A stretch of DNA of 64,000 nucleotides, taken from positions 372,001 to 436,000 of the forward strand of contig NZ_CP159981.1 in assembly GCF_041380365.1 (NCBI RefSeq), written 5' to 3'. The first letter of the stretch is position 1; each line of letters begins with the position of its first letter. Under the pieces are notes generated by a model. The model was given only the letters and a program-made list of their open reading frames with translations, had not been told where the DNA came from and did not search any database. This DNA is from Buchananella sp. 14KM1171. Its GTDB lineage: Bacteria > Actinomycetota > Actinomycetes > Actinomycetales > Actinomycetaceae. Both the position numbers and the translations under genes were made by a program. Shown in pieces: positions 1 to 64,000 of the stretch.

Positions 1-2
1 CC

Positions 3-3000
3 AAGCGATGCCTGGAGGTCTCCAGCGACCACGCCCCGCAACTGCTGAGGTTCCTGTGCATGGCGCTCGAGGAGGAAGGAGTGCTCAGAGAGCACTCCAC
101 CAAGCAGGGCGGCACCGTCTACTCCATCAACCAGGACCGCGTGCTGCTCAGCTCCACCACCGATGAAGAACTAGAGGGCGGCGCGCTCAACCTGGAATGC
201 GACATCTGTAAGGCCAACAACGTGCTACCGGGCGCGGTGGCTGCACAGCTAAAGAGCGCGCCCTGCATGTCCTCCGGCTGCGATGGCCACCTGCAGCCCA
301 CACGCGGGGACGCCCACAACTACTACCGCAACTTCTACCGCTCCCCCTACCCCAAGCGCGTGGTCTCCCGTGAGCACTCATCGCTGCTGCCCACCAAGAC
401 GCGCCTGGAGTACGAGACCGGTTTCAAGCAAAACCCGCCCGCCCCCGGCGCGCCCAACGTGCTCGTGGCCACCCCCACCCTGGAGATGGGCATCGACATC
501 GGTGACCTGTCGTACGTGGTGCTCGCCTCCATGCCCACCAGTGTTGCCAGCTACGTGCAGCGGGTGGGCCGCGCGGGACGTCGGACAGGAAACTCGCTCA
601 TCCTGGCGCTAGTGCAGGGGCGGGGCGAGCACCTGCCCAAGATCTACGACCCGCTCTCCATCATCAACGGCGAGGTGGAGCCGCCCAGCACCTACCTGGA
701 GGCCACCGAGATCCTGCAGCGTCAGTTCGCTGCATTTGCCGGCGACCGCCTGGCCCGCCTGGGGCAGGTCCCGGAGCAAACCCGTCAGCACAACGTGCTC
801 AAGTCCACCGAACCTGACACCTACCTGGGCAAGCTGATCGAGCTGGTGGAACAAAACGGCGACGCGCTGATCGCCGACTTCACCTCCCGCCTGGCCCCGT
901 ATCTAGGGGAAAGCAGTATCGAGGCGTTGGCGCTTTGGGCTCGCCACTCCCTGCGCACGGACATAGAAAAGATGGTTCACACCTGGAACCAGGACCGCGC
1001 GCAGCTTCGGTTCAAGCTGGCCGCCATGCAAAAGGGCATCAAGCAGCTCGAGGCAGAGCGAGACAAGATCCGCTCCGTGCACGGCTTCAAGCCCACCGAC
1101 ACGCTGGAGAGGCTGAGCGACCTGCCCGCAGACCTACGCGAGGCCGAACGAGAGCTGCGCTCCGCCGTGGCACAGACCGCGCGGATGCGCGCCAAGTTGG
1201 GTGAGGACTGGTCCAGCCACTGGATCTCCATGCTGGAATCGGCTGGCCTGTTCCCCAACTACACGCTGCTGGACGACACCGTCACCCTGAACGTAGAGGT
1301 CACCAGGCGCAACCCGGAGACCACCGAGTTCGAGGCGGACACCAAGCCGTTCACGCGCGGGGCCAGCAGCGCGCTGATGGAGCTAGCCCCCGGGGCGGCC
1401 TTCTACGCCGACGGCCTGGAAATCAAGATCGACGCCATTGACCTGGGAGAAAACGCCTCCCGCGTGGAGCGTTGGCAAATCTGCCCGTGCTGCGGCTGGC
1501 ACGCGGAGGTGAGCAGCGGCCCGGCTAGCGCATCCGGGCGCGTCTCCACCTGCGCCCGCTGTGGGGACGGCGCGATTGCCGACTCCGGGCAGAACATGGA
1601 CGTGGTGCGCCTGCAGACGGTCTCCGCGCGCGTGTTCCAGGACGAGAGCGCCATCACCGACAAGAGCGACGAGCGCCGCCGCTCCTACTTCTCCGTCATC
1701 CCGCTGCCGGACCTGGACCGGCGCTACAGCCAGGCGCAGTGGTTTGAGTCCTCCACCGGCTTTGGTATCGAATACCTCAGCCGCGCCGACATCACCTGGC
1801 TGAACCTGGGGGCAACCTCCAGCGGCGCGGCCGAGCGCACCCTGGGCGGGCACGTGGTACGCACTCCCCTGTTCAGGGTGTGCTCCTACTGCGGGAAGCT
1901 CGATGGCAGCGTGAAGGAGAACTCCAAGGAGGAACACCGCTACTGGTGCAAGCACCGCTTGGACATCGAGGAGCACAACGCCACCATCGCGATCTCCCGC
2001 CACCTGCGCACCCAGGGCGTTGTGCTGCACCTGCCCAGTGCCGCAGCGGTGAGTGAGGAATTTGCGATCCCCACGTTGAAGGCCGCGATCCTGTTGGGCA
2101 TGCAGAAGCAAATCGGTGGCACGATCGGCACGCTCTCCATCATCTCCCTGCCAAATACCAAGGAGAACGGCCCCAACTCGATCCTGATTCATGACCAGGT
2201 GCCCGGCGGCACCGGCTACCTGGCGGCCTTCAAGGAGCCGCGCCTGGTGCACGACGCTCTGGCCGCCGCCTGGGAGGTTGTCACCACCTGCAGCTGCGCA
2301 GAGGAAGCCCGGCGCGCCTGCCACCGCTGCCTGCTGCCCTTTGCCGACCACGGGCAGGTGGCCAATGTGTCTCGGGTGGACGCCCAGCGCCTGCTGGGGA
2401 TCCTGTTGGGCATCGGCCCGGCCTCCCCGCGCCCTGACTTTGCGCGGTGGAGCATCTCTACCAGCCGCCCAGAGAGCACCGCCACCGAATCCGCGCTGGA
2501 GCTGCGCATGCGGGCGCTGCTAAAGCAGATGCTGGAAAAGGCCGGGGCGCAGATGACGGAGGTACCGGGCTTGGAGGGCCCCAAGCTGATTTTCTCTCTG
2601 CCCGGCTCAGACTTGAAATGGAGCCTGTCCCCGCAGGTTTTGCTGGGCGGCACTAAGCCCGACTTCGTGTTGGCCTGCACCAACCCGCGCATTCCCCGCC
2701 TGGCGATCTACACCGACGGGGCCGCCTTTCACGCGTCCAGCGCACACAACCGCGCTGGCGACGACGCCATCAAGCGCCACCACCTGCGCGTTGACGCCTC
2801 CCCCTCGATCCCGTGGGCCCTGACCGATCAGGACCTGGACCTGTTCGAGGCCCAGCTTCGTGACAAGCCGCTGCCAAGCGCGGGGGCAAGCGAGATCAAC
2901 CCGCAGGTGCTGGACTTCTTCAGTGCCCAGTACGTGCTGCCTGCTCCCATCACTGCCGCGTTGTCGCGTGGCTCGATGGCGCTGCTGTGGGAGTGGATCG

Positions 3001-3722
3001 TGGATCCCGACGTGGAAAAGTGGACGGCCTTTTCCACCATTGCCCCGAGCCTGGCCTTGGTTAGCCAGTACCCGCTGGACCAGCAGACCGCACACAACGA
3101 GCTTGGCGTGGCCGAGCCCACCTTCAACTTCATCAAGAGCGGCCTATCCGAGGGCGAGCAAGGCAAATGGTGGGAACGCCGGGAAGGCACCATGCGCCTG
3201 ATCGCGGGCGGAATCCCCAGCAGGGAGGCCGCCACGCGCACAATCCGCTCCCTGGTATACCTGGACGACTCCGCGCCCGCCGCAGCTGACTACCAGGACT
3301 CTTGGCGCGCCTGGCTCTACTGGGCCAACCTGACCGCCTTTGCCTCGCCGCGCGTCAACCGCGTGCTGACGGCCTCCTCCCCCGACGTCCTTGACGACCT
3401 GGATTCTCTAGGCGCATCGGCTTTGCCCGCCGACGTTCCGCCCGCCTGGCAAGAAATCCTGGACGACGCCGTTGACGACCAGGAACGCTCTGCCCTGCTC
3501 CAGATCGTGGCCGTGCCAAGCGTGGCGAAGCTGGAACTGCCGAGCTTTGGTGAGGAAATCGGGGGAACGCCCGTGCTGCTGCGCTGGCCCGAATACGGTT
3601 ACGCCATCGCCTACAGCGAGGACGACCTGCCCACGCTCACCGCCAGCGGGCTTACCGCCCACACCCTGACCCAAATTGACCAGATCACCGCAAAATTGGT
3701 CCAACTGAGCGGAGGCAACTGA
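3..3722 (+). CDS. Large DEAD/DEAH-type helicase with DUF1998 region and nuclease-like C-terminal domain (5' partial)
   Basis: The frame is open from the window edge, so the N-terminus, including the Walker A/B motifs, lies upstream. Residues are counted from the Met at base 60. Superfamily 2 motifs V and VI are visible at about 137-180 (ATPTLEMGIDIG, then QRVGRAGRR). Cysteine pairs near 475 and 605 and a CSC...CHRC cluster near 740-760, following a PGGTGYL stretch, match the metal-binding DUF1998 region of MrfA/Druantia/DISARM-type helicases. Near 865-910, TKPDFVL followed by IYTDGAAFH resembles a Vsr/DUF559-like restriction-endonuclease fold. Its stop overlaps the next start (TGATG), so the two are probably translationally coupled. 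An anti-phage role is inferred from architecture and island context; the named system is not determined. Confidence 0.85.
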   Translation, partial: KRCLEVSSDHAPQLLRFLCMALEEEGVLREHSTKQGGTVYSINQDRVLLSSTTDEELEGGALNLECDICKANNVLPGAVAAQLKSAPCMSSGCDGHLQPTRGDAHNYYRNFYRSPYPKRVVSREHSSLLPTKTRLEYETGFKQNPPAPGAPNVLVATPTLEMGIDIGDLSYVVLASMPTSVASYVQRVGRAGRRTGNSLILALVQGRGEHLPKIYDPLSIINGEVEPPSTYLEATEILQRQFAAFAGDRLARLGQVPEQTRQHNVLKSTEPDTYLGKLIELVEQNGDALIADFTSRLAPYLGESSIEALALWARHSLRTDIEKMVHTWNQDRAQLRFKLAAMQKGIKQLEAERDKIRSVHGFKPTDTLERLSDLPADLREAERELRSAVAQTARMRAKLGEDWSSHWISMLESAGLFPNYTLLDDTVTLNVEVTRRNPETTEFEADTKPFTRGASSALMELAPGAAFYADGLEIKIDAIDLGENASRVERWQICPCCGWHAEVSSGPASASGRVSTCARCGDGAIADSGQNMDVVRLQTVSARVFQDESAITDKSDERRRSYFSVIPLPDLDRRYSQAQWFESSTGFGIEYLSRADITWLNLGATSSGAAERTLGGHVVRTPLFRVCSYCGKLDGSVKENSKEEHRYWCKHRLDIEEHNATIAISRHLRTQGVVLHLPSAAAVSEEFAIPTLKAAILLGMQKQIGGTIGTLSIISLPNTKENGPNSILIHDQVPGGTGYLAAFKEPRLVHDALAAAWEVVTTCSCAEEARRACHRCLLPFADHGQVANVSRVDAQRLLGILLGIGPASPRPDFARWSISTSRPESTATESALELRMRALLKQMLEKAGAQMTEVPGLEGPKLIFSLPGSDLKWSLSPQVLLGGTKPDFVLACTNPRIPRLAIYTDGAAFHASSAHNRAGDDAIKRHHLRVDASPSIPWALTDQDLDLFEAQLRDKPLPSAGASEINPQVLDFFSAQYVLPAPITAALSRGSMALLWEWIVDPDVEKWTAFSTIAPSLALVSQYPLDQQTAHNELGVAEPTFNFIKSGLSEGEQGKWWERREGTMRLIAGGIPSREAATRTIRSLVYLDDSAPAAADYQDSWRAWLYWANLTAFASPRVNRVLTASSPDVLDDLDSLGASALPADVPPAWQEILDDAVDDQERSALLQIVAVPSVAKLELPSFGEEIGGTPVLLRWPEYGYAIAYSEDDLPTLTASGLTAHTLTQIDQITAKLVQLSGGN

Positions 3723-6088
3723 TGCCCAACGTTGTTCTAGCCAGCCAGAAGAACAAGATCGACGGCTCTATCAAGGCCAAGGCTTACACGTTCCTGCAGA
3801 AGCTGCAGGACAGCGACACCACGCCCGGCCTGCACATCGAGCCCATCAAGAACGCTGTGGACCCGCGCGTGCGCACCGGACGCGTGGACGACTTCTTGCG
3901 CGCCGTGCTATTCCGTATCGACTGCGAGGGCGAGCCCGTCTACTACTACGTGGGCACCTTCCCCCACGACGACGCCATCGCCTACGCTCGCCGCACCGAG
4001 CTGCGCTTCAACCTGGCGCTCGGCGTGCGCGAACTACTGCAGCACCCAGACCCAGGGCCCGGTGACGCAGCCGAAAGCGGCAAAATGGATGCTGCCAGCG
4101 GTACCGATATGCCCGACGTTCCCTCCAGCCAATCCGCGACGGCGGCGCGAGATGAGGAAGGCGGGCGGAACGTCGTCCAAAAGGAAAACCTGCTCGCCCA
4201 AAACTGGGACCAGGCAACGCTCGAAAGCATCGGCATCTCCGGCCCGCTGGCCGGGCAGGCGCTAGCCGCGCAAACGCAAGCCGAGCTAGCGCGCGTGCTA
4301 GAAGACGCGCCGGAAACACAAGCACTAGTGCTCCTAGGGTTGGCGTGCGGCGAAAGCTGGGCCGCAATCAAGGAAGAACTCGGCATCAGCGAAACCAGCT
4401 ACGAGCGTGAAGAGCAGGCACTCGCCGCCGAATTCGCCGGCAACTCCGGCGGGTTCACGTGGGTCGGCAACAACCCCGACAGCCTGCGCGAGGCCCTGGA
4501 ATCCTCAGACATCAACAAGTGGCGCGTCTTCCTCCACCCAGAACAGCGCCGCTACGCAGAAGGAAGCTGGAAGGGTCCCTACCGGCTCTCCGGCGGCGCA
4601 GGAACAGGCAAGACGGTGGTGCTGCTGCACCGAGCACGCGCCCTACACCGCAAGCACCCCGGCGCGCGCATCCTGCTCACCACCTACACCCGCACCCTGG
4701 CCGACTCACTACGCACGGGCCTCGAACTGCTCGCGCCAGAGATCGAATTCGTCGACCTGGGGCAACCCGGTGTGTGTGTCAAAGGCATCGACCAAATCGC
4801 GGCACACATCATCAACCACGCTTCCAAGGAAGAACTCGCCGCGGCCGCCCACTGCGTGCTTGGCCGCGCCCGCCCCCTCACCTTCGGCAAGCGCCTAGGG
4901 GACAACGACGCCGCCAACCTGTTCGAACGCATCGGGGCCGACCACACCGTGCCCGACCAGCGCCTCCTCACCGGCGCGTTCCTAGCCAGCGAATACGACA
5001 ACGTGATCCTGCCCGCGCGAATCACCAGCCTCGAGAGCTACCTGCGCGTGCCCCGCCCCGGGCGCGGCACCCCCCTCTCCCGGCCCCTGCGCAAGGTGCT
5101 GTGGGAGATATTCGACGAGTTCCGCTCCAACCTCGATGTCCAGGGCGTGCTCACGTATCCCGAGGTCGTGGCGCTGGCCGCGCAGGTGATGGCGACTCGA
5201 GGCGCTGGGGAGGCTGGTGTTAGTGAGGCCGGCGGCGGTGTTGGCGGCGGCACGGTTGACGGCCTTGCCGCCGGTGAGGCCGGCGGCGGTGTTGGCGGCG
5301 GCGGGAGGAACGTCGGCCCCCAGTGCCTGGCCGACCACATATTGGTCGACGAGGCGCAGGACTTCCACGCACTCCACTGGCAGCTGCTGCGGGCGGCCGC
5401 GCCGGAGGGCTCCGACGACCTATTCATTGCGGAGGACGCGCACCAGCGGATCTACCGCACGCGCGTGTCACTCGCTAAGTACGGGATCAACATCAGGGGA
5501 CGCTCACGCCGCTTGCGGCTCAACTACCGCACAACAGCTGAGAACCTGGCCTGGTGTATCAACGTGCTCGAAGGAGGCAGCTACCTGGACCTGGAGGACC
5601 AGCCCGAGGACGTCAGCGAATACAAGTCGGTGCGGTCGGGCCCGGCGCCGCGCGTCATTCAGGCGGCGCGGGGGCAGGGTGAGGTCGATGCGATCGTGGA
5701 CGTGGTGCGTGGCTGGATTGACCGCGACGGGACGGAACTGCAGCGCAACTCCATCGCCGTGCTAACCCGCTCCAGCGCGAAGGCAGATGCGATCAACCGG
5801 GCGTTGCCGAGTGCGGGCATCGCGTCTGTGTTCCCAAGGTCGGGCGAGGCGGTGGACGCAGACAGCGTGGTGGTCATGACCATGCACCAGGCCAAGGGAC
5901 TGGAGTTCCGGTACGTGATCGTGGCCGGGGCCGGCGCGGACGAGCTGCCGTCCAAGTGGGCACTGGCCTCCATGCCCGAGGGCGAACGGGACGAAATACT
6001 GCTGCGGGAGCGGTCCCTCCTGTACGTCGCTGCGTCACGCGCCCGCGACGAGCTGGTGGTGACTACAACGGCCGAGCGGGAGTTCTAG
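3722..6088 (+). CDS. UvrD/Rep-family helicase with N-terminal RelE-like domain
   Basis: This 788-residue superfamily 1 helicase is coupled to the preceding gene by a one-base overlap. The first ~110 residues look like a RelE/ParE toxin fold (VDDFLRAVLF, then YYYVGTFPHDDAIAYA). Walker A is GGAGTGKT near 290, Walker B is VDEAQDF near 541, and later motifs include LNYRTT, TMHQAKGLEF and LLYVAASRARDEL, so the ATPase core looks intact. Between ~493 and 537, just before Walker B, is a Gly/Ala-rich low-complexity insert. A second linker near 146-155 carries the recurring GGRNVV peptide discussed in the findings. It probably acts as the second motor of a two-gene defence module. Whether the RelE-like domain cleaves RNA cannot be judged from sequence alone. 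Confidence 0.85.
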   Translation: MPNVVLASQKNKIDGSIKAKAYTFLQKLQDSDTTPGLHIEPIKNAVDPRVRTGRVDDFLRAVLFRIDCEGEPVYYYVGTFPHDDAIAYARRTELRFNLALGVRELLQHPDPGPGDAAESGKMDAASGTDMPDVPSSQSATAARDEEGGRNVVQKENLLAQNWDQATLESIGISGPLAGQALAAQTQAELARVLEDAPETQALVLLGLACGESWAAIKEELGISETSYEREEQALAAEFAGNSGGFTWVGNNPDSLREALESSDINKWRVFLHPEQRRYAEGSWKGPYRLSGGAGTGKTVVLLHRARALHRKHPGARILLTTYTRTLADSLRTGLELLAPEIEFVDLGQPGVCVKGIDQIAAHIINHASKEELAAAAHCVLGRARPLTFGKRLGDNDAANLFERIGADHTVPDQRLLTGAFLASEYDNVILPARITSLESYLRVPRPGRGTPLSRPLRKVLWEIFDEFRSNLDVQGVLTYPEVVALAAQVMATRGAGEAGVSEAGGGVGGGTVDGLAAGEAGGGVGGGGRNVGPQCLADHILVDEAQDFHALHWQLLRAAAPEGSDDLFIAEDAHQRIYRTRVSLAKYGINIRGRSRRLRLNYRTTAENLAWCINVLEGGSYLDLEDQPEDVSEYKSVRSGPAPRVIQAARGQGEVDAIVDVVRGWIDRDGTELQRNSIAVLTRSSAKADAINRALPSAGIASVFPRSGEAVDADSVVVMTMHQAKGLEFRYVIVAGAGADELPSKWALASMPEGERDEILLRERSLLYVAASRARDELVVTTTAEREF

Positions 6089-6227
6089 GGCCCTACGGCC
6101 AATGCTTGCCAAAACTCTCTCTGCAACAACGCGACTGCCTTCGAAAACCCACTGCGAGAACTCGGCCTGATGATCACTCATCTCCTATATAAAAAACCGC
6201 AAACATCTAATCATCTATACCAAAGCA

Positions 6228-7400
6228 ATGAACCCAAACAGAGGTCGCCCCAGGGCACACAAAGCACAAATAGGCAACTCTAAACTGGTTAGAAAAGCTA
6301 GGATTAATCAACATCTATTACATCAACTGCCGCGCCAAAACGCAAGCCAGGTCGCTAATACTTCTACAAGACCACGAACCACGGCCGCCAAATTCGCCAC
6401 CCTAACCTTGCAAATAATACTCTCGCTAACATTCTCAACCCTTGGTTTCATCGCCCTAACCGACAACACCCAACAAAACAGCGAATACTCCAGCCTCTCC
6501 ATCTACTACGGAATCGACAGCAGCGCAGAACTTCCAGACAAACTCTTCCCGTTTCACACTGGGGCCACGTTTGCCAAAACCCCAGAATTAAGTGAGATTA
6601 GGTTCGCAATACCAACTTCTTTACTGGGTCATACGTTTGCGCTCTTGGTGATACAAGACCATGGGACCCTTTTCGAGGAGGAAGATATAGAGAACGCTAC
6701 ATCTGATGTCGGGCAAGTAACCAACTGCACAAGACAGGCCGGCAAACCATGCATCATGATAAAAGGAACACTTGAGAAGGTCTACAAAACTATTCCATGC
6801 ACCGGGAACCTTGGCTTTGTCGAGCAACTGGAGGAGTACACAACCGTCACCCTAGCAATGAGAATGAATCCGTTTACAGCCGGGACCCCATTCATAAAAC
6901 ACTTCAATCTACGATACTCAAACTACGAGTATCCGAATGCACCCGTCAGCGTGATGAAAAACGTCACTTTAGAAACTGACATGATTTTCCGCCCTCACCA
7001 CATATGCACCACGTTGAAAACGCCTAGCGACCATCGAGTTGTATCGCATAGCAACGGATTTAGCTTTGCCGGATCAGAAGGCAGCAGTAAGGCCGAGACT
7101 AGAACTCCCGACGGAGGCTGGATGACATTGAAACGAAATGATGCTACAGCGATCGCCACGGTACTCTTCATGATAGCTGGAATAATCATGACTCCGATTG
7201 TTGAACACCTACTGAAGGCAGCCGGCCAATCCATTGGTCGACCGATGAAGAAACTGCATCATTTCATATATCGAACCAGGGCACGACAGGAGCCCCAAGC
7301 CGTTCCCCGCTCCCCTTTCACAGGGCACGGCAATAAATCTATGCCGACAAACCACCCTCCTTCGCCGAATCATTCCACACCCACCTCTACTCTGAACTAA
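6228..7400 (+). CDS. Hypothetical two-pass membrane protein of the accessory island
   Basis: I do not recognise this 390-residue protein. It has a basic N-terminus, a transmembrane segment at about residues 54-77, an extracytoplasmic region of roughly 230 residues with several Cys, a second transmembrane segment near 308-330, and a basic, proline-rich cytoplasmic tail. Base composition is clearly AT-richer than the helicase genes before it, which suggests separate acquisition. The start is the first in-frame ATG after an AT-rich gap, with no convincing ribosome binding site, so the true start may differ. Its position next to a helicase pair makes a defence accessory role conceivable, but nothing in the sequence proves it. 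Confidence 0.6.
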   Translation: MNPNRGRPRAHKAQIGNSKLVRKARINQHLLHQLPRQNASQVANTSTRPRTTAAKFATLTLQIILSLTFSTLGFIALTDNTQQNSEYSSLSIYYGIDSSAELPDKLFPFHTGATFAKTPELSEIRFAIPTSLLGHTFALLVIQDHGTLFEEEDIENATSDVGQVTNCTRQAGKPCIMIKGTLEKVYKTIPCTGNLGFVEQLEEYTTVTLAMRMNPFTAGTPFIKHFNLRYSNYEYPNAPVSVMKNVTLETDMIFRPHHICTTLKTPSDHRVVSHSNGFSFAGSEGSSKAETRTPDGGWMTLKRNDATAIATVLFMIAGIIMTPIVEHLLKAAGQSIGRPMKKLHHFIYRTRARQEPQAVPRSPFTGHGNKSMPTNHPPSPNHSTPTSTLN

Positions 7401-7534
7401 ATCGATGGCATGTGCAGGCGCAGCGAGTCAAAGCCACGATCGAATAACGCAATCGCGTCTACCACTGAAGCAAACAAAGCATTAACGCTAGGCAGTAGGA
7501 TTGAGAGAGATTACTCATGAGGACCACTTGGAGT

Positions 7535-8305
7535 TTACCACCCTAACCCCCACTTTATGGAGGAGGCCAGCATATCACCGAGGGCACCGATCATGATTTG
7601 CGTCCCGATAGTCGTTTGCTCCGATTCACTTCCCGGTCTCACCAGTTCACCTACACCATACGAGGCATCTTCCAGATCCTGCTCAAGGTCGCGTGAAATC
7701 CGTTCAATTACTGCCGGCAAAGAGTTCCTGCCACCACCATCAAGAACGCCAGACTGGACGGATTCCCAGTCCACAATTGGATCCCCCTGCTCTTGCAAAT
7801 ACACGTTGAGAAGAACCAGCTCACAACCTTCTCCCCGATATTGCCACTCCCAGTTTGTCCCACGTTCTACATGTTCCCGAATTTCATTGAAACCAAATTC
7901 GTCGAAGTACCATGAGCGCCCATTCTCTGCACCAACCTGTACCTGTGGCGTGTACGGAAATGCGCCACGCTCTGAGGCATAGTATCCGGGGAAAAAGAGA
8001 TCCCACGTGTTCCCCGTGCGAAGGTCGAAGTATCGCCGCCTAGCGGCCATGGTTCTCATGCAGGGGTCATCCGGGAAAGCGAATAGCAGTGCTAGCACTG
8101 TATAGCTACCGCACCATCTAGCCGAAATTGCATCTCTCAAGTATTGTCGTGAATTAGCCGCACTTATCAATGACATTGACGAATTACTCTGCTCGAACTT
8201 CTGCCGCACGCCATCTCGTTCACGAATAAATTGGGACTGTCGCTGACGCAGTCGCCCCATCACGGTCCATCTATCAGCGTAATCCCAACCAGTCGCGAGC
8301 CACAT
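7535..8305 (-). CDS. Hypothetical protein of the accessory island
   Basis: A 256-residue protein of unknown family. It is rich in aromatic residues (FFPGYY, RSWYFDEFGFNEI, NWEWQYRGEG) and ends with a hydrophobic GALGDMLASSIKWGLGW segment. An in-frame stop lies just upstream of the ATG, so the start is well bounded. It is convergent with the membrane protein gene and its 5' end is only about 40 bases from the end of a degenerate insertion sequence. Composition is AT-richer than the core genome. No motif allows a functional call. Confidence 0.55.
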   Translation of the reverse strand: MWLATGWDYADRWTVMGRLRQRQSQFIRERDGVRQKFEQSNSSMSLISAANSRQYLRDAISARWCGSYTVLALLFAFPDDPCMRTMAARRRYFDLRTGNTWDLFFPGYYASERGAFPYTPQVQVGAENGRSWYFDEFGFNEIREHVERGTNWEWQYRGEGCELVLLNVYLQEQGDPIVDWESVQSGVLDGGGRNSLPAVIERISRDLEQDLEDASYGVGELVRPGSESEQTTIGTQIMIGALGDMLASSIKWGLGW

Positions 8306-8342
8306 GGCGCAAGGTTAACAAGCTCTTCCCACTTGAGGGTGT

Positions 8343-9712
8343 AGTGGTGTCCCTGTCCCGCGTCAGACTTAGTCGCAGGGCCGTTGTGTAGGTCTTGAAG
8401 GAGAGCCCGTCATGGGAAGACCTCCAGGGATTTCGGTGGAGAAGAAGGCCAGGATTGTGTTGAGTGTCCTGGCCGGAGAGATGACTATTGCCGAGGCAGC
8501 AAGGCGTGAGAGGGTCAGCGAGCAGTGGCTTGGTCGGTGGAATGCTGACTTTCTTGAGGCGGGCAAGGCTGGCCTTGCAGCGGGCAGGCCCAAGCCGTCG
8601 ACACGCGAGCAACAGTTGGAAACCCGAAGGCTTGGAGCTAACCCAGGCGCTTGGCGAGGCTGCGGTAGAGATCCGGGTGTGGAAGAAGTCTGCGCAGGGC
8701 AGGCTGGGCCCTCTTCGAGGACCTCGAGGTAATCCGCATCGAAGCAGACACCCGCCGACCGTGGGGGTTCGTCAAACTGATCGGCATGCCCTTTTCTTAA
8801 CTGGGAGGCTGGCAGGCCAAGGCCCGCCAAGAGAAAAGACCCAGGGGGCCATGGCCTTGGCCCGCACGTACGGCTGCGCGGGAGTTGGTGACCAAACACG
8901 CGCTGCCCCATGCCAGCGTGAGGTGCACCGCAAGATCTGGGCCCTGACCCGTCATGACGGGCACAACGTTTCCCAAGCAACCGTGCTGCGTATCGTGCGT
9001 GATGACGGGTTGATCTGGGCCTGGCGGTAGCAAAAACAGCGCCGGGAGCTGGCAAAAAAGCCTAACTCCGCCTTCGTCAGGAACCCGACCGGCCCGAACC
9101 AGGTGGGGCAGCTGGACTTCAGCGAGTTTTCAGACCACCCCCGGGGCGGGACTTGGCGCATTGCCGGATGCCGCCACTGGTTCTCCCAAGGTACGAACAC
9201 CCCCCCCTTTGCACGTCTCGCCGATTGCGAACCAATACCAGGCTTTTAAACGCGATCGAGCTCGCCCTGGCTGACCACAGCACGGTGTTCGGCTACCGTC
9301 TTCTCGAGGCAGTAGACCCCGACACCGGCGAGCTGGGCCCAGCGAGGAGGATTGTGACCGACAACGGCGGCCCGTTCAGGCCGCTGAACTTCGAGGTATT
9401 CATCATGCAACACCCCGAACTACGCCACGGCCATGCGCGAGTGAAGTCCCCCAGCCAGAACGGATCACGCGAACGTGACCTTGAGCACGTTAAAGAAGCG
9501 ACGGGTTCTTCCTAGACGCGCATCTGCCACGCACAAGCCTGTGGTTGAACGAGCCGAAGACTACCGAGTCGAGTACAACACCCAACGCCCCCACGAAGCA
9601 ATCGCTTTCAACCGCCCCCTGGATGCCCACCTCGGCCGAGCCAGCGCGACCATCCCCACCTTTGAACAAGAAGCAATCCTGCCAACTACTTGACGCGGGA
9701 CACCCACACCAA
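8343..9712 (+). mobile_element. Degenerate insertion sequence with inverted ends
   Basis: The left end (GGTGTCCC...CGCGTCA, about 8346-8365) and the right end (TGACGCGGGACACC, 9691-9704) are inverted relatives; the left copy carries a six-base insertion. Between them lie remnants of an HTH protein and an integrase-core transposase broken over several frames. I see no clear target duplication. The element is non-functional as it stands. Confidence 0.65.
8412..9693 (+). pseudogene. Broken IS3/IS481-type transposase
   Basis: The first ~65 codons encode a helix-turn-helix segment (TIAEAARRERVSEQWLGRW). The frame then shifts, and integrase-core pieces appear in other frames: NQVGQLDFSEF near 9096-9130, RIVTDNGGPFRPL near 9345, and the terminal YNTQRPHEAIAFNRPLDAHLG near 9575-9640. 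At least three frameshifts and one in-frame stop separate the pieces, so no functional transposase is made. The DDE order (D in LDFSEF, D in VTDNG) is typical of IS3/IS481 rve-type enzymes; which of the two families is not settled. Confidence 0.75.
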
Positions 9713-9940
9713 CAAAACGAGGCAAATAATTGACGCTGGGCGGCTTTGTTGCCCCGGTTATTAACATCAGGACGCGTTCCTCACCCAGCGCTATCTTTTG
9801 TTGTCCCGCCCACCCCTTTGCTGCCTGAGCCGACCGTCCTGCGACACCACCCAAAACACTTACACCGCCGACTGGAAATATTCATCTATCCATTAGCGCT
9901 GATGCAATGTGCAAAATTTTTAGTATGCCCCACAGACATC

Positions 9941-11098
9941 TCACAGCTCGATGGGAGGCAGGCTTTCAATCAAATTGATCGAATCCCGAATTTTTGCAAC
10001 TCCGCTACGTGCTGGAGACAATGCGCGCCGAATGGCGGCCGAGGAGCGCTCCGCAGGCCTCATGGACTCCAAAAGGGAGTTCATTTGCTCTGCTACGTTT
10101 CCAAGGTCTGCTAGAGGTTGGATGCTTTCGTTGTAGGACTTAGCCGGCCGTTCATCGCCAGGCAGGTACTCGATTGCAATTTCTCTGACATTTCGCATCG
10201 AGGCGTGAACTCGCATTGTCGTAGCGAACATTTTCTCGCCTATATCCCCTATTTTATTGGCAGGCCCTTTGAGGTGCTCGGCAACTCCAAATGACCAAGT
10301 CTTAAGTGCAGCCGACGACAAAACTTGGGGATCGGGCTCAATGCTGGCGGCGTCGCCCAACTTCTTAATCGCGTCTGGCCCCTCAGCGATAATCGATGTT
10401 AGTTCTTTTAACTGCTCTTCCAAAGTTGCGAGTTCGTCGAATAATCCTGGGGCGTCGCTTGAGCTGGTGTACGTGGTTGAAGCGGGAGAGGGGGACTCGG
10501 ATTCGACAATTGGCGCTCCACCTTTCGGGCCTGGAGAGTTTGTGACCGCTAATGAGAGCTTGGTGACGGCTGCATTGTAGGATTTGTAAAACCGCTCGGC
10601 AATCATGCTCATCGTTTTTCGCCACTCGGCCGTCCCTGCTCCAGCCAGGATTGCGTCTTCGATTATTATCCACTGGCGATCGGCTGACTGGCGCGCAATG
10701 TCGTCATCTGAGTCTGGCCTGAACAGCTTGGGGGAGTTGAATAGGACGATTGGTAGAATTAGTTCGGGTACGTCACTTTCTGTTGTGGCACTCAGGTATA
10801 GGTTGTACTCTTTTCTGCAATTTTCGCTATTTAAGTAATTTGCACTCAGGAATGGGATGAATACGCTAGCGGCCACCACCTCCGCCTCAAGTCGACTTTT
10901 CCATATTTCACCCCACTCAATGCTCTCTTGATCGAGGAACGCTTTAATCCTTATGCCATATTTTGCTTTTGCGAAATAGGTAAGACTTTCTTTGAAATGC
11001 CTAATGAAGTTATTGTGATTTTCGTCCTCTCGGGCGTAGCTTAAGAACACGGCCACTTCAATCTCTTGTGGATGCTGAGTCTCACTGGTGGTGCACAT
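9941..11098 (-). CDS. TIR-domain protein with helical C-terminal region
   Basis: A 385-residue protein whose first ~150 residues form a TIR domain: VAVFLSYAREDE opens it, IKAFLDQESIEWGEIWKSRL follows, and NSENCRKEYNLYL carries the conserved Glu of NADase-type TIRs. Residues ~215-385 are mostly charged, predicted helical and possibly coiled-coil, without a second enzymatic motif. TIR domains in bacteria often degrade NAD+ as abortive-infection effectors; that activity here is inference. No TIR-partner gene (ThsA, Argonaute, CBASS cyclase) is adjacent. Composition is AT-rich relative to the chromosome, consistent with the island. The gene stands alone between IS remnants. Confidence 0.8.
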   Translation of the reverse strand: MCTTSETQHPQEIEVAVFLSYAREDENHNNFIRHFKESLTYFAKAKYGIRIKAFLDQESIEWGEIWKSRLEAEVVAASVFIPFLSANYLNSENCRKEYNLYLSATTESDVPELILPIVLFNSPKLFRPDSDDDIARQSADRQWIIIEDAILAGAGTAEWRKTMSMIAERFYKSYNAAVTKLSLAVTNSPGPKGGAPIVESESPSPASTTYTSSSDAPGLFDELATLEEQLKELTSIIAEGPDAIKKLGDAASIEPDPQVLSSAALKTWSFGVAEHLKGPANKIGDIGEKMFATTMRVHASMRNVREIAIEYLPGDERPAKSYNESIQPLADLGNVAEQMNSLLESMRPAERSSAAIRRALSPARSGVAKIRDSINLIESLPPIEL

Positions 11099-11302
11099 GA
11101 GTTTTCCTGTTACATTTGCGAGGGCTGTTAAGGGAGCTGAATGCTGGGCAAAGAGAAGGCTAGTGCCCTAAGTATTACAGGCTGGAAGTATGTGTGTGAG
11201 GCGCACAGGTGGGGCTGTTGATGGTTTGGGCGCGTTCTGGGTTTCATACCTCCAGCGTGGTGGTTGTCATTATGGTCTTGTATCGTACGGATGGCAGCGT
11301 GC

Positions 11303-11670
11303 CTAGATGCCGTTGACGGCATCTATTATCTGCAGTTGTGGCAGCACCTGGCAAGGTGCGGCCGGTCCAGAGTCGGAGGTCGCGCGCGATTCTTCTGTGA
11401 GGGGGTGTCCCCATGTGGTGTGTAAAGCAGCCAGGGGTGGTTTTGCGGCTGGTTGTGGGTCGTGGAGGGTGCCGGTGCGGATCATGGCGTGCAGGGGGAG
11501 GATGCGGCGGTGGGCCAGGGCGGTGAGTGCTTGGTTGTGGCGTTTTCCTTGGTCCCGTTTACGCTGGTAGTAGGCCTGAGAGACCGTATCAGAGCGCAGG
11601 GAAGCGAAGGCTGACAGGAACATGGCTCGTTTGGGTCTTTTCTTTCCGGCGTGGGAGACATGCGCTGCAC
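11303..11670 (-). pseudogene. C-terminal remnant of an IS110-family transposase
   Basis: The minus strand encodes AGKKRPKRAMFLSAFASLRSD, split here from YYQRKRDQGKRHNQALTALAHRR, the usual end of IS110/IS1111 DEDD transposases (Transposase_20 region). The N-terminal catalytic half is missing: the reading frame meets the left inverted repeat of the neighbouring IS3-type remnant at 11683, so that insertion probably cut the gene. I could not find the other half beyond 12985. Confidence 0.7.
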
Positions 11671-11682
11671 GTATTTATGAAC

Positions 11683-12985
11683 CTGAACCGTCCTGGGTTT
11701 GGTTTCGGTGGTCAGCCTGAAAGGATTGACCTATGCCGAAGCGTTTGGCCCCAGAGTTCAAGTCGCGTGCTGTTCGTCTTGTCAGCGACCCTCTGGCATC
11801 GGAGCAGACAGTCTCCCTCACCAGTGTTCTACGAGTGGAAGGGCATCAATCTCGGGGTGGGGTATGAGACGATGCGCCGCTAGTATCGCGATCCCAGCCT
11901 GAGACAGGATCTTGAACAAGCCCCATCAAGGAGTGCGAGGTGGCCCGCCTGCGGCGAGAAAACGCTCAGCTCCGCCAGGCCGGCGAGATCCGGAAGGCAG
12001 CCACAGGCTTTCACCAATAGAGCTCTGTCTCTCTGTACCCGAAATGATTGCTTTCATCGACGCGGGCCGGGCCAGGAGCGGGGGTTGAACGCATCTGCAA
12101 GGCTCTCACCGAACACCGCCAAGGCGCCTTCATCACCGGAGCGAGGGTATCGCAAGGCCAAGAACCCTACGCCCTGGCGGCGCTGCTTGCCAGATGCCGC
12201 TTTGATCCCCGTCATCGAGCGCATCCACCAAGAGAACACTTACGTGTACGGGTGGCTAGATGTGGCATGCCCTCAAACACGAAGGCTAGGACGTGGGGCG
12301 CGAACAATACCGAGCCTGGCTGTCGAGAGAGATGCCGGGCTCAAGGGCGTTGTACGTGGACGCAAGGCAGTACCAACCAGGAGCGCTCCTGGGACCGATA
12401 CACGCCCAGATCTGGATGAACCCCCGGCTTCGCACGCAGTGCCCCTAACCAGTTGTGGGTTGCCAACATTACTCACGTACGCGCAGCGGGTTCGTTTACA
12501 CCGCCTTCGTAACAGGTTGGGTTCAGCCGCAAGATCGCTGGCTGGGCAGTGAGTAACACACTCAACGCCCAGGCTCTACCCCTGCAAGCCCTGGAACAAG
12601 CTATCGCTACTGCCAAGGGCAGTGTCGAGGGATTGGTCCACCACAGCGATCACGGCAACCAGATACGTCTGTATCGGCCAATCCATGGGCGCCTGGTCGA
12701 AGCAGGAATTGATGCCCCTAACGGCACCGAAGGAGAATACTTGCGACAACGCACTGGCCAAACCCTAAACGGCTCATGCGCGAGCGAGTTGACCTAACTT
12801 CCCAGCACTGGGCCGGACTGACCGAAGTCGAATTAGCAGGCCCTATGCTGGGTGAACTGGTGGAACAACACCCGCCTGCACAGCCACCTGGGCTATGCCA
12901 CACCCCAAGAAACCCAAGACCGCTACTACCAACACCACACCCACCAAATGAACACCGCCTAGGAACCAAACCCAGGACGGTTCAG
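11683..12985 (+). mobile_element. IS3-family remnant with preserved inverted ends
   Basis: The left end begins CTGAACCGTCCTGGGTTTGG (11683) and the right end, read inward, is the same to within one base over about 23 bases (12985 back to 12962). Length is about 1.3 kb, usual for IS3. Both OrfA and OrfB remnants lie inside. No short target duplication is evident. The intact ends could still be mobilised in trans by a related transposase; that is inference. Confidence 0.8.
11733..12962 (+). pseudogene. Broken IS3 OrfA/OrfB transposase
   Basis: OrfA starts MPKRLAPEFKSRAVRLVSD at 11733 and soon loses frame; a leucine-zipper-like RLRRENAQLRQ piece follows near 11945. OrfB pieces include FIDAGRARSGVERICKAL (12055), LKGVVRGRK (12340), AGWAVSNTLNAQALPLQAL and GLVHHSDHG (12540-12650), and the terminal WWNNTRLHSHLGYATPQE (12858), ending with TAG at 12960-12962. 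Multiple frameshifts make it non-functional. Confidence 0.8.
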
Positions 12986-13366
12986 TCGCTAGTCCCGCAC
13001 CCACGTTACGAAAGACCTCGCTACAAGCGGGTCGTTCCCCTAATCAGCGGTCACCAGCGCCCAACTGTCGTGGGTGACAACACCCCCCGGATCATTGGTT
13101 AGACAGGGGCAATCCATCATGCCCACGACAGCTGGCCGAGCCCGGAACAACCGAGGCACAAACAAGGTAACGGCCCCCCTCCTACGAACCGCTAGCGCGA
13201 CACGAGCCGCCCGGCAGCCTGGACGCCCGCCTCTTATTCATCGAATCATCCCGCGCCAACGGCGTTGCGGCGTTGGCGCGGGATGGGGCTACGCAAAGCC
13301 CGGCTTACCCGAGAACTCCTACTTCCCGCGCACCGCCCCGGCCTTGCTTCGCGTGCCGCCGCTTCC
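12986..13366. other. Gene-free stretch between the IS remnant and the next hypothetical gene
   Basis: No coding region can be supported here. It contains a 10-base inverted pair (CTGTCGTGGG near 13066 and its complement near 13122) and the strong hairpin listed separately at 13248-13284. The rest may be decayed mobile-element DNA. Confidence 0.4.
13248..13284 (-). terminator. Strong hairpin, candidate terminator of the 13367-14194 locus
   Basis: Fourteen perfectly paired bases (ATCCCGCGCCAACG and its complement) around a 9-base loop. It lies about 80 bases beyond the stop of the minus-strand locus ending at 13367. There is no strong T run, so termination is likely but not certain. Confidence 0.55.
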
Positions 13367-14194
13367 CTATCCTCCACCGAGCCCCGGCAACGCCTCGATC
13401 AGCGCCCGCACGGGCCCGGGCAGCTCGGCCACCTGCTCCCCGCTCAGCGGCTCATCCACCTCAGCGCAGGCCCGCCCCGCCCAAACGCGGACGCCCGCTG
13501 TGCCGCGCACCACCCGCCACCTGACGTCCAGATCCCCGTCGCACCACACCTGGTAGCGCCGCGCGCGCACATTATCGCGCTCGGCGTCCAGCACCGGCTC
13601 CACTTCCACCGCGCGCCACACCTCGTCGCCCGCACGCACGTGCCACGCCCCAAACGCCGGGTAGTTCTCGATTCCGTCCTCGCCTCGGCCCCCGCCTGGG
13701 GAAGCCACGAACTCCACCGCGCCTTCGGGTAGGTAGGCGGGAACGCCGTGCAACTGGGCAAGCGCTCAAAGAGGGCGCGCGATCATCACCTCAACGCGCC
13801 CGCGCACGCCAGTACCCGGCCCACCGCCCGCCCCGGTGCCCTCCCCTGCGCTCTCCCCAGCCCGCTCCCCCGGGCTCTCGATCTCACCCCGTCCGGCCAC
13901 GTACCGGCCGCGCAGCAGCAGCTCGTCGTCCTGGCTGGGCAGGGGGCGGTCCACCCAGATCTCGGCGCGCTCGCCGTCCGCCACAGTGAATAGCACCTGC
14001 GGCCACACCCCATAGGCCCTCACCTCAGGCCACGGTGCCACCGCGCACGCTCGCCCCCGCAACAGGTATTGCACTCGCGCGGCCGGCCAGCCACCGTTCG
14101 CCGCCTCTACAACCAGCGTGGCGGGCTGGAAGAAATCGCTCGCCCTGCTGCCCTGCCGCCCGGCCACTTTCGCACCTGCACGGCCACGGCCCAT
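13367..14194 (-). pseudogene. Hypothetical protein interrupted by an in-frame stop
   Basis: Two open segments share one frame on the minus strand, from 14194 to 13769 (142 codons) and from 13765 to 13367 (about 133 codons), separated by a single TGA at 13766-13768. The first ends RVEVMIARPL and the second continues ALAQLHGVPAYLPEGAVEF without a credible ribosome binding site. That suggests one ~275-residue protein with a nonsense mutation. An Ala/Gly/Glu-rich linker precedes the stop. I do not recognise the family. Two separate proteins, or a sequencing error, are the alternatives. Confidence 0.5.
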
Positions 14195-14222
14195 TGGCTT
14201 TGCAGGGCGTCCCCTTTCCGCT

Positions 14223-14519
14223 CTACCAGAAGATCCTGACGATGACCGCCAGCAGCAGCACGCCCGCGAGCGCTAGGAAGTGCTTGCCCCCGTAGGTCAG
14301 GCTCGTCGGCCCCGGCAGCGGCTTGAGCTGGCGCTGGAACTCCCTAAACCACGTGCCGCCCTGCGCCGTGTCCCTCTCGGCGAGCTCCAGATACCAGTTC
14401 TCCTGGGCAGCGCCCCAGTACTCAGACAGTTCCGACAGCGCATAGGTCACGGAGATCGGCAGGGCGTCCTCTTCATCCAGGATGGTCACGATGGACTTGC
14501 GGTTGAGGGCGTTGACCAC
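14223..14519 (-). CDS. Small tail-anchored hypothetical protein
   Basis: A protein of ~98 residues from a GTG start, ending in one hydrophobic segment (HFLALAGVLLLAVIVRIFW), which suggests a C-terminal membrane anchor like those of the two larger paralogues downstream. The frame stays open to a TAG about 22 bases before the GTG, reading DWSVGATAVVNALNRKS, so it may be the C-terminal remnant of a longer gene. No family recognised. Confidence 0.45.
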   Translation of the reverse strand: MVNALNRKSIVTILDEEDALPISVTYALSELSEYWGAAQENWYLELAERDTAQGGTWFREFQRQLKPLPGPTSLTYGGKHFLALAGVLLLAVIVRIFW

Positions 14520-14651
14520 AGCAGTCGCCCCAACCGACCAATCTGAGATCTAGGCCCGCAACGGCACACGCGCCGTCGGCAACTATCACGCTGCAGTTTT
14601 CACCGCTTCAGCACAGCTAGGATTCGGGATCCCGTGCTGCGGCTTCTGAAG

Positions 14652-15202
14652 CTATATTCGAAGCGTCGTAGGTGTCTCGATGGTCTTCCCAGTGCCAAGT
14701 GTCACAGCCATGTAGACACCCTGGGTTGGCTTCTGAAGAGAGTTACGCGAAACGGCGACCAGACTGCGCCCGAGTTCCGCGTCCACAAACCAAGTTTCGT
14801 TTGTTCCGGCATCAAGACGATATGGAAGCTGCGGGCCATTCAGGTCTCCATTAGGTACGTAGGAAATACCACCCCCTCTTGAGCAAAGAGCAACCGAATC
14901 AACCGTCACTGATGCTCGGCCGTGGTTGGTGACCTGTACACCGACGACCTCGGGGCCGTAGAACCCCTGCTTGCGCAGGTCCTCTACGTTGCGAGACCTC
15001 CCCGCCTTTTCAACTGGACCGGTAAAAACTCCTCCACGACCTCGCACGCATGTAGCAGCGTTGCCTTTGGGCGTCCACCAGACAGAAGCCATTGCCCGAT
15101 CTGCCACCCGAGCGACAGTACTGCGACCAGTAGCGAAATGCTCGCGATTACGAGCGAGACGATAGCCAAACTCATCCTCCAAGCGTACGGAAAGGTACCC
15201 AC
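14652..15202 (-). pseudogene. Membrane-anchored hypothetical protein with a frameshift
   Basis: The N-terminal piece (start 15202, or more likely the Met at 15175, MSLAIVSL) has one transmembrane segment (IVSLVIASISLLVAVLSLGW) followed by WLLSGGRPKATL. After about 15000-15035 the plausible continuation moves to the adjacent minus-strand frame (VVGVQVTNHGRASVTVDSVAL...), ending at 14652. A short membrane anchor plus a beta-rich 'V.V.N.GR..VTV' domain is a common actinobacterial layout, so one single-base frameshift in a ~180-residue gene is the simplest reading. Function unknown. Confidence 0.5.
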
Positions 15203-15499
15203 ACTCTGGCAGGGACGGCCAGCTCGCCTCTTTGACGTTCAACGCCGGTGGGCCCGTGATGCCCACTGTCGTCAATTCGACCTCCGATATCCCTGAGGTG
15301 TCTGAGACTCTGCATGGTGTCGGGCACGCGACCTGCACGTTTATTCAGCCCATCAAGATTTATGGCGTGATCGGTTATCTACATCTAGGGATGGAGACGC
15401 TTAACCAGGGGTGGCCAGCCGCAGCAGGTCCCACCAGTAGAAGGCGGTGTCACCATCGCGGAAGCAGACGCAAGCGGGCCCGCTATTTCCACCGCGTAG

Positions 15500-15709
15500 G
15501 AGTGGTTCTTCCTCTCGCTTGGGATCCTGCTCCTGGCGTGGTCCGTCTACTTCACCATCGCCTCCCAGGTCAGCCGCCGCCCGATCGTCCCCGCCAGCGA
15601 CCCGTGGGCCGAGGACGGCCAGCACTTCTCCCACTTCTACGGCTGGGCTTGGCGGAGGATGATGCAAGACCGCAAGAAGACCACGCGCCGCTCGACGCTG
15701 CTCAGGTGA
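15500..15709 (+). other. Possible remnant of a small membrane protein
   Basis: An open frame without a normal start follows a TAG at 15497. It reads EWFFLSLGILLLAWSVYFTI, a convincing transmembrane helix, then a soluble tail with FSHFYGWAWRRMMQDRKKTT before TGA. It overlaps the end of the convergent gene by a few bases. No in-frame ATG precedes the helix, so this is either a truncated gene or one using a rare start codon. Confidence 0.3.
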
Positions 15710-17180
15710 GCAACGCCGCTATCAGGGTCACCGTCAGCACCCCCAGAACGAACACCAAGGCTTTGAAACCGAGGGGCGTCTTGCCCTGGGCGTTGACCGG
15801 CTCACTCTCCCACGCCGATCCGTTCTGGGCCAAGAAGCGATAGTCGCCTGCCTCACGCGCAGCGGCCTTACCTCGGTATCCCTCCGCCAACAGCTCGGCG
15901 GGCGACGTTTGTTTTCCGACCGATTCAAACCTCGCGTCCAGCTGGCCAAGCAGCTCCGGCAGGGCGGTGTGAACGTCGTCCACGTGGGAGGCGGGAATTC
16001 CGCGCGGCAGCGTCTGGAAATAAACCCTCTCCACCACCACCCCGTCGCGGTAGGTGACCACCACGCCCGGCCTGCCCTCACAGCCTTGGCGGGTGAAGAA
16101 GACATCTTCCGTTGCCCACGCCCGCTCCACCTTCACCCAGCCGTGGACCCGCGCAAACTCGTCTATGTCAGCGGCCGTGATTGCAGTGGACTTCTCCCTG
16201 ATCTGCTCTATGAACGCCAATGCCACAGACGCGTCTTCCTGCATCACTTCTGCCCGCGTCACGCTGGGCCTGCTGACAAACACGCCGACCGTGACCTCGG
16301 GCTCCCGGAGCCTCACGATGAGTGTCTTGCCTTGGTCTAGGTCCCAGGTGTACTTGGTTTCGCCGCCCGTTTCCTCGCTCCGGCCTGCCCCATACCGGGA
16401 GCGCACTTGAGCGATTAACTCCTCCGGCTCCGCCACCGCAGGGAAGGTTGTGGTGACACGGTTAGTGCCGGGCAGGCCCGCGACTACCGCTACCTCGGGC
16501 GGACCACAGATAGTTGCATAGTCCGGGATACCGAGCGGGTGGCTCTCCGTCAGCTGCGCTGGGCCACCAGTCCCACGGTTTAGGTAGAAGAACTTATAGG
16601 AGTCGGAAAGCACGGTCCACCCGCGCTCACGCGCCAAGCGGGCCAAGTTGTATTGGCTCTCTGCCGCGTCGGTGGCGACCAGCGCCTCGATGTGGCCCCA
16701 CACCGTGCTCACGGAGATTGATTGGAGCGTCCCTATCTCTGCCGGTCTTGCCACCCAGAGTTCCGAGGTGGCCTCGGCAGTGGAGCACAGGTGCAGGCGA
16801 AGACCACTGGGCCGCTGCCACCAGTAGTACCCCGTCCCCTCCTCCAGGCCGGGACAGATTCGCGGCGTGCCGAACTCAGAGGAGAACAAGTCGTAGGCGA
16901 TCTCCAGGCTGGTGAGGATCTGATCCTCGTCGGCGTATGCGGCCTCCGGGAATGCCTCCATGCTGGCGCGCAGGTCGATCCCGTATGCGATCAGCCCCGT
17001 GGCGTCGAATTGAGCTTGGCTTATCAACCCGAAGTCGGCGGGGTTCAGCGCCGGGCTCGTGGCGGTGCGGCGCGTGAGCGTGTGGGACGGGCCGCTCAGC
17101 GGTAGCGGCCAGCTGACGCGCTCAGCGGCCTCCACAAAGTCCACGGTTCTCCACGCCAGGGATTCGGCTAATGGATCCAT
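15702..17180 (-). CDS. Tail-anchored hypothetical protein, paralogue A
   Basis: A 492-residue protein, paralogous to the next minus-strand gene: both open with L..SL....V.FV.AA...SWPLPL, share NPADFG/DPADFG and FDA.G..AY..DLRA near residues 50-75, and end in a single transmembrane helix (here ALVFVLGVLTVTLIAALLT). Each also holds two related 'GW...F' units, here ARERGWTVLSDSYKFFYL near 185 and ARVHGWVKVERAWATEDVFF near 365, the second followed by GVVVTYRDG. That pattern suggests an internally duplicated fold, probably cytoplasmic and held at the membrane by its C-terminus. The family is not recognised with confidence. Confidence 0.65.
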   Translation of the reverse strand: MDPLAESLAWRTVDFVEAAERVSWPLPLSGPSHTLTRRTATSPALNPADFGLISQAQFDATGLIAYGIDLRASMEAFPEAAYADEDQILTSLEIAYDLFSSEFGTPRICPGLEEGTGYYWWQRPSGLRLHLCSTAEATSELWVARPAEIGTLQSISVSTVWGHIEALVATDAAESQYNLARLARERGWTVLSDSYKFFYLNRGTGGPAQLTESHPLGIPDYATICGPPEVAVVAGLPGTNRVTTTFPAVAEPEELIAQVRSRYGAGRSEETGGETKYTWDLDQGKTLIVRLREPEVTVGVFVSRPSVTRAEVMQEDASVALAFIEQIREKSTAITAADIDEFARVHGWVKVERAWATEDVFFTRQGCEGRPGVVVTYRDGVVVERVYFQTLPRGIPASHVDDVHTALPELLGQLDARFESVGKQTSPAELLAEGYRGKAAAREAGDYRFLAQNGSAWESEPVNAQGKTPLGFKALVFVLGVLTVTLIAALLT

Positions 17181-17409
17181 ACCTCAACCTCACTGTGCTC
17201 GGCACTTTCGCCGCAAGTCTGTCACAAGCGTTGCCTGCCCCGCCTCGCCGGTCAACCAATTGCCTTTACCGGCCGCCGAACTAGGCTGGGACATCCTGCC
17301 CGCTCGGCGCGAAGCGAGGCCCGTTAACGGGGGCGTTCGGCGGTACGACGTTCCTCCCGCCCTGCTTCGAGCCCAAACCGCCCCCTGTCTGCGCCGCACC
17401 TCCTTGCGC

Positions 17410-19104
17410 CTACCAAAGGCGCCAGACCAGGAGCGCCAACAGCGGGATAAGGAGCGCGAGCAACCACACGTGCTTACCGCGGGTTTCCTTAACTCCCAAC
17501 GGATGCGCCTGAAACTCGAGGGCAACCTGCTGGGGCGGCTGGTAAACCAGTGGGTAGTCCACCACGATGGGAAGCTGATGGCTGTGGTGCTTGACCGTGA
17601 TCCGCGAGCGCCGGTTGGCCGCCCAGAACACGTAGCTGTCCACGTCGTCTTGTTCGTCTAGGTGGCGCCACGGACGCTCGTATCCAAACCAGGACGACTC
17701 CACTAGCTCGTACTCCCCGCACCGGCTCTCCAGCTGCTCCAGTAGGTCGTCTTCCAGCCCCCACCGTCCTCTTTCCCCGGCCAAGGCTCGCGAACCGGGC
17801 ATGCAGTGGAACAGGATCTGCCTCACCGCCGCGTTGTGGTAGTCCACCACCACCCCGGGCAGGCCCCACGGTGCGCGCGGGCTGAGGAAGACTTCCTTGC
17901 CGTCCTCGTCGCACTCGGTCTTGGTCCAGCCGTGTTTTGCGGCAAGCCGCTCCACGTCTGCCGCATCCAACGGCTCGCTACCTGCAGTCAGCTCCTCCAC
18001 CACGTCAAGCGCGTAGGACAGGACCTGCCCCCTATCCAGCAGGTCCTCCCAGCCTGCGGGTTCCTCCCGCACCACTAGCCGCGCCTGTGCGCCGTCGCAG
18101 GACAGCTCCAGCACTCGCGGCCCCACTCGCCACGTGTGCTTCTCCCCCGGCCCGGCCCGCCCGTCCTGTTCGGCCTCACTTTGCCCGGCCTGCCCGCCCT
18201 CACCTTGCCCGGCCTCGGCGGAGCCAAGGCGCGCGGAGAGGGCGGCAAGCGAAACGTCGTCCACCCACTGGTTCGGCAAAGTCAGCGTCAACCTGGTGGG
18301 GCGCAAGCCGTTGCCGGTCACCAACACCTGCGGCGGGGTACAAATGACACCGCCAAGCGGCTCGCCGCCCGGGTGGCTCTCCGCCCGCTCCGCGCCAGGC
18401 ACGCCGCCGGAGAGGAAGAAGTACTCATCCGAGCCCGACAACCGTACCCACCCCTGGCTGGCCGCAAAACTCAACAGGGACTCGCGGTCCTTGGACCACT
18501 GGCCACCCATGAGCTCGGCCGCCAACTCCACCAGGCTGCTCTCCCCCGCGCTGGCCTGCTCCGGGCTCGCCGCATCGCCCGGGTCGGTGCTTGCGGCGGG
18601 AGCCGTGGCGACCTTTTCGACGTCAGAAGCCAGGCCGGCACCTCCCACACCAGCCGGCCCGCAACCAGTCACCCACAGCTCGACTGCTACTTCGTCGGTG
18701 AAGACCAGGTGAAGCCCCAGGCCGCCGGGCAGAACCCACCAGCGATATCCCGTCCGCTCGTCGCCGGTAACCGCCATGAACGGCACATCAAAGTGGTCAC
18801 ACAACAGCTCAAAGGCTTCGTTGAAGTCCTGCAGGATGCTTTCCTGGTCTTCCTCGTCTTCGGCCTGGTCGTAATTCGCCGCCGCGCGCAGGTCGAGGCA
18901 GTATGCGCTAATACCGGCGGCGTCAAACCGCGCGGTGGCCTGGAAACCAAAGTCCGCCGGGTCCAGCAGCGCGCTCCTGGCCGTGTTCTTGGTGGGGGCC
19001 GCTTCCCCGTCCGCCGGCAGCAGGGGCAGCGGCCAGCTCGCCTTCTGCGCGGCCGCAACGAACGCGACAATCTCTTCGACCAAGCTCTGCGCTAGCTCAT
19101 CCAT
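17410..19104 (-). CDS. Tail-anchored hypothetical protein, paralogue B
   Basis: At 564 residues this is the longer of two tandem paralogues. It shares with paralogue A the SWPLPL N-terminus, DPADFG, the two GW...F units (AASQGWVRLSGSDEYFFL and AAKHGWTKTECDEDGKEVFL), GVVVDY, and a C-terminal transmembrane helix (VWLLALLIPLLALLVWRLW). Extra length comes from two low-complexity inserts, near residues 155-190 and 300-325 (Gln/Gly/Glu/Ala-rich). The second insert lies about 20 residues after a VDDVSLA segment whose DNA carries a variant of the dispersed motif. Tandem duplication followed by insert growth is the simplest history. Function unknown. Confidence 0.65.
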   Translation of the reverse strand: MDELAQSLVEEIVAFVAAAQKASWPLPLLPADGEAAPTKNTARSALLDPADFGFQATARFDAAGISAYCLDLRAAANYDQAEDEEDQESILQDFNEAFELLCDHFDVPFMAVTGDERTGYRWWVLPGGLGLHLVFTDEVAVELWVTGCGPAGVGGAGLASDVEKVATAPAASTDPGDAASPEQASAGESSLVELAAELMGGQWSKDRESLLSFAASQGWVRLSGSDEYFFLSGGVPGAERAESHPGGEPLGGVICTPPQVLVTGNGLRPTRLTLTLPNQWVDDVSLAALSARLGSAEAGQGEGGQAGQSEAEQDGRAGPGEKHTWRVGPRVLELSCDGAQARLVVREEPAGWEDLLDRGQVLSYALDVVEELTAGSEPLDAADVERLAAKHGWTKTECDEDGKEVFLSPRAPWGLPGVVVDYHNAAVRQILFHCMPGSRALAGERGRWGLEDDLLEQLESRCGEYELVESSWFGYERPWRHLDEQDDVDSYVFWAANRRSRITVKHHSHQLPIVVDYPLVYQPPQQVALEFQAHPLGVKETRGKHVWLLALLIPLLALLVWRLW

Positions 19105-19201
19105 GTTTCCTCACTCACGCCGGGGCCCAGAGAGAGTCTGGCACACGCGCTTGCGCCGGAGCGGAGAGTGCGCGCCCCAAGGACGTTTCACTGCCGGCCC
19201 G

Positions 19202-19297
19202 CCGGTCTACCGGTCTACCGGTCTGCCGGTCTGCCGTCCTGCCGGCCTGCCGTCCTGCCGGTCTGCCGGTCTGCCGGTCTGCCGTCCTACCGTCCCG
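19202..19297. repeat. 8-bp tandem repeat, about 12 units
   Basis: Units of CCGGTCTG and close variants (CCGGTCTA, CCGTCCTG, CCGGCCTG) run head to tail for 96 bases, with a degenerate unit on the left. The array ends about 10 bases before a possible -35 of the HAD gene. The unit is not a multiple of three, and the frame is open through the array into the HAD gene, so copy-number change could shift a longer reading frame or alter promoter spacing. Confidence 0.9.
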
Positions 19298-19306
19298 GCT
19301 CAACGC

Positions 19307-19344
19307 TTGGCTCACCGTGCTGGGAGTTGGCTAGGCTCGACCCC
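19307..19344 (+). promoter_or_regulatory. Tentative promoter of the HAD gene
   Basis: TTGGCT (19307-19312) and TAGGCT (19332-19337), 19 bases apart, resemble -35 and -10 boxes. Transcription would begin at or next to the ATG at 19345, giving a leaderless message, which fits the absence of a ribosome binding site. The spacing is longer than ideal. Confidence 0.35.
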
Positions 19345-19986
19345 ATGCGATTTTCCTGCGTTCTCTTCGACGTTGACGGCACCCTGGTTGACTCCGCCCC
19401 CGTGGTGATCGACGTCTTCGAGGCCACCCTGCCGACGCTCGGCCTGCCCGTCCCGCCGCGCACCGAGCTGCTGCGCCAGGTTGGCCCGCCGCTGTGGGAG
19501 TCGTTCCCGGACCTGGGCGTTGCGCCCGCCGACGTGCCCGCCGCCATCACCGCCTACCGCAGCCGCTACGTGGAGCGCTGCCTGGAGCCGCCGCTTTTCC
19601 CCGGGATGGACGACGTTTTAGCCCGCCTAGCCAGTGCCGGCCTGCCCCTGGCCACCGCGACCTCCAAGCAGGAGCCGATGGCACGCGCCCAAATGGAGCA
19701 CCTGGGCCTGACCGACCGCTTCACCGTGATCGCCGGCGCCACTCCCGGCCCGGATTCCACCAAGGCCACCGTGGTGCGCGACGCTCTTGCCCGCCTGGCC
19801 GCCACCGGCGCCGACGTCTCCCGCCCCGTCCTAGTAGGCGACCGCATCTTCGACCTAAACGGCGCCCGCGAGGTCGGCATCGAGTGCATCGCCGTCGGCT
19901 GGGGATACGCCCAACCGGGCGAAATGGACGACGCCGACCACCACGCCCCCACCCCCGCCGACCTGCTCGCGCTCCTGCTGGACTAG
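19345..19986 (+). CDS. HAD-superfamily phosphatase, phosphoglycolate-phosphatase-like
   Basis: A 213-residue haloacid-dehalogenase hydrolase. Motif I is FDVDGTLVDS at residues 7-16, with the nucleophile and acid/base Asp pair. The helical cap follows (about 18-85), then motif II Thr/Ser in TATSKQEP near 110, a lysine in DSTKATVV near 138, and motif III GDRIFDLNGAREVG near 165. This arrangement is that of Gph/PGP-type cap-C1 phosphatases; the substrate could be phosphoglycolate, pyrophosphate or another small phosphomonoester. The ATG is chosen because it directly precedes motif I; a longer in-frame start at 19168 would translate the 8-bp repeat and is unlikely. Confidence 0.85.
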   Translation: MRFSCVLFDVDGTLVDSAPVVIDVFEATLPTLGLPVPPRTELLRQVGPPLWESFPDLGVAPADVPAAITAYRSRYVERCLEPPLFPGMDDVLARLASAGLPLATATSKQEPMARAQMEHLGLTDRFTVIAGATPGPDSTKATVVRDALARLAATGADVSRPVLVGDRIFDLNGAREVGIECIAVGWGYAQPGEMDDADHHAPTPADLLALLLD

Positions 19987-20033
19987 AGGGCGGACTTGGT
20001 GAGCCTGGCGGGTTCTGGCCGGCCCGGCGCGTT

Positions 20034-20633
20034 TTAGGCGTCGCTTGCTAGCCTGCCGGCCACCACCGCGTCGATGGCCACGCCGTCGATGAGGAACTTC
20101 TCCCGTTCCACGCCCTCCACCACGAAACCGGCGTGCGCAGCCACCGCTGCGGAGGCGGGATTGTTGACGCGGTAGCCCAGTTCCAGGCGGCGCAGGTGAG
20201 GGGACTTGGCGGCCCTCAGTTGGTCGGCGTCGATGGACGACGCTGCCTCCCCGCCGCCCTGCTGGCGCGCCGCCCGGTTCCCGGCCTCCGGCAGGCCCAG
20301 GGCCCAGTCGCACACGGCCCGCACGGCCAGCTTCAGCAGGCCCTTGCCGCGCAGTTCGCCGGCGCTCCAGTACCAGACCCAGCCCCGGTCGAATCCGCCG
20401 CCGGCTCCGGCGCCTTCGTAAGAGACGCCCACCAGCCCGCAGGCCGCTCCCCCGTACTCCAGGCACCACACGGCACGCGCCTGGCTCACGACGGCGCTGT
20501 CGGCGACGAAGTCCTCTGCATGAGCTAGATCCTCCAGGGCGGGCAACTGGCGCGCCAGGTCAGGGGTGGCGCGGTACAGCTCCAGCAGGCGGGCGGCGTC
20601 ACCGCCGCGCCACGGCCTGATCACGACCTCCAC
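20034..20633 (-). CDS. GNAT-family N-acetyltransferase
   Basis: This 199-residue protein has the GNAT layout: an N-terminal strand (VVIRPWRGGDAARLLEL), a central WYWSAGELRGKGLLKLAVRAV with the acetyl-CoA-binding R/K-G-K-G-type turn, and a C-terminal LGYRVNNPASAAVAAHAGF, the usual 'N..S..v..k.GF' element of RimJ/RimL-like enzymes. About 30 residues inserted near 120-150 (RQQGGGEAASSIDADQL) are encoded by DNA carrying the dispersed CGACGCTGCC motif. It is convergent with the HAD gene. The acceptor (ribosomal protein, antibiotic or small amine) cannot be named. Confidence 0.8.
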   Translation of the reverse strand: MEVVIRPWRGGDAARLLELYRATPDLARQLPALEDLAHAEDFVADSAVVSQARAVWCLEYGGAACGLVGVSYEGAGAGGGFDRGWVWYWSAGELRGKGLLKLAVRAVCDWALGLPEAGNRAARQQGGGEAASSIDADQLRAAKSPHLRRLELGYRVNNPASAAVAAHAGFVVEGVEREKFLIDGVAIDAVVAGRLASDA

Positions 20634-20767
20634 AGTGCTCCCCTTTCCGGTTATCTAGCCCCAATGCATCGGGGCATGGGGTGGTTCTTGGCCGGGACTA
20701 GGGACTGGGCGGCCGACTGGCTAATCCCGCTGCACCCGGGTTGGCCGGTCTTGAACGGAAACGACTC

Positions 20768-20793
20768 GGGCGGAGAGCTTACGCTCTCCGCCC
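20768..20793 (-). terminator. Terminator-like hairpin after tRNA-Ala
   Basis: GGGCGGAGAGC and its exact complement around a 4-base loop, 16 bases past the tRNA 3' end on the minus strand. Confidence 0.65.
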
Positions 20794-20808
20794 GATCAAC
20801 ATATTCTG

Positions 20809-20881
20809 TGGAGCTAAGGGGATTCGAACCCCTGACCTCCTCCATGCCATGGAGGCGCGCTACCAACTGCGCCATAGCCCC
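20809..20881 (-). tRNA. tRNA-Ala(GGC)
   Basis: Read on the minus strand, a 73-base cloverleaf: acceptor GGGGCTA paired with TAGCTCC, D arm with AGTTGGTAGCG, anticodon stem CCTCC/GGAGG enclosing ATGGCAT (anticodon GGC, codon GCC), and T arm with GGTTCGAATCC. The discriminator base is A and no CCA is encoded. tRNA genes are common integration points, but I see no integrase or attachment-site repeat beside this one. Confidence 0.95.
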
Positions 20882-21049
20882 GTTTGGAACAAGAGAAATA
20901 TTAGCGGGCGCCTCTCGAATGAAGCAAATCGAGACGGCGTTACCCGCCTCACACTTAGTCACATCGGTGTAATTCCAACGAAAAGTGCCCGTGTCACCTC
21001 GGCTCGCGCCGCTTCGTGCGTCTAAGCCGCCCCAACCGGCCCCCCAGCC

Positions 21050-21200
21050 CGACGTTCCGCCCCTCAACTCGACGTTCGGCGCCTCAACTCGACGTTCGGC
21101 ACCTCAACTCGACGTTTGCCTTCTCAACTCGACGTTGCCACCCCAGCTAACGTCTAGATTCACCACCAAACGTCGAGATGAAGCCACAAACGTCGAAATC
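21050..21200. repeat. 20-bp lattice element E1 (five forward, three reverse units)
   Basis: GACGTT occurs at 21051, 21071, 21091, 21111 and 21131, exactly 20 bases apart, mostly as CTCGACGTTYG followed by CTCAA. The complement AACGTC then occurs at 21149, 21169 and 21189, again 20 bases apart. The two series are mirror images about position 21142.5. The region is non-coding, between tRNA-Ala and rsfS. A 20-base period is about two helical turns, which would suit repeated protein binding on one DNA face. Confidence 0.85.
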
Positions 21201-21257
21201 GGATACCAAGCCCCCGCAAATCCGCCTCACGCTCGAGCACCCCCAACCCCTCTCCTC

Positions 21258-21341
21258 GCCGAAACTTGTCAATGGCCGCCGAGACTTGTCCTTAGAGGTC
21301 CCGCTATGGACAAGTTTCGTGAGCTTTGGACAAGTCTCGGC
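21258..21341. repeat. 20-bp lattice element E2 (two forward, two reverse units)
   Basis: GCCGAAACTTGTC at 21258 and GCCGAGACTTGTC at 21278 are 20 bases apart. Their complements, GACAAGTTTCG at 21309 and GACAAGTCTCGGC at 21329, are also 20 bases apart. All four are symmetric about 21299.5. It has a different core but the same architecture as the neighbouring E1. Confidence 0.85.
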
Positions 21342-21386
21342 GCAAGGGTCGCCCCGCAGGCGCGCCCAACGGACAGGCGCGCCCAC

Positions 21387-21427
21387 ACACACCAACGCGC
21401 CCGGACACACCAACGCGCCCGGACACA
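21387..21427. repeat. 18-bp tandem repeat
   Basis: ACACACCAACGCGCCCGG occurs twice back to back (21387-21404 and 21405-21422), followed by a partial third copy. It sits between element E2 and the rsfS terminator. Confidence 0.8.
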
Positions 21428-21430
21428 GCA

Positions 21431-21466
21431 AAGGGCGGGGTGCCACCAAGTAAGCACCCCGCCCTT
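21431..21466 (-). terminator. Terminator of rsfS
   Basis: AAGGGCGGGGTG and its exact complement around a 12-base loop, 18 bases past the rsfS stop; read on the minus strand. Confidence 0.75.
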
Positions 21467-21483
21467 GCGTCCAGGTTTCCGGG

Positions 21484-21909
21484 TCAGCCCTGGTTTGCGC
21501 CGCCGTAGAGGTATGCGTCCAGGTCCAGCGGGTCGGCTTCTACCTCCACGCCTTCTAGGTCCAGCTCGATTGCCGGGCAGTCACTCCAAAGCCGCTCGAG
21601 GGCGTAGAACTCGCGGTCCTCCTCGTGCTGCACGTGCACCACCACGCTGCCGTAGTCCAGTAGCGCCCAGCGGCCCTCCAGCACGCCTTCCTGGCGCAGG
21701 GTCTTCATGCCGCGCTTGTGCATCTCCTCGTCGATCGCGTCCACGATGGCGCGCACCTGGCGCTCGTTGTCCGCGCTGGCCACCAGGAACACGTCGGTGA
21801 GCACGATGCGCTCGGAGACGTCTAGCGCGACCACGGAGGCCGCCTTCTTGGAGGCCGCCGCTCGCGCCGCTGCGCGGGTTGCCTCAATCGCTTCCAGTTC
21901 AGCTGCCAC
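21484..21909 (-). CDS. rsfS: Ribosomal silencing factor RsfS
   Basis: A 141-residue RsfS/YbeB/Iojap family protein, which binds ribosomal protein L14 and blocks subunit joining when nutrients are scarce. Family blocks seen: VVALDVSERIVLTDVFLVAS near 26-45, NERQVRAIVDAIDEEM near 48, LLDYGSVVVHVQHEEDREFYALERLW near 83-108 (split at DYGSVVVHVQ and REFYALERLW), then a short acidic tail. Its start overlaps the stop of the upstream low-complexity gene by 11 bases, and nadD lies beyond, the usual nadD-rsfS neighbourhood with one gene inserted. Confidence 0.93.
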   Translation of the reverse strand: MAAELEAIEATRAAARAAASKKAASVVALDVSERIVLTDVFLVASADNERQVRAIVDAIDEEMHKRGMKTLRQEGVLEGRWALLDYGSVVVHVQHEEDREFYALERLWSDCPAIELDLEGVEVEADPLDLDAYLYGGANQG

Positions 21910-23899
21910 TAAAACTCCAATTCCAGTTCATAGCCGGCTCGATCCCGTACGCGGAGATCACGCCGGCGTGCTTGAGTCCAAGGTAGACGCCTAGCGCCAC
22001 CACCACGGCCACCAGGATGCCCAGCAGGATCCACAGCAGCATGCCGCGCTTGGGCTCTTCGAGCTCCGTCTCGGCGGCCTCCTCTGCCACGGGCAGCGGG
22101 CCGGTGATCCTGCGCAGGTCGTTTTGCATGTCGCCCACCTGCTCGGTGGCTTCCTGCGTGGTAAAGCCGGCGCCGTACGGGGAGGCGACGCGCTCGCCGG
22201 CCCCCAGCAGCGGCTCGCCGGCCGCAGCGTCGTTTGCCGCCTGGTCCCAGGCACCTCCCGCGGTCTCCTGCAGGTGGCCGACGTTCCGCCCATCGCCCTC
22301 CCCAGCAGCCGCGCCGTCACCGGCCTCCTCGCGGGCCTCGGCGCGGTCGAGCTGCACGCTCTCGCCGCTCACCGCAGCGTCCTCGGCGCCGGCGCTGACG
22401 GCCTCGAAAGCGCCGCCCGCCCCGGGCGTCCAGCTGCCCTGGGTGACCTCAGGCTCGCTGGAGCCGCCCTGCTCGCCCAGGCTAACCGGCGCGAAGGCGC
22501 GGTCTGCCCCGGCAAGCAGGGGCTGGTCGGGGTCGGTGGTGGGGTCGATTGCCCCGCTGACCAGGTCGCCGAAGCCGGCCTGCGCCAGCGGCGCGGCCTG
22601 GCCCTCGCCCCGCAGGGGCCAGTCGGCCACCTGCTCGGTGGCGGGCTCGGCGGAGATCGGGAAGGCGGGCACGGCGTCCAGGTAGGGGCGGCCGGCCACG
22701 CCGACCTCGGCCGGCGAACCTGCCGCGTCTGCGGCCCCCGCCAGGCCGCCGGCGGCCTGCCCGGCGGTCTCGAGGCTGACGGGCGCGAACGGGGTGGCAC
22801 CACCCAGCCCGGCCTCACCAACGCCGTCAACGCCGCCGTCGCCGTCGCTCCCGGCCTGCGCGGCGCCCTCGGCGCCGCCCTGCCCGGCCAGCTCGGCTGC
22901 TGCGGCCTGGGTGACGGCCTCGAGCGCGCCGGTGGGCGGCAGCGGGGCCTGGTTGTCGGCCACGGGGAATGCCAGCGCGGTCACGGCGGTCGGGTCGGAG
23001 CCGTCGGCGCCGGCCACCTGCACCACGGGGATCACGCCGGTGATGTGGCCCTCGGAGTTGACGGTGCGGATGCCGGAGGAGCGGGGCACGGAGGTGACCA
23101 CGCGGCGGCGCGTGGCCGGGTCCTGCTCGGACTCCCAGTTGAGTTCGCGCTCCACGCGGCGTTCGCGCAGGGAGCGGCGCGAGGGCACCTTGGGGCCCTC
23201 GTCCTGGCCTGCGGGGCCACCAGCGGCGACCACGGCGGCGTTGAGCTGGGCCACCTCGCTGGGGGTGAAGGCTGCGGTGGACTCGCCCTCGTCGCGGGAC
23301 CGGGCCAGGTTCGCCTCGCGGCGGCGCTGACGCTCGGCCTCGCGGGCAACCGCGCTCAGGTCGATGGGGCTGGTGTCCTCGGTGCGGCGCGTGCTCACCC
23401 CGCCGGCCGGTGCGGCGGCGGCCTCTTCCGAGGGCGGCGCGAATGCGGCGTCGACCCCTCGGCCCACGGGCGCGTGCCGGCTTTCGGTCCCGGACGTGGC
23501 GGCACCAAATCCGTCGGCCTGGGCGGGCTTGGCGGCCCGCTGGGTGGCGGCGGCGCGCTCTGCGGCGGCCTTCTCGGCTGCCGCACGCTCGGCCGCTGCC
23601 CTCTCTGCGGCCGCCTTCAGCACGGCGGCGCGGGCGGCGATGGCCCGCTCGGTCTCGGTGGGGGCAGCGCCCTTCGCGCCCACGCCCCCGGTGCCGGCGA
23701 CTCCGACGCCCGCAGCCGCAGAAACGCCGCTCTCGGCGCCGTGGCTGGTGAAGTCCCCGCGCCCCTGCGCGGCCAGGCGCTCGCGCGCGGCCACTCCGGC
23801 GGCTGCGGCTTCGGCGTCGTTCGCGGCGCGCAGTTCGCGCTCGGCAGCCCGCTCTCGGGCCCGCAGTTCCCGGCGGGTCAACCGCGGCTGTTCACTCAT
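21899..23899 (-). CDS. Low-complexity Ala/Gly-rich single-pass membrane protein
   Basis: About 666 residues. The start at 23899 (MSEQPRLTRRELRARERAA) is preferred because GGAGG lies five bases upstream; a Met four codons earlier lacks this. The N-terminal ~130 residues are charged and helical with AAAERAAAEKAAAERAA repeats. The middle is Ala/Gly/Glu-rich and probably disordered. A single transmembrane helix (LLWILLGILVAVVVALGVYL) lies near the C-terminus. A GDGRNVGHLQ segment near 545 is encoded by an exact copy of the dispersed 12-base motif. Proteins like this occur between nadD and rsfS in Actinomycetaceae; the role is unknown, possibly envelope-related. Confidence 0.7.
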   Translation of the reverse strand: MSEQPRLTRRELRARERAAERELRAANDAEAAAAGVAARERLAAQGRGDFTSHGAESGVSAAAGVGVAGTGGVGAKGAAPTETERAIAARAAVLKAAAERAAAERAAAEKAAAERAAATQRAAKPAQADGFGAATSGTESRHAPVGRGVDAAFAPPSEEAAAAPAGGVSTRRTEDTSPIDLSAVAREAERQRRREANLARSRDEGESTAAFTPSEVAQLNAAVVAAGGPAGQDEGPKVPSRRSLRERRVERELNWESEQDPATRRRVVTSVPRSSGIRTVNSEGHITGVIPVVQVAGADGSDPTAVTALAFPVADNQAPLPPTGALEAVTQAAAAELAGQGGAEGAAQAGSDGDGGVDGVGEAGLGGATPFAPVSLETAGQAAGGLAGAADAAGSPAEVGVAGRPYLDAVPAFPISAEPATEQVADWPLRGEGQAAPLAQAGFGDLVSGAIDPTTDPDQPLLAGADRAFAPVSLGEQGGSSEPEVTQGSWTPGAGGAFEAVSAGAEDAAVSGESVQLDRAEAREEAGDGAAAGEGDGRNVGHLQETAGGAWDQAANDAAAGEPLLGAGERVASPYGAGFTTQEATEQVGDMQNDLRRITGPLPVAEEAAETELEEPKRGMLLWILLGILVAVVVALGVYLGLKHAGVISAYGIEPAMNWNWSFSGS

Positions 23900-23926
23900 A
23901 ACTTCCTCCATGTGAGGCCTACGGGC

Positions 23927-24649
23927 TCAATTCTCCCGGTAAAGGTCAAACTTCGCTATGTATTGCACCACGCCGTCCGGGACCAGGTACCAGACCGGCC
24001 CTCCCTTGGCAACGCGCGCGCGGCAATCTGTGGATGAGATCGCCATGGCGGGGATGTCCACCAGCCAGACACCCAGGTCGGTGAGCTTGCGCGTGTCCAT
24101 CTCGTGGCCGGGCCGCGTGACTCCCACGAAGTGGGCAAGCTTAAACAGCTCGTCCACGTCCTTCCACTCCATGATGCGTTCCAGGGCGTCGGCGCCGGTG
24201 ATGAAGTAGAGGTCGGCCTCGGGGCGGGCCGCGTGCAGGTCGCGCAGGGTGTCGATCGTGTAGGTGATCCCGCCCCGGTCGATGTCCACCCGGGAGACGG
24301 TGAAGCGCGGGTTGGCGGCAGTGGCCACCACGCACATGAGGTAGCGGTGCTCGGCGGGCGCCACCTTCTTGCCCCGCTTGAAGGGCTGCTCCCCGGTGGG
24401 GACGAACACCACCTCATCCAGGTCGAACTCGTGTGCCACCTCGCTGGCGGCCACCAGGTGGCCGTGGTGGATCGGGTCGAACGTTCCGCCCATGACGCCG
24501 ATCCGCCTGCGCCGCGTCGTGGTGTCCGACGCTGCCGCCCCGCCGCCCCGCTCGCTGCGGCCGGCCCCGGTGGGACCGTCTTGGCCGCCCGCATGGGCGG
24601 GCTCGCTCCCCTCGCCGCCGGTGCCGCTCGGGTAGTTGTTGGCGAGCAT
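23927..24649 (-). CDS. nadD: Nicotinate-mononucleotide adenylyltransferase
   Basis: NadD transfers AMP from ATP to nicotinate mononucleotide to make deamido-NAD. Diagnostic parts are [16 protein letters not shown] (the nucleotidyltransferase GxFDPxHxGH signature), [28 protein letters not shown] and the [10 protein letters not shown] segment near the C-terminus. The start shown (MLANNYPSG) gives a ~48-residue Ser/Gly/Arg extension before the catalytic core, longer than usual. No ribosome binding site decides the start. The extension is encoded by DNA carrying CGACGCTGCCGCC. It begins eight bases after the aldolase stop. Confidence 0.9.
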
Positions 24650-24657
24650 CGTGTATG

Positions 24658-25497
24658 TCACGCGGCCTGCCCCGCGTAGAGGCGCAGCAGGCGCTCGACC
24701 TCGGCGCGCACCGCAGCGTTGCCGGCGCCCATGTACTTGCGCGGGTCCACCACGTACTTGTTGGCCGCCAGGTACTCGCGCAGCGCGGCGGTGTAGAGCT
24801 TGTTCAGGTGGGTGGAGACGTTGATCTTGGTCATGCCGGCCTTGATGGCGGCCACTATGCCCTCGTCGCTCACCCCGGAGGAGCCGTGCAGCACCAGCGG
24901 CACCGGCACGGCGGCGCGGATGGCGGCGATCAGCTCGTTGTCTAGCGCGGCCCCGCGCGTGGTCATGGCGTGGGAGGAGCCCACGGCCACGGCCAGCAGG
25001 TCCACGCCGGTGGCCTCCACGAAGGCTGCGGCGTCGTGCGGGTCGGTGCGGGCGGAGGGGTCGTGCACGCCGTTCTTGCCGCCTACCTCGCCCAGCTCGG
25101 CCTCCACGCGCACTCCGGCGGCGTGGCAGAATTCCACCACCTGGGCGGTGGTGGCGCGGTTGGTGGCGTCGTCCAGCTTGGAGCCGTCGTACATGACGGA
25201 GTTGAAGCCCAGCTCCACGGCCTGGCGGCACAGCTCCACGCTCTCGGCGTGGTCCAGGTGGGCGACCACGGGCACGGCGGCGTCGCGGGCGATGGCCAGC
25301 ACCGCCTGCCCCAGCGGGGCAAGCGCGCCGTGGTACTTCACGGCGTTCTCGGAGACCTGCAGCACCACGGGGCGTCCCACCGCCTCTGCGGCGGCCACGA
25401 ACTGCTCGGCGTGGTCAAGCACCACCACGTTGAACGCACCCAGTCCCTTGCCCTCCGCCTGCGCGGCGGTGGCCAGTTCAAAGATGTCTGCCAGCAT
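24658..25497 (-). CDS. Class II aldolase, tagatose/fructose-bisphosphate type (GatY/KbaY-like)
   Basis: A 279-residue zinc aldolase. Metal and catalytic elements: [11 protein letters not shown] near 83 (base Asp and first His), [10 protein letters not shown] near 130, [10 protein letters not shown] near 170 and [13 protein letters not shown] near 200, followed by KINVSTHLN, which binds phosphate. Its length and SSHAM/GSSGV elements suit tagatose-1,6-bisphosphate aldolases (GatY/KbaY) as well as short fructose-bisphosphate aldolases. Neighbouring ROK, SIS and GH112 genes, and a GatZ-like gene at 39 kb, favour the tagatose role. GGAGG precedes the ATG by five bases. Confidence 0.85.
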
Positions 25498-25615
25498 GTT
25501 TTCCTCCTAGCGCGGCACCCCGCGCGGGCGCGGCCCTGCCACTTCGCGGGCCTGGCAAGGCCCGGGTGGTTTTGCCCCTAACTTAGTCCGGCCCTCGCAG
25601 TGGGCCAAACGAAAC

Positions 25616-25651
25616 GGGGGTGGCGGCAGCGATTTCGCTGCCGCCACCCCC
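25616..25651 (-). terminator. Strong terminator after the ROK gene
   Basis: GGGGGTGGCGGCAGCG and its exact complement around a 4-base loop, 16 bases past the ROK stop. It separates the SIS-ROK pair from the aldolase gene. Confidence 0.8.
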
Positions 25652-25666
25652 GCCTTTGGGTGCCCC

Positions 25667-26653
25667 CTAGTCTTCCTGGATGATCTTGCCGTCCGGCCCG
25701 TAGACCGGCTCGCCGTAACCGGCCAGCTCCAGGGCTGTGCGGGCCCGGCCCAGGCACTGGGCCCACGAGCCCAGTTCTGCCTTGACCACCTCGGGGACCG
25801 GGGCGATCACGAGGCGCTCGGCCAGGGCTTGGCGCAGCGGGGCCAGCAGGAACTCGCCGGCGTTGGCCAGGCCGCCACCGATCACGATCCGCAGCGAGCC
25901 CAGCGTGCCCACGATGGTGGCCAGGATCTCGGCCAGGGCGTCAACGGCCTCGCGCATCACGCGCTGGGCGTCATCGTTGCCTCCCTTAGCGGCCATCTCC
26001 ACCCCGTAGGCGCCGGCCGCGATCACGGCCTCGCGCTCGGACTCCGGCATGGTGGCAGCGAAGCGGGCGCACACGGCGGAGGCCGCGGCGATCTTCTCCA
26101 GCTCGATCCAGCCGCTCGGGTTGTCCGGGTCGCGCACCAGGATCTGCCCGATCTCACCGGCGTAGCCGGAGCCGATCACGGGCTCGCCGTGCAGCACCAC
26201 GCCCGCGCCGATGCCGGTGCCCAGGGCCACGAACAGCATGTCGCGGCTGCCCGCGCCCCACCTGGCCTCGGCAACGGCGCCGGAGCGAACGTCGTGCCCG
26301 AAGGCCACCGGCACGCCGCAGGCCTCCTCCAGCATCTGCCGCATCGGCACGTCGCGCCAGCCCAGGTTGGCGCTCAGCAGCGCCATCCCGTTGGCCTCGT
26401 CCACGATTCCCGGCACGGCCACGCCGATCGGCTTGACCAGCTCGGCCGGGGACAGGGGGCGGTCGCCCTCGTAGACCTTGCCGGCGTGCACGTCGGCCCG
26501 CAGCTCGGCCGCCAGGGTGGAGATCGTGGAGATCAGGTCGGGCACGTTCTTGGGGGTCGGCACCTGACGGCGTGCCAGCAGCTCGCCGTTGACCGAGGCC
26601 ACGCCGGCCTTGATCGTGGTACCGCCAACATCGATTCCGATTGCGTGTGTCAT
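25667..26653 (-). CDS. ROK-family sugar kinase lacking the zinc motif
   Basis: A 328-residue ROK protein with IGIDVGGTTIKAG (phosphate-1 motif) at the start, IGVAVPGIVDEANG near 75, and FVALGTGIGAGVV near 140. The ROK consensus continues GEIGH and a CxCGxxGCxE zinc site; here it reads YAGEIGQILVRDPDNPSG, so the zinc His and all the Cys are missing. Zinc-less ROK kinases do exist, so activity is still plausible. With an AgaS-like gene upstream and GH112 nearby, it could phosphorylate GalNAc, GlcNAc or another hexose. It follows the SIS gene by 26 bases and is probably co-transcribed with it. Confidence 0.85.
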   Translation of the reverse strand: MTHAIGIDVGGTTIKAGVASVNGELLARRQVPTPKNVPDLISTISTLAAELRADVHAGKVYEGDRPLSPAELVKPIGVAVPGIVDEANGMALLSANLGWRDVPMRQMLEEACGVPVAFGHDVRSGAVAEARWGAGSRDMLFVALGTGIGAGVVLHGEPVIGSGYAGEIGQILVRDPDNPSGWIELEKIAAASAVCARFAATMPESEREAVIAAGAYGVEMAAKGGNDDAQRVMREAVDALAEILATIVGTLGSLRIVIGGGLANAGEFLLAPLRQALAERLVIAPVPEVVKAELGSWAQCLGRARTALELAGYGEPVYGPDGKIIQED

Positions 26654-26678
26654 GTGCCTACTGCCTCGCGGGTAAAAC

Positions 26679-27569
26679 TCAGTGCTCGCCGTCGGCCAGG
26701 ATCACGGACCGGGTCAGGTGACGCGGGGTGTCCGGGTTCAGGCCGCGGGCCTCGGCACGGGCAACGGAAACGCGCTGGGCCAGGACCAGGTGGGCAAGCG
26801 GGTTCAGGTCGGTGGAGACCAGCTTGGCGCCGGTGGCGGCCACCTGGGCGTCCAGGCCGGCCGGGACCGGGCCGAACACCCAGGTGATGCGGCCGGGCTC
26901 GGCGATGGAGATGGGGCCGTGGCGGTACTCCATGGCCGGGTAGGCCTCGGTCCAGGACTGGGAGGCCTCGCGGGCCTTCAGGGCGGCCTCGTTGGCCAGG
27001 CCGATGGTCCAGCCGGTGCCCAGGAAGGTGATCTGCTCGGCGTTGACGTAGGAGTCGCACACGTCCATGGCCAGCACCTTCTCGCAGTCGGCGGCGGCGG
27101 CCTCGATGTCCTGGCCCACCGTGGCGAGCATGAAGCACAGGGCGGTGGTGGCGAAGCGGGTCTGGACCACGGACTCCTCGTCCGCGAAGTCCAGCACGAC
27201 CTCGGCGTCCACGAACGGGGCGGCCGGGCCCTCACCGACGGCGGTGATCAGCACAGTGGGGACGCCGCGCTCCTTGAGCTCTTTGGCGATGTCGATGATC
27301 TCGGTGGTGGTGCCGGAGCGGGACAGCAGCACCACGCGGTCGTACTTGCGCTCCAGCGGGAACTCGGTGGCGGTGAAGGCGTCGGACTCGCCCTTGCCGG
27401 CGTTCTCGCGGGCAACGCAGTAGGACTGCGCCATGAACCAGGACGTACCGCAGCCGATCACTGCCACGCGCTCGCCGTCCACCGGCATGCCCGTGTCCTC
27501 GCCCGCCATGGTGGCGGCACGGCGCCACAACTCAGGCTGGGTAAAGATCTCGTCAACAGTCTTGCTCAC
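26679..27569 (-). CDS. SIS-domain sugar isomerase, AgaS-like
   Basis: A 296-residue protein with two SIS domains. The first carries VAVIGCGTSWFMAQS near 35 and VVLLSRSGTTTEIIDIAKEL near 80; the second carries ITFLGTGWTIGLANEAALK near 180 and YPAMEYRHGPISIAEPG near 212. The EYRHGP block is typical of GlmS isomerase domains and AgaS-type galactosamine-6-phosphate deaminase/isomerases; the glutaminase domain of GlmS is absent. The GTG start follows GGAGG by five bases. In this cluster it would turn an amino-sugar 6-phosphate into a ketose phosphate. The exact substrate is inferred. Confidence 0.8.
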   Translation of the reverse strand: MSKTVDEIFTQPELWRRAATMAGEDTGMPVDGERVAVIGCGTSWFMAQSYCVARENAGKGESDAFTATEFPLERKYDRVVLLSRSGTTTEIIDIAKELKERGVPTVLITAVGEGPAAPFVDAEVVLDFADEESVVQTRFATTALCFMLATVGQDIEAAAADCEKVLAMDVCDSYVNAEQITFLGTGWTIGLANEAALKAREASQSWTEAYPAMEYRHGPISIAEPGRITWVFGPVPAGLDAQVAATGAKLVSTDLNPLAHLVLAQRVSVARAEARGLNPDTPRHLTRSVILADGEH

Positions 27570-27776
27570 AACAACCTCCGCGTTGTTTGTTTGTGCTCAG
27601 TTCGGGCGGGTGTCAATCACCATCGCTCGCAAGTATGGCACGTTCAACGATTTTTTTCGACGGTTTCAAGGCGAAGTGGGCAAGTAACTGTCAGTTTGTG
27701 CAAGAAGCGTCTAGCATTAACGCTCAAACGCGCAACACGCACCAGCCGCTAGGTGTCTCGAGCAAAGGAGCTGCTG
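27570..27776. promoter_or_regulatory. Divergent promoter region between the SIS and DeoR genes
   Basis: About 200 bases separate two divergent genes. A TTTGTGC element occurs near the SIS start (about 27589-27595) and again near 27694-27701, both in the same orientation, and could be operator half-sites of the adjacent DeoR protein. An AT-rich run (GATTTTTTTCGA, about 27650) lies between them. Assignment of operators is inference from position. Confidence 0.35.
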
Positions 27777-28562
27777 ATGAACCGCCACGAGCGACTCAAC
27801 AGGCTGCTTGACCTCATCGTAGAAAACGGTTCCGTCCGTATCGAAGAGATCATCGACAAGCTAGAGATCAGCGCCGCCACCGCGCGCCGCGACCTAGACA
27901 CCCTCTCCGCCCAACAGCTCATCACCCGCACGCGCGGAGGCGCCTCCGTAAACCCCACCAGCGCCGACCTCCCACTGCGCTACCGCGCCACCCGACTGGC
28001 CGACGAAAAGACCCGCATCGCCCAGGCCGCGGTCGCCATGATCCAGCCCGGCAGCGTCATCGCCCTCAACGGCGGCACCACCACCACCGAGGTCTGCCGC
28101 GAGATCGGCTCCCTGTCCGCCCGCAACCCCGAGTTCGAGCGCGACCCCGTCACCGTCGTCACCAACGCCATCAACATCGCCAACGAGCTCACCGTGCGCC
28201 AAAACGTTCGCGTGGTCGTCACCGGCGGCGTGGTGCGCGCCCGCTCCTACGAACTAGTGGGCCCCCTGGCCGAGCGCATCCTGCCCGCCATCAGCGCCGG
28301 CACCCTGTTCCTGGGCGTCAACGCCCTCCACCCCGAGCGCGGCGCGTTCGCCGACCACGACGGCGAGGCCACCGTCAACGCCGCCCTGGTCAAGGCCTCC
28401 GAGCGCGTGGTGGTGGTAGCCGACTCAACCAAGCTCGACCGCACCGACTTCACCCGCATCTGCAACACCGGTGACATCCACGACCTCATCACCGACTCCG
28501 GCGCCGACCCCGACGTGGTGCGCCGGCTCCGAGACGCCGGATTGCGCGTCACCCTGGCTTAA
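27777..28562 (+). CDS. DeoR-family transcriptional regulator
   Basis: A 261-residue regulator. The N-terminal winged helix reads RLNRLLDLIVENGSVRIEEI and then ISAATARRDLDTLSAQQLI, the DeoR signature. The C-terminal DeoR sensor domain, an isomerase-like fold, includes ALNGGTTTTEVCREI, TVVTNAINIANEL, VVVTGGVVR and VVVADSTKLDRTDF. The ATG at 27777 is chosen because AAAGGAG lies six bases upstream; an upstream GTG at 27753 lacks this. It probably controls the divergent SIS-ROK pair and the GH112 gene, responding to a phosphorylated sugar as in other DeoR proteins of amino-sugar pathways. Confidence 0.9.
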   Translation: MNRHERLNRLLDLIVENGSVRIEEIIDKLEISAATARRDLDTLSAQQLITRTRGGASVNPTSADLPLRYRATRLADEKTRIAQAAVAMIQPGSVIALNGGTTTTEVCREIGSLSARNPEFERDPVTVVTNAINIANELTVRQNVRVVVTGGVVRARSYELVGPLAERILPAISAGTLFLGVNALHPERGAFADHDGEATVNAALVKASERVVVVADSTKLDRTDFTRICNTGDIHDLITDSGADPDVVRRLRDAGLRVTLA

Positions 28563-28696
28563 ATCCCGCGCACTGTCCGGGCGGCCCAAACGCACGACGT
28601 CGGCCACCGGCCACAACCAACACACACAGGCAGGCGGCAACGTCGGCCACCACCAGACGGGGCAAAACCCCACACCACCAACAAAGAAGGAACCAC

Positions 28697-30868
28697 ATGG
28701 CCACCACCGGTCGCGTAACCCTCCCACTCCAGGTCGGCATCGACGCCGAACTGACTGAACTTGCCCGCAAGCTCGGTGCTGACGCCGTGCGTAACTCCGA
28801 CGGCACCGAGCTGCCGGAGATGGCCAAGGAGTTGGTGGACAAGGTTTACTCCACCTACTTCCCCGCCCGCGGTGACCAGGAGTTCGCCCTGGCCCACCCC
28901 GAGACGCTGGTCAACCAGTACCTCTGCTCGCCCCGCTCCACCGCCCCGGCAGAGGGCGACCTGGTTATCGACGTAATGGAGGGATACTTCCGCGACCAGT
29001 TCGCGCCCTTCACCGACTGCGACGTGGCCCGCTGGTGGCAGGTCATCGACCGCACCACTGACGAGGTAGTCGACCCGGAAAAGTGGTCCACCACCCCCGA
29101 GGGCGTTGTCACCATCAAGGACCCGCAGCCCTTCCACGTCTACACCGTTGGCTTCCTGGCCAACCAGCTCTGGGACTCCACCCAGATGTACAACTACATC
29201 ACCAACGACTGGCACCTTGAGCCGTGGCGCGTAAAGGAGCGCCCGTACGACGTGCGCAAGAACGGCGTGTGGGAGTACGCCCAGGGCGCCCTGAAGTCCT
29301 GGCTGGAGGAGCACCCCGAGGTTGACGTGGTGCGCTTCACCACGTTCTTCTACCACTTCACGCTGGTCTTCAACGACCTGGGCAAGGAGAAGTACGTCGA
29401 CTGGTTCGGCTACTCCGCCTCCGTCTCCATCGAGGCCATGGAGGCCTTCGAGCAGGAGATGGGCTACGCGCTAGTAGCGGAGGACTTCATCGACGAGGGC
29501 TTCTACAACAACGCCTTCCGCTCCCCCACCCCGCAGTACCTGGACTGGATCGACTTCCAGGCCCGCTTCGTTGCGGAGAAGACCAAGGGACTGGTGGACA
29601 TCGCCCACGAGGCCGGCCGCGAGGCCATGATGTTCCTGGGCGACAACTGGATGGGCACCGAGCCCTACGGCCCGTACTTCGAGGAAATCGGCATGGACGC
29701 CGTGGTGGGCTCCGTAGGCTCCGGCGCGACCTGCCGCATGATCAGCGACATCCCGGGCGTGAAGTACACCGAGGGCCGCTTCCTGCCCTACTTCTTCCCG
29801 GACGTCTTCAACGACGACGGCGACCCGATCGGTGAGGCCAACGAGTCCTGGCTGCAGGCCCGCCGCGCGATCGTCCGGTTCCCCCTGGACCGCATGGGTT
29901 ACGGCGGCTACCCGGCCCTGGCCCTGAAGTACCCGGCCTTCGTAGAGCGCATCGCCGAGATCTGCGACGAGTTCCGCTCGATTCACGAGCAGGGCGGCGG
30001 CCAGCACCCGGAGAACTCCCCCATCCGCGTGGCTATCGTGAACGCGTGGGGCAAGCTGCGCACCTGGCAGACCTTCATGGTGGCCCACGCCCTGTGGTAC
30101 AAGCAGATCTACACCTACCTGGGCATCATCGAGTCCCTCTCCGGTCTGCCGTTCGAGATCCAGTGGCTCTCCTTCGACGACGTTCGCGCCGGCGCCCTGG
30201 AGAACGTGGACGTGCTGATCAACGCCGGTGTGGCAGGCACCGCCTTCTCTGGTGGGGCTGAATGGCTGGACCCGGAGCTGACTTCTGCTGTGCGTGCCTT
30301 TGTCGCCAACGGCGGTGGCTTCATCGGCGTAGGCGAGCCGGCTGCAGTGGAGCACGGTGGCGCCTTCATCCAGCTCTCCGACGTGCTCGGAGTGGACCGC
30401 GAGCGTTCCCAGTCGCTCTCCCACGACCGCTACCCGACGATCGTGGAGGGCCACCCGCTCGTTGCAGACCTGTCCGGCTCGTTCGATGTGGGCGAGTCCG
30501 GTGGCGACGTGGTGACGCTGCACCCCGACGTCAAGGTTGTTGCCTTCGAGAAGGGCTCGGTTCGCGCCTCTATCAACGAGTACGGCAAGGGCGTTGGTAT
30601 CTACCTGGGTGGCCTGCCCTACTCCTTCGAGAACGCCCGCCTGCTGCACCGCGCCATCTACCTGGCTGCGGGACGGGGCGAGGAGCTGGAGAACGGCGCT
30701 GCCTGGATCACCAGCGATGTTCGCACCGAGGTGGCTTACTACCCGAACACCAACCGCATCATGGTGCTCAACAACTCCAAGGAGGCTGTGACCACCACGG
30801 TGCGCGGTCTGGGCCGCACCTGGGAGGTAGACCTGCTTCCCATGGGCTACAAGTGGATGGACATCTGA
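28697..30868 (+). CDS. gnpA: 1,3-beta-galactosyl-N-acetylhexosamine phosphorylase (GH112)
   Basis: GH112 enzymes split galacto-N-biose (mucin core 1) and lacto-N-biose (milk oligosaccharides) with phosphate, giving galactose-1-phosphate and GalNAc or GlcNAc. At 723 residues the length is right for the family. FFYHFTLVFNDLGKEKYVDW lies near 215-235, and MFLGDNWMGTEPYG near 313-326 contains the Asp expected to be the general acid, as in the Bifidobacterium enzyme. The C-terminal half has the GATase-like and beta domains (GGGFIGVGEPAAVEHGG; NRIMVLNNSKE). There is no signal peptide, so the disaccharide must be imported; no transporter lies in the window. AAGAAGGA precedes the ATG. It could equally be named lnpA. 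Confidence 0.95.
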   Translation: MATTGRVTLPLQVGIDAELTELARKLGADAVRNSDGTELPEMAKELVDKVYSTYFPARGDQEFALAHPETLVNQYLCSPRSTAPAEGDLVIDVMEGYFRDQFAPFTDCDVARWWQVIDRTTDEVVDPEKWSTTPEGVVTIKDPQPFHVYTVGFLANQLWDSTQMYNYITNDWHLEPWRVKERPYDVRKNGVWEYAQGALKSWLEEHPEVDVVRFTTFFYHFTLVFNDLGKEKYVDWFGYSASVSIEAMEAFEQEMGYALVAEDFIDEGFYNNAFRSPTPQYLDWIDFQARFVAEKTKGLVDIAHEAGREAMMFLGDNWMGTEPYGPYFEEIGMDAVVGSVGSGATCRMISDIPGVKYTEGRFLPYFFPDVFNDDGDPIGEANESWLQARRAIVRFPLDRMGYGGYPALALKYPAFVERIAEICDEFRSIHEQGGGQHPENSPIRVAIVNAWGKLRTWQTFMVAHALWYKQIYTYLGIIESLSGLPFEIQWLSFDDVRAGALENVDVLINAGVAGTAFSGGAEWLDPELTSAVRAFVANGGGFIGVGEPAAVEHGGAFIQLSDVLGVDRERSQSLSHDRYPTIVEGHPLVADLSGSFDVGESGGDVVTLHPDVKVVAFEKGSVRASINEYGKGVGIYLGGLPYSFENARLLHRAIYLAAGRGEELENGAAWITSDVRTEVAYYPNTNRIMVLNNSKEAVTTTVRGLGRTWEVDLLPMGYKWMDI

Positions 30869-30894
30869 TCCTGAGCCGCTAGGGCTCGCTGACT

Positions 30895-30924
30895 GGGGCC
30901 GGGGCGTTTCAACGCCCCGGCCCC
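30895..30924 (+). terminator. Terminator between gnpA and proA
   Basis: GGGGCCGGGGCGTT and its exact complement with almost no loop, 27 bases past the gnpA stop. Being symmetric, it may also serve the convergent proA. Confidence 0.75.
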
Positions 30925-30973
30925 ACACCGGTTTTCGCACCGGCCCGCCCCTACCGGCGGCACCGGGGACGGG

Positions 30974-32341
30974 TCAGGCCCGCACGTGCCCGTCTCCCTC
31001 GATGATCCACGTGGTGGTGGTCAGCTCCGCCAGGCCCATCGGGCCGCGCGCGTGCAGCTTCTGGGTGGAAATGCCTATCTCCGCGCCCAGCCCCAACTGA
31101 CCACCGTCAGTGAAGCGGGTGGAGGCGTTGACGGCGATGGCGGCAGCGTCCACCTCCGTGGTGAAGCGCCTTGCTGCCTCGATGCTTGCCGTGACGATTG
31201 CCTCGGTGTGCCCGGAGGAGTATGCACGTACGTGCTCTAGCGCCTGGTCCAGGCTGTCCACAACCCGCACCGCCACCTCATAGGCTAGGTACTCGGTCTG
31301 CCAGTCCTCCTCGGTAGCCGGTAGCACTTCGATTCCGTTCGCGTGCTCACTGGCTAGGCTCACGGTCTTGGGGCAGCCGTGTAGGACCACGTTGGCTCCT
31401 GCCAGGTCACGCAGCAGTCCCGGCAGGAACTGGTCAGCCACTGCGGAGTGCACCAGCAGCGTCTCTGCCGCATTGCACACCCCCACCCGGTGCGTCTTGG
31501 CGTTCATACAGATCGCGTGCGCCTTGCCCAGATCCGCGGACTCGTCCACGTAGACGTGGCAGTTTCCCACCCCGGTCTCGATGGCAGGCACGGTGGACTC
31601 TCGCACTACTGCCTGAATTAGGCCAGCTCCGCCTCGCGGGATCAGCACATCCACCAGGCCACGGGCCTGCATCAACGCCCTAGCTCCCTCTCGTCCCCAG
31701 GGGTCGACGGTGGCAACCAGGTCCGCGCTGAATCCGGCGTTCGTCAGCCCCTGCTTGATGGCTGCAATCAGAGCCTTGTTTGAGTTTTCCGCCGCCGAGC
31801 CCCCACGCAGAAGCACCGCGTTACCGCTCTTAAGCGCTAGCACTGCGGCGTCTACGGTCACGTTTGGGCGTGCCTCGTAGATCATCCCCACCACTCCCAT
31901 GGGGACGCGGGTCTGGCGTACCCGCAGCCCGTTTGGCAGGCTCTGCCCACGCACTACCTCGCCCACGGGGTCGGGCAGCGCAACTACGTCGCTGATCGAT
32001 TCCGCGATCGCTTCGAGCCTCTCCCGGGTGAGCAGCAGCCGATCTTGCAGGCCCGGCGCCATCCCGTTCGCCTTTGCTACCTCCAGGTCGCGCGCGTTGC
32101 CTGCCAGGATCGCCTCGGACTGCTCTAACAGGGCGTAGGCGATCGCGTTTAGGGCGTTGTTCTTGGCCGACGTCGTCGCCGTGGCCAGTTTGCGCGCAGC
32201 TACGCGCGCCGACCTGGCTAGGGCGTGCACCCCTTCCACGGCGGGCAAGTCCACGCCTGTCCTGACGTCGGCAGCAGGGCCGGGCGCAGCGGCGGCAGCG
32301 TCGTCCATCTGGGACTCAACTTTGGCAGGTTGGGTGATCAT
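30974..32341 (-). CDS. proA: Glutamate-5-semialdehyde dehydrogenase (gamma-glutamyl phosphate reductase)
   Basis: ProA reduces gamma-glutamyl phosphate to glutamate semialdehyde, the second step of proline synthesis. Seen: [18 protein letters not shown] near 150, [19 protein letters not shown] near 170, [14 protein letters not shown] near 235, the catalytic Cys in [16 protein letters not shown] near 283, and a [20 protein letters not shown]-terminus. The 455 residues include an N-terminal extension of ~38 residues with [14 protein letters not shown], encoded over a copy of the dispersed motif. proB lies 5.4 kb away rather than adjacent. AAGGAG precedes the ATG by eight bases. Confidence 0.95.
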
Positions 32342-32490
32342 GCGGCGCGCTCCTTCGGGGATAGTCCTGGCGCAATGCTAAGCGGCAAAGAGCGGGCGCC
32401 GGCAGTAGCGCCCGGCTTATGAGCGCTCAGCTTTCCTGCCCAGTGCCACCCCACTCAGCGTGGCCCACGCTTGCCGCAGGAACCAAAAGG

Positions 32491-32530
32491 GTGGTGCCCC
32501 GGTCGGCCTAACAGCCGCCCGGGGCACCAC
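32491..32530 (-). terminator. Terminator of the Ltp-repeat gene
   Basis: GTGGTGCCCCGG and its complement around a loop of 16 bases, followed on the minus strand by CCTTTTGG. It lies 14 bases past the stop at 32544. Confidence 0.8.
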
Positions 32531-32543
32531 TAAAGCGCGCTTT

Positions 32544-33710
32544 CTACTTCAGGTTGTCGATCGCGTACTGTGCCTCTTCTTCCGTGAACTGCGCTCCGTA
32601 CTCTGAGGTGAGAGCGTCCTTGAGCTCCTCAGGAGTCAGGTCACGTATCTTCAGCATCTGCCTGGCCGTCTCCAAGGCATTCTCCTTGTAGTCGGTCTTC
32701 AGGTTGTCGATCGCGTACTGCGCCTCTTCCTGCGTGAACTGCTCGCCGGACTCGGAAGTGAGCTGGTGGAGCATACGCTTCTTGGACATGGGAGAGGTCT
32801 TGAGGTAGCTCTCCGCCTTCTTCAGGGCGTTCTCCTTGTAGTCCGCCTTCAGGTTAGCCATGGCGTAGTCGGCCTCATCTTGGGTGAACTTGCCACCATA
32901 TTCAGAGGTCAGCTGGCTAGCGATACCTGCCTTGGACAGGTGGGAGAACTCGCTGTAAGCCTCTGCGCTCTTCAGCGCGTTCTCCTTGAAGTCAGCCTTG
33001 ATGTTGTCCACCGCGTACTGGGCGTCCTCTGGGCTAAAGCGCTCGGTGGAGAACTCGGAGGTGAGCAGCTCGTAAATGCCCTGCTTAGACATGTGCATGT
33101 TGTCCGAGTAAGACTGCGCCTTCTCCAGCGCGGCCGCGCGGCTCCCCGTAGCAGCGTCCGCAGCGGAGGACTCCGTTGCCTGCGGCGTTGACTCCTCCAT
33201 GGTGGGGGTGGCGGTCTCAGAGGGAGACTCGCTGGCCGACACGCTAGGGGCCGGAGCGGGGGCGGCGGACTTCTTCTCGCCACCAAACACTCCCAGCCCG
33301 AACAACAGGCCCAGCACTACACCAATGACAGCTGCAACAACTACCAGCCAGAACCACCACTGTTGAGTCAGCTTCTTGGGCTGAGGGGGAACCGGACCAC
33401 CCGGAGCGAACCCAGCGGGAGCCTGGCCCGGGTAGGGCTGAGCTGCCCCCTGGCCTGCGTAACCGGGCACAGCTCCCTGACCGTAAGGAGGCACCCCTCC
33501 TTGCCCTGGCGCTGCATACTGAACGAAAGCGGTAGCGCCTACCTGACCGTCCGGCATGTGGCTTCCTGCCGGTGCGCTCGCTGCAGGCACGCCTGCCGCA
33601 GGAAACACCTGCGTGGCCTCGGCTCCGCTTGGCACGCCGCCAGGTCCGGTCTGTCCCATCGGACCGGTGGGATCTGTTGGGCCGGTGGGAGGATAGTTGG
33701 GAGTTGTCAC
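32544..33710 (-). CDS. Membrane-anchored protein with four Ltp-type repeats
   Basis: A 388-residue protein with a Pro/Gly-rich cytoplasmic N-terminus (~1-115), one transmembrane helix (WWFWLVVVAAVIGVVLGLLF), a Ser/Thr/Glu linker, then four copies of a ~47-residue unit with consensus (M/L)S/T-K...LTSE-.G..FT.EEAQYAIDNLK.DYKENAL, ending exactly at the last unit. This matches the Ltp domain (PF07553), known from the Streptococcus thermophilus prophage TP-J34 lipoprotein that blocks phage DNA injection, and from many Gram-positive surface proteins. Here the anchor is a helix, not a lipobox. GTG start with GAAGG upstream. A role in phage exclusion or surface interaction is inference. Confidence 0.8.
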   Translation of the reverse strand: MTTPNYPPTGPTDPTGPMGQTGPGGVPSGAEATQVFPAAGVPAASAPAGSHMPDGQVGATAFVQYAAPGQGGVPPYGQGAVPGYAGQGAAQPYPGQAPAGFAPGGPVPPQPKKLTQQWWFWLVVVAAVIGVVLGLLFGLGVFGGEKKSAAPAPAPSVSASESPSETATPTMEESTPQATESSAADAATGSRAAALEKAQSYSDNMHMSKQGIYELLTSEFSTERFSPEDAQYAVDNIKADFKENALKSAEAYSEFSHLSKAGIASQLTSEYGGKFTQDEADYAMANLKADYKENALKKAESYLKTSPMSKKRMLHQLTSESGEQFTQEEAQYAIDNLKTDYKENALETARQMLKIRDLTPEELKDALTSEYGAQFTEEEAQYAIDNLK

Positions 33711-34113
33711 TAGAAACCTTCTTCAATTTGCTGGTGAGACGAATCAGCATCTGCCGGCCTCACCCTAAGCGGTTTGAGCCCGAATCTGATTCCGATTCTC
33801 AACAGAATGTAGACGCCGGCACCCACATTTGAAAAGTACTTCCACGCGGCTGTGGGCCTGATTGTGAAGGATCCGGCGGCCCCGCGCCTTGGTCTGCGAA
33901 GCCTGATCTTTCAGTAGGCAGCCCAAGGCGAGGGAACGCTGTGTAGCTCATCAGCCCGTGTCTTCCTGCCACCACCTGTTGCCAGTCGGTTGCGGGGAAG
34001 ATAGCGGCAGGGGCGTGTGCCCTTCCGGACACTGCGGCCCAGTTGAACACACGCCCCTCTAGAACAGCACAGATGGCGCCCTGCCGGCGGCTCTGGCTGT
34101 GCCTACTTAGGCG
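33711..34113. other. Intergenic region between the Ltp and adhesin genes
   Basis: About 400 bases without a gene. It holds the presumed promoter of the Ltp gene near its right-hand start and the hairpin at 34009-34058. I see no other repeat or RNA. Confidence 0.4.
34009..34058 (-). terminator. Candidate terminator of the adhesin gene
   Basis: AGGGGCGTGTG and its perfect complement CACACGCCCCT, separated by 28 bases, lie about 55 bases past the adhesin stop on the minus strand. The large loop makes this weaker than the other terminators in the window. Confidence 0.4.
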
Positions 34114-36642
34114 TCAGCCGATGTACTTGCGAATCTGTTGCAGCACGGCGGCGCTGACGGACTTCACGCCTCCAGTCACAAAGACGCGACGGTAGCCGCC
34201 CGCCCGGAAGTGTGCATCCAGGCTGCTGGGCACTGTTCCAGCCTTGCTTAGCAACAGCACTCCCCCGAACCGGGCAGCCAGCGCCCCACCAGAGAGCGCG
34301 TCAGCAAATCCGTCCCCGTTTGCCACCACTGCGGTAAGGGCACCGGGCACAAACCGCTTGGCAGCCTTAACGGACGTCTCCACACGGTCGGCGCCAACAA
34401 CCGCCTCAGCTCCCATGGCACCGGAAGCCACAGCCGCCTTGCCGCCCAGCGCAAACAGTTGGACTCCCAGGGACTTAGCGCGCGTTTTGCTCACCCCAGG
34501 CATCATCGCTCCCCGCGTCAGCAGGATCACGCCACTCTTTGCAGCGGCAGCCGGTCCGGCAGCCAAGGCATCAGCGAATTGAGTGCCGTCAACGAAGAAC
34601 ACAGCTCCCACCTCGGTACCGGCAGACCGGTAAACCGACTGGGTGCGAACAGAAAGCTCAACGGCGGTGGCAAACCTGTCAGCGCCGGCAATGCGCTCGA
34701 CCTCGAAGCCGAGGGAACGTACCTGGCTTTCCACGCTGCGACCCACGGCAGTGGGACCGCCCACCACAATCACTCGCTTAGCTCCGTTCGCGCGCGCAGA
34801 TCGCAGCGCGGCGGTGGTGTCGATGTCCAGGCTCCCGGCAGGGGTTAAGAGGACGGCCGCATTCAAAGCTGCCGCCAACGGTGTTGCCGCCAACGCATCA
34901 GCCGGATTGGCACCGGAGGCGAGCACCACCGTGTCTCCCCACTTCGCAGCGTCGAAAACTGCTCGCGACGTCCCATAGCGAGAGCTGCCAGCCAGCCGCT
35001 CCACGCCCGGCTGGACGGAGGCCGACGCGGAGGCGGAGGCGGAAGCGGAGGCGGAGGCCGAAGCGGAGGCGGAGGCGGAAGCGGAGGCGGAGGCCGACGC
35101 CGACTGGCTAGCAGACGCAGAAGCAGACGCAGAGGCAGACGCAGACTGGCTAGCCGACGCAGAGGCCGAGGCCGACGCCGACTGGCTAGCCGACGCAGAA
35201 GCGGACGCCGAGGCCGACGCCGACTGGCTAGCCGATGCGGAAGCGGAGGCCGACGCCGACTGGCTTGCCGACGCGGAAGCGGACGCCGAAGCCGAAGCCG
35301 ACGCAGAAGCCGACTGGCTAGCAGACGCGGAAGCCGACGCCGACGCCGACTGGCTAGCAGACGCGGAGGCGGAGGCCGACGCCGACTGGCTAGCAGAGGC
35401 GGAAGCCGACGCCGACGCCGACGGCGCTGGGTTGTCTAGGGGACGGAAGTTGATCGCACCCTTGTCGCCGGCGTCATTGCGGAGCAGACGAGTCTTGGAC
35501 CACAGCTCATCGTCTCCGACCTTGTACCGGTTCTCGCCGTCCCGGTAGAAGGCGGCAAGCTGCGCAGGGCTGGGAGCAGGCATGTCGATGTTGATCGTTC
35601 CGCCGCTCTCCAGCACGCGCATACCGGTGCCGTTGGATTCTTGGCGAATGCGCGACATGTTCACTTCTCCCCCGTCCCGGACAAGGATGGAGGTGAAGGT
35701 GAAGTCTTGCCGGATTGAGCCGGTGCCAGCCTGGTGCAACTGGACGTTTCTGAGGTTGAGCACGCCTTGGCGGAATACCTCGGCGTTCATGCCACCACCC
35801 CGGTGTCCCAACCATGAATCGGAAATGTTAAGCACCGCTGGTGTTGATGACTTACCCACACGCACTGCGGGCTCATCGAGGCCACTACCGCGCACGTAGG
35901 CGTTGCTTACCGAAACGGTTCCGCCCCGAATATCCATTGCAAGGTTGTCTCCAACAACCATTCCACCGGTGATTTCTGCTTGGCCGGCGGTCTGCGTGAG
36001 CGGCGTGCCGTAAAGGGAGTTATCGCGGTGGCTTTCCTTTCCCCCGTAGGTCATGCCTGCGAAGGAGTAGAGGCTCCCGCCTGTCATCGTGAAGCGGGCC
36101 TCTTCCACCATGTTGAACACCGAGGCGCCGTCGTCGTGGTTGCGGCACTCGATGGTGCCGCCTTCCAAAGCGAGCTGACCGTAGTTCTGGATGCCCTTGG
36201 AGGAGATTGTGGCCTGCTGGCCCAGGGTGCTGGTTCGCACGGTCAAGTTGCCGCGGTTGATGAAACCCCACTTCAAACGCCACCCGTCCTTTGCGGCAGT
36301 GAGGGTTTTGTTGTTGAGGTCTAGGGTGACCGTCGTCCCTGCCGGGATTTCCACAGTCTCGGTGAGGGTAAAGCTGGCCGTGAGGCGAATGTAGCCGCCA
36401 TTTGCTATAGCCGCCAATAGCTGGTCGTAGTCCTTGACGTCAACTGCGTCAGTTGGAGCTGGCGCCGGGGGCGGGGTGGTCGGGAAGGACGTGGGTTCGG
36501 CAGCTGGCTGGACCAGGCCGAAGGCGGAGTTGTGTAGGTCCGCAGTAACGGAGGCACCCGCCGGGGCCGCGAGCGCGGCCGAGGCAACGCTGACGATAAG
36601 CCCAAAGGCGGCCGCCGCGCTGAGGTAGCGCTTTAGCTTCAC
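34114..36642 (-). CDS. Secreted cell-wall-binding protein with beta-helix-like region and Ser-Ala stalk
   Basis: An 842-residue exported protein. A signal peptide (KRYLSAAAAFGLIVSVASAA...AGA) is followed by a Pro-rich spacer. Residues ~68-400 repeat short beta-strand turns (LTVRTSTLG, LALEGGTIEC, FTMTGGSLYS, AEITGGMVVG, LNISDSWLG), typical of a right-handed parallel beta-helix as in pectate-lyase-like adhesins. Residues ~408-545 are a SASASASQ stalk. The C-terminal ~295 residues hold three cell-wall-binding-repeat-2 units (PF04122; VERLAGSSRYGTS, VERIAGADRFATA, EAVVGADRVETS), which anchor proteins non-covalently to wall polymers. GTG start. Likely surface adhesin or enzyme; no catalytic residues identified. 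Confidence 0.85.
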   Translation of the reverse strand: MKLKRYLSAAAAFGLIVSVASAALAAPAGASVTADLHNSAFGLVQPAAEPTSFPTTPPPAPAPTDAVDVKDYDQLLAAIANGGYIRLTASFTLTETVEIPAGTTVTLDLNNKTLTAAKDGWRLKWGFINRGNLTVRTSTLGQQATISSKGIQNYGQLALEGGTIECRNHDDGASVFNMVEEARFTMTGGSLYSFAGMTYGGKESHRDNSLYGTPLTQTAGQAEITGGMVVGDNLAMDIRGGTVSVSNAYVRGSGLDEPAVRVGKSSTPAVLNISDSWLGHRGGGMNAEVFRQGVLNLRNVQLHQAGTGSIRQDFTFTSILVRDGGEVNMSRIRQESNGTGMRVLESGGTINIDMPAPSPAQLAAFYRDGENRYKVGDDELWSKTRLLRNDAGDKGAINFRPLDNPAPSASASASASASQSASASASASASQSASASASASASQSASASASASASASASASQSASASASASASQSASASASASASASQSASASASASASQSASASASASASASQSASASASASASASASASASASASASASASVQPGVERLAGSSRYGTSRAVFDAAKWGDTVVLASGANPADALAATPLAAALNAAVLLTPAGSLDIDTTAALRSARANGAKRVIVVGGPTAVGRSVESQVRSLGFEVERIAGADRFATAVELSVRTQSVYRSAGTEVGAVFFVDGTQFADALAAGPAAAAKSGVILLTRGAMMPGVSKTRAKSLGVQLFALGGKAAVASGAMGAEAVVGADRVETSVKAAKRFVPGALTAVVANGDGFADALSGGALAARFGGVLLLSKAGTVPSSLDAHFRAGGYRRVFVTGGVKSVSAAVLQQIRKYIG

Positions 36643-37033
36643 TTTCAGTTCCGTTCGGTAAGCGATATTTCTTGGCTTGAAGGGCAGCTAACCGATGTAA
36701 TTCGGAAACCAGTTGGGCAAGAGGCAGCCAGGCTCAACCTCGTGGAATCACTCGATCCTCAACCGCTTCGACCACGAGATTTTAGTAAGCAGAGCCCAAT
36801 AAGCGGCCCCTATACCGTATGAGTTAGCGCATACCCGGTTCGGTAGGGTTCGCCGGTGGCACTCAGCTTGGATGCGGTCTGCGGGGTCCGTTGGGGGACC
36901 GCTCCTGCTCAGCTTGACCACGCTGCCACCGAAGCACACTTGCTAACTCGCGTGGCCTTACCCCAATCAGTCGGCCATTTGCGGCCGACGTCGCTCCCCT
37001 CCGCGCAGATTTGCGGACCGCAGTTCGATTTGG
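36643..37033. other. Intergenic region upstream of the adhesin gene
   Basis: Nearly 400 bases without a gene. Next to the adhesin start the DNA is AT-richer and probably carries its promoter. A nested hairpin occupies 36855-36930: outer GGTGGCA/TGCCACC, inner GCGGTC/GACCGC. Its function is unknown. Confidence 0.4.
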
Positions 37034-37735
37034 TTAGAGGCCGTGGGCCGCAAGCACGCGTTCCATTCGCTTCTTCTTGCGGTTGCTTGCCACGATCCAG
37101 GCGACGTCGGGATCGGTCGTGTCCAGGCTCGCGAATTGAGGTAGCGAGCTCTCCGGGGCGGCGGCCACGGCCACACTCCAGCCGTATCCCAGCGTTTGCC
37201 GCAGGGAGCGCCACTCGCGCAGGGAGCGCACGTGCGCGGGCTGCAGACACAGCGCCGTGGTGGCGCCAGCGCAGCAGTCGATTGCCGCCTTAGCCATTGC
37301 GGGGGTCTTAAGCAGCCTGGGCTCGCAGCAGGCCGCCACCGCCGCCCGCTTCACGAGCGGGTCCCGGTCCGTTGACCACAGGGGTAGGAGCGCAAGCAGC
37401 GCTGCAGGGGCGCGGTCGCCTAGCAGTTGCAGTCCGGTCGCCACCCCCTCCCGCACGCGCCAGCGGGAATCCGCCGCCAGGTTCCTGGCGCGGTGCTCCT
37501 CCCCCGGTGTGTCCGCGTGCGCTCCACTAATGGCTGCCGCGCACGTGGCCAGGTATTCGGACCCGCTCGCAAGCAGCTCGTCGGCCCAGGCCGGCGGCAG
37601 CTCCAAGGCCGCCGCTTGCATGAGCGCGGTGTTTGCGCGCGGCCCCGGCAGGCCGGAGTTCTCCTCCAGGATCTCCGCTGCGCCCGTCAGAGTGGCTCCC
37701 CTTAGCCGAGCCCTCCACTCAGAAACCGTCGCCAC
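37034..37735 (-). CDS. HEAT-like repeat protein
   Basis: A 233-residue, mostly helical protein with tandem hydrophobic helices in the style of HEAT/ALK repeats (WRVREGVATGLQLLGDRAPAAL, split as WRVREGVATGLQ and LLALLPLWSTDRDPLVKRAA, then CCEPRLLKTPAMAKAAIDCC). The pattern 'D.DPLVKRAAVAACCEPRLL' is the strongest. Such scaffolds occur in DNA-alkylation-repair-like proteins and many uncharacterised actinobacterial proteins. It lies 20 bases downstream of proB on the same strand, so the two may be co-transcribed, but no link to proline synthesis is evident. Confidence 0.65.
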   Translation of the reverse strand: MATVSEWRARLRGATLTGAAEILEENSGLPGPRANTALMQAAALELPPAWADELLASGSEYLATCAAAISGAHADTPGEEHRARNLAADSRWRVREGVATGLQLLGDRAPAALLALLPLWSTDRDPLVKRAAVAACCEPRLLKTPAMAKAAIDCCAGATTALCLQPAHVRSLREWRSLRQTLGYGWSVAVAAAPESSLPQFASLDTTDPDVAWIVASNRKKKRMERVLAAHGL

Positions 37736-37755
37736 CTGCCCCTACCCTTAATCCG

Positions 37756-38862
37756 TCAGCGCAGAATTGCCAGGTGGTCGCGGTGTACCACCGGTCGGGG
37801 GGCCTCCCCGGCGGCGAAGTCGGCCGATCTCATGCCCTGTAGTTCCCGCACTTCCCCTGAGCCGTATGCCGCTATGCCGCGGGCCACCACTCCACCGTCT
37901 GCGGAAAGCAGGTCCACCACGTCTCCGGCAACGAACTCGCCCTTCACCTCCGCGATCCCAGCTGCGAGCAAGGAGCGGTTCTGCTCGGTGACCGCACGCA
38001 CTGCCCCCTCATCCAACACCAGCGCTCCAAGCGGGGAGGCAGCGTGCGCCATCCAGATGCGTTTGTTGCCTGCGTGGCGGCCAGTGGGCTCGAACCAAGT
38101 GCCCACTTCCTCACCTGCGACGGCAGCCGCTAGGTTGTCGGCACTGGTAAGCACTACCCCTACCCCGGCACTGGCAGCGGCACTGGCAGCGACGATCTTG
38201 GAGGCCATTCCGCCGGTGCCCAGGTCGCTACCTCGTCCAGTTACATCAAGCCCGGCCAGGTCTTGCTCGGAGCGCACCACCCCGATTCTCTTGGCACCGG
38301 GGCGCGAGGGCGGGCGATCGTAGAGCCCGTCGACGTCCGTGAGCATCACCAACACATCGGCGTGTAGCAGCTGGGCTACGAGAGCGGAGAGGCGATCGTT
38401 GTCGCCAAAGCGCATTTCCTCGGTGGCTACTGCGTCGTTCTCGTTGATGATCGGCACCACTCCCAGGCGCACTAGACGCTCCAGTGCGCGGGCGGCGTTG
38501 GTGTAGTGCTCGCGGCGCATGAGGTCCTCTGCGGTGAGCAGTACCTGACCCACTTCTGCCCGGTGAGCGATGAATGATTCGGTCCAACGCGCCATGAGCA
38601 CGCCCTGACCAACCGCGCTGCACGCCTGGGCCGTGGCCAGTTCGCGGGGGCGGCTGGTCAAGCCAAGGCGGCCACGCCCTGCGGCCATGGCTCCGGAGGA
38701 GACCAGGACGGGGGCTTGACCGTTCATGCGCAGGGCGCCAATGACGCTGGCGACCGAGTCGATGCGGTTGAGGTCCAGGCCACCGTCCGGGCGGGTGAGC
38801 GAGGAGGAACCGATCTTGACGACGATGCGGGTGGCACTGGTTACCAATTCACGTTTGCTCAC
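37756..38862 (-). CDS. proB: Glutamate 5-kinase
   Basis: ProB phosphorylates glutamate in the first committed step of proline synthesis. This 368-residue protein shows the amino-acid-kinase fold (RIVVKIGSSSLTRPDGGL at the start, VLVSSGAMAAGRGRLGL near 52, PIINENDAVATEEMRFGDND near 137, LSALVAQLLHADVLVMLTDVDGLY near 158) and a C-terminal PUA domain (LVLDEGAVRAVTEQNRSLL, then VDLLSADGGVVARGI). Feedback inhibition by proline is known for the family. The partner gene proA is not adjacent; in many actinobacteria obg, proB and proA are neighbours, and here obg lies about 1.5 kb away across the gatZ-like gene. Confidence 0.95.
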   Translation of the reverse strand: MSKRELVTSATRIVVKIGSSSLTRPDGGLDLNRIDSVASVIGALRMNGQAPVLVSSGAMAAGRGRLGLTSRPRELATAQACSAVGQGVLMARWTESFIAHRAEVGQVLLTAEDLMRREHYTNAARALERLVRLGVVPIINENDAVATEEMRFGDNDRLSALVAQLLHADVLVMLTDVDGLYDRPPSRPGAKRIGVVRSEQDLAGLDVTGRGSDLGTGGMASKIVAASAAASAGVGVVLTSADNLAAAVAGEEVGTWFEPTGRHAGNKRIWMAHAASPLGALVLDEGAVRAVTEQNRSLLAAGIAEVKGEFVAGDVVDLLSADGGVVARGIAAYGSGEVRELQGMRSADFAAGEAPRPVVHRDHLAILR

Positions 38863-38880
38863 CAGGCGATTCTATTGCGC

Positions 38881-38898
38881 TTACGAGCGCGTTCGTAA
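38881..38898. promoter_or_regulatory. Palindromic operator-like site between proB and the GatZ-like gene
   Basis: TTACGA and TCGTAA flank GCGCGT, giving an 18-base near-perfect dyad in the 120-base divergent intergenic region. It could bind a LacI- or DeoR-type sugar regulator controlling the aldolase subunit gene. No second copy was noticed near gnpA. Confidence 0.4.
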
Positions 38899-38984
38899 TT
38901 CCGCTCAGGGCCCAGCCAAACCAGTGCATGCGCATTTTTGACGCGATAGGATAGCTAACGAGCAAACCCACTCACTGGAGGACG

Positions 38985-40271
38985 ATGATGACCAACCCCT
39001 TCGCAGCCACCATTGCGGCCCACAAGGCCGGTAAGAACGCCGGTATCTACTCCGTCTGCTCGGCACACCCGCTGGTGCTGCGCGCGGCGATCGACCAGGC
39101 GCTGGCGGACGACGCCTACGTGCTAATCGAGGCCACCTCCAACCAGGTGGACCAGTTTGGTGGTTACACCGGCATGAAGCCCGCCGACTTCCGGGACTTG
39201 GTGTTCGGCATCGCCGATGAGGCCGGTTTGCCGCGTGAGCGTGTTGTGCTGGGCGGCGACCACCTGGGCCCCAACCGCTGGCAGGCCGAGGAGCCCGAGA
39301 GCGCGATGGCCAAGGCTGACGACCTGGTGACCGCCTATGTCGAGGCCGGCTACACCAAGATCCACCTGGACTGCTCCTTCTCTTGCGCCGGCGACCCCTT
39401 CCCCATCACCGATGAGATCGCTGCCGAGCGCGCCGCCCGCCTGATGAAGGTTGCCGAGGAGGCCGCAAAGCGCGCCGGTACCGCCGGCCAGGTCTACTAC
39501 GTCATTGGCACCGAGGTGCCGGTGCCCGGCGGCCACCAGGAGGAGCTGGGTGAGATCACCCCGACCTCTAAGGACGCTGCCGCCGCGACGCTGGCCGCCC
39601 ACCGCGCTGCCTTCGAGGCCGTGGGCTTGACCGACGTGTGGCCGCGCATCGCCGCGCTGGTGGTGCAGCCCGCCGTGGAGTTTGACCACCTGAAGGTGGT
39701 CGACTACGTCCACGAAGGCACCACTGAGCTGCGCACTGTACTGGACGATGAGCCGACCCTGGTATTCGAGGCTCACTCCACTGACTACCAGACCCCGGCT
39801 AACCTGGCTCAGCTGGTGAAGGACCACTGGGCCATCTTGAAGGTCGGCCCGGGGCTGACCTTCAACCTGCGCGAGGGCCTGTTTGCCCTGGCCCGCATCG
39901 AAGAGGACCTGGTGGCCGCCGACCAGCGTTCCAACCTGATCGACGTGATCGAGCAGGTAATGGTGGAGCAGCCCGGCTACTGGGAGAAGTACTACGAGGG
40001 CGACGAGGACACCAAGCGAATCGCTCGCAAGTACTCATACTCCGACCGCATGCGCTACTACTGGCCCAACGAGACCATCTCGGCTGCCGTGGACAAGCTG
40101 CTGGCAAACCTCGACGCCGTAGCGATCCCGGAGCCGCTGGTAAGCCAGTACATGCCGCTGCAGTACGAGCGCGTCCGCACTGGCGAGCTCGCCCTGAACG
40201 CTAAGGCCCTGCTGCTAGACCGCGTGCGTGACTGCATGCGCCCCTACGCTGTGGCCTGCTTCGGCGCCTGA
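38985..40271 (+). CDS. Tagatose-bisphosphate aldolase non-catalytic subunit (GatZ/KbaZ-like)
   Basis: A 428-residue member of the GatZ/KbaZ/AgaZ family, which stabilises and activates the catalytic class II aldolase GatY/KbaY; some relatives may act independently. Family blocks include IYSVCSAHPLVLRAAIDQAL near 21, ALIEATSNQVDQFGGYTGM-type sequence (here VLIEATSNQVDQFGGYTGM) near 46, RVVLGGDHLGPNRWQ near 86, KIHLDCSFSCAGDP near 125, YVIGTEVPVPGG near 170 and EAHSTDYQ near 265. GGAGG lies three bases before the first ATG and six before the second (38988), so either start is possible. The catalytic partner is probably the aldolase at 24658-25497. Confidence 0.88.
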   Translation: MMTNPFAATIAAHKAGKNAGIYSVCSAHPLVLRAAIDQALADDAYVLIEATSNQVDQFGGYTGMKPADFRDLVFGIADEAGLPRERVVLGGDHLGPNRWQAEEPESAMAKADDLVTAYVEAGYTKIHLDCSFSCAGDPFPITDEIAAERAARLMKVAEEAAKRAGTAGQVYYVIGTEVPVPGGHQEELGEITPTSKDAAAATLAAHRAAFEAVGLTDVWPRIAALVVQPAVEFDHLKVVDYVHEGTTELRTVLDDEPTLVFEAHSTDYQTPANLAQLVKDHWAILKVGPGLTFNLREGLFALARIEEDLVAADQRSNLIDVIEQVMVEQPGYWEKYYEGDEDTKRIARKYSYSDRMRYYWPNETISAAVDKLLANLDAVAIPEPLVSQYMPLQYERVRTGELALNAKALLLDRVRDCMRPYAVACFGA

Positions 40272-40299
40272 GTCCATCCGATAGCCAGGTAGCCCAAAG

Positions 40300-40334
40300 G
40301 GGCGGGGCGGGAGGTGAAACCTCCCGCCCCGCCC
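40300..40334. terminator. Bidirectional terminator between the GatZ-like gene and obg
   Basis: GGGCGGGGCGGGAGGT and its exact complement around GAA, between convergent genes; followed by ACGTTT on the plus strand. Confidence 0.85.
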
Positions 40335-40354
40335 ACGTTTAATGCTGGGAAAGC

Positions 40355-41881
40355 TCAGTCCCGTTCCGGGTCGGTCCACACCCCGTGCTCCGCGTCCGCG
40401 CGCAGCTCCGCGCGAGCAGCGGCCTTGGCGTCCATCCGGTCCTTGTACTGCTGGCGGCGCTCGACGTTGGTGCGGCGCTCGTTCATGTCCAGGCGAGAGT
40501 CCGTACCGCGCCCGCCCAGCAGCTCCGCCCCGGTCATTAGGGTGGGCTCCCAGTCGAAGATGACACCGTCCTCGATCGCGCCGATGATCACCGTGTCTCC
40601 GGCGTGGGCTCCCTTCTTGAACAAAGCCTCCTCGACCCCTAGCTTGTTCAGGCGGTCGGCCAGGTAACCGATAGCTTCGTCGTTGGTGAAGTCCGTCTGA
40701 CGCACCCACCGCTCCGGTTTGGCGCCTCGCAGCTGGAAGGCAGGGCCCTCCGGGGTGTTGACAGCCTCGATGGTGAACTCGCCCGCGCCGCCGCGCCGCG
40801 CCACCGGTGCCGGGCGCAACACCACGCGCTCGGCCACCTGCGGCTGGGCGGCCCTCTCCTTGCGCACCATGTGCGCTAGCGCGAACACCAGCGGCTTTAG
40901 CCCGGCGTGGCTGACGGCAGACACCTCGAATACCGGCAGGCCACGCTCCTCGATGGAGTCACGCACCATCTCAGCCAGGTCCTTTGCCTCTGGCACGTCC
41001 ACCTTGTTCAACACCACCAGGCGGGGCCGGCTCATCAGCTCCTTGTGGCCGTGGGAAGGTGCCAGGTCTGCGGCGTACTGCGCCAGTTCGGCTTCCAGCG
41101 TCTCCAGGTCGCTGAGCGGGTCGCGTCCTGGCTCCAGGGTGGCGCAGTCCAGCACGTGCACGATCACGGCGCAGCGCTCGATGTGGCGCAAAAACTCCAG
41201 GCCAAGGCCCTTGCCCTGCGCGGCACCGGGAATCAGCCCCGGCACGTCGGCCACGGTGAAGCGATCCTCGCCGGCTTCCACCACGCCCAGATTTGGTACC
41301 AGGGTGGTGAACGGGTAGTCGGCGATCTTTGGGCGCGCGGCGGAAAGCGCGGCGATCAAAGAGGACTTGCCGGCGCTCGGGTAGCCAACCAGGGCGACGT
41401 CGGCCACCGACTTCAGCTCCAGCACGAGCGTGGCTTCCTCACCCGGCTCGCCCAGGAGGGCAAAACCGGGCGCCTTTCGGGTCTTGGACGCCAGCGAGGC
41501 GTTGCCCAGTCCGCCCTGTCCGCCTGCCGCAGCAACGAACCGCTCACCGGGAGTAACCAGGTCGGCTACGACGTTGCCGTGCTGGTCCTTCACCACGGTG
41601 CCGGAGGGAACCGGCAGCACCAGGTCCTCGCCGTTCTTTCCCTGGCGCATGTCGCCCGCGCCGGCGGTACCGTGCTCGGCGCGGCGGTGAGGCGAGCGGT
41701 GATAGGCAAGCAGCGTCGTCGTTTGCGGGTCCACCTCCAGGATGACGGACCCACCGTTGCCGCCGTCGGCTCCGTCGGGACCTGCCAATGGCTTGAACTT
41801 CTCCCGTCGGATGGAGGTGCAGCCGTTGCCGCCGTTGCCTCCGGCCGCGTGTACCGTCACGCGGTCTACAAAAGTGGCCAT
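40355..41881 (-). CDS. obg: Obg-family GTPase
   Basis: Obg/CgtA, an essential GTPase of 50S ribosome maturation and stress control. This 508-residue protein has the glycine-rich Obg fold ([20 protein letters not shown], and [13 protein letters not shown]), G1 [10 protein letters not shown] near 168, G2/G3 [12 protein letters not shown] and [17 protein letters not shown]4 NKVD near 283 and G5 SAVSHAGLK. After it come the OCT domain ([20 protein letters not shown]) and a charged C-terminal extension. It follows rpmA, as in most bacteria, with a separate terminator between them. Confidence 0.96.
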
Positions 41882-42000
41882 GCCTGTTCCTCCTATCGGC
41901 GCCGCCCCGCACGGGCCACGCTCACTGCTTTAATCCTGCCCGACGCAGCCGCGCACCGCTCGGATCAGCGTGCCAGTTCTATTCCTCACCTGGCATGCCA

Positions 42001-42034
42001 AGAGGGTGGGTAACCCAGCGGTCACCCACCCTCT
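42001..42034 (-). terminator. Terminator of rplU-rpmA
   Basis: AGAGGGTGGGT and its exact complement around a 12-base partly paired loop, 17 bases past the rpmA stop. Confidence 0.75.
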
Positions 42035-42050
42035 TTGGTTAAGGCCCGAA

Positions 42051-42302
42051 TCAGGCCTCGACGATGCTGACGACCTTGCGGCCGCGCTTCACACCGAACT
42101 CAACGGTGCCGGCAGCGAGGGCGAACAGGGTGTCGTCCTTGCCGCGACCAACCAGGTCGCCGGGGTGGAAGTGGGTGCCACGCTGACGCACCAGGATCTC
42201 ACCAGCGTTGACGGTCTGGCCGCCGAAGCGCTTGACACCGAGGCGCTGAGCGTTCGAGTCGCGGCCGTTACGGGAGGAACCGAGGCCCTTCTTGTGTGCC
42301 AT
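42051..42302 (-). CDS. rpmA: 50S ribosomal protein L27
   Basis: An 83-residue L27 with the diagnostic [20 protein letters not shown] start and [18 protein letters not shown] block. L27 reaches towards the peptidyl-transferase centre. It starts directly MAHKKG, without the cleaved N-terminal extension of Firmicutes. It lies 23 bases after rplU in one operon. Confidence 0.98.
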
Positions 42303-42325
42303 TGAATAGTCTCCTTCAGGCGCGC

Positions 42326-42646
42326 TTACTTGATACCGGTGACCTTGACGGCCGTCAGACGAGAGCGGTGGCCCTGACGACGACGGTAGCCGGTCTTGTT
42401 CTTGTAGTGGATGATGCGGATCTTGGGACCGCGACGCTCGCCCAGCACCTCACCGGTCACGGTGACCTTGGCCAGGGAGTCAGCGTCGGCAGTAACCTTG
42501 TCGCCGTCCACGAGCAGCAGCGGGGCAAGCTCGACGGAGGAACCAACCTCAGCGTCCAGCTTATCTACGACCACGACGTCGCCGACGGAGACCTTCTCCT
42601 GACGGCCGCCGGCCTTGACAATCGCGTACACCACGTTCTTGCTCAT
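42326..42646 (-). CDS. rplU: 50S ribosomal protein L21
   Basis: A 106-residue L21: [19 protein letters not shown] at the N-terminus and [20 protein letters not shown] near the C-terminus, the 23S-rRNA-binding signature. A short MSKNV extension precedes the usual start. First gene of the L21-L27 operon. Confidence 0.97.
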
Positions 42647-42786
42647 TCCTGTCGATGGGTCGCCCCAACGGGGCTGATCTAAAAGTTGCGCGCTTAAACG
42701 CGCCGACGGTCGAGTTTACCCGGCTTGGGGCCTGGAATCAAAGTTGGTCGACCGGATTGGGATGTGAGTTCTCTCCCTCCCGGGGC

Positions 42787-42816
42787 GGCCCGACCGCGAT
42801 TGCGCGCGGCCGGGCC
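42787..42816 (-). terminator. Terminator of the RNase E/G gene
   Basis: GGCCCGACCGCG pairs with CGCGGCCGGGCC (one non-canonical pair) around a 6-base loop, 17 bases past the stop. Confidence 0.65.
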
Positions 42817-42832
42817 TCACCCGGAAACGAGG

Positions 42833-45800
42833 TCAGTCCTTCTTCTTGCGCAGCACACGCCGGCGGGTCTTGGGCTTGGCCCCGCCGGCCTCGACGCCCT
42901 CCTCGCGCTGCGGCAGCTCGATCTCCACCTCGCGCTTGGGCTCCGCCGGGGCGGGCTCCTGCACCGGGGGCAGCTCGATCTCCACCTTCGGCTGCTCGGC
43001 CGCCTGCGCCTGCTCAGCCGCCGACGGGTCCAGCACGCCGGTGGACAGGCCGCGCCTGCGCCGGCGGGTACCTCGCATCGACACCGGCTGAGACAGGCTG
43101 ACGCTGATCGTCGCGGCCGGGCCGGTCTTCTCCTGCGCGGCCTGGGCCGCTACCTCGCTAGCGACCACCGGCGCGGCGGCGCTCACGGCGGTCTCCGGGC
43201 GGCCAGTGGCCACCTCGGCGGCGTTGGCGGCAGCGTCGGACTCCTCGTGCGCCTGCGCGGCGGCCAGGGCGATTCGGGCCATGCGCTCGCGCATCTCCGT
43301 GCGGTCGGGCGCCACCACGTGCGCCTCCTCCACCCGGGCCCGGCGCGTGCGCGCCTCACCCGCAGTGTTGCCGCTGCGCTCCTCCTTGCGGCGCCGCTCG
43401 CCGCGCTCAGAGCGTTCGGCCCGCTCGCCACGCTCGCCGCGCTCGGAGCGGCGGTCCTCGCGGTTCCTGTCCTCGCGGTGACGCTCGCCGCGACGGCGCG
43501 AGCCGCGCTCGTCGTCCTCGCGCTCGCTGCTCTCCACGGGCGCGCCCTGTACGATGAAGCCGCGACCGGCGCAGCACTCGCACTGGGTGGAGAACGCCTC
43601 CACCAGGCCCTCGCCCACGCGCTTGCGGGTCATCTGCACCAGTCCCAGGGAGGTGACCTCCGTGACCTGGTGGCGGGTGCGGTCGCGGCCCAGGCACTCC
43701 ACCAGGCGGCGCAGCACCAGGTCGCGGTTCTGCGAGAGCACCATGTCAACGAAGTCGATGACGATGATTCCGCCGATGTCGCGCAGGCGCAGCTGGCGCA
43801 CGATCTCCTCGGCGGCCTCCAGGTTGTTGCGGGTCACCGTCTCTTCCAGGGTGCCGCTGCCGGTGAAACGACCGGTGTTGACGTCCACCACGGTCATGGC
43901 CTCGGTGCGGTCGATGATGAGGGAGCCGCCGCTGGGCAGCCAGACCTTGCGGTCCATGCCCTTGGCCAGCTGCTCGTCCACGCGGAAGGCGGCAAACACG
44001 TCGCCGTCTCCCTCGAAGTGCTCCAGGCGCTCCATAAGGTCCGGGCTCATCTCCTGCACGTAAGAGGAGATGGTCTTCCAGGCGTTGTCACCGGAGACGG
44101 TGAGCTTGGCGAAGTCCTCGTTGAAGATGTCTCGCACCACGCGCACGGCCAGCTCGGGTTCGCCGCGCAGCACCTGGGGAACGTTGCGGGCCTTCTTCTG
44201 CTTGGCCTGGATCTCCTCCCACTGCTCCTGCAGGCGGGCCACGTCCTCACGCAGCTGCTCGTCGGTGGCACCCTCCGCCGCAGTGCGCACGATGACGCCG
44301 GCGCCGTCCGGGACCACCTCCTTCAGGATCGTCTTCAGGCGGGTGCGCTCCCCCACGGGCAGCTTGCGGGAGATGCCGGTCATGCCGGAGCCGGGTACCA
44401 GCACCAGGAAACGACCGGCCAGGGAGATCTGGGAGGTCAGGCGGGCACCCTTGTGGCCGATGGGGTCCTTGGTGACCTGCACCAGCACCTGGTCGCCGGC
44501 CTTGATGGCCTCCTCGATCTTGCGGGGCTTGCCCTCGGCGTCCACCAGGTCCCAGTTGACCTCGCCGGCGTACAGGACGGCGTTGCGGCCCTGGCCGATG
44601 TCAACGAAGGCGGCTTCCATGGTGGGCAGCACGTTCTGCACTCGTCCCAGCACCACCGCGCCGACCATGGAAGACTGCGTGCGGCGTGCCACGTAGTGCT
44701 CCACCAGCAGGCCGTCCTCTAGCACGGCGATCTGGTTCAGGCCGTCGCGCTCGCGCACGATCATGTGGCGGTTGACGGACTCGCGGCGGGCCAGGAACTC
44801 GCTCTCGGTGATGAGCTGGCGCTTGCGCCCGGCCTGGCGGCCTTCCTTGCGGCGCTGACGCTTTGCCTCCAGGCGGGTGGAGCCCTTCAGCGCGGTGATC
44901 TCGTCTCGCCCGGAGTCCTCGCGGGTGCGGCGACGGCGCCGGCGACGGGAGCTGGACTCCTCGCCGCTCTCCTCCGCCTCGCCTGCGGGCGCGGCCTCCT
45001 CTGCGGGCTGCTCGGCGATGTCCTCGCCGGAGTCGCCGCCGTCCTCGCCCTCCTCGGAGCGACGGGCACGGCCGCGCCGACCGCGCGAACCTCGCCGCCT
45101 GCGCGAGCGCCCGCTGGTCTCCTCGCCGTTCTCCTCGCCGGCCTGGCCCTCTACCTCGCCGCTTTCTTCGTCCTCGGTGGACGACGCTGCCTGCGCGTCT
45201 TCCTCCTCTACCGGCGCGGCCGCGCGCTTGCGGGTACGCCTGCGGGTGGCGGACAGGTCCGGCGCCTGGAACAGCAGCGCGGCGGCGGGCAGGGCCTGCT
45301 CTGCGTCCTCGTCGGCCTCCTCGGTGTCCGCCTCGGGCTCCTCGCCCTCGGCCAGCTCGGCCTCGGCCTCCTGGTCCTCTGTGAGCAGGTCTGCTGCCAG
45401 CTCGGGGTCCACCACGGCGGCCTCTTCCACCTCGGCGCCTGCCTCAGCGGCGGCCTCCTGGGCCTCCTTCTGGGCGGCCGGGTCGAGCGCGGTGGTGGAG
45501 AACTTGCGGCGCGAACGCGTGCCGCGACGAGAGCGGGCCGGGGCCGCCTCGCCGTCCTTGGCGGCGGGCGCGGGCTGATCGGGAGCCTGCTGCTCCTGCG
45601 CGGCGGCCGGCTCGACCGCAGCCTCGACCGCAGCCTCGACCGGCACGTCCTCCGCGACCTTCTTACGGCTGCGCGTGGCCCGCTTGGGCTTGACCGCCTC
45701 CTCGGCGACAGGCTCGGCCACCACCTCGGCGGCGGCCTCCACAGTCGGGGCGTCGGCGACAGGCTCGGCCACCTTCTTGCGGCTACGCGTGGCGCGCTTG

Positions 45801-46396
45801 GGCTTGACCGCCTCCTCGGCGACAGGCTCGGCCACCACCTCGGCGGCGGCCTCCACAGTCGGGGCGTCGGCGACAGGCTCGGCCACCTTCTTGCGGCTAC
45901 GCGTGGCCCGCTTCGGCTTAACAGCCTCCTCGGCGGCAGGCTCTACCGCAGGCGCCTCGGTGGCGCCCTCCGCAGCAGCCTCAGCGGGGGCCTCGACCGG
46001 CGCGTCCGCCGCGACCTTCTTGCGACTGCGCGTGGCCCGCTTGGGCTTGACCGCCTCCTCGGCGGCAGGCTCAACCGCGGGCGCCTCGGCGGCGCCCTCC
46101 GCAGCAACCTCAGCGGGGGCCTCGACCGGCGCGTCCGCCGCGACCTTCTTACGGCTGCGCGTGGTCCGCTTCGGCTTGACGGCCTCCTCGGCGGCGGGCT
46201 CGGCCGCCACCTCGGCGGAGCCCTCCACGGCCGGGGCGTCGGCGGCAACGTCGGCCACCTTCTTGCGACTGCGCGTGGCGCGCTTGGGCTTGACCGCCTC
46301 CTCGGCGGCAGGCTCTACCACGGGCGCCTCGGTGGTGGCGGGATCGGTGGTGGGAACGGATAGACGACGCGGCTTGCGCGTACGGGACTCGGCCAT
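42833..46396 (-). CDS. rne: RNase E/G-family endoribonuclease
   Basis: About 1187 residues. The start at 46396 (MAESRTRKPRRLS) is chosen because AAGGAG lies upstream; an ATG seven codons earlier would overlap it. The N-terminal ~600 residues are Ala/Glu/Val-rich arms with six copies of a 38-43-residue unit centred on AVKPKRATRSRKKVA. The catalytic half has the S1-like region (VGAVVLGRVQNVLPTMEAAF), DRTEAMTVVDVNTGRF (first catalytic Asp), GGIIVIDFVDM (second Asp) and the Zn-link QCECCAGRGF, which forms the dimer bridge. A basic tail follows. RNase E processes rRNA and turns over mRNA; the basic arms probably bind RNA or degradosome partners, as in mycobacteria. Confidence 0.94.
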   Translation of the reverse strand: MAESRTRKPRRLSVPTTDPATTEAPVVEPAAEEAVKPKRATRSRKKVADVAADAPAVEGSAEVAAEPAAEEAVKPKRTTRSRKKVAADAPVEAPAEVAAEGAAEAPAVEPAAEEAVKPKRATRSRKKVAADAPVEAPAEAAAEGATEAPAVEPAAEEAVKPKRATRSRKKVAEPVADAPTVEAAAEVVAEPVAEEAVKPKRATRSRKKVAEPVADAPTVEAAAEVVAEPVAEEAVKPKRATRSRKKVAEDVPVEAAVEAAVEPAAAQEQQAPDQPAPAAKDGEAAPARSRRGTRSRRKFSTTALDPAAQKEAQEAAAEAGAEVEEAAVVDPELAADLLTEDQEAEAELAEGEEPEADTEEADEDAEQALPAAALLFQAPDLSATRRRTRKRAAAPVEEEDAQAASSTEDEESGEVEGQAGEENGEETSGRSRRRRGSRGRRGRARRSEEGEDGGDSGEDIAEQPAEEAAPAGEAEESGEESSSRRRRRRRTREDSGRDEITALKGSTRLEAKRQRRKEGRQAGRKRQLITESEFLARRESVNRHMIVRERDGLNQIAVLEDGLLVEHYVARRTQSSMVGAVVLGRVQNVLPTMEAAFVDIGQGRNAVLYAGEVNWDLVDAEGKPRKIEEAIKAGDQVLVQVTKDPIGHKGARLTSQISLAGRFLVLVPGSGMTGISRKLPVGERTRLKTILKEVVPDGAGVIVRTAAEGATDEQLREDVARLQEQWEEIQAKQKKARNVPQVLRGEPELAVRVVRDIFNEDFAKLTVSGDNAWKTISSYVQEMSPDLMERLEHFEGDGDVFAAFRVDEQLAKGMDRKVWLPSGGSLIIDRTEAMTVVDVNTGRFTGSGTLEETVTRNNLEAAEEIVRQLRLRDIGGIIVIDFVDMVLSQNRDLVLRRLVECLGRDRTRHQVTEVTSLGLVQMTRKRVGEGLVEAFSTQCECCAGRGFIVQGAPVESSEREDDERGSRRRGERHREDRNREDRRSERGERGERAERSERGERRRKEERSGNTAGEARTRRARVEEAHVVAPDRTEMRERMARIALAAAQAHEESDAAANAAEVATGRPETAVSAAAPVVASEVAAQAAQEKTGPAATISVSLSQPVSMRGTRRRRRGLSTGVLDPSAAEQAQAAEQPKVEIELPPVQEPAPAEPKREVEIELPQREEGVEAGGAKPKTRRRVLRKKKD

Positions 46397-46705
46397 TGCC
46401 TTATCTCCTTGTGGCATCTGGGCCGCACCACAGGCGCCGAGGTGGCGTCGAAATCGACTAGAAAGCTAGGGGGCTGCGGCAAGGCGGCCGTATCACAGGC
46501 GCCAATACCGCAAGCAGGTCACCGTGCGGGGCAACCTCGGCAAGTATCCCACACACCCGGGCCCCGAGCCGGTTGGACCCGCGCGTAACGTCGGCAACGT
46601 CTCGCCGCACCCGCCGCCCGCCCCGGCGGGGGCTGGGACCAACGCCCCGCCGCCGGGCCGGGCCGCACGCGAGAAAAACGCGGGAAAATCCCTCAAATCT
46701 CCACC

Positions 46706-46722
46706 AATAGACATCGTCTATT
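46706..46722. promoter_or_regulatory. 17-bp perfect palindrome upstream of cydA
   Basis: AATAGAC-ATC-GTCTATT is a perfect dyad in AT-rich DNA, about 200 bases before cydA. It looks like an operator for a dimeric regulator; it does not match the Rex or FNR consensus. Confidence 0.5.
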
Positions 46723-46749
46723 AACGAGAAATTGACGCCAGCATTTTCC

Positions 46750-46765
46750 CGGGACCATGGTCCCG
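46750..46765. promoter_or_regulatory. DosR/DevR-box-like palindrome upstream of cydA
   Basis: CGGGACCATGGTCCCG is a perfect 16-base dyad. Its GGGAC-N4-GTCCC core has the half-sites and spacing of the mycobacterial DosR box. It lies about 160 bases before cydA, whose operon includes a DevS-like kinase and whose convergent neighbour is a DevR-like regulator. Binding is inferred. Confidence 0.55.
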
Positions 46766-46926
46766 TCAAGACGGGCGAAGGGGGCAACTTTCGTAGCAAT
46801 TACCCCGAACTCGTCAGCATCGTGACCGTGCGTCAGTACATGCCGATATAGTCCCAACATTCAGGCTTTCCCCAGCTATGCGCGGGGAGCAGTTCCCAAA
46901 CGTTCGAAAGGCTAGAGGTGTCAAAT

Positions 46927-48423
46927 ATGGCTCTCGACGCACTCGACCTGGCGCGGTGGCAGTTCGGTGTAACAACCGTCTACCACTTCATCCTGGTCCC
47001 CCTCACGATCGGCCTGGCGCCGCTCGTCGCCATCATGCAGACCCTGTGGCTGCGCACCGGCAAGGAGCACTGGCTGAAGGCCACCAAGTTCTTCGGCAAG
47101 CTCTTCCTCATCAACTTCGCCCTCGGCGTGGCCACCGGTATCGTGCAGGAATTCCAGTTCGGTATGAACTGGTCCGAGTACGCCAAGCACGTCGGTGACA
47201 TCTTCGGCGCCCCGCTGGCCGTCGAGGCCCTGGCCGCCTTCTTCCTCGAGTCCACCTTCCTGGGCCTGTGGATCTTCGGCTGGGAGAAGCTGCCCAAGTG
47301 GCTGCACACCCTGACGATCTGGATGGTCGCCATCGGCGTGAACCTCTCCGCCTACTGGATCCTGGCCGCCAACTCCTGGATGCAGAACCCGGTCGGCGCC
47401 GTCTACAACCCCGCCACCGGCCGCGCCGAGCTGGACGGCGTAGGCGGCTTCTTCCAGATGTTCACCTCCGAAACCACGGTGCTGCGCTTCTTCCACACCG
47501 TCTCCACCTCCTTCCTGGTGGCGGGCACCTTCGTGGCCGCCCTGTCGGTCTGGTGGATCGTCCGCGAGGTGCGCGCCAAGCGTGAGGACGCCGCCAAGAA
47601 GATCTGGCGCCCCGTCGCCCTGTTCGGCGCCGTCGTCGTGCTGCTCTCCGCCGCTGCCGTCACCCTCTCCGGTGACCTGCAGGGCAAGCACATGTACAAG
47701 ATTCAGCCCATGAAGATGGCCGCCGCCGAGGCCGCCTGCTACGGCGAGGAGGGCACCGACTTCGCGGTGTTCGCCACCGGCCTGACCACCGGCAACTGCG
47801 AGGATGTCAAGGCGCACATCACCGTGCCCAACCTGACCTCCTTCCTGGCCACAAACAAGTTCACCGGTCCCGAGTCCTACCTGCCCGGTGTGAAGGACGT
47901 GGAGAAGAAGTACAAGGAAGACTTCGGCCCCATCCACGGCGACGACGTGAACTACGTGCCCAACCTGTTCGTCACCTTCTGGACCTTCCGCCTCATGATC
48001 GGCACCCTGGTCTTCTCCGGCCTGCTTGCCCTGGGCGTGTTCTGGTTCATGCGCAAGGGCCGCGTCACCGACAACAAGTGGCTCAGCCGCCTGGCCCTTA
48101 TCTCCATCCCGATGCCCTTCATCGGCGCCAGCTTCGGCTGGATCTTCACCGAGATGGGCCGCCAGCCCTGGATCGTGGCCCCGGGCTCCAACGACCCGCT
48201 TTCCGGCATCGCCATGCTGACCCGTGACGGTCTTTCCACCTCCGTCTCCATGGGCTCGGTTGCCGCCTCCCTGATCGTCTTCACGCTGCTCTACCTGGGC
48301 CTGGGCGTGGTGTGGGCCTACCTGCTGCGCCGCTACGCCCGCGAAGGCGTGACCGATCTGCTCCCGTCCACCCACGTCAAGGAAAAGGACGCCGAGGCCG
48401 GCGACCTCTCCTTCGGCTACTAA
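46927..48423 (+). CDS. cydA: Cytochrome bd oxidase subunit I
   Basis: CydA carries haem b558, b595 and d and oxidises quinol while reducing O2. The sequence shows the family start LDLARWQFGVTTVYHFILV, whose His is a haem ligand, FFHTVSTSFLVAGTF near 185 (His ligand of b558), the GRQPWIV block near 390 preceded by TEM (Met ligand), and nine or so transmembrane helices. The Q-loop is short, as in Bacillus and mycobacteria. The ATG at 46927 is used; a GTG three codons earlier is also possible. It is the first gene of cydABDC. Regulation by oxygen or redox is likely from the upstream dyads. Confidence 0.97.
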   Translation: MALDALDLARWQFGVTTVYHFILVPLTIGLAPLVAIMQTLWLRTGKEHWLKATKFFGKLFLINFALGVATGIVQEFQFGMNWSEYAKHVGDIFGAPLAVEALAAFFLESTFLGLWIFGWEKLPKWLHTLTIWMVAIGVNLSAYWILAANSWMQNPVGAVYNPATGRAELDGVGGFFQMFTSETTVLRFFHTVSTSFLVAGTFVAALSVWWIVREVRAKREDAAKKIWRPVALFGAVVVLLSAAAVTLSGDLQGKHMYKIQPMKMAAAEAACYGEEGTDFAVFATGLTTGNCEDVKAHITVPNLTSFLATNKFTGPESYLPGVKDVEKKYKEDFGPIHGDDVNYVPNLFVTFWTFRLMIGTLVFSGLLALGVFWFMRKGRVTDNKWLSRLALISIPMPFIGASFGWIFTEMGRQPWIVAPGSNDPLSGIAMLTRDGLSTSVSMGSVAASLIVFTLLYLGLGVVWAYLLRRYAREGVTDLLPSTHVKEKDAEAGDLSFGY

Positions 48424-48438
48424 GAAAGGATCGCTGCC

Positions 48439-49551
48439 ATGGATCTGACTACTCTCTGGTTCATCCTCATCGCGGTCCTGTGGACCGGATACCTCTTCCT
48501 GGAGGGCTTCGACTTCGGCGTCGGCATGCTGCTGCGCATCCTGCCGCGCAACGAGAAGGAGCGCCGCGCCACGCTGCGCACCATCGGCCCGGTGTGGGAC
48601 GGTAACGAGGTCTGGCTGCTCACCGCCGGTGGCGCCACCTTCGCGGCCTTCCCCGCCTGGTACGGCACCATGTTCAGCGGCATGTACCTGGCCCTGTTCA
48701 TCATCCTGCTGGCCCTGATCGTTCGCATCTCCGCCCTCGAGTGGCGCATGAAGATCGACTCCCCGCGCTGGCGCAACGCCTGGGACTGGACCCACAACAT
48801 CTCCGCCTTCATCCCCTCCATCCTGTGGGGCGTGGCCTTCGCCAACCTGGTGCAGGGCATGAAGATCGAGTTCCTGGACCGCGCCACCGGCCTGGCGATC
48901 CCGCCGGCCGAGGTCACCACCCGCTTCGCGGAGGGCACCCACCAGCTCACCGGTGGTTTCTTCTCCCTGGTCACCCCCTTCACCCTGCTGGGCGGCCTGG
49001 TGACCATGACCCTGTTCCTGTCCCACGGCGCCATCTTCCTGGCGCTCAAGACGGACGGTGAGCTGCGCGAGCGCGCCGGCAACTTTGCCTGGCCACTGGC
49101 CCTGGTCAGCACCGTCCTGGCGGCCGTGTGGGTGGTGTGGGCTCAGCTGGCCTACTCCGCCACCGCGCTGTCCTGGATCCCGCTGATCATCGCGGCCGTG
49201 GGCCTGCTGCTGGCGGTGTTCTTCGCCTACATGCGCCGCGAGGGCTGGGCGTTCGTGTTCAACGGTCTGGCCATCGCCGCCGCCGTGGCGTTCATCTTCC
49301 TGGCCATCGGTGGCGACGTCATGCGCTCCTCCATCGACCCGGCCTACTCGCTGACCATGCACCAGGCTTCCTCCAGCCCGGCCACCTTGCAGATCATGAC
49401 CGTGGTTGCCCTGGTCCTGGTCCCGGTGGTGCTGGCCTACCAGGCCTGGACCTACTGGGTCTTCCGCAAGCGCGTCAGCGCCGACACGATCGACCTGTCC
49501 GAGGGCGCTGGCCTGCACCCCACCAAGATCCGTTCCTTCCTGAAGGACTGA
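48439..49551 (+). CDS. cydB: Cytochrome bd oxidase subunit II
   Basis: A 370-residue membrane protein that pairs with CydA and has no haem-binding role of its own in most models. It starts LTTLWFILIAVLWTGYLFLE and continues GFDFGVGML, the classic CydB signature; GPVWDGNEVWLLTAGGATFA lies near 50, and about eight transmembrane helices follow. AGAAAGGA precedes the ATG, 15 bases after cydA. Confidence 0.97.
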   Translation: MDLTTLWFILIAVLWTGYLFLEGFDFGVGMLLRILPRNEKERRATLRTIGPVWDGNEVWLLTAGGATFAAFPAWYGTMFSGMYLALFIILLALIVRISALEWRMKIDSPRWRNAWDWTHNISAFIPSILWGVAFANLVQGMKIEFLDRATGLAIPPAEVTTRFAEGTHQLTGGFFSLVTPFTLLGGLVTMTLFLSHGAIFLALKTDGELRERAGNFAWPLALVSTVLAAVWVVWAQLAYSATALSWIPLIIAAVGLLLAVFFAYMRREGWAFVFNGLAIAAAVAFIFLAIGGDVMRSSIDPAYSLTMHQASSSPATLQIMTVVALVLVPVVLAYQAWTYWVFRKRVSADTIDLSEGAGLHPTKIRSFLKD

Positions 49552-49612
49552 TCCGGCCAGCACCTGAGCCCCTGGTCTTCCACGGACGACTAAGGGAAAG
49601 CCTGTAACAATG

Positions 49613-49647
49613 GTGACGGCGGTGCCCGCTACGGGCGCCGCCGTCAC
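49613..49647 (+). terminator. Hairpin between cydB and cydD
   Basis: GTGACGGCGG(T)GCCCG and its complement with one mismatch around CTA, followed by TGCTCTATTT. It could partly terminate transcription after cydAB, giving more oxidase than exporter. Confidence 0.6.
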
Positions 49648-49678
49648 TGCTCTATTTCCGGAAAGCACCAACTAGCTC

Positions 49679-51352
49679 GTGAAGCCCCTGGATCCTCGAC
49701 TTCTGCGCTACGCCCGCGCCGCCCGCTCGCACGTGACCACCTCGGCGCTGCTGGGCATCCTGCTCACGGCCCTGACGATCGTCCAGGCCATCGCCCTGGG
49801 AAAGGCGCTGGCCCACGTGATCCACGACGGCTGGACCCTGGCGGCGATCACCACCCCCCTGGCCGTTGCCGCCACCGCCCTGCTGGCGCGCGCCGGCGCC
49901 ACCTTCGCTAGGGAGCGCCTGGCGCACCGGGCCGCCACCGCCGCCGTGCGGGAGCTGCGCGCCCAGGGGTTGGCCGCCGCCGTGGCGCGCGGGCCGCGCT
50001 GGGCCGCCGCGAACGCCAGCCAGACCACCACGCTGCTCACCCGCGGCCTGGAGGACCTGCGCCCCTACTTCGTCTCATACCTGCCGCAGCTGGTGCTGGC
50101 GATGACGCTCACCCCCGCCACGATCGTGGTGATCTGGTTCCTGGACCCGACCTCCGCCTACATCGCGGTGGGCACCATCCCCCTCATCCCGCTTTTCATG
50201 ATCCTGGTGGGCCTGCTCACCCGGGACTTCGCTGCCTCCCGACTGAAGGTGATGAACCAGCTGGGTGCGGAGCTGTTGGACCTGCTGGCCGGTCTGCCCA
50301 CGCTGCGGGCCTTTGGGCGCCAGGACTCCCCGCGCCGCCGCGTGCGCGAGCTGGGCGAGCGCTACACCACCTCCACGATGCAGACCCTGCGCGTGGCCTT
50401 CCTGTCCGGTTCGATCCTGGAGTTCCTGGCCACCCTGTCGGTGGCCCTGATCGCCGTCAGCATCGGCATGCGCATGGTGTACGGCTACCTGAGCCTGGAG
50501 GCCGGCCTGATTGTGCTGCTGCTGGCCCCCGAGGTGTACGCCCCCCTGCGTGCGGTGGGCGCCCAGTTCCACGCCTCCTCCGATGGCGTGGCCGCCGCCG
50601 ATGCGGCCTGTTCGCTGATTGAGTCCGCCCCCGCTGTGGCGCCGGTGGACGACGCTGCCGCCGTGCGCCCCTCCCGCCAGGCGCTGACCGGTGCGCGCCT
50701 CACCTTCAGTGGGGTGGGCGTGCCCTCCCACTCCGGGCTGGCCCCCGCCGGGGCTGCGGGCGTTATCGAGCCGGGGCGGGTCACCGCCCTGGTGGGCCCC
50801 TCCGGCGCGGGCAAGACCACGCTGGCGCTGTGCCTGGCGCGCCTGCTGGACCCGGCCGAGGGAACGATCACGCTGGAGCAGGCCGGGGACGGGCAGGCCA
50901 TTGACCTGGCGAGCGTGCCGCCCGAGGCGTGGCACGAGCACGTGGAGTGGGTGGCCCAGCGCCCGCTGCTGCTGCCCGGCACGCTGCGCGAGGTGACGCT
51001 GGCCGGGCGGCAGGCCACCGACGAGGAGCTGGAGGCCGCCGCCGGTCTCTCCGGGCTGGACCAGATCGTGGCCCAGCACGGCTGGGACGCCCCGCTGGGG
51101 CACGGCGGGGTGGGCCTGTCCGTGGGCCAGCGCCAGCGCGTGGCCCTCACCCGGGCGCTGCTGAGCGATAAGCCCCTGGTGATCATGGACGAGCCCTCCG
51201 CGCACCTGGACTACCGCACCGAGGAGCGTGTGCTGGGCGTGCTGGACGAGCTGCGCAGGCAAGGGCGCACCGTGGTGGTAATCGCCCACCGGCCGCGCCT
51301 GGTGGCCGCAGCGGACCACATCATTAACGTCTACGCGGAGGTGGCGGCGTGA
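49679..51352 (+). CDS. cydD: Heterodimeric thiol exporter, subunit CydD
   Basis: CydDC is an ABC exporter of glutathione/cysteine (low-molecular-weight thiols) needed to assemble cytochrome bd. This 557-residue half-transporter has a six-helix membrane domain (residues ~1-310), Walker A GPSGAGKTT near 380, the signature LSVGQRQRVALTRALL near 480, Walker B PLVIMDEPSAHLDY near 499 and H-loop VIAHRPRLVAAAD. GTG start. A VDDAAAVRPSR linker between the membrane and ATPase domains sits over a copy of the dispersed motif. The stop overlaps cydC by four bases. Confidence 0.92.
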   Translation: MKPLDPRLLRYARAARSHVTTSALLGILLTALTIVQAIALGKALAHVIHDGWTLAAITTPLAVAATALLARAGATFARERLAHRAATAAVRELRAQGLAAAVARGPRWAAANASQTTTLLTRGLEDLRPYFVSYLPQLVLAMTLTPATIVVIWFLDPTSAYIAVGTIPLIPLFMILVGLLTRDFAASRLKVMNQLGAELLDLLAGLPTLRAFGRQDSPRRRVRELGERYTTSTMQTLRVAFLSGSILEFLATLSVALIAVSIGMRMVYGYLSLEAGLIVLLLAPEVYAPLRAVGAQFHASSDGVAAADAACSLIESAPAVAPVDDAAAVRPSRQALTGARLTFSGVGVPSHSGLAPAGAAGVIEPGRVTALVGPSGAGKTTLALCLARLLDPAEGTITLEQAGDGQAIDLASVPPEAWHEHVEWVAQRPLLLPGTLREVTLAGRQATDEELEAAAGLSGLDQIVAQHGWDAPLGHGGVGLSVGQRQRVALTRALLSDKPLVIMDEPSAHLDYRTEERVLGVLDELRRQGRTVVVIAHRPRLVAAADHIINVYAEVAA

Positions 51353-53322
51353 GCCAGCAAAACGTGCACAACGGCGCCGCTCGCTCCCTCGCTGGGGCTT
51401 CCCCGGCCGAACCGACTCCCGCCACCACGTCCGGCTCCGCCCCGGCACCTACCGGCCTGCGCGGCGAGCTCGCCGCGATCAAGCGGGTCTGGCCCCTGCT
51501 AGAGGTATCGCGTGGCCGCCTGGCCCGCGCGATCCTGCTGGGCGCGGGCGCGCTGGGCGCCGCCGTGGGCCTGGCTGCTGTTTCCGCCTACCTGATCGCC
51601 CGGGCCTCCCAGATGCCCTACGTGCTGGAGCTCACCGCCGCTGCGGTCGCGGTGCGCTTCTTTGGCATCGCCCGCCCGCTGCTGCGCTACCTGGAGCGCC
51701 TGGCCTCCCACTCCGTGGCCCTGCGCGGCATGGCCAGCCTGCGTTCCCAGGTCTACGAGCGCCTGGCCTCCACCCGCACCGACCACGTCTCCTCGCTGCG
51801 GCGCGGCGACGTGCTGGCCCGCATGGGTGCCGACGTCGACTCCGTGGGCGACCTGGTGGTGCGCTCCCTGCTGCCCGCCATCGTGGCGGCGGTGGTCACC
51901 GTCATCACCACCACCGTGGTGGCCGCCTTCAGCCCCCTGGCCGGTGCCTGGGTGGCTGGCTGCCTGCTGCTGTCCGGGGTGGTGGGGCCGCTGCTGGCGA
52001 TGAGGTCCGCCCGCCGCGCAGAGCTCTCCCGCCAGGGACACGCCCGCACCCTGTCCGCACTCATGCAGGACGCCCTGCTGGGTTCCACCGACGCCGTGGT
52101 CTCCGGGCAGATGCCCGCACTTAACGCCAAGCGCGCCGAGCTGGAGGAAAAGCTGGTCAACGACGCCGAGGCTGCGGCCCGCCCCGCCGCCGGCGCCGCC
52201 GCGTTGGACCAGGCCGCACTCGCCCTCTGCGTGATCGGCACCGTGCTGATCGGCGCCCCACAGGTGAGCGCGGGCGTGCTGGACCCGGTGCACCTGGCCA
52301 TCGTGGTGCTCACCCCGCTGGCGGCCTTCGAGGCAGTGGCACTGCTGCCCACCGCCGCCGTGCAGTGGGTGCGCTCGGCCGGCGCCGCCGGCCGCGTGCT
52401 GGACCTGCTGGGCCCGGCCGCCGACGCCACGGCTCACGCCCATCCCGAGGCTCCGGCCGACTCCGGTGACCACACCTCCGCCGGGAGCGAGACCGGCGCC
52501 CCGCTGCTGAGCGCGCGCGAGCTGGCCGCCGCCTGGCCGGGAGGCAGGACCGTGGTAGAGGGCATTGACCTGGAGCTTCGCGCCGGCCAGGCCGTGGCCA
52601 TCGCCGGGCCCTCCGGCATCGGCAAGACCACCCTGCTGCTCACGCTGGCCGGGCTGCTGGAACCGGCCGGCGGCAACGTCGTACTAGCAGGCAAGGACGC
52701 CTACCAACTCACCCGCACGGCGGCCGGGCAAGTGGCCACCTTCACCGCAGAGGACGCGCACATCTTCGCCACCACCCTCTACGAAAACCTCCGGGTGGCC
52801 CGCGCAGACCTCACCCGGCAGGAGGCCACCGAGCTACTGGAACAGGTGGGGCTGGGTGACTGGCTGGCCGCCCTGCCCGACGGGCTAGACACCCACCTGG
52901 GCGCAGACGCCGCCGCCATCTCCGGCGGAGAGCGCCGACGCGTGCTCCTAGCCCGTGCGCTGGCCTCCCCCGCCCCGGTGCTGCTCGTGGACGAGCCCGC
53001 AGAGCACCTAGACCCGCAGGCCGCAGCCCGCCTGGTCACCGACCTGCTGCGGCTCAAGCACTCCCAAAAGCGCGCCGTCGTGCTCTCCACCCACCACCTC
53101 AGCGCCCTGGCGGGGGCCGACCAGGTCATCCTGCTCGGCACCGACCCCGCCGCGATGCAGGGAGCGGCCGGGCGGAACGTCGTCCACCCCACGGGAGCTG
53201 AAACCGGTCCCGCCCGCGTCACCGCGCGCGGCAGCCACGCCAACCTCATCGCCGCCGTCGACTCCTACCGGGCAGCGGTAGAGGCCGAGGCCGCGCAACT
53301 GCGCGCCGAGCAGGAAAGTTAG
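51349..53322 (+). CDS. cydC: Heterodimeric thiol exporter, subunit CydC
   Basis: The partner ABC half-transporter, 657 residues. The membrane domain spans ~45-340. The ATPase domain has Walker A GPSGIGKTT near 424, the signature ISGGERRRVLLARALA near 525, Walker B PVLLVDEPAEHLDPQ near 544 and VVLSTHHLSALAGAD as H-loop. The GTG start overlaps cydD, so translation is coupled. The C-terminal extension contains GAAGRNVVHPTG, encoded by an exact copy of the dispersed 12-base motif. The histidine kinase follows after four bases. Confidence 0.92.
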   Translation: MSQQNVHNGAARSLAGASPAEPTPATTSGSAPAPTGLRGELAAIKRVWPLLEVSRGRLARAILLGAGALGAAVGLAAVSAYLIARASQMPYVLELTAAAVAVRFFGIARPLLRYLERLASHSVALRGMASLRSQVYERLASTRTDHVSSLRRGDVLARMGADVDSVGDLVVRSLLPAIVAAVVTVITTTVVAAFSPLAGAWVAGCLLLSGVVGPLLAMRSARRAELSRQGHARTLSALMQDALLGSTDAVVSGQMPALNAKRAELEEKLVNDAEAAARPAAGAAALDQAALALCVIGTVLIGAPQVSAGVLDPVHLAIVVLTPLAAFEAVALLPTAAVQWVRSAGAAGRVLDLLGPAADATAHAHPEAPADSGDHTSAGSETGAPLLSARELAAAWPGGRTVVEGIDLELRAGQAVAIAGPSGIGKTTLLLTLAGLLEPAGGNVVLAGKDAYQLTRTAAGQVATFTAEDAHIFATTLYENLRVARADLTRQEATELLEQVGLGDWLAALPDGLDTHLGADAAAISGGERRRVLLARALASPAPVLLVDEPAEHLDPQAAARLVTDLLRLKHSQKRAVVLSTHHLSALAGADQVILLGTDPAAMQGAAGRNVVHPTGAETGPARVTARGSHANLIAAVDSYRAAVEAEAAQLRAEQES

Positions 53323-53326
53323 GAAC

Positions 53327-54991
53327 ATGCCCGCACCCAGCAACTGCAAGAACATGCTCCACGCCGCCCTGGCGCTCGTCGGCAACCTGGACGCAGACCA
53401 CGTACTGTCCACCTACCTCTCCTCCGCCTGCGAGCTCACCGAAGCCGGCTTCGCCGTCCTGGCCGTGCTGGACAACCACGGCGAGGCAATCCAGGTACTC
53501 CACCACGGCCTGTCCCCCGAACGCGCCGCCCAGATCGACGCCGCAGACCTCAGCGTCTCCCCCGAGCAGGAACTGCCCGAGTTCTACGCCATCCGCAACG
53601 ACGAAACGAGCGCGCAGAGCGTCGGACTGCCCGCCTGGTCCAGGCCGATTCGCAACCAGATGGTCGTGATCCTGCGCGTGCACGACAAGGTGATCGCCCG
53701 CCTGTTCCTGTGCAACAAGGAGGCAGACTTCGACGAGCAGGACGGCGTGCTCATGCGAGACCTCTCCAGCGCCACAGCGGTCGCGCTGGAGAACGCCCGC
53801 CAGTACGCCGCCTCCCTGAACCGCCACCGTTGGATCGAGGCCTCCCACACCATCTCCACCACTCTGCTGCAGGGCAGCGAGGAGGAGGAGGCCCTGGAGC
53901 TGATCGCCCACAAGGTGCGCGAGGCCGCGAAGGCCGACACCGCCTTGATCGTGCTGCCCGGCATCGGGGAGAACTGGGTGTGCGAGATCGCCGCCGGGCA
54001 CGGCACCGAGGAACTGATCGGCATCGTGTTCCCGCCCAACGGCCGGGCGGTGACCGCACTGCGGGCCGGCGCCGGCATGGTGGTCGATTCACTGGCGCGC
54101 GCCCGCACCCTGCGCGTGCCCCAGCTGGGCAAGTTCGGCCCAGCCCTGTACGCGCCGCTGATGGCGCGCGGCAAGGGCACCGGCGTGCTGATCCTGTTGC
54201 GCGACCGGGGCCGCGAGGAGTTCGCCCGCGAGGACCTGGAGATGGCCGAGTCCTTCGCCGCGCAGGCCGCCCTCGCCCTCGAGATCGCCGCCTCCCGCCA
54301 CAACGAGGACCGCGCGACCCTGCTGGACGAGCGCGCCCGCATCGGCCGCGACCTGCACGATCTGGCCATTCAGCAGCTCTTTGCCTCTGGTATGCAGCTG
54401 GAGGTGGCCAAGTCCCGCGTGGCCGCCGGCGAGCGCGACGACGCCGCCCTGGTGAAGATTTTGGACGACGTTCTGTCCAGCGTCGACGATTCCGTGCGCC
54501 AGATTCGCGCCATCGTGCGCTCCCTGAAGGAGCCCGACGAGAATCTTGACCTGGCCGAGCGGCTGCGCCGCGAGGCCTCCCTAGCGCGCACCGCTCTGGG
54601 CTTCGCGCCCTCGCTGGTGGTCTGCCTGGACGGCGTTTCGCTGGCCGAGGCCGTGGACCCGGGGCTAGCGGCCACGCAGCTTTCCGGCCGCGTGGACCAG
54701 GATCTGGCCGACGACGTGGTGGCCGTGGTGCGCGAGGGCATGAGCAACGCCGCGCGCCACGCCCACTGTTCCTCCCTGCAGGTGCGCGTGGACGTGGCGG
54801 GCCAGGCGCCGCGCGGGCGCGTCATGGTCTCCGTGATCGACGACGGCGTGGGCGTGCCCCAGGAGCGCACACGCAACTCCGGCCTGGAGAACCTGGCGGC
54901 GCGCGCCCGGCGGCACCGGGGCAGCTTCACCCTGGGGCGCACCGAGACCGGCACCGGCACGCACCTGGCGTGGAGCGCGCCCCTCACCTAG
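53327..54991 (+). CDS. GAF-domain sensor histidine kinase, DevS/DosS-like
   Basis: A 554-residue soluble kinase with two GAF-type sensor domains (about 15-160 and 180-330), a HisKA_3 dimerisation region with the phospho-accepting His in ARIGRDLHDLAIQQLFASGM near 345, and an HATPase domain (VREGMSNAARHAHCSSLQV, VIDDGVGVP, GLENLAARARRHRG). The order GAF-GAF-HisKA_3-HATPase is that of mycobacterial DevS/DosS/DosT, whose first GAF binds haem and senses O2/NO/CO. Haem binding here is not shown by the sequence. It is probably the last gene of the cyd operon and faces a convergent NarL/DevR-type regulator, its likely partner. Confidence 0.9.
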   Translation: MPAPSNCKNMLHAALALVGNLDADHVLSTYLSSACELTEAGFAVLAVLDNHGEAIQVLHHGLSPERAAQIDAADLSVSPEQELPEFYAIRNDETSAQSVGLPAWSRPIRNQMVVILRVHDKVIARLFLCNKEADFDEQDGVLMRDLSSATAVALENARQYAASLNRHRWIEASHTISTTLLQGSEEEEALELIAHKVREAAKADTALIVLPGIGENWVCEIAAGHGTEELIGIVFPPNGRAVTALRAGAGMVVDSLARARTLRVPQLGKFGPALYAPLMARGKGTGVLILLRDRGREEFAREDLEMAESFAAQAALALEIAASRHNEDRATLLDERARIGRDLHDLAIQQLFASGMQLEVAKSRVAAGERDDAALVKILDDVLSSVDDSVRQIRAIVRSLKEPDENLDLAERLRREASLARTALGFAPSLVVCLDGVSLAEAVDPGLAATQLSGRVDQDLADDVVAVVREGMSNAARHAHCSSLQVRVDVAGQAPRGRVMVSVIDDGVGVPQERTRNSGLENLAARARRHRGSFTLGRTETGTGTHLAWSAPLT

Positions 54992-55045
54992 CTCGACGCA
55001 GAGGGGCAGGCTGGTTCGAGGCAGTGGAGCCGGCGCCGTAGTGCG

Positions 55046-55221
55046 GTGCGCAAACGGTTGCAGGCTTAGTAAACCTTTTGCGCTTTTGGTGCACCGATTG
55101 AGGTTTTGGTGCACCGATTGCGTGGTTACCCGACCGGGTAAGCCCACGAGAGGTTCACTAAGCCCACGACTGGTGCAGCAACCCTACGAGAGGTGCACTA
55201 TCCCCTCGATCGTTTGCGCAC
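55046..55221. repeat. 20-bp lattice element E3, exactly dyad-symmetric
   Basis: Outer ends GTGCGCAAACG (55046) and CGTTTGCGCAC (55211) are perfect inverted repeats. Inside, GGTGCACC-like cores start at 55068, 55088, 55108, 55152, 55172 and 55192, each series 20 bases apart. The centre is the palindrome TTACCCG-AC-CGGGTAA (55126-55141). Everything is symmetric about 55133.5. The 17-base TTTTGGTGCACCGATTG is repeated exactly at 55084 and 55104. Confidence 0.85.
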
Positions 55222-55378
55222 AAGTCACCCCTGCCGTGGCTCGCACCCGTTCCTCCAGCTCCCAGTCGCGCTCAGGGCGGAGGTCCTGCTTATCGAAGTA
55301 GACAAGGTCCACGTCGCTGGAGAAATCAAGGCAAGGAGAAGCCACACCAGCGAGCCGGGGCGTTAGGTGGTCCCAAAG
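55184..55378 (-). pseudogene. Fragment of a nucleotidyltransferase-family gene (NTP_transf_6/DUF925-like)
   Basis: About 50 recognisable residues on the minus strand: LLWDHLTPRLAG, then SSDVDLVYFDKQDLRPERDW and ELEERVRA. They match the WDH...DVDVVYFD core of the NTP_transf_6 (DUF925) family. The 5' side runs into the hairpin at 55383-55415 and the 3' side into element E3 at 55221, so both ends are gone. No start or complete domain remains. Confidence 0.55.
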
Positions 55379-55382
55379 AAGT

Positions 55383-55415
55383 GGTGTCCCTCCTGCTACC
55401 TGCAGGAGGGACACC
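55383..55415 (-). terminator. Terminator of the response regulator gene
   Basis: GGTGTCCCTCCTGC and its exact complement around a 5-base loop, about 40 bases past the regulator stop on the minus strand. Confidence 0.8.
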
Positions 55416-55453
55416 CCCATTGCCTTCGCGCGGTCCAGTCTTGCCGGACCCGC

Positions 55454-56110
55454 TCAGCTCTGGTTGCGCCAGCCCGCGGCCCGCTGCCCAGCCACCCACG
55501 CGGCCACCTGGGTGCGCCGCTGCAGGCCCATCTTGGACAGCAGGGAGGTGATGTGGTTCTTCACGGTCTTCTCAGCCACGCCCAGGCGCTCACCGATCTC
55601 TCGGTTGGAAAGACCGTCCGCGATCAGGTCCAGCACCTTGCGCTCGGAGGGCGTCAGGTCCGCGGTCGGGTCGTCGTGGTCGGCCCTGCGACGCGTGATG
55701 GTGCGCTCGTCCAGCAGCGTGCGGCCACCGGCCACCGCCTTGACCACGTCCGCGATTTCCGCGCCACGCACGGTCTTGAGCAGATAAGCGCGCGCGCCGG
55801 CAGCCAGGGACTCCGCCAGGGCGTCGTCGTCATCGAAGGAGGTCAGCACGATCGGCTTAACCTCAGGGTCGATCTCCCGCAAGGACTTCATCACGTCAAT
55901 GCCCGTGCCGTCGGGCAGCTGCAGGTCTACCAACACCACGTCCGGGCGCACCAGGTCCGCGCGGCGCACGGCCTCCGCCAAGGAGCCGGCCTCTGCCACC
56001 ACTGTCAGGCCGTCGGCCCGATCTACGATCTCAGCAATGCCGCGACGCACGATCTCGTGGTCGTCAACGATCATTACGCGGATGTCCCCGCCGGTCTTGG
56101 TCTCAGGCAT
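55454..56110 (-). CDS. NarL/DevR-family response regulator
   Basis: A 218-residue regulator. The receiver domain has IVDDHEIVRRG, the phospho-acceptor Asp in VVLVDLQLPDG near 62, VLTSFDDDD and AYLLKTVRGAE with the conserved Lys near 110. The LuxR-type helix-turn-helix reads LTPSERKVLDLIADGLSNRE and VAEKTVKNHITSLLSKMGL, then RRTQVAAWVAG. The recognition-helix string AEKTVKN is the same as in mycobacterial DosR, where its Lys and Asn residues contact the GGG of the DosR box. It faces the DevS-like kinase gene convergently. Likely target: the dyad upstream of cydA. Confidence 0.9.
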   Translation of the reverse strand: MPETKTGGDIRVMIVDDHEIVRRGIAEIVDRADGLTVVAEAGSLAEAVRRADLVRPDVVLVDLQLPDGTGIDVMKSLREIDPEVKPIVLTSFDDDDALAESLAAGARAYLLKTVRGAEIADVVKAVAGGRTLLDERTITRRRADHDDPTADLTPSERKVLDLIADGLSNREIGERLGVAEKTVKNHITSLLSKMGLQRRTQVAAWVAGQRAAGWRNQS

Positions 56111-56232
56111 GGTGCTGAGCTTACCGCCTAACGCCGCAAATCTTCGCCTTTAGCCGCCTTTGGTCCTAGCCTTACCTTTCGAGGATGCCGCGCCAGCTTC
56201 CCGCAAGCGGCCTCCTACCCCTGACGCTGGTC

Positions 56233-57219
56233 CTAAACCTGGCAGGCCGGGCAGAACGTCGCCGACCGCCCACCCAGCACGCTGCGCTCCAGTGACGTGC
56301 CGCAGCGGCGGCAGGGCTGCCCGTAGCGCCCGTAGGCCCACAGCTCGCGCGCAAAATAACCCGGATTGCCGGCCGCGTCCACGTAGAGCGCGTCGAACGA
56401 CGTCCCGCCCACCTCGATGGCGGCCCGCAGCACCTGCGCGGCCGCCTCCAGCAGGCGCTCCACCTCCGCCGCGCTCAGGCTGTTGCCCGGCCGAGTTGGG
56501 TGAATGCCGGCGCGCGCCAGCGCCTCGTCGGCGTAAATGTTGCCGATGCCGCTCACCTTGCCCTGGTCCAGCAGCTGAGACTTAATGATCGTGCGGCTGG
56601 AGCGCACCGCATCAGCCACCTGCGCCACGTCCAGGTAGGGGTCCAACGCATCTCGGGCTATGCCTGCCGCCCGCGTTGGCAACGCTGCCAGCTCGGTGCC
56701 CTGCCCGCCGGGCTGTCCGTCTGGGGTGGGGGCGAGCCTGCACAGGCTGACGTAGCCGAAGGTGCGCTGGTCCACGAACCGCAAAAGGTGCTCCCCCGCC
56801 GCGTCGCTGAACACCAGGCGCGCCCGCAGGTGCTTGTCACGGTCCGACGCTGCCGCGCCCACGCCGCCCTCCACGCGCTCGCCGTGAGCGCCAACGGAGT
56901 CGAACTGGCCGATCTCTGAGTCAACCAGCAGCTGCCCGCTCATTCCCAGGTGGAACAGCAGTGCGAGCGGTTCGGCCGGCCCGCCGGGCGGTGCCTGGTG
57001 CGCGCCGGCCGCGCCGGCAGCGTCGGCCACCAGGGTGCACCACAGGAACTTGCCTCGCCTGGCGACCTCCGCGATCCGACGCCCGGCCGCCCATTCGTAG
57101 GGCAGGTCGCGGTGGCGGTTCACGCGCGGGTGCAGGCCCTCCAGCCCCTCCACGCGCGCCCCCAGCAGGTGCTGGGCCAGGCCCAGCCGGATGGTCTCAA
57201 CCTCTGCCAGCTCCGGCAT
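56233..57219 (-). CDS. mutM: Formamidopyrimidine-DNA glycosylase
   Basis: MutM/Fpg removes 8-oxoguanine and formamidopyrimidines. The start at 57219 gives MPELAEVETIRLGL, whose Pro-2 and Glu-3 are catalytic; the RRGKFLW lysine near 56, the helix-two-turn-helix region (SQLLDQGKVSGIGNIYADEALARAGIHP, split here as SQLLDQGKVSGIGNIYADE) and the CRRCG...CPAC zinc finger are all present. At 328 residues it is longer than the usual ~275-290, owing to inserts near 68-82 and 113-125; the latter, GGVGAAASDRD, is encoded over a dispersed-motif copy. Its ATG overlaps the rnc stop (TGATG). Confidence 0.95.
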   Translation of the reverse strand: MPELAEVETIRLGLAQHLLGARVEGLEGLHPRVNRHRDLPYEWAAGRRIAEVARRGKFLWCTLVADAAGAAGAHQAPPGGPAEPLALLFHLGMSGQLLVDSEIGQFDSVGAHGERVEGGVGAAASDRDKHLRARLVFSDAAGEHLLRFVDQRTFGYVSLCRLAPTPDGQPGGQGTELAALPTRAAGIARDALDPYLDVAQVADAVRSSRTIIKSQLLDQGKVSGIGNIYADEALARAGIHPTRPGNSLSAAEVERLLEAAAQVLRAAIEVGGTSFDALYVDAAGNPGYFARELWAYGRYGQPCRRCGTSLERSVLGGRSATFCPACQV

Positions 57220-58028
57220 CAGCCGTTCCTCGCCGCGAAAACACCAAAAGCGCGGCACGCCTGCGCGGCCGCCTCGATCTCGGCGGCCTTGCGGGAGGTG
57301 CCGCAGCCGCGGCCCGCCACGCGCCCGTCGATCGTGACGGTGGCGTGGAAGACGCGGGCGTGATCCGGCCCCTCGTGATGAGATGAATACTCCGGTGGCG
57401 TGTGGCCCCCGGCAGCGGCCCACTCCTGCAGCGGAGTCTTCGGGTCCAGCAGGAAGGCTCGTTCCTCGGCGTCCTCGAACTCCGGGGCCAGCAGGGCGTG
57501 CACCACCCGCTTGGCCGTCTCCAGCCCGTTGCACAGGTAGGTGGCGCCGATCATCGCCTCCATCGCGTCGGCCAGCACCGAGTCGCGTTCACGCCCCCCG
57601 TAGCCATCGGCCCCCGTGTCCAGCAGCAGGTAGTCGCCCAGGCCGATCCGGCGCGCCGCCTGCGCCAGCGACGGCTCGCTAACCGTGGCGTGGTGCATCC
57701 GGGAGATGCGACCCTCCGGCAGGTGCGGGTAGTGGCGATAGAAATGCTCAGCCGCCACGAGTCCCAGCACCGAGTCCCCCAGGAACTCCAGGCGTTCGTT
57801 GTTCGGCGCCCCGGCCGCGTTGGCGAAAGAGCGGTGGGTTAAGGCCAGGATCAGCAACTCGCCGTCGATGGGCGCGCCCCACCGCTCCACCAGGGTGCCC
57901 ACGTCCAGGCGCTTGGCCCCACCGGAGACGATCGCCTTGCGCCCGTCCGGGGCGGTGGCGCGCTTCTTCGCGCCTGCCTTGGGCTTCTGCCTCTGCCCCT
58001 TGGCCTGCTCCTTGGCCTGCCGGCTCAC
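57219..58028 (-). CDS. rnc: Ribonuclease III
   Basis: A 269-residue double-strand-specific endoribonuclease that processes rRNA precursors. A basic N-terminal extension of ~35 residues precedes the catalytic domain with NERLEFLGDSVLG near 78 and the second acidic site DSVLADAMEAMIGATYL near 149. The double-stranded-RNA-binding domain follows (PKTPLQEWAAAGGH, GRGCGTSRKAAEIEAAAQA). It overlaps yceD by four bases and mutM by one, so the block is translationally coupled. Confidence 0.95.
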   Translation of the reverse strand: MSRQAKEQAKGQRQKPKAGAKKRATAPDGRKAIVSGGAKRLDVGTLVERWGAPIDGELLILALTHRSFANAAGAPNNERLEFLGDSVLGLVAAEHFYRHYPHLPEGRISRMHHATVSEPSLAQAARRIGLGDYLLLDTGADGYGGRERDSVLADAMEAMIGATYLCNGLETAKRVVHALLAPEFEDAEERAFLLDPKTPLQEWAAAGGHTPPEYSSHHEGPDHARVFHATVTIDGRVAGRGCGTSRKAAEIEAAAQACRAFGVFAARNG

Positions 58029-58642
58029 TTGGCCTCGCCCGAGCCGCTTGCCTCCGAGCCGGCCGCGTCTCCGGCCCGACCGGCCGGACCGGCCGGACCG
58101 GTCTCGGTACCGAAGTTGAGCGCCCCCAGCGCCGCCCAGCGCGGGTCAACCACGTCGTGGGAGTGCCCGTCCTCTGCCTCCCGCAGCGGGATGCCGCACT
58201 CGGAGCACAGGCCGGGGCAGTCCGGCTCGCAGACTGGGTCGAAGGGCAGGTCCAGCACGATCGCGTCGCGCACCACGGACTCCAGGTTGACCTCTGTACC
58301 CTCGCTCTCCAGCATGTCCTCGGCCTCCTCGTCGCCCTCCGCCATCGCGGCGGCGCGAGTGCCGGGGTTGAAGAACATTTCGGTGGCGTCCACGCGGGTG
58401 CGCACCGAGAAGTCGCGCAGGCAGCGCACACAGCTGCCCTGAATCTCCACCTCGGTGCCCACCTGGGCCAGCACGCCGTCGCTGACCTGCGTCAGCGTGA
58501 CGTCCAGGTCCAGCACCGTGCCGTCGGGGACGCCCGCCACCGTGGTCTGCATGTCCACCGCGGGGGCGGTGAGCTGGTAGGTGCGCATCGCGCCCGGGCT
58601 GCGGCCCAGGTCGTGAATCGAGATCACATAGGGGTTAGGCAT
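58025..58642 (-). CDS. YceD/DUF177 family protein
   Basis: A 205-residue protein of the YceD (DUF177) family, linked to 23S rRNA or L32 metabolism in other bacteria. Conserved Cys pairs: GSCVRCLRDF near 70-75 and CEPDCPGLCSECG near 138-150, probably binding metal. The C-terminus is a Gly/Pro/Ala-rich tail (PAGPAGRAGDAAG). In most actinobacteria rpmF (L32) sits between yceD and rnc; here yceD overlaps rnc directly and rpmF is absent. Confidence 0.88.
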   Translation of the reverse strand: MPNPYVISIHDLGRSPGAMRTYQLTAPAVDMQTTVAGVPDGTVLDLDVTLTQVSDGVLAQVGTEVEIQGSCVRCLRDFSVRTRVDATEMFFNPGTRAAAMAEGDEEAEDMLESEGTEVNLESVVRDAIVLDLPFDPVCEPDCPGLCSECGIPLREAEDGHSHDVVDPRWAALGALNFGTETGPAGPAGRAGDAAGSEASGSGEAK

Positions 58643-59377
58643 CTAGTTTTCCTCCACACTTACCTGCCAGGCGGCGCCGGGCTTGCGCTGCGGGGTCACC
58701 GCCGCGAAGGCGGGCTTGCCCTGGGAGCGGGACAGGCGGCGGGCGATCTCCTCACGCCCGGCCTCCGCCTCTCCCCGCACGGCGTCTGCGGTGCTGACCA
58801 GCGCGGCGAGCACCGAGTCAGCGTATTCGTTCGCGCCCGTCACCAGCGAGTCGGCCTTCTTCTTGGCGGCCTCCTCGCGCGCCCTGGCGCGCCCGGTTGC
58901 CTCCTGCTCCAGTTGGGCGGCGCGCTGCTGGGCGGCCTGCACGATCGCGTCCTTGCTGACCATCTCCTCGGCACGGGCGTTGGCGCGGGCCAGCAGGGCG
59001 TCGGCCTCCGCGCGGGCCTCAGCCACGATGCCCTCCGCCGCCCGGTTGGCGTCAGCGACGATGCCCTTGGCGCGTGCCTCGGCGGCCGCCACCGCGTCCT
59101 CTGCGGCGTGGCGGGCCATGGAGCGCTCGGTGTCCGCCTCGTCCTGGGCGCGGGCGAGCACGGAATCGGCGCTGGAGAGGACGTCGTCCGCCTCCCACAG
59201 GTCAACGGGAATGGCCTCGTTGAGGGCGTCGAGCATCATCAACATCTGCGGACCCGGCACCAGCACGGACGTGGTCATCGGCATGGAGCGGGCGTTTTCC
59301 ACCAGCTCGCGGACCTCGGCAAGAATTGCCAGGGCCTTGTCGGCGCGGGCGTCAGCTTCGGACGGAACAGCTTCCAA
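58643..59377 (-). CDS. DivIVA-like coiled-coil protein, SepIVA-like
   Basis: A 244-residue, strongly helical protein. After ~65 residues, including LVPGPQMLMMLDALNEAIP, it becomes a long Ala/Glu/Arg coiled coil (AEDAVAAAEARAKGIVADAN...AEARAEADALLARANARAEE, run from ~90 to 215). Its gene position next to yceD-rnc-mutM matches mycobacterial Rv2927c/SepIVA, a DivIVA-domain septum protein. A role in septation or polar growth is inferred from this synteny and fold. Its stop abuts the yceD start. Confidence 0.7.
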   Translation of the reverse strand: MEAVPSEADARADKALAILAEVRELVENARSMPMTTSVLVPGPQMLMMLDALNEAIPVDLWEADDVLSSADSVLARAQDEADTERSMARHAAEDAVAAAEARAKGIVADANRAAEGIVAEARAEADALLARANARAEEMVSKDAIVQAAQQRAAQLEQEATGRARAREEAAKKKADSLVTGANEYADSVLAALVSTADAVRGEAEAGREEIARRLSRSQGKPAFAAVTPQRKPGAAWQVSVEEN

Positions 59378-59385
59378 GAGGACTC

Positions 59386-59865
59386 CTAGGAATGAGAGGA
59401 AGGGTTACGGCAGGCCAGTGCCCGGGCGACCGCCGGAGACACAAGAGAGGTGACGTCCCCGCCGTGGCGAGAGATGTCCCGCACGAACGAGGAGGAGATG
59501 TGCGCCATCTCCTGGGCGCACGGCAGCAAAACGGTATCAACACCGAGGTGGCGGTTGATGAGCGCCAGGGCCAGCTCGCCCTGGGCGTCGCCGGAGTCCC
59601 GCACCCCCTTGATCAGGGTGGCCGCCCCGATCCGCTGGGCGAAGTCGGCGACCAGGCCATCCACGGCCTCCACCCGCACGTTCGGGGCACTCACGCTGGC
59701 GCGGATCAGCTCCACGCGCTCCTGCGGGGCGAACATGGGCTGCTTGGCCGCGTTCTCCGCGACGGCCACAACCACCTCCTCGAAGAGGGCGGCGGCGCGC
59801 TCAATCACGTCCACGTGCCCCAGGGTGGGCGGATCGAAAGATCCAGGGAAAACCGCGATCGACAT
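59386..59865 (-). CDS. coaD: Phosphopantetheine adenylyltransferase
   Basis: CoaD makes dephospho-CoA from 4'-phosphopantetheine and ATP. The 159-residue protein begins MSIAVFPGSFDPPTLGHVDV, with the TxGH nucleotidyltransferase signature, and has LIKGVRDSGDAQGELALALI near 83 and HISSSFVRDISRHGGDV near 125, all family-typical. It starts nine bases after rsmD and precedes the SepIVA-like gene by eight. Confidence 0.95.
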   Translation of the reverse strand: MSIAVFPGSFDPPTLGHVDVIERAAALFEEVVVAVAENAAKQPMFAPQERVELIRASVSAPNVRVEAVDGLVADFAQRIGAATLIKGVRDSGDAQGELALALINRHLGVDTVLLPCAQEMAHISSSFVRDISRHGGDVTSLVSPAVARALACRNPSSHS

Positions 59866-59874
59866 GCCCCCACC

Positions 59875-60456
59875 CTAACGGGGCTCCGCCCCGCTCTCCG
59901 GTAGGCGCGGCTGGAGGAAGTGCACCTGGGTGTCCCCGTACTTCTTGGCGGGCAGCTCCTCCAGGGACTCGGGCCAGGTGGGGGCCTGCCCCCGGGCGGC
60001 GCGCTCCACCACCAGCACCCCGTCGGGGGCCAGCCACGCGGCCGCTGCGCTCACCACGGCCTCCAGGGTCTGCGTGGGGATGTCGTAGGGCGGGTCCAGC
60101 AGGATCAGGTCCGCCCCGCCCGTGAGCGGCGCGGTGGCGAAGTACGCGGCCACGTCGGCCGCGACCACCTCCACCTGCGCCCCCAGGCCCAGGGAGCGCA
60201 CGTTCTGCCGGCACACGGCGGCGGCCTTGGCGTTCTTCTCGATCAGCACCACCTTGCGAGCTCCCCTGGAGGCGGCCTCGAGCCCGAGCGCGCCGGAGCC
60301 GGCGTAGCCGTCTATCACCACGGCGCCGCGCACCACGCCCAGGTGGTCCAGGCGGGAAAACAGGGCCTCGCGCACGCGCTCCGAGGTGGGGCGAGTCCCC
60401 TTGGGCGGCACCGCCAGGGCCCGCCCACCAAACCTTCCGGCCACTATTCGAGTCAT
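59875..60456 (-). CDS. rsmD: 16S rRNA (guanine(966)-N2)-methyltransferase
   Basis: RsmD methylates G966 of 16S rRNA. The start at 60456 gives MTRIVAGRFGGRALAVPPKG, the usual N-terminus, followed by TRPTSERVREALFSRL, the SAM-binding VIDGYAGSGALGLEAASRGA near 48 and the catalytic LILLDPPYDIP near 117 (NPPY-type motif). 193 residues. The rsmD-coaD order is conserved across bacteria. Confidence 0.94.
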   Translation of the reverse strand: MTRIVAGRFGGRALAVPPKGTRPTSERVREALFSRLDHLGVVRGAVVIDGYAGSGALGLEAASRGARKVVLIEKNAKAAAVCRQNVRSLGLGAQVEVVAADVAAYFATAPLTGGADLILLDPPYDIPTQTLEAVVSAAAAWLAPDGVLVVERAARGQAPTWPESLEELPAKKYGDTQVHFLQPRLPESGAEPR

Positions 60457-60645
60457 GCCCACCACCCTAACGAAGTACCGCCCCCCGCCGCGTTCGCCGC
60501 CCCCTTGACCCGGGCAGGGCCGACGCTCCGCCGGCCGCCCCGAGGCACGCGCGGCCCCTGGTCGCGCCCCACCCCGAGGCACGCGCGCCCTTCCGAGTCC
60601 CCCCGGCACCGAGCGGCGGGCGAGCCGGCGAAGCGGGGAAAGACT
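60457..60645. other. GC-rich intergenic DNA with a 16-bp direct repeat
   Basis: CCCCGAGGCACGCGCG occurs near 60538 and again near 60572. A variant of the dispersed motif (CCGACGCTCCGCC) lies near 60519. No gene supported. Confidence 0.5.
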
Positions 60646-60678
60646 GGTGCCCGGGGCCGCGAAGCGACCCCGGGCACC
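60646..60678 (-). terminator. Terminator of the rhodanese gene
   Basis: GGTGCCCGGGG and its exact complement around an 11-base partly paired loop, 17 bases past the stop at 60695. Confidence 0.75.
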
Positions 60679-60694
60679 CGGTGTGGTTTCGCGC

Positions 60695-61132
60695 TCAGTC
60701 GGTGACGATGGGCAGGCCCAGGTCTGCGGAGGCCTGCTGGAAGCCGCCAGCGTTGGTGACGTTCTGGAAGCCCATGCCCTTCATCTGCTCCACGGCCTGG
60801 CCGGAGCGGTTGCCGGAGCGGCAGTAGACCAGGTAGGTGCCGGCCGGGTCCAGCTCGCCGATCTTGGTGGCGAAGTCCGCGGAGTTGACGTCGATGTTGA
60901 TCGCGCCCTCCAGGTGGCCGGCGGCGAACTCCTCCGGGGTGCGCACGTCGATCAGCACGGCCTCGGCCGCAACCTCCTGGCCGGCCGAAGCCTCCTGACC
61001 GGCGGCGGGCGCGCTGGCGGCCTCGGCGGGGCGGGAGGCCGGGGCGGCCTCGTTGCTGGAGCAGCCGGCCAGGGCGGTGGCGGCGACGATGGCGGCAGCT
61101 GCGGCCAGGGCACGCATGGGCTTGGCGGTCAC
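60695..61132 (-). CDS. Rhodanese-domain lipoprotein
   Basis: A 145-residue exported protein. The signal sequence ends in a lipobox (ATALAGCSS), so it should be lipid-anchored outside the membrane. After an Ala/Glu-rich linker comes a rhodanese domain: LIDVRTPEEFAAGHLEGAIN near 60 and YLVYCRSGNRSGQAVEQM near 99, with the catalytic Cys and its CRSGNRS loop. Rhodaneses move sulfane sulfur; an extracytoplasmic one could also act on thiols or cyanide. GTG start preceded by GGAAGGA. Confidence 0.85.
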   Translation of the reverse strand: MTAKPMRALAAAAAIVAATALAGCSSNEAAPASRPAEAASAPAAGQEASAGQEVAAEAVLIDVRTPEEFAAGHLEGAINIDVNSADFATKIGELDPAGTYLVYCRSGNRSGQAVEQMKGMGFQNVTNAGGFQQASADLGLPIVTD

Positions 61133-61294
61133 GTTGTTTCCTTCCGGTGGTCAAAAGCGGCACGGCCGCAGATAGGTCGTTTGCCTGCGGGCGGCGGGCG
61201 GGGCGTCGGCCCTCCCTGCTCCAGGCACCAACGTTCCTAACGCCCCTGTCAGTTGCATTATTCCCGGCTGTGCGCGGCTAGTTAGCATGGCCTC

Positions 61295-61999
61295 ATGTAC
61301 GTCCCCGCACACTTCGTCCTGCCGCCCGATCACGTGGAGGCAATCCTGTCCGACGTGGTCTTTGGCAATCTGGTCACGCCCCACGCTGACGGCCCGCAGG
61401 CAACCCCGCTTCCGTTCTACCGGGACCGCGAGCGCGGTGTGCTGGTGACCCATTTGGTGCGCAACAACCCGCAGGCCACCACGCCGATCACCGGACCTGG
61501 GCTGCTGTTGGTGGAACGGGGTGACTCCTACATCTCTCCGACCTGGTACGCCACCAACGCGGCCATGCCGAACGTGCCCACGTGGGACTACATCACGCTG
61601 CAGGTGCGCGGCGCCGTGACCGTGGACCTCTCCCCCGAGGCGGCGCTGGAGGCGGCGCGCCGCCTGACGGCCTTCTACGAGCCCGATTCGGTGCTGGACG
61701 CGGTGGGGCAGGCCAAGCTGGAGCGAATGGCCCGCGCGATCGCGGCGGTGGAGATCAGCCTGGATGAGGTGGTCGGCAAGGCGAAGATGAGCCAGAACCG
61801 CCACCCGGACGACGTGCTCAGCGTCATCGCCAAGTTCGAGGAGCTGGGCCTGAGCGAGATGGCCCGGTTCCTGCGGGAGGTGTCGCTGCCCTACGCCCGC
61901 AAGCGCTTTGCCAAGATCAAGCAGCTGCGCGATGTGCGCCTGGCCGCCCCGCTTTCCGGCGGTTGCCCCGCCAGCGCCCTGGATTACGGGGGCCAGTAG
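61295..61999 (+). CDS. PaiB-like FMN-binding protein
   Basis: A 234-residue protein of the PaiB / 'FMN-binding negative transcriptional regulator' family. It starts MYVPAHFVLP and has GNLVTPHADGPQATPLPFY near 23, LVTHLVRNNPQ near 50, DSYISPTWYAT and VPTWDYITLQVRG near 72-105, and KAKMSQNRHPDDVLSVI near 163, the family's closing block. The fold is a flavin-reductase/pyridoxamine-oxidase-like split barrel. Bacillus PaiB affects sporulation and protease genes; function here is not known. It is divergent from the rhodanese gene. Confidence 0.88.
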   Translation: MYVPAHFVLPPDHVEAILSDVVFGNLVTPHADGPQATPLPFYRDRERGVLVTHLVRNNPQATTPITGPGLLLVERGDSYISPTWYATNAAMPNVPTWDYITLQVRGAVTVDLSPEAALEAARRLTAFYEPDSVLDAVGQAKLERMARAIAAVEISLDEVVGKAKMSQNRHPDDVLSVIAKFEELGLSEMARFLREVSLPYARKRFAKIKQLRDVRLAAPLSGGCPASALDYGGQ

Positions 62000-62099
62000 G
62001 CCTACCGGTGCGTGGCGTTGCGGCGGGGTGGACGACGTTGCCGCCGCGCCGCCCGGATCACGCGGCCAGATTGCGCGGCCGGTTTGTGGGCGTGGCCGC

Positions 62100-63992
62100 C
62101 TAGTCCACCAGCTTGGCCGGCCGCCAGCCCATTGCCGAGCTGAGCACGGCCAGCTGGGTGGCGGCGCGCAGCTGCTCCACGCTGATCGAGGCCTCCCGCA
62201 GCTCGCCGCGCTCCAGGGCCACCTGCCGGCCGATTCCCGGCAGGCAGCCGTCCTGCACGGGCGGGGTGAGCCACTGTCCGCCGATGCGCGCGGCCAGGTT
62301 GCCCACCGTGGTCTCGGTGACTAGGCCATCTCGGTTGACTAGCACCACGTCGTCGCGGCCCGGGTGGCGGGCGCGGGCCGCCTCAAAGTCGACTCGGTTG
62401 GTGGTCTTGTGGCGCCGCCAGGCCGCCACGAAACCCGGCTCGCGCGCGTCGGGGCGGTCCAGCCCCAGGCGCAGCGGCAGCGGCGTGCGCGCCGGGGCGC
62501 GCGTGGAGAAGGCGGCGGTGCCGTCGCGGCGCAGCTCTAGCCTGCCAAGCAGTAATGGAGCCTGCCAGGGATCCTCTGGCGTCCACACGGCGGCCTGAGC
62601 GTTCGGCAAGGCAGAGTCTTTACCCGGTGCGGCGGCTTCACCCGGCACGGGCAGAGCAGCCAGGGCGGCGGCGATCTGGCTCTCTAGGAGGGCGGTGAGG
62701 GCGGCAGCGTCGTACCCGAATCCCAGGGCCTGCGCGGAACGGCTCAACCTGGCCAGGTGGCGCTCCAGGTGGCGCGCACCGGCGGCGGTCAGGGCGAAGG
62801 TCTCGATCAGGGCGAAGTCGTCCTGTCCGTGCAGCACGCGGGTCTTGGTCAGCAGCTCGGCGTACTCCCCCGCTGGCGTGGACTGCCAGGTCACCCCGCC
62901 GCCCACGCCGTACTCGGCCCGCCCGGTGGAGCGGTCCAGGGCGACGGTGCGGATGGCCACGGAGAAGGCCCCCCGGCTGGTGCCGGTGAAGCAAGCGCGC
63001 CGTTCGCCCGCGCTGCCCGCCGCCGGCTCGATGAATCCGATCGCCCCGCAGTAGATCCCGCGCGGGGAGGACTCGAGCTCGGCGATCAGGTCCATCGTGG
63101 ACTTCTTGGGCGCGCCCGTGATCGAACCGCACGGGAACATGGCCCCCATCAGGTCAGCCAGCCCGGCGTCCTGCCTGGCCGTGGCCGCCACGGTGGAGGT
63201 CAGCTGCCAAACGGTCGGGTAGGCCTCCACGGAGAACAACGCCGGCACGTGCACCGAGCCGACCTCGGCGACGCGGGCCAGGTCGTTGCGGATCAGGTCC
63301 ACGATCATCACGTTCTCCGCCGTGTCCTTGCCGCTCTGCGCCAGGCTTTGGCGCAGCTTTTCGTCGCTGGCCGGGTCACCGCCGCGCGGGGCGGTGCCCT
63401 TCATGGGCACGGACCTCAGCCGCCCGCCGTCCCACTCCAGGAAGCTCTCCGGGCTGGCGCTCAGCAGCGCCCAGTTGCCCGCCTCCAGGTAGGCGCAAAA
63501 CGCGCCGCGCTGGCGCTCGGCCAGGTCCAGGTAGTAGGCGTAGGCGTCTCCGGCGAACCGGGCGCGCGCCCTGGTGGTGAGGTTCACCTGGTAGGTGTCC
63601 CCGCGCGCGATCGCGGCCTTGACCCGCTCCACGGCCGCCGCGTGCTGGGCGCGGTCCCAGTCCAGCTCCCACGGGGTGAGCCGGTAGGGGCGGGGCGCGG
63701 CGCCCTGGCCCGCCACAGGCGTGGGCTCGGCGCCGCTTTCCCCGCCCGGAGGCTCGCTCACGCCGCCCAGCGGCTCGATCAGCGGGGCACCGCACACGGC
63801 GAACCACGCCAGGGGCAGGGCATGCAGGGCTTGGGCGCCGGGCGCCGCCGGGGCGGCAAGCACGCCGGGCGCGGCGGGGGCGCCGGCCTGCCGCACGCTC
63901 AGGCTGGGGTCCAGCCCGGGGGCGGCCTCGTAGGCCAGGAAGCCGTAGACCCACCGCCCGTTCTCCACCGCCTGCTGCGCGGTGTGGAGCAC
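62100..63992 (-). CDS. pabB: Aminodeoxychorismate synthase I fused to an aminodeoxychorismate-lyase-like domain (5' partial)
   Basis: The frame is open to the window end, and the in-frame GTG at 63992 is probably internal. The N-terminal part is chorismate-binding: YQVNLTTRARARFAG near 128, RSVPMKGTAPRGGDPASDEK near 185, IVDLIRNDLARVAEVGSV near 220, LTSTVAATAR, and MFPCGSITGAPKKSTMDLI near 278, the PabB signature. The C-terminal ~250 residues are a class IV aminotransferase domain (PabC-like: DDFALIETFALT, HLERHLARLSRSAQALG, TTNRVDFEAARARHPGRDDV, LVNRDGLVTETTVGNL). One polypeptide would thus make p-aminobenzoate for folate, with a separate glutaminase. An Ala-rich linker joins the domains. 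Confidence 0.92.
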   Translation of the reverse strand: MLHTAQQAVENGRWVYGFLAYEAAPGLDPSLSVRQAGAPAAPGVLAAPAAPGAQALHALPLAWFAVCGAPLIEPLGGVSEPPGGESGAEPTPVAGQGAAPRPYRLTPWELDWDRAQHAAAVERVKAAIARGDTYQVNLTTRARARFAGDAYAYYLDLAERQRGAFCAYLEAGNWALLSASPESFLEWDGGRLRSVPMKGTAPRGGDPASDEKLRQSLAQSGKDTAENVMIVDLIRNDLARVAEVGSVHVPALFSVEAYPTVWQLTSTVAATARQDAGLADLMGAMFPCGSITGAPKKSTMDLIAELESSPRGIYCGAIGFIEPAAGSAGERRACFTGTSRGAFSVAIRTVALDRSTGRAEYGVGGGVTWQSTPAGEYAELLTKTRVLHGQDDFALIETFALTAAGARHLERHLARLSRSAQALGFGYDAAALTALLESQIAAALAALPVPGEAAAPGKDSALPNAQAAVWTPEDPWQAPLLLGRLELRRDGTAAFSTRAPARTPLPLRLGLDRPDAREPGFVAAWRRHKTTNRVDFEAARARHPGRDDVVLVNRDGLVTETTVGNLAARIGGQWLTPPVQDGCLPGIGRQVALERGELREASISVEQLRAATQLAVLSSAMGWRPAKLVD

Positions 63993-64000
63993 GCCGGTCA

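Follow-up and report, generated by a model that had tools for sequence, protein, structure and literature searches.

Geometry of the Block and Its Surroundings

In the window (the whole stretch of 64,000 nucleotides analysed), a 176-bp block lies between the genes for a histidine kinase (53327–54991, + strand), whose stop is only 54 bp away, and for a response regulator (55454–56110, − strand). Its parts are listed in Table 1 together with the other features of the window. The initial annotation had described inverted ends of 11 bases, six cores on 20-bp steps, and a central palindrome, and all three are present. The ends, GTGCGCAAACG (55046–55056) and CGTTTGCGCAC (55211–55221), are exact inverses of each other, the cores lie at 55068, 55088, and 55108 on the left side and at 55152, 55172, and 55192 on the right one, and 14 of the 16 bases of the palindrome at 55126–55141 equal their own reverse complement when compared by eye. 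The core at 55068, AGTAAACC, appears by eye as a weak version of GGTGCACC.

Table 1. Features of the 176-bp block and related features of the window.
Feature	Coordinates	Strand	Remarks
Left end unit GTGCGCAAACGGTTGCAGGC	55046–55065	+	Conserved end begins 5'-TG at 55047
Left arm, three 20-bp units (55066, 55086, 55106)	55066–55125	+	
Centre TTACCCGACCGGGTAA, 16 bp	55126–55141	.	
Right arm, three inverted 20-bp units (55142, 55162, 55182)	55142–55201	-	
Right end unit CCCCTCGATCGTTTGCGCAC	55202–55221	-	
NTP_transf_6-like stretch, 34 residues, outside the block	55235–55336	-	23.3 bits, Pfam cut-off 25
Family D inverted array, 20-bp pitch	21037–21199	.	About five units CGGCCCCTCAACTCGACGTT (21037–21136) and AACGTCGAGAT-like inverted cores at 21149, 21169, 21189
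Family E inverted array	21260–21339	.	CGARACTTGTC at 21260, 21280; inverted ACAAGTYTCG at 21310, 21330

The dyad identity of the block over its 176 bp is 0.648, compared to 0.263 (sd 0.046, maximum 0.455) in 5000 doublet-preserving shuffles, and its lag-20 identity within the arms is 0.588, compared to 0.249 (sd 0.037, maximum 0.375) in the same shuffles. When both values are added, no other 176-bp stretch of the window scores as high; the second best, at 21045, is another array. The ends, the 20-bp lattice, and the dyad are thus real and far beyond what shuffles give, and the strongest proof that the block is no accident comes from the homologous places found elsewhere in the genome (see below).

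The initial annotation had also placed the right end at the point where an NTP_transf_6-like reading frame stops resembling its family, and had offered an insertion as an inference. The ORF at 55184–55420 (− strand) does match that family beside the block, below the Pfam cut-off and over 34 residues only (E 6.3e-5), but the match ends 13 bp short of the block. An insertion into this gene is unsupported, given that the fragment spans just profile positions 30–63 of 159, that its N-terminal side runs into a terminator-like hairpin (55383–55415), and that the kinase stop is so close; moreover, none of the three genomes of the genus searched gave an NTP_transf_6 match over the cut-off. In the related genome G002, some 50 bp separate the alignment of the kinase from that of the regulator, too little for the element to fit, and in the related genome G001 both genes are found on different contigs, each continuing into other DNA.

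A Dispersed Family with Two Subfamilies

The block is not unique, as it is one of dozens of copies of a dispersed spacer element. A blastn search of the block against its own genome (one contig of 2,364,007 bases) yielded 44 matches in some 30 distinct places, mostly of 174–176 bp and, in the main ones and the block itself aside, 74–89% identical. The end motif TGCGCAANCGNYTGNG matched this genome 73 times, compared to none for the reversed motif; when one mismatch was allowed, the matches were 138 versus 20 for the control in the own genome, 24 versus 19 in G001, and 14 versus 16 in G002. Among the places flagged by these sequence and end-motif matches, 75 candidate end pairs were considered, from which 48 non-overlapping ones with a dyad above 0.5 were kept (copy 1187650 being the sole exception to this threshold), a number that is a lower bound. 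Hence, at least 48 complete copies are present in the genome, 27 of them, including that of the window, belonging to a subfamily A, and 21 to a subfamily C of the same plan built on another unit, roughly TTTGTTGCACCTCTTGAGCC. The mean identity between A and C is 0.584 (about 58%), and copies 561044 and 895939 are distant members of C. Broken or partial copies outside these 48 were found at 179027, 768682, 841946/843463, 874535 (apparently one left unit and no right unit, by eye), 1547230, 1744603/1746067, and 2259254, the last of which was still used as a neighbour in the count of A–C order given below.

The end-to-end length is 174 bp in 38 of the 48 copies, 154 bp in three, 194 bp in four, and 155, 169, and 175 bp once each, so 45 of them measure 174 bp plus or minus whole 20-bp units and three are off register. 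Alignments were restricted to copies of exactly 174 bp (20 A and 18 C), which MAFFT aligned without gaps over 174 columns, apart and combined; this gap-free status rests on MAFFT and on the equal lengths, as a plain pairwise aligner does introduce gaps between copies of the same length (315 in the A pairs taken together and 490 in the C pairs). By manual mapping, the columns that never vary among the 38 copies recur at unit positions 1–2, 8, and 10 of either arm; in the terminal units, in addition to TGCGCA, the bases A and C are preserved at positions 8 and 10, respectively, with the register unchanged. TGCGCAA.C at the end is invariant across the 38 copies. The element is bounded by 5'-TG...CA-3' (CG instead of CA in one copy of the 38), inside which sites of about 20 bp are repeated subterminally. 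With its 48 copies, this is a short non-coding element with terminal inverted repeats, as MITEs are, and it is GC-poorer than its surroundings (0.57 vs. 0.67).

Genomic Placement and Distribution

According to our own crude gene caller, 47 of the 48 copies lie outside called genes, copy 1496100 overlapping an ORF. The same caller placed 26 of the 43 copies with both neighbours called between tandem genes, 11 between divergent ones, and six between convergent ones. No strand bias was detected, neither with respect to tandem genes (14 copies on the same strand, 12 on the opposite one) nor to replication (27 along, 21 against, for an origin assumed at the IstB_IS21-like match, which was taken as DnaA). 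The subfamilies show a preferred order: in 8 out of 11 neighbouring A–C pairs, the two copies share a strand and C is the upstream one.

Two further observations concern the landscape of the copies. A 400-kb stretch of the genome, from 27.7 to 427 kb, contains none of the 48 A/C copies, the next longest gap being of 155 kb. In addition, the DNA to the right of many A copies (for instance at L018, L019, L021, and L024) contains, often within 200 bp, a member of a third repeat family, B, which measures about 107 bp and has a long palindrome at its centre (GGGGTACAT...ATGTACCCC).

A profile built on the 38 copies, searched with strict filters and with no more than 22 candidates scored per genome, gave matches with an E value of 0.001 or better in three of 121 genomes of the family: the own genome, G001 (one place), and, marginally, G002, whose weak match (E 7.5e-4) was treated as chance. 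The initial annotation had proposed the loss of the 20-bp register in relatives as evidence against its view of the block; the sole copy recognised in G001, of 134 bp with one left and three right units, stays in register. A search for the two-ended pattern (total length 154–184) retrieved 55 stretches from 84,980 species and four from IMG/VR viral contigs, in a collection that may omit the own and very near genomes, and all 59 looked chance-like after dyad and lag-20 scoring. The best of them, L105, the sole one read, is AT-rich and without a clear lattice.

Arrays of the Same Design Built on Other Cores

The window holds two more inverted arrays of 20-bp pitch, D and E (Table 1), with cores CAACTCGACGTT and CGARACTTGTCC, respectively, both unrelated to the A/C core. 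They sit between the tRNA-Ala gene (20808–20881) and the RsfS gene. Another core, CCTAGACCTTG (family F), is also present in the genome.

Arrays were then searched by spacing only, for lags from 11 to 60: a direct pair of 9-mers was required together with an inverted pair of equal lag within 190 bp. Arrays out of reach of sequence similarity were revealed in this way. Evenly sampled over 400 kb, the own genome gave 16 places at lag 20, seven at lag 40, one at lag 60, and, for all the remaining lags, a single one (lag 16). The 16 places at lag 20 were assigned by eye to D (11), E (2), A (1), and C (2), and two of them are the D and E arrays of the window. In 317 kb of G001, four places appeared at lag 20, with cores like GTTGGGCGACAAG, along with single ones at 12, 21, 40, 42, and 51, and 400 kb of G002 gave five places at lag 19 and two at 38, with core CACCATCATGTCCTTAA, single ones at 15 and 33, and none at 20. 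By comparison, 452 kb of unrelated control DNA showed one place at lag 12 and none at lag 20, and no places were found in a smaller set of relatives (75 kb). When the scan was widened to 20 other genomes of the family (800 kb), G065, from another genus, presented three places at lag 19 and two at 38, with core GGATAGGTTA, which by eye correspond to three plus three sites in two arrays. G061 presented one place at lag 22; beyond these, lags 15, 18, 36, and 51 had one place each, and lag 33 had two. The pitch is 20 bp in two species and 19 bp in two others, often with three sites per arm. The inverted arrays of 19-bp pitch are located at L235, L236, L237, L242, and L254 (G002) and at L268 (G065).

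A skeleton shared by the A/C units with those of D, E, F, and G was rejected because only one of 11 runs of column permutation fell below 0.05 (0.015). Among the D- to H-type arrays with both neighbours called, 8 of 14 lie between convergent genes, one neighbour being 3.3 kb away, and 17 of the 20 genes tested beside such arrays have Pfam matches, to ordinary, unrelated families. Whole inverted D arrays of about 190 bp have seemingly multiplied in tandem at L140 (1590–2430) and L221 (6500–7100). In G001, a G-type array (L144, 10285–10410) is found about 300 bp upstream of a gene for a DUF4143/AAA_14 ATPase (10715–12031); as a general partner of the arrays this ATPase was discarded, no homologue being present in the other DNA compared.

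Constraint after Duplication and Signs of Mobility

In ten pairs of duplicated blocks that include flanking DNA, the elements differ at 73 of 1735 positions and the flanks at 211 of 2427, the gaps being three and 51, respectively. The five pairs that share no copy gave 34 substitutions in 865 positions and one gap for the element, versus 109 in 986 and 25 gaps for the flank. The rate of the flank is above that of the element in eight of the ten pairs, which overlap in their copies, and the element changed slightly more than the flank in the other two (3567 with 27493 and 3567 with 2259655). Gene conversion could mimic such a lower change in the element.

Regarding its boundaries, 12 copy pairs reach 88% identity or more, and in 5 of them both ends of the alignment fall within 10 bp of the element; several close pairs have 100–250 bp of flank in common. 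This shared flank and the recurrent C-then-A order indicate that many copies do not derive from independent insertions of the element alone. No target-site duplication stood out in the 48 copies for boundary shifts of −2 to 4 and k of 2 to 9; only k = 3 at shift 0 was flagged, in three of the 48 copies compared to a shuffled mean of 0.84 and a maximum of 3. Neither was a longer element with matching ends detected among the traced ends, in a search that would miss diverged ones. The candidates for an autonomous partner at 841946–843578 and 1744603–1746067 were rejected, as they are A and C elements split by IS3-like insertions. These insertions, with IS3-like transposase ORFs recognised by eye from their translation, span 841997–843462 and about 1744620–1745890.

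Enzymes that could act on the element were searched for in the genomes of the genus. The Pfam model Y1_Tnp (RAYT) matched none of the three, the same search being positive in 5 of 14 control genomes. For an IS21 helper, only partial IstB_IS21 matches were obtained, the best one (profile 95–195) equally strong in all three genomes, and these are probably other AAA+ proteins. Mu-transpos_C gave no match, and its control was likewise without a match anywhere. Finally, the element is absent from all five G001 spacers with both sides on one of the contigs examined; the sequences of these spacers have diverged too far for an exact empty site to be defined, and those of the own genome contain extra DNA beyond the element.

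The Arms as Double-Stranded Sites or as a Hairpin

The initial annotation had offered an operator array, a non-autonomous mobile element, and a structured RNA as possible natures of the block. The first two both fit, whereas the third is unsupported, as no compensatory excess over shuffles was detected. If the arms folded into a structured RNA or a single-stranded DNA hairpin, this would account for their predicted folds, which are very stable on both strands (z of −8.4 and −7.5), as is the case for any inverted repeat. The terminal units, which share the special sequence, also match well across arms (0.81 and 0.85). Nevertheless, changes on both sides of the arm pairing numbered 15 in A and 17 in C, no more than the shuffled means of 16.3 and 21.2, and the paired cells amounted to 75.1% in A and 70.7% in C, versus 76.0% and 71.2% in shuffles. 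Structures slid by one to three columns gave fewer both-sided changes (6–10 in A, 7–15 in C) than the actual ones, an excess expected because the structure was read off the sequences themselves. The covariation terms were −0.45 and −1.12 kcal/mol, the inner units are not consistently more complementary to their cognate than to other units (only L2–R2 of C tops its row), there is no strand bias, and nothing in the window besides one tRNA scored over the Rfam gathering threshold. A hairpin is highly improbable in our opinion.

On the other hand, when the information profiles along the unit are compared among the four arms (left and right, A and C), they correlate in register 0 (r 0.38–0.77), which is the best of the 20 registers in five of six profile comparisons and the third in that of A-left with C-left. 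Since conservation falls on the same positions of the unit in either arm and in both subfamilies, without covariation between arms beyond shuffles, the units are probably double-stranded sites read by a protein instead of a hairpin RNA.

Discussion

The element described here is multi-copy and mostly intergenic, with a strict lattice, a dyad, and, for some close pairs, sharp boundaries; its two arms conserve the same positions of the unit, and overall it has changed less than the flanks duplicated with it. Our tentative reading, held with slightly less than even confidence, is that the block is a dispersed non-autonomous DNA element made solely of oriented 20-bp candidate protein sites, in which four sites (one terminal and three subterminal) face four more across a 16-bp centre. 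A sequence-specific protein would coat this lattice and draw the two arms together, and its action on them might have multiplied the element; transposases of the IS21, Mu, and Tn7 types bind, in a similar way, arrays of sites of some 20 bp at 5'-TG...CA-3' ends. Several site sequences (A/C, D, E, and F, and others in the relatives) share a pitch of 19–20 bp, and for this reason we propose that they are read by proteins of one family, diversified but with a single footprint. Such a layout, repeated with unrelated sites nearby and in sister species, hints at a DNA-binding machine.

The main rival is a resident architectural protein, for which the element would be a host-maintained chromosome-organising or regulatory array, coated or bridged by this protein so as to insulate, loop, or silence the DNA between genes, with copies spreading by duplication and conversion instead of transposition. 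The lower number of substitutions and indels compared to the co-duplicated flanks, the lack of target duplications, the recurrent C-then-A order, and the convergent genes around 8 of the 14 D- to H-type arrays (with a crude gene caller) are all in its favour. A dead transposon relic would not be expected to remain constrained once duplicated, though the constraint is uneven here, and this unevenness, together with the convergent placement, made us move some weight, slightly, from the mobile element to the architectural array. Against the latter are the five matching spacers of the congener that lack the element, the absence of matches in 118 of the 121 family genomes within the limits of that search, the orientation of the A/C copies, which follows neither tandem genes nor replication, and the functionally unrelated genes beside the D- to H-type arrays. 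We regard it as rather unlikely.

Two other origins seem far less probable. Neutral slippage of tandem repeats followed by a chance inversion, with neither function nor mobility, would agree with the change in unit number by whole units; it fits poorly with a pitch of 20 in several families of unrelated cores, with the absence of lag 20 from the 452 kb of unrelated DNA, with the conserved unit positions, and with terminal units distinct from the inner ones, and we give it very little credit. REP sequences are extragenic, of high copy number, and with a dyad, and a REPIN is a head-to-head REP pair. Our element resembles them in these three features, and a REPIN-type repeat mobilised by a RAYT (Y1) transposase would also be small, mostly intergenic, and free of target duplications. 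However, no RAYT gene was found in the three genomes of the genus by a search that works in control genomes, and eight sites on a fixed pitch are unlike a head-to-head pair, making this the least credible of the explanations considered.

For the non-autonomous mobile element, the closest likeness is with the ends of IS21, Mu, and Tn7. The terminal inverted repeats of IS21 are reported to consist of two multiple repeats with a terminal CA, and its complex has been compared with those of Tn7 and Mu (PMC10122671). Our element resembles these ends in the terminal 5'-TG...CA-3', in a terminal site of special sequence, and in subterminal sites at a fixed pitch, as transposase sites are also repeated there, more than one at each end. 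In contrast, here there are four sites per arm, the arms are joined around 16 bp with no gene, and neither a target duplication nor a matching transposase was found. Given these last two absences, the resemblance is one in the way of working, by analogy, and not of membership.

Repeats with modules (BOX) or with inverted ends (RUP, ERIC) are already known (PMC3049150, PMC10969869). As in the RUP and ERIC MITEs described there, ours is short, non-coding, mostly intergenic, GC-poor, and clustered with repeats, with terminal inverted repeats (PMC3049150, PMC10969869), but neither a target duplication nor, among the ends traced, an autonomous partner was found for it, and its whole length is a lattice of sites. 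Similarly, pneumococcal BOX elements are interspersed and have variable internal modules between fixed end modules (PMC3049150), although these are tandem modules between unlike ends; the boxA-boxB(n)-boxC order is absent here, where inverted arrays with like ends are laid out around a centre.

In the open-licence literature searched, no account or named element was found that corresponds to inverted arrays of sites at constant pitch with exchangeable cores. It is possible, though we would consider it doubtful, that the arrays of the high-GC family Actinomycetaceae form a class of elements new to that literature, one whose geometry stays constant while the sequence recognised changes from one array family or species to another. 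A fixed geometry with exchangeable site sequences is unusual, as interspersed repeats are normally defined by their sequence and not by their spacing. If the class is true, a diversified family of array-binding proteins would be moving DNA or organising chromosomes through these arrays. If a protein family does read them, its members could be found by matching the cores of the arrays to paralogues, and this would expose a new route for the spread of gene-less DNA or a new organisation of spacer DNA.
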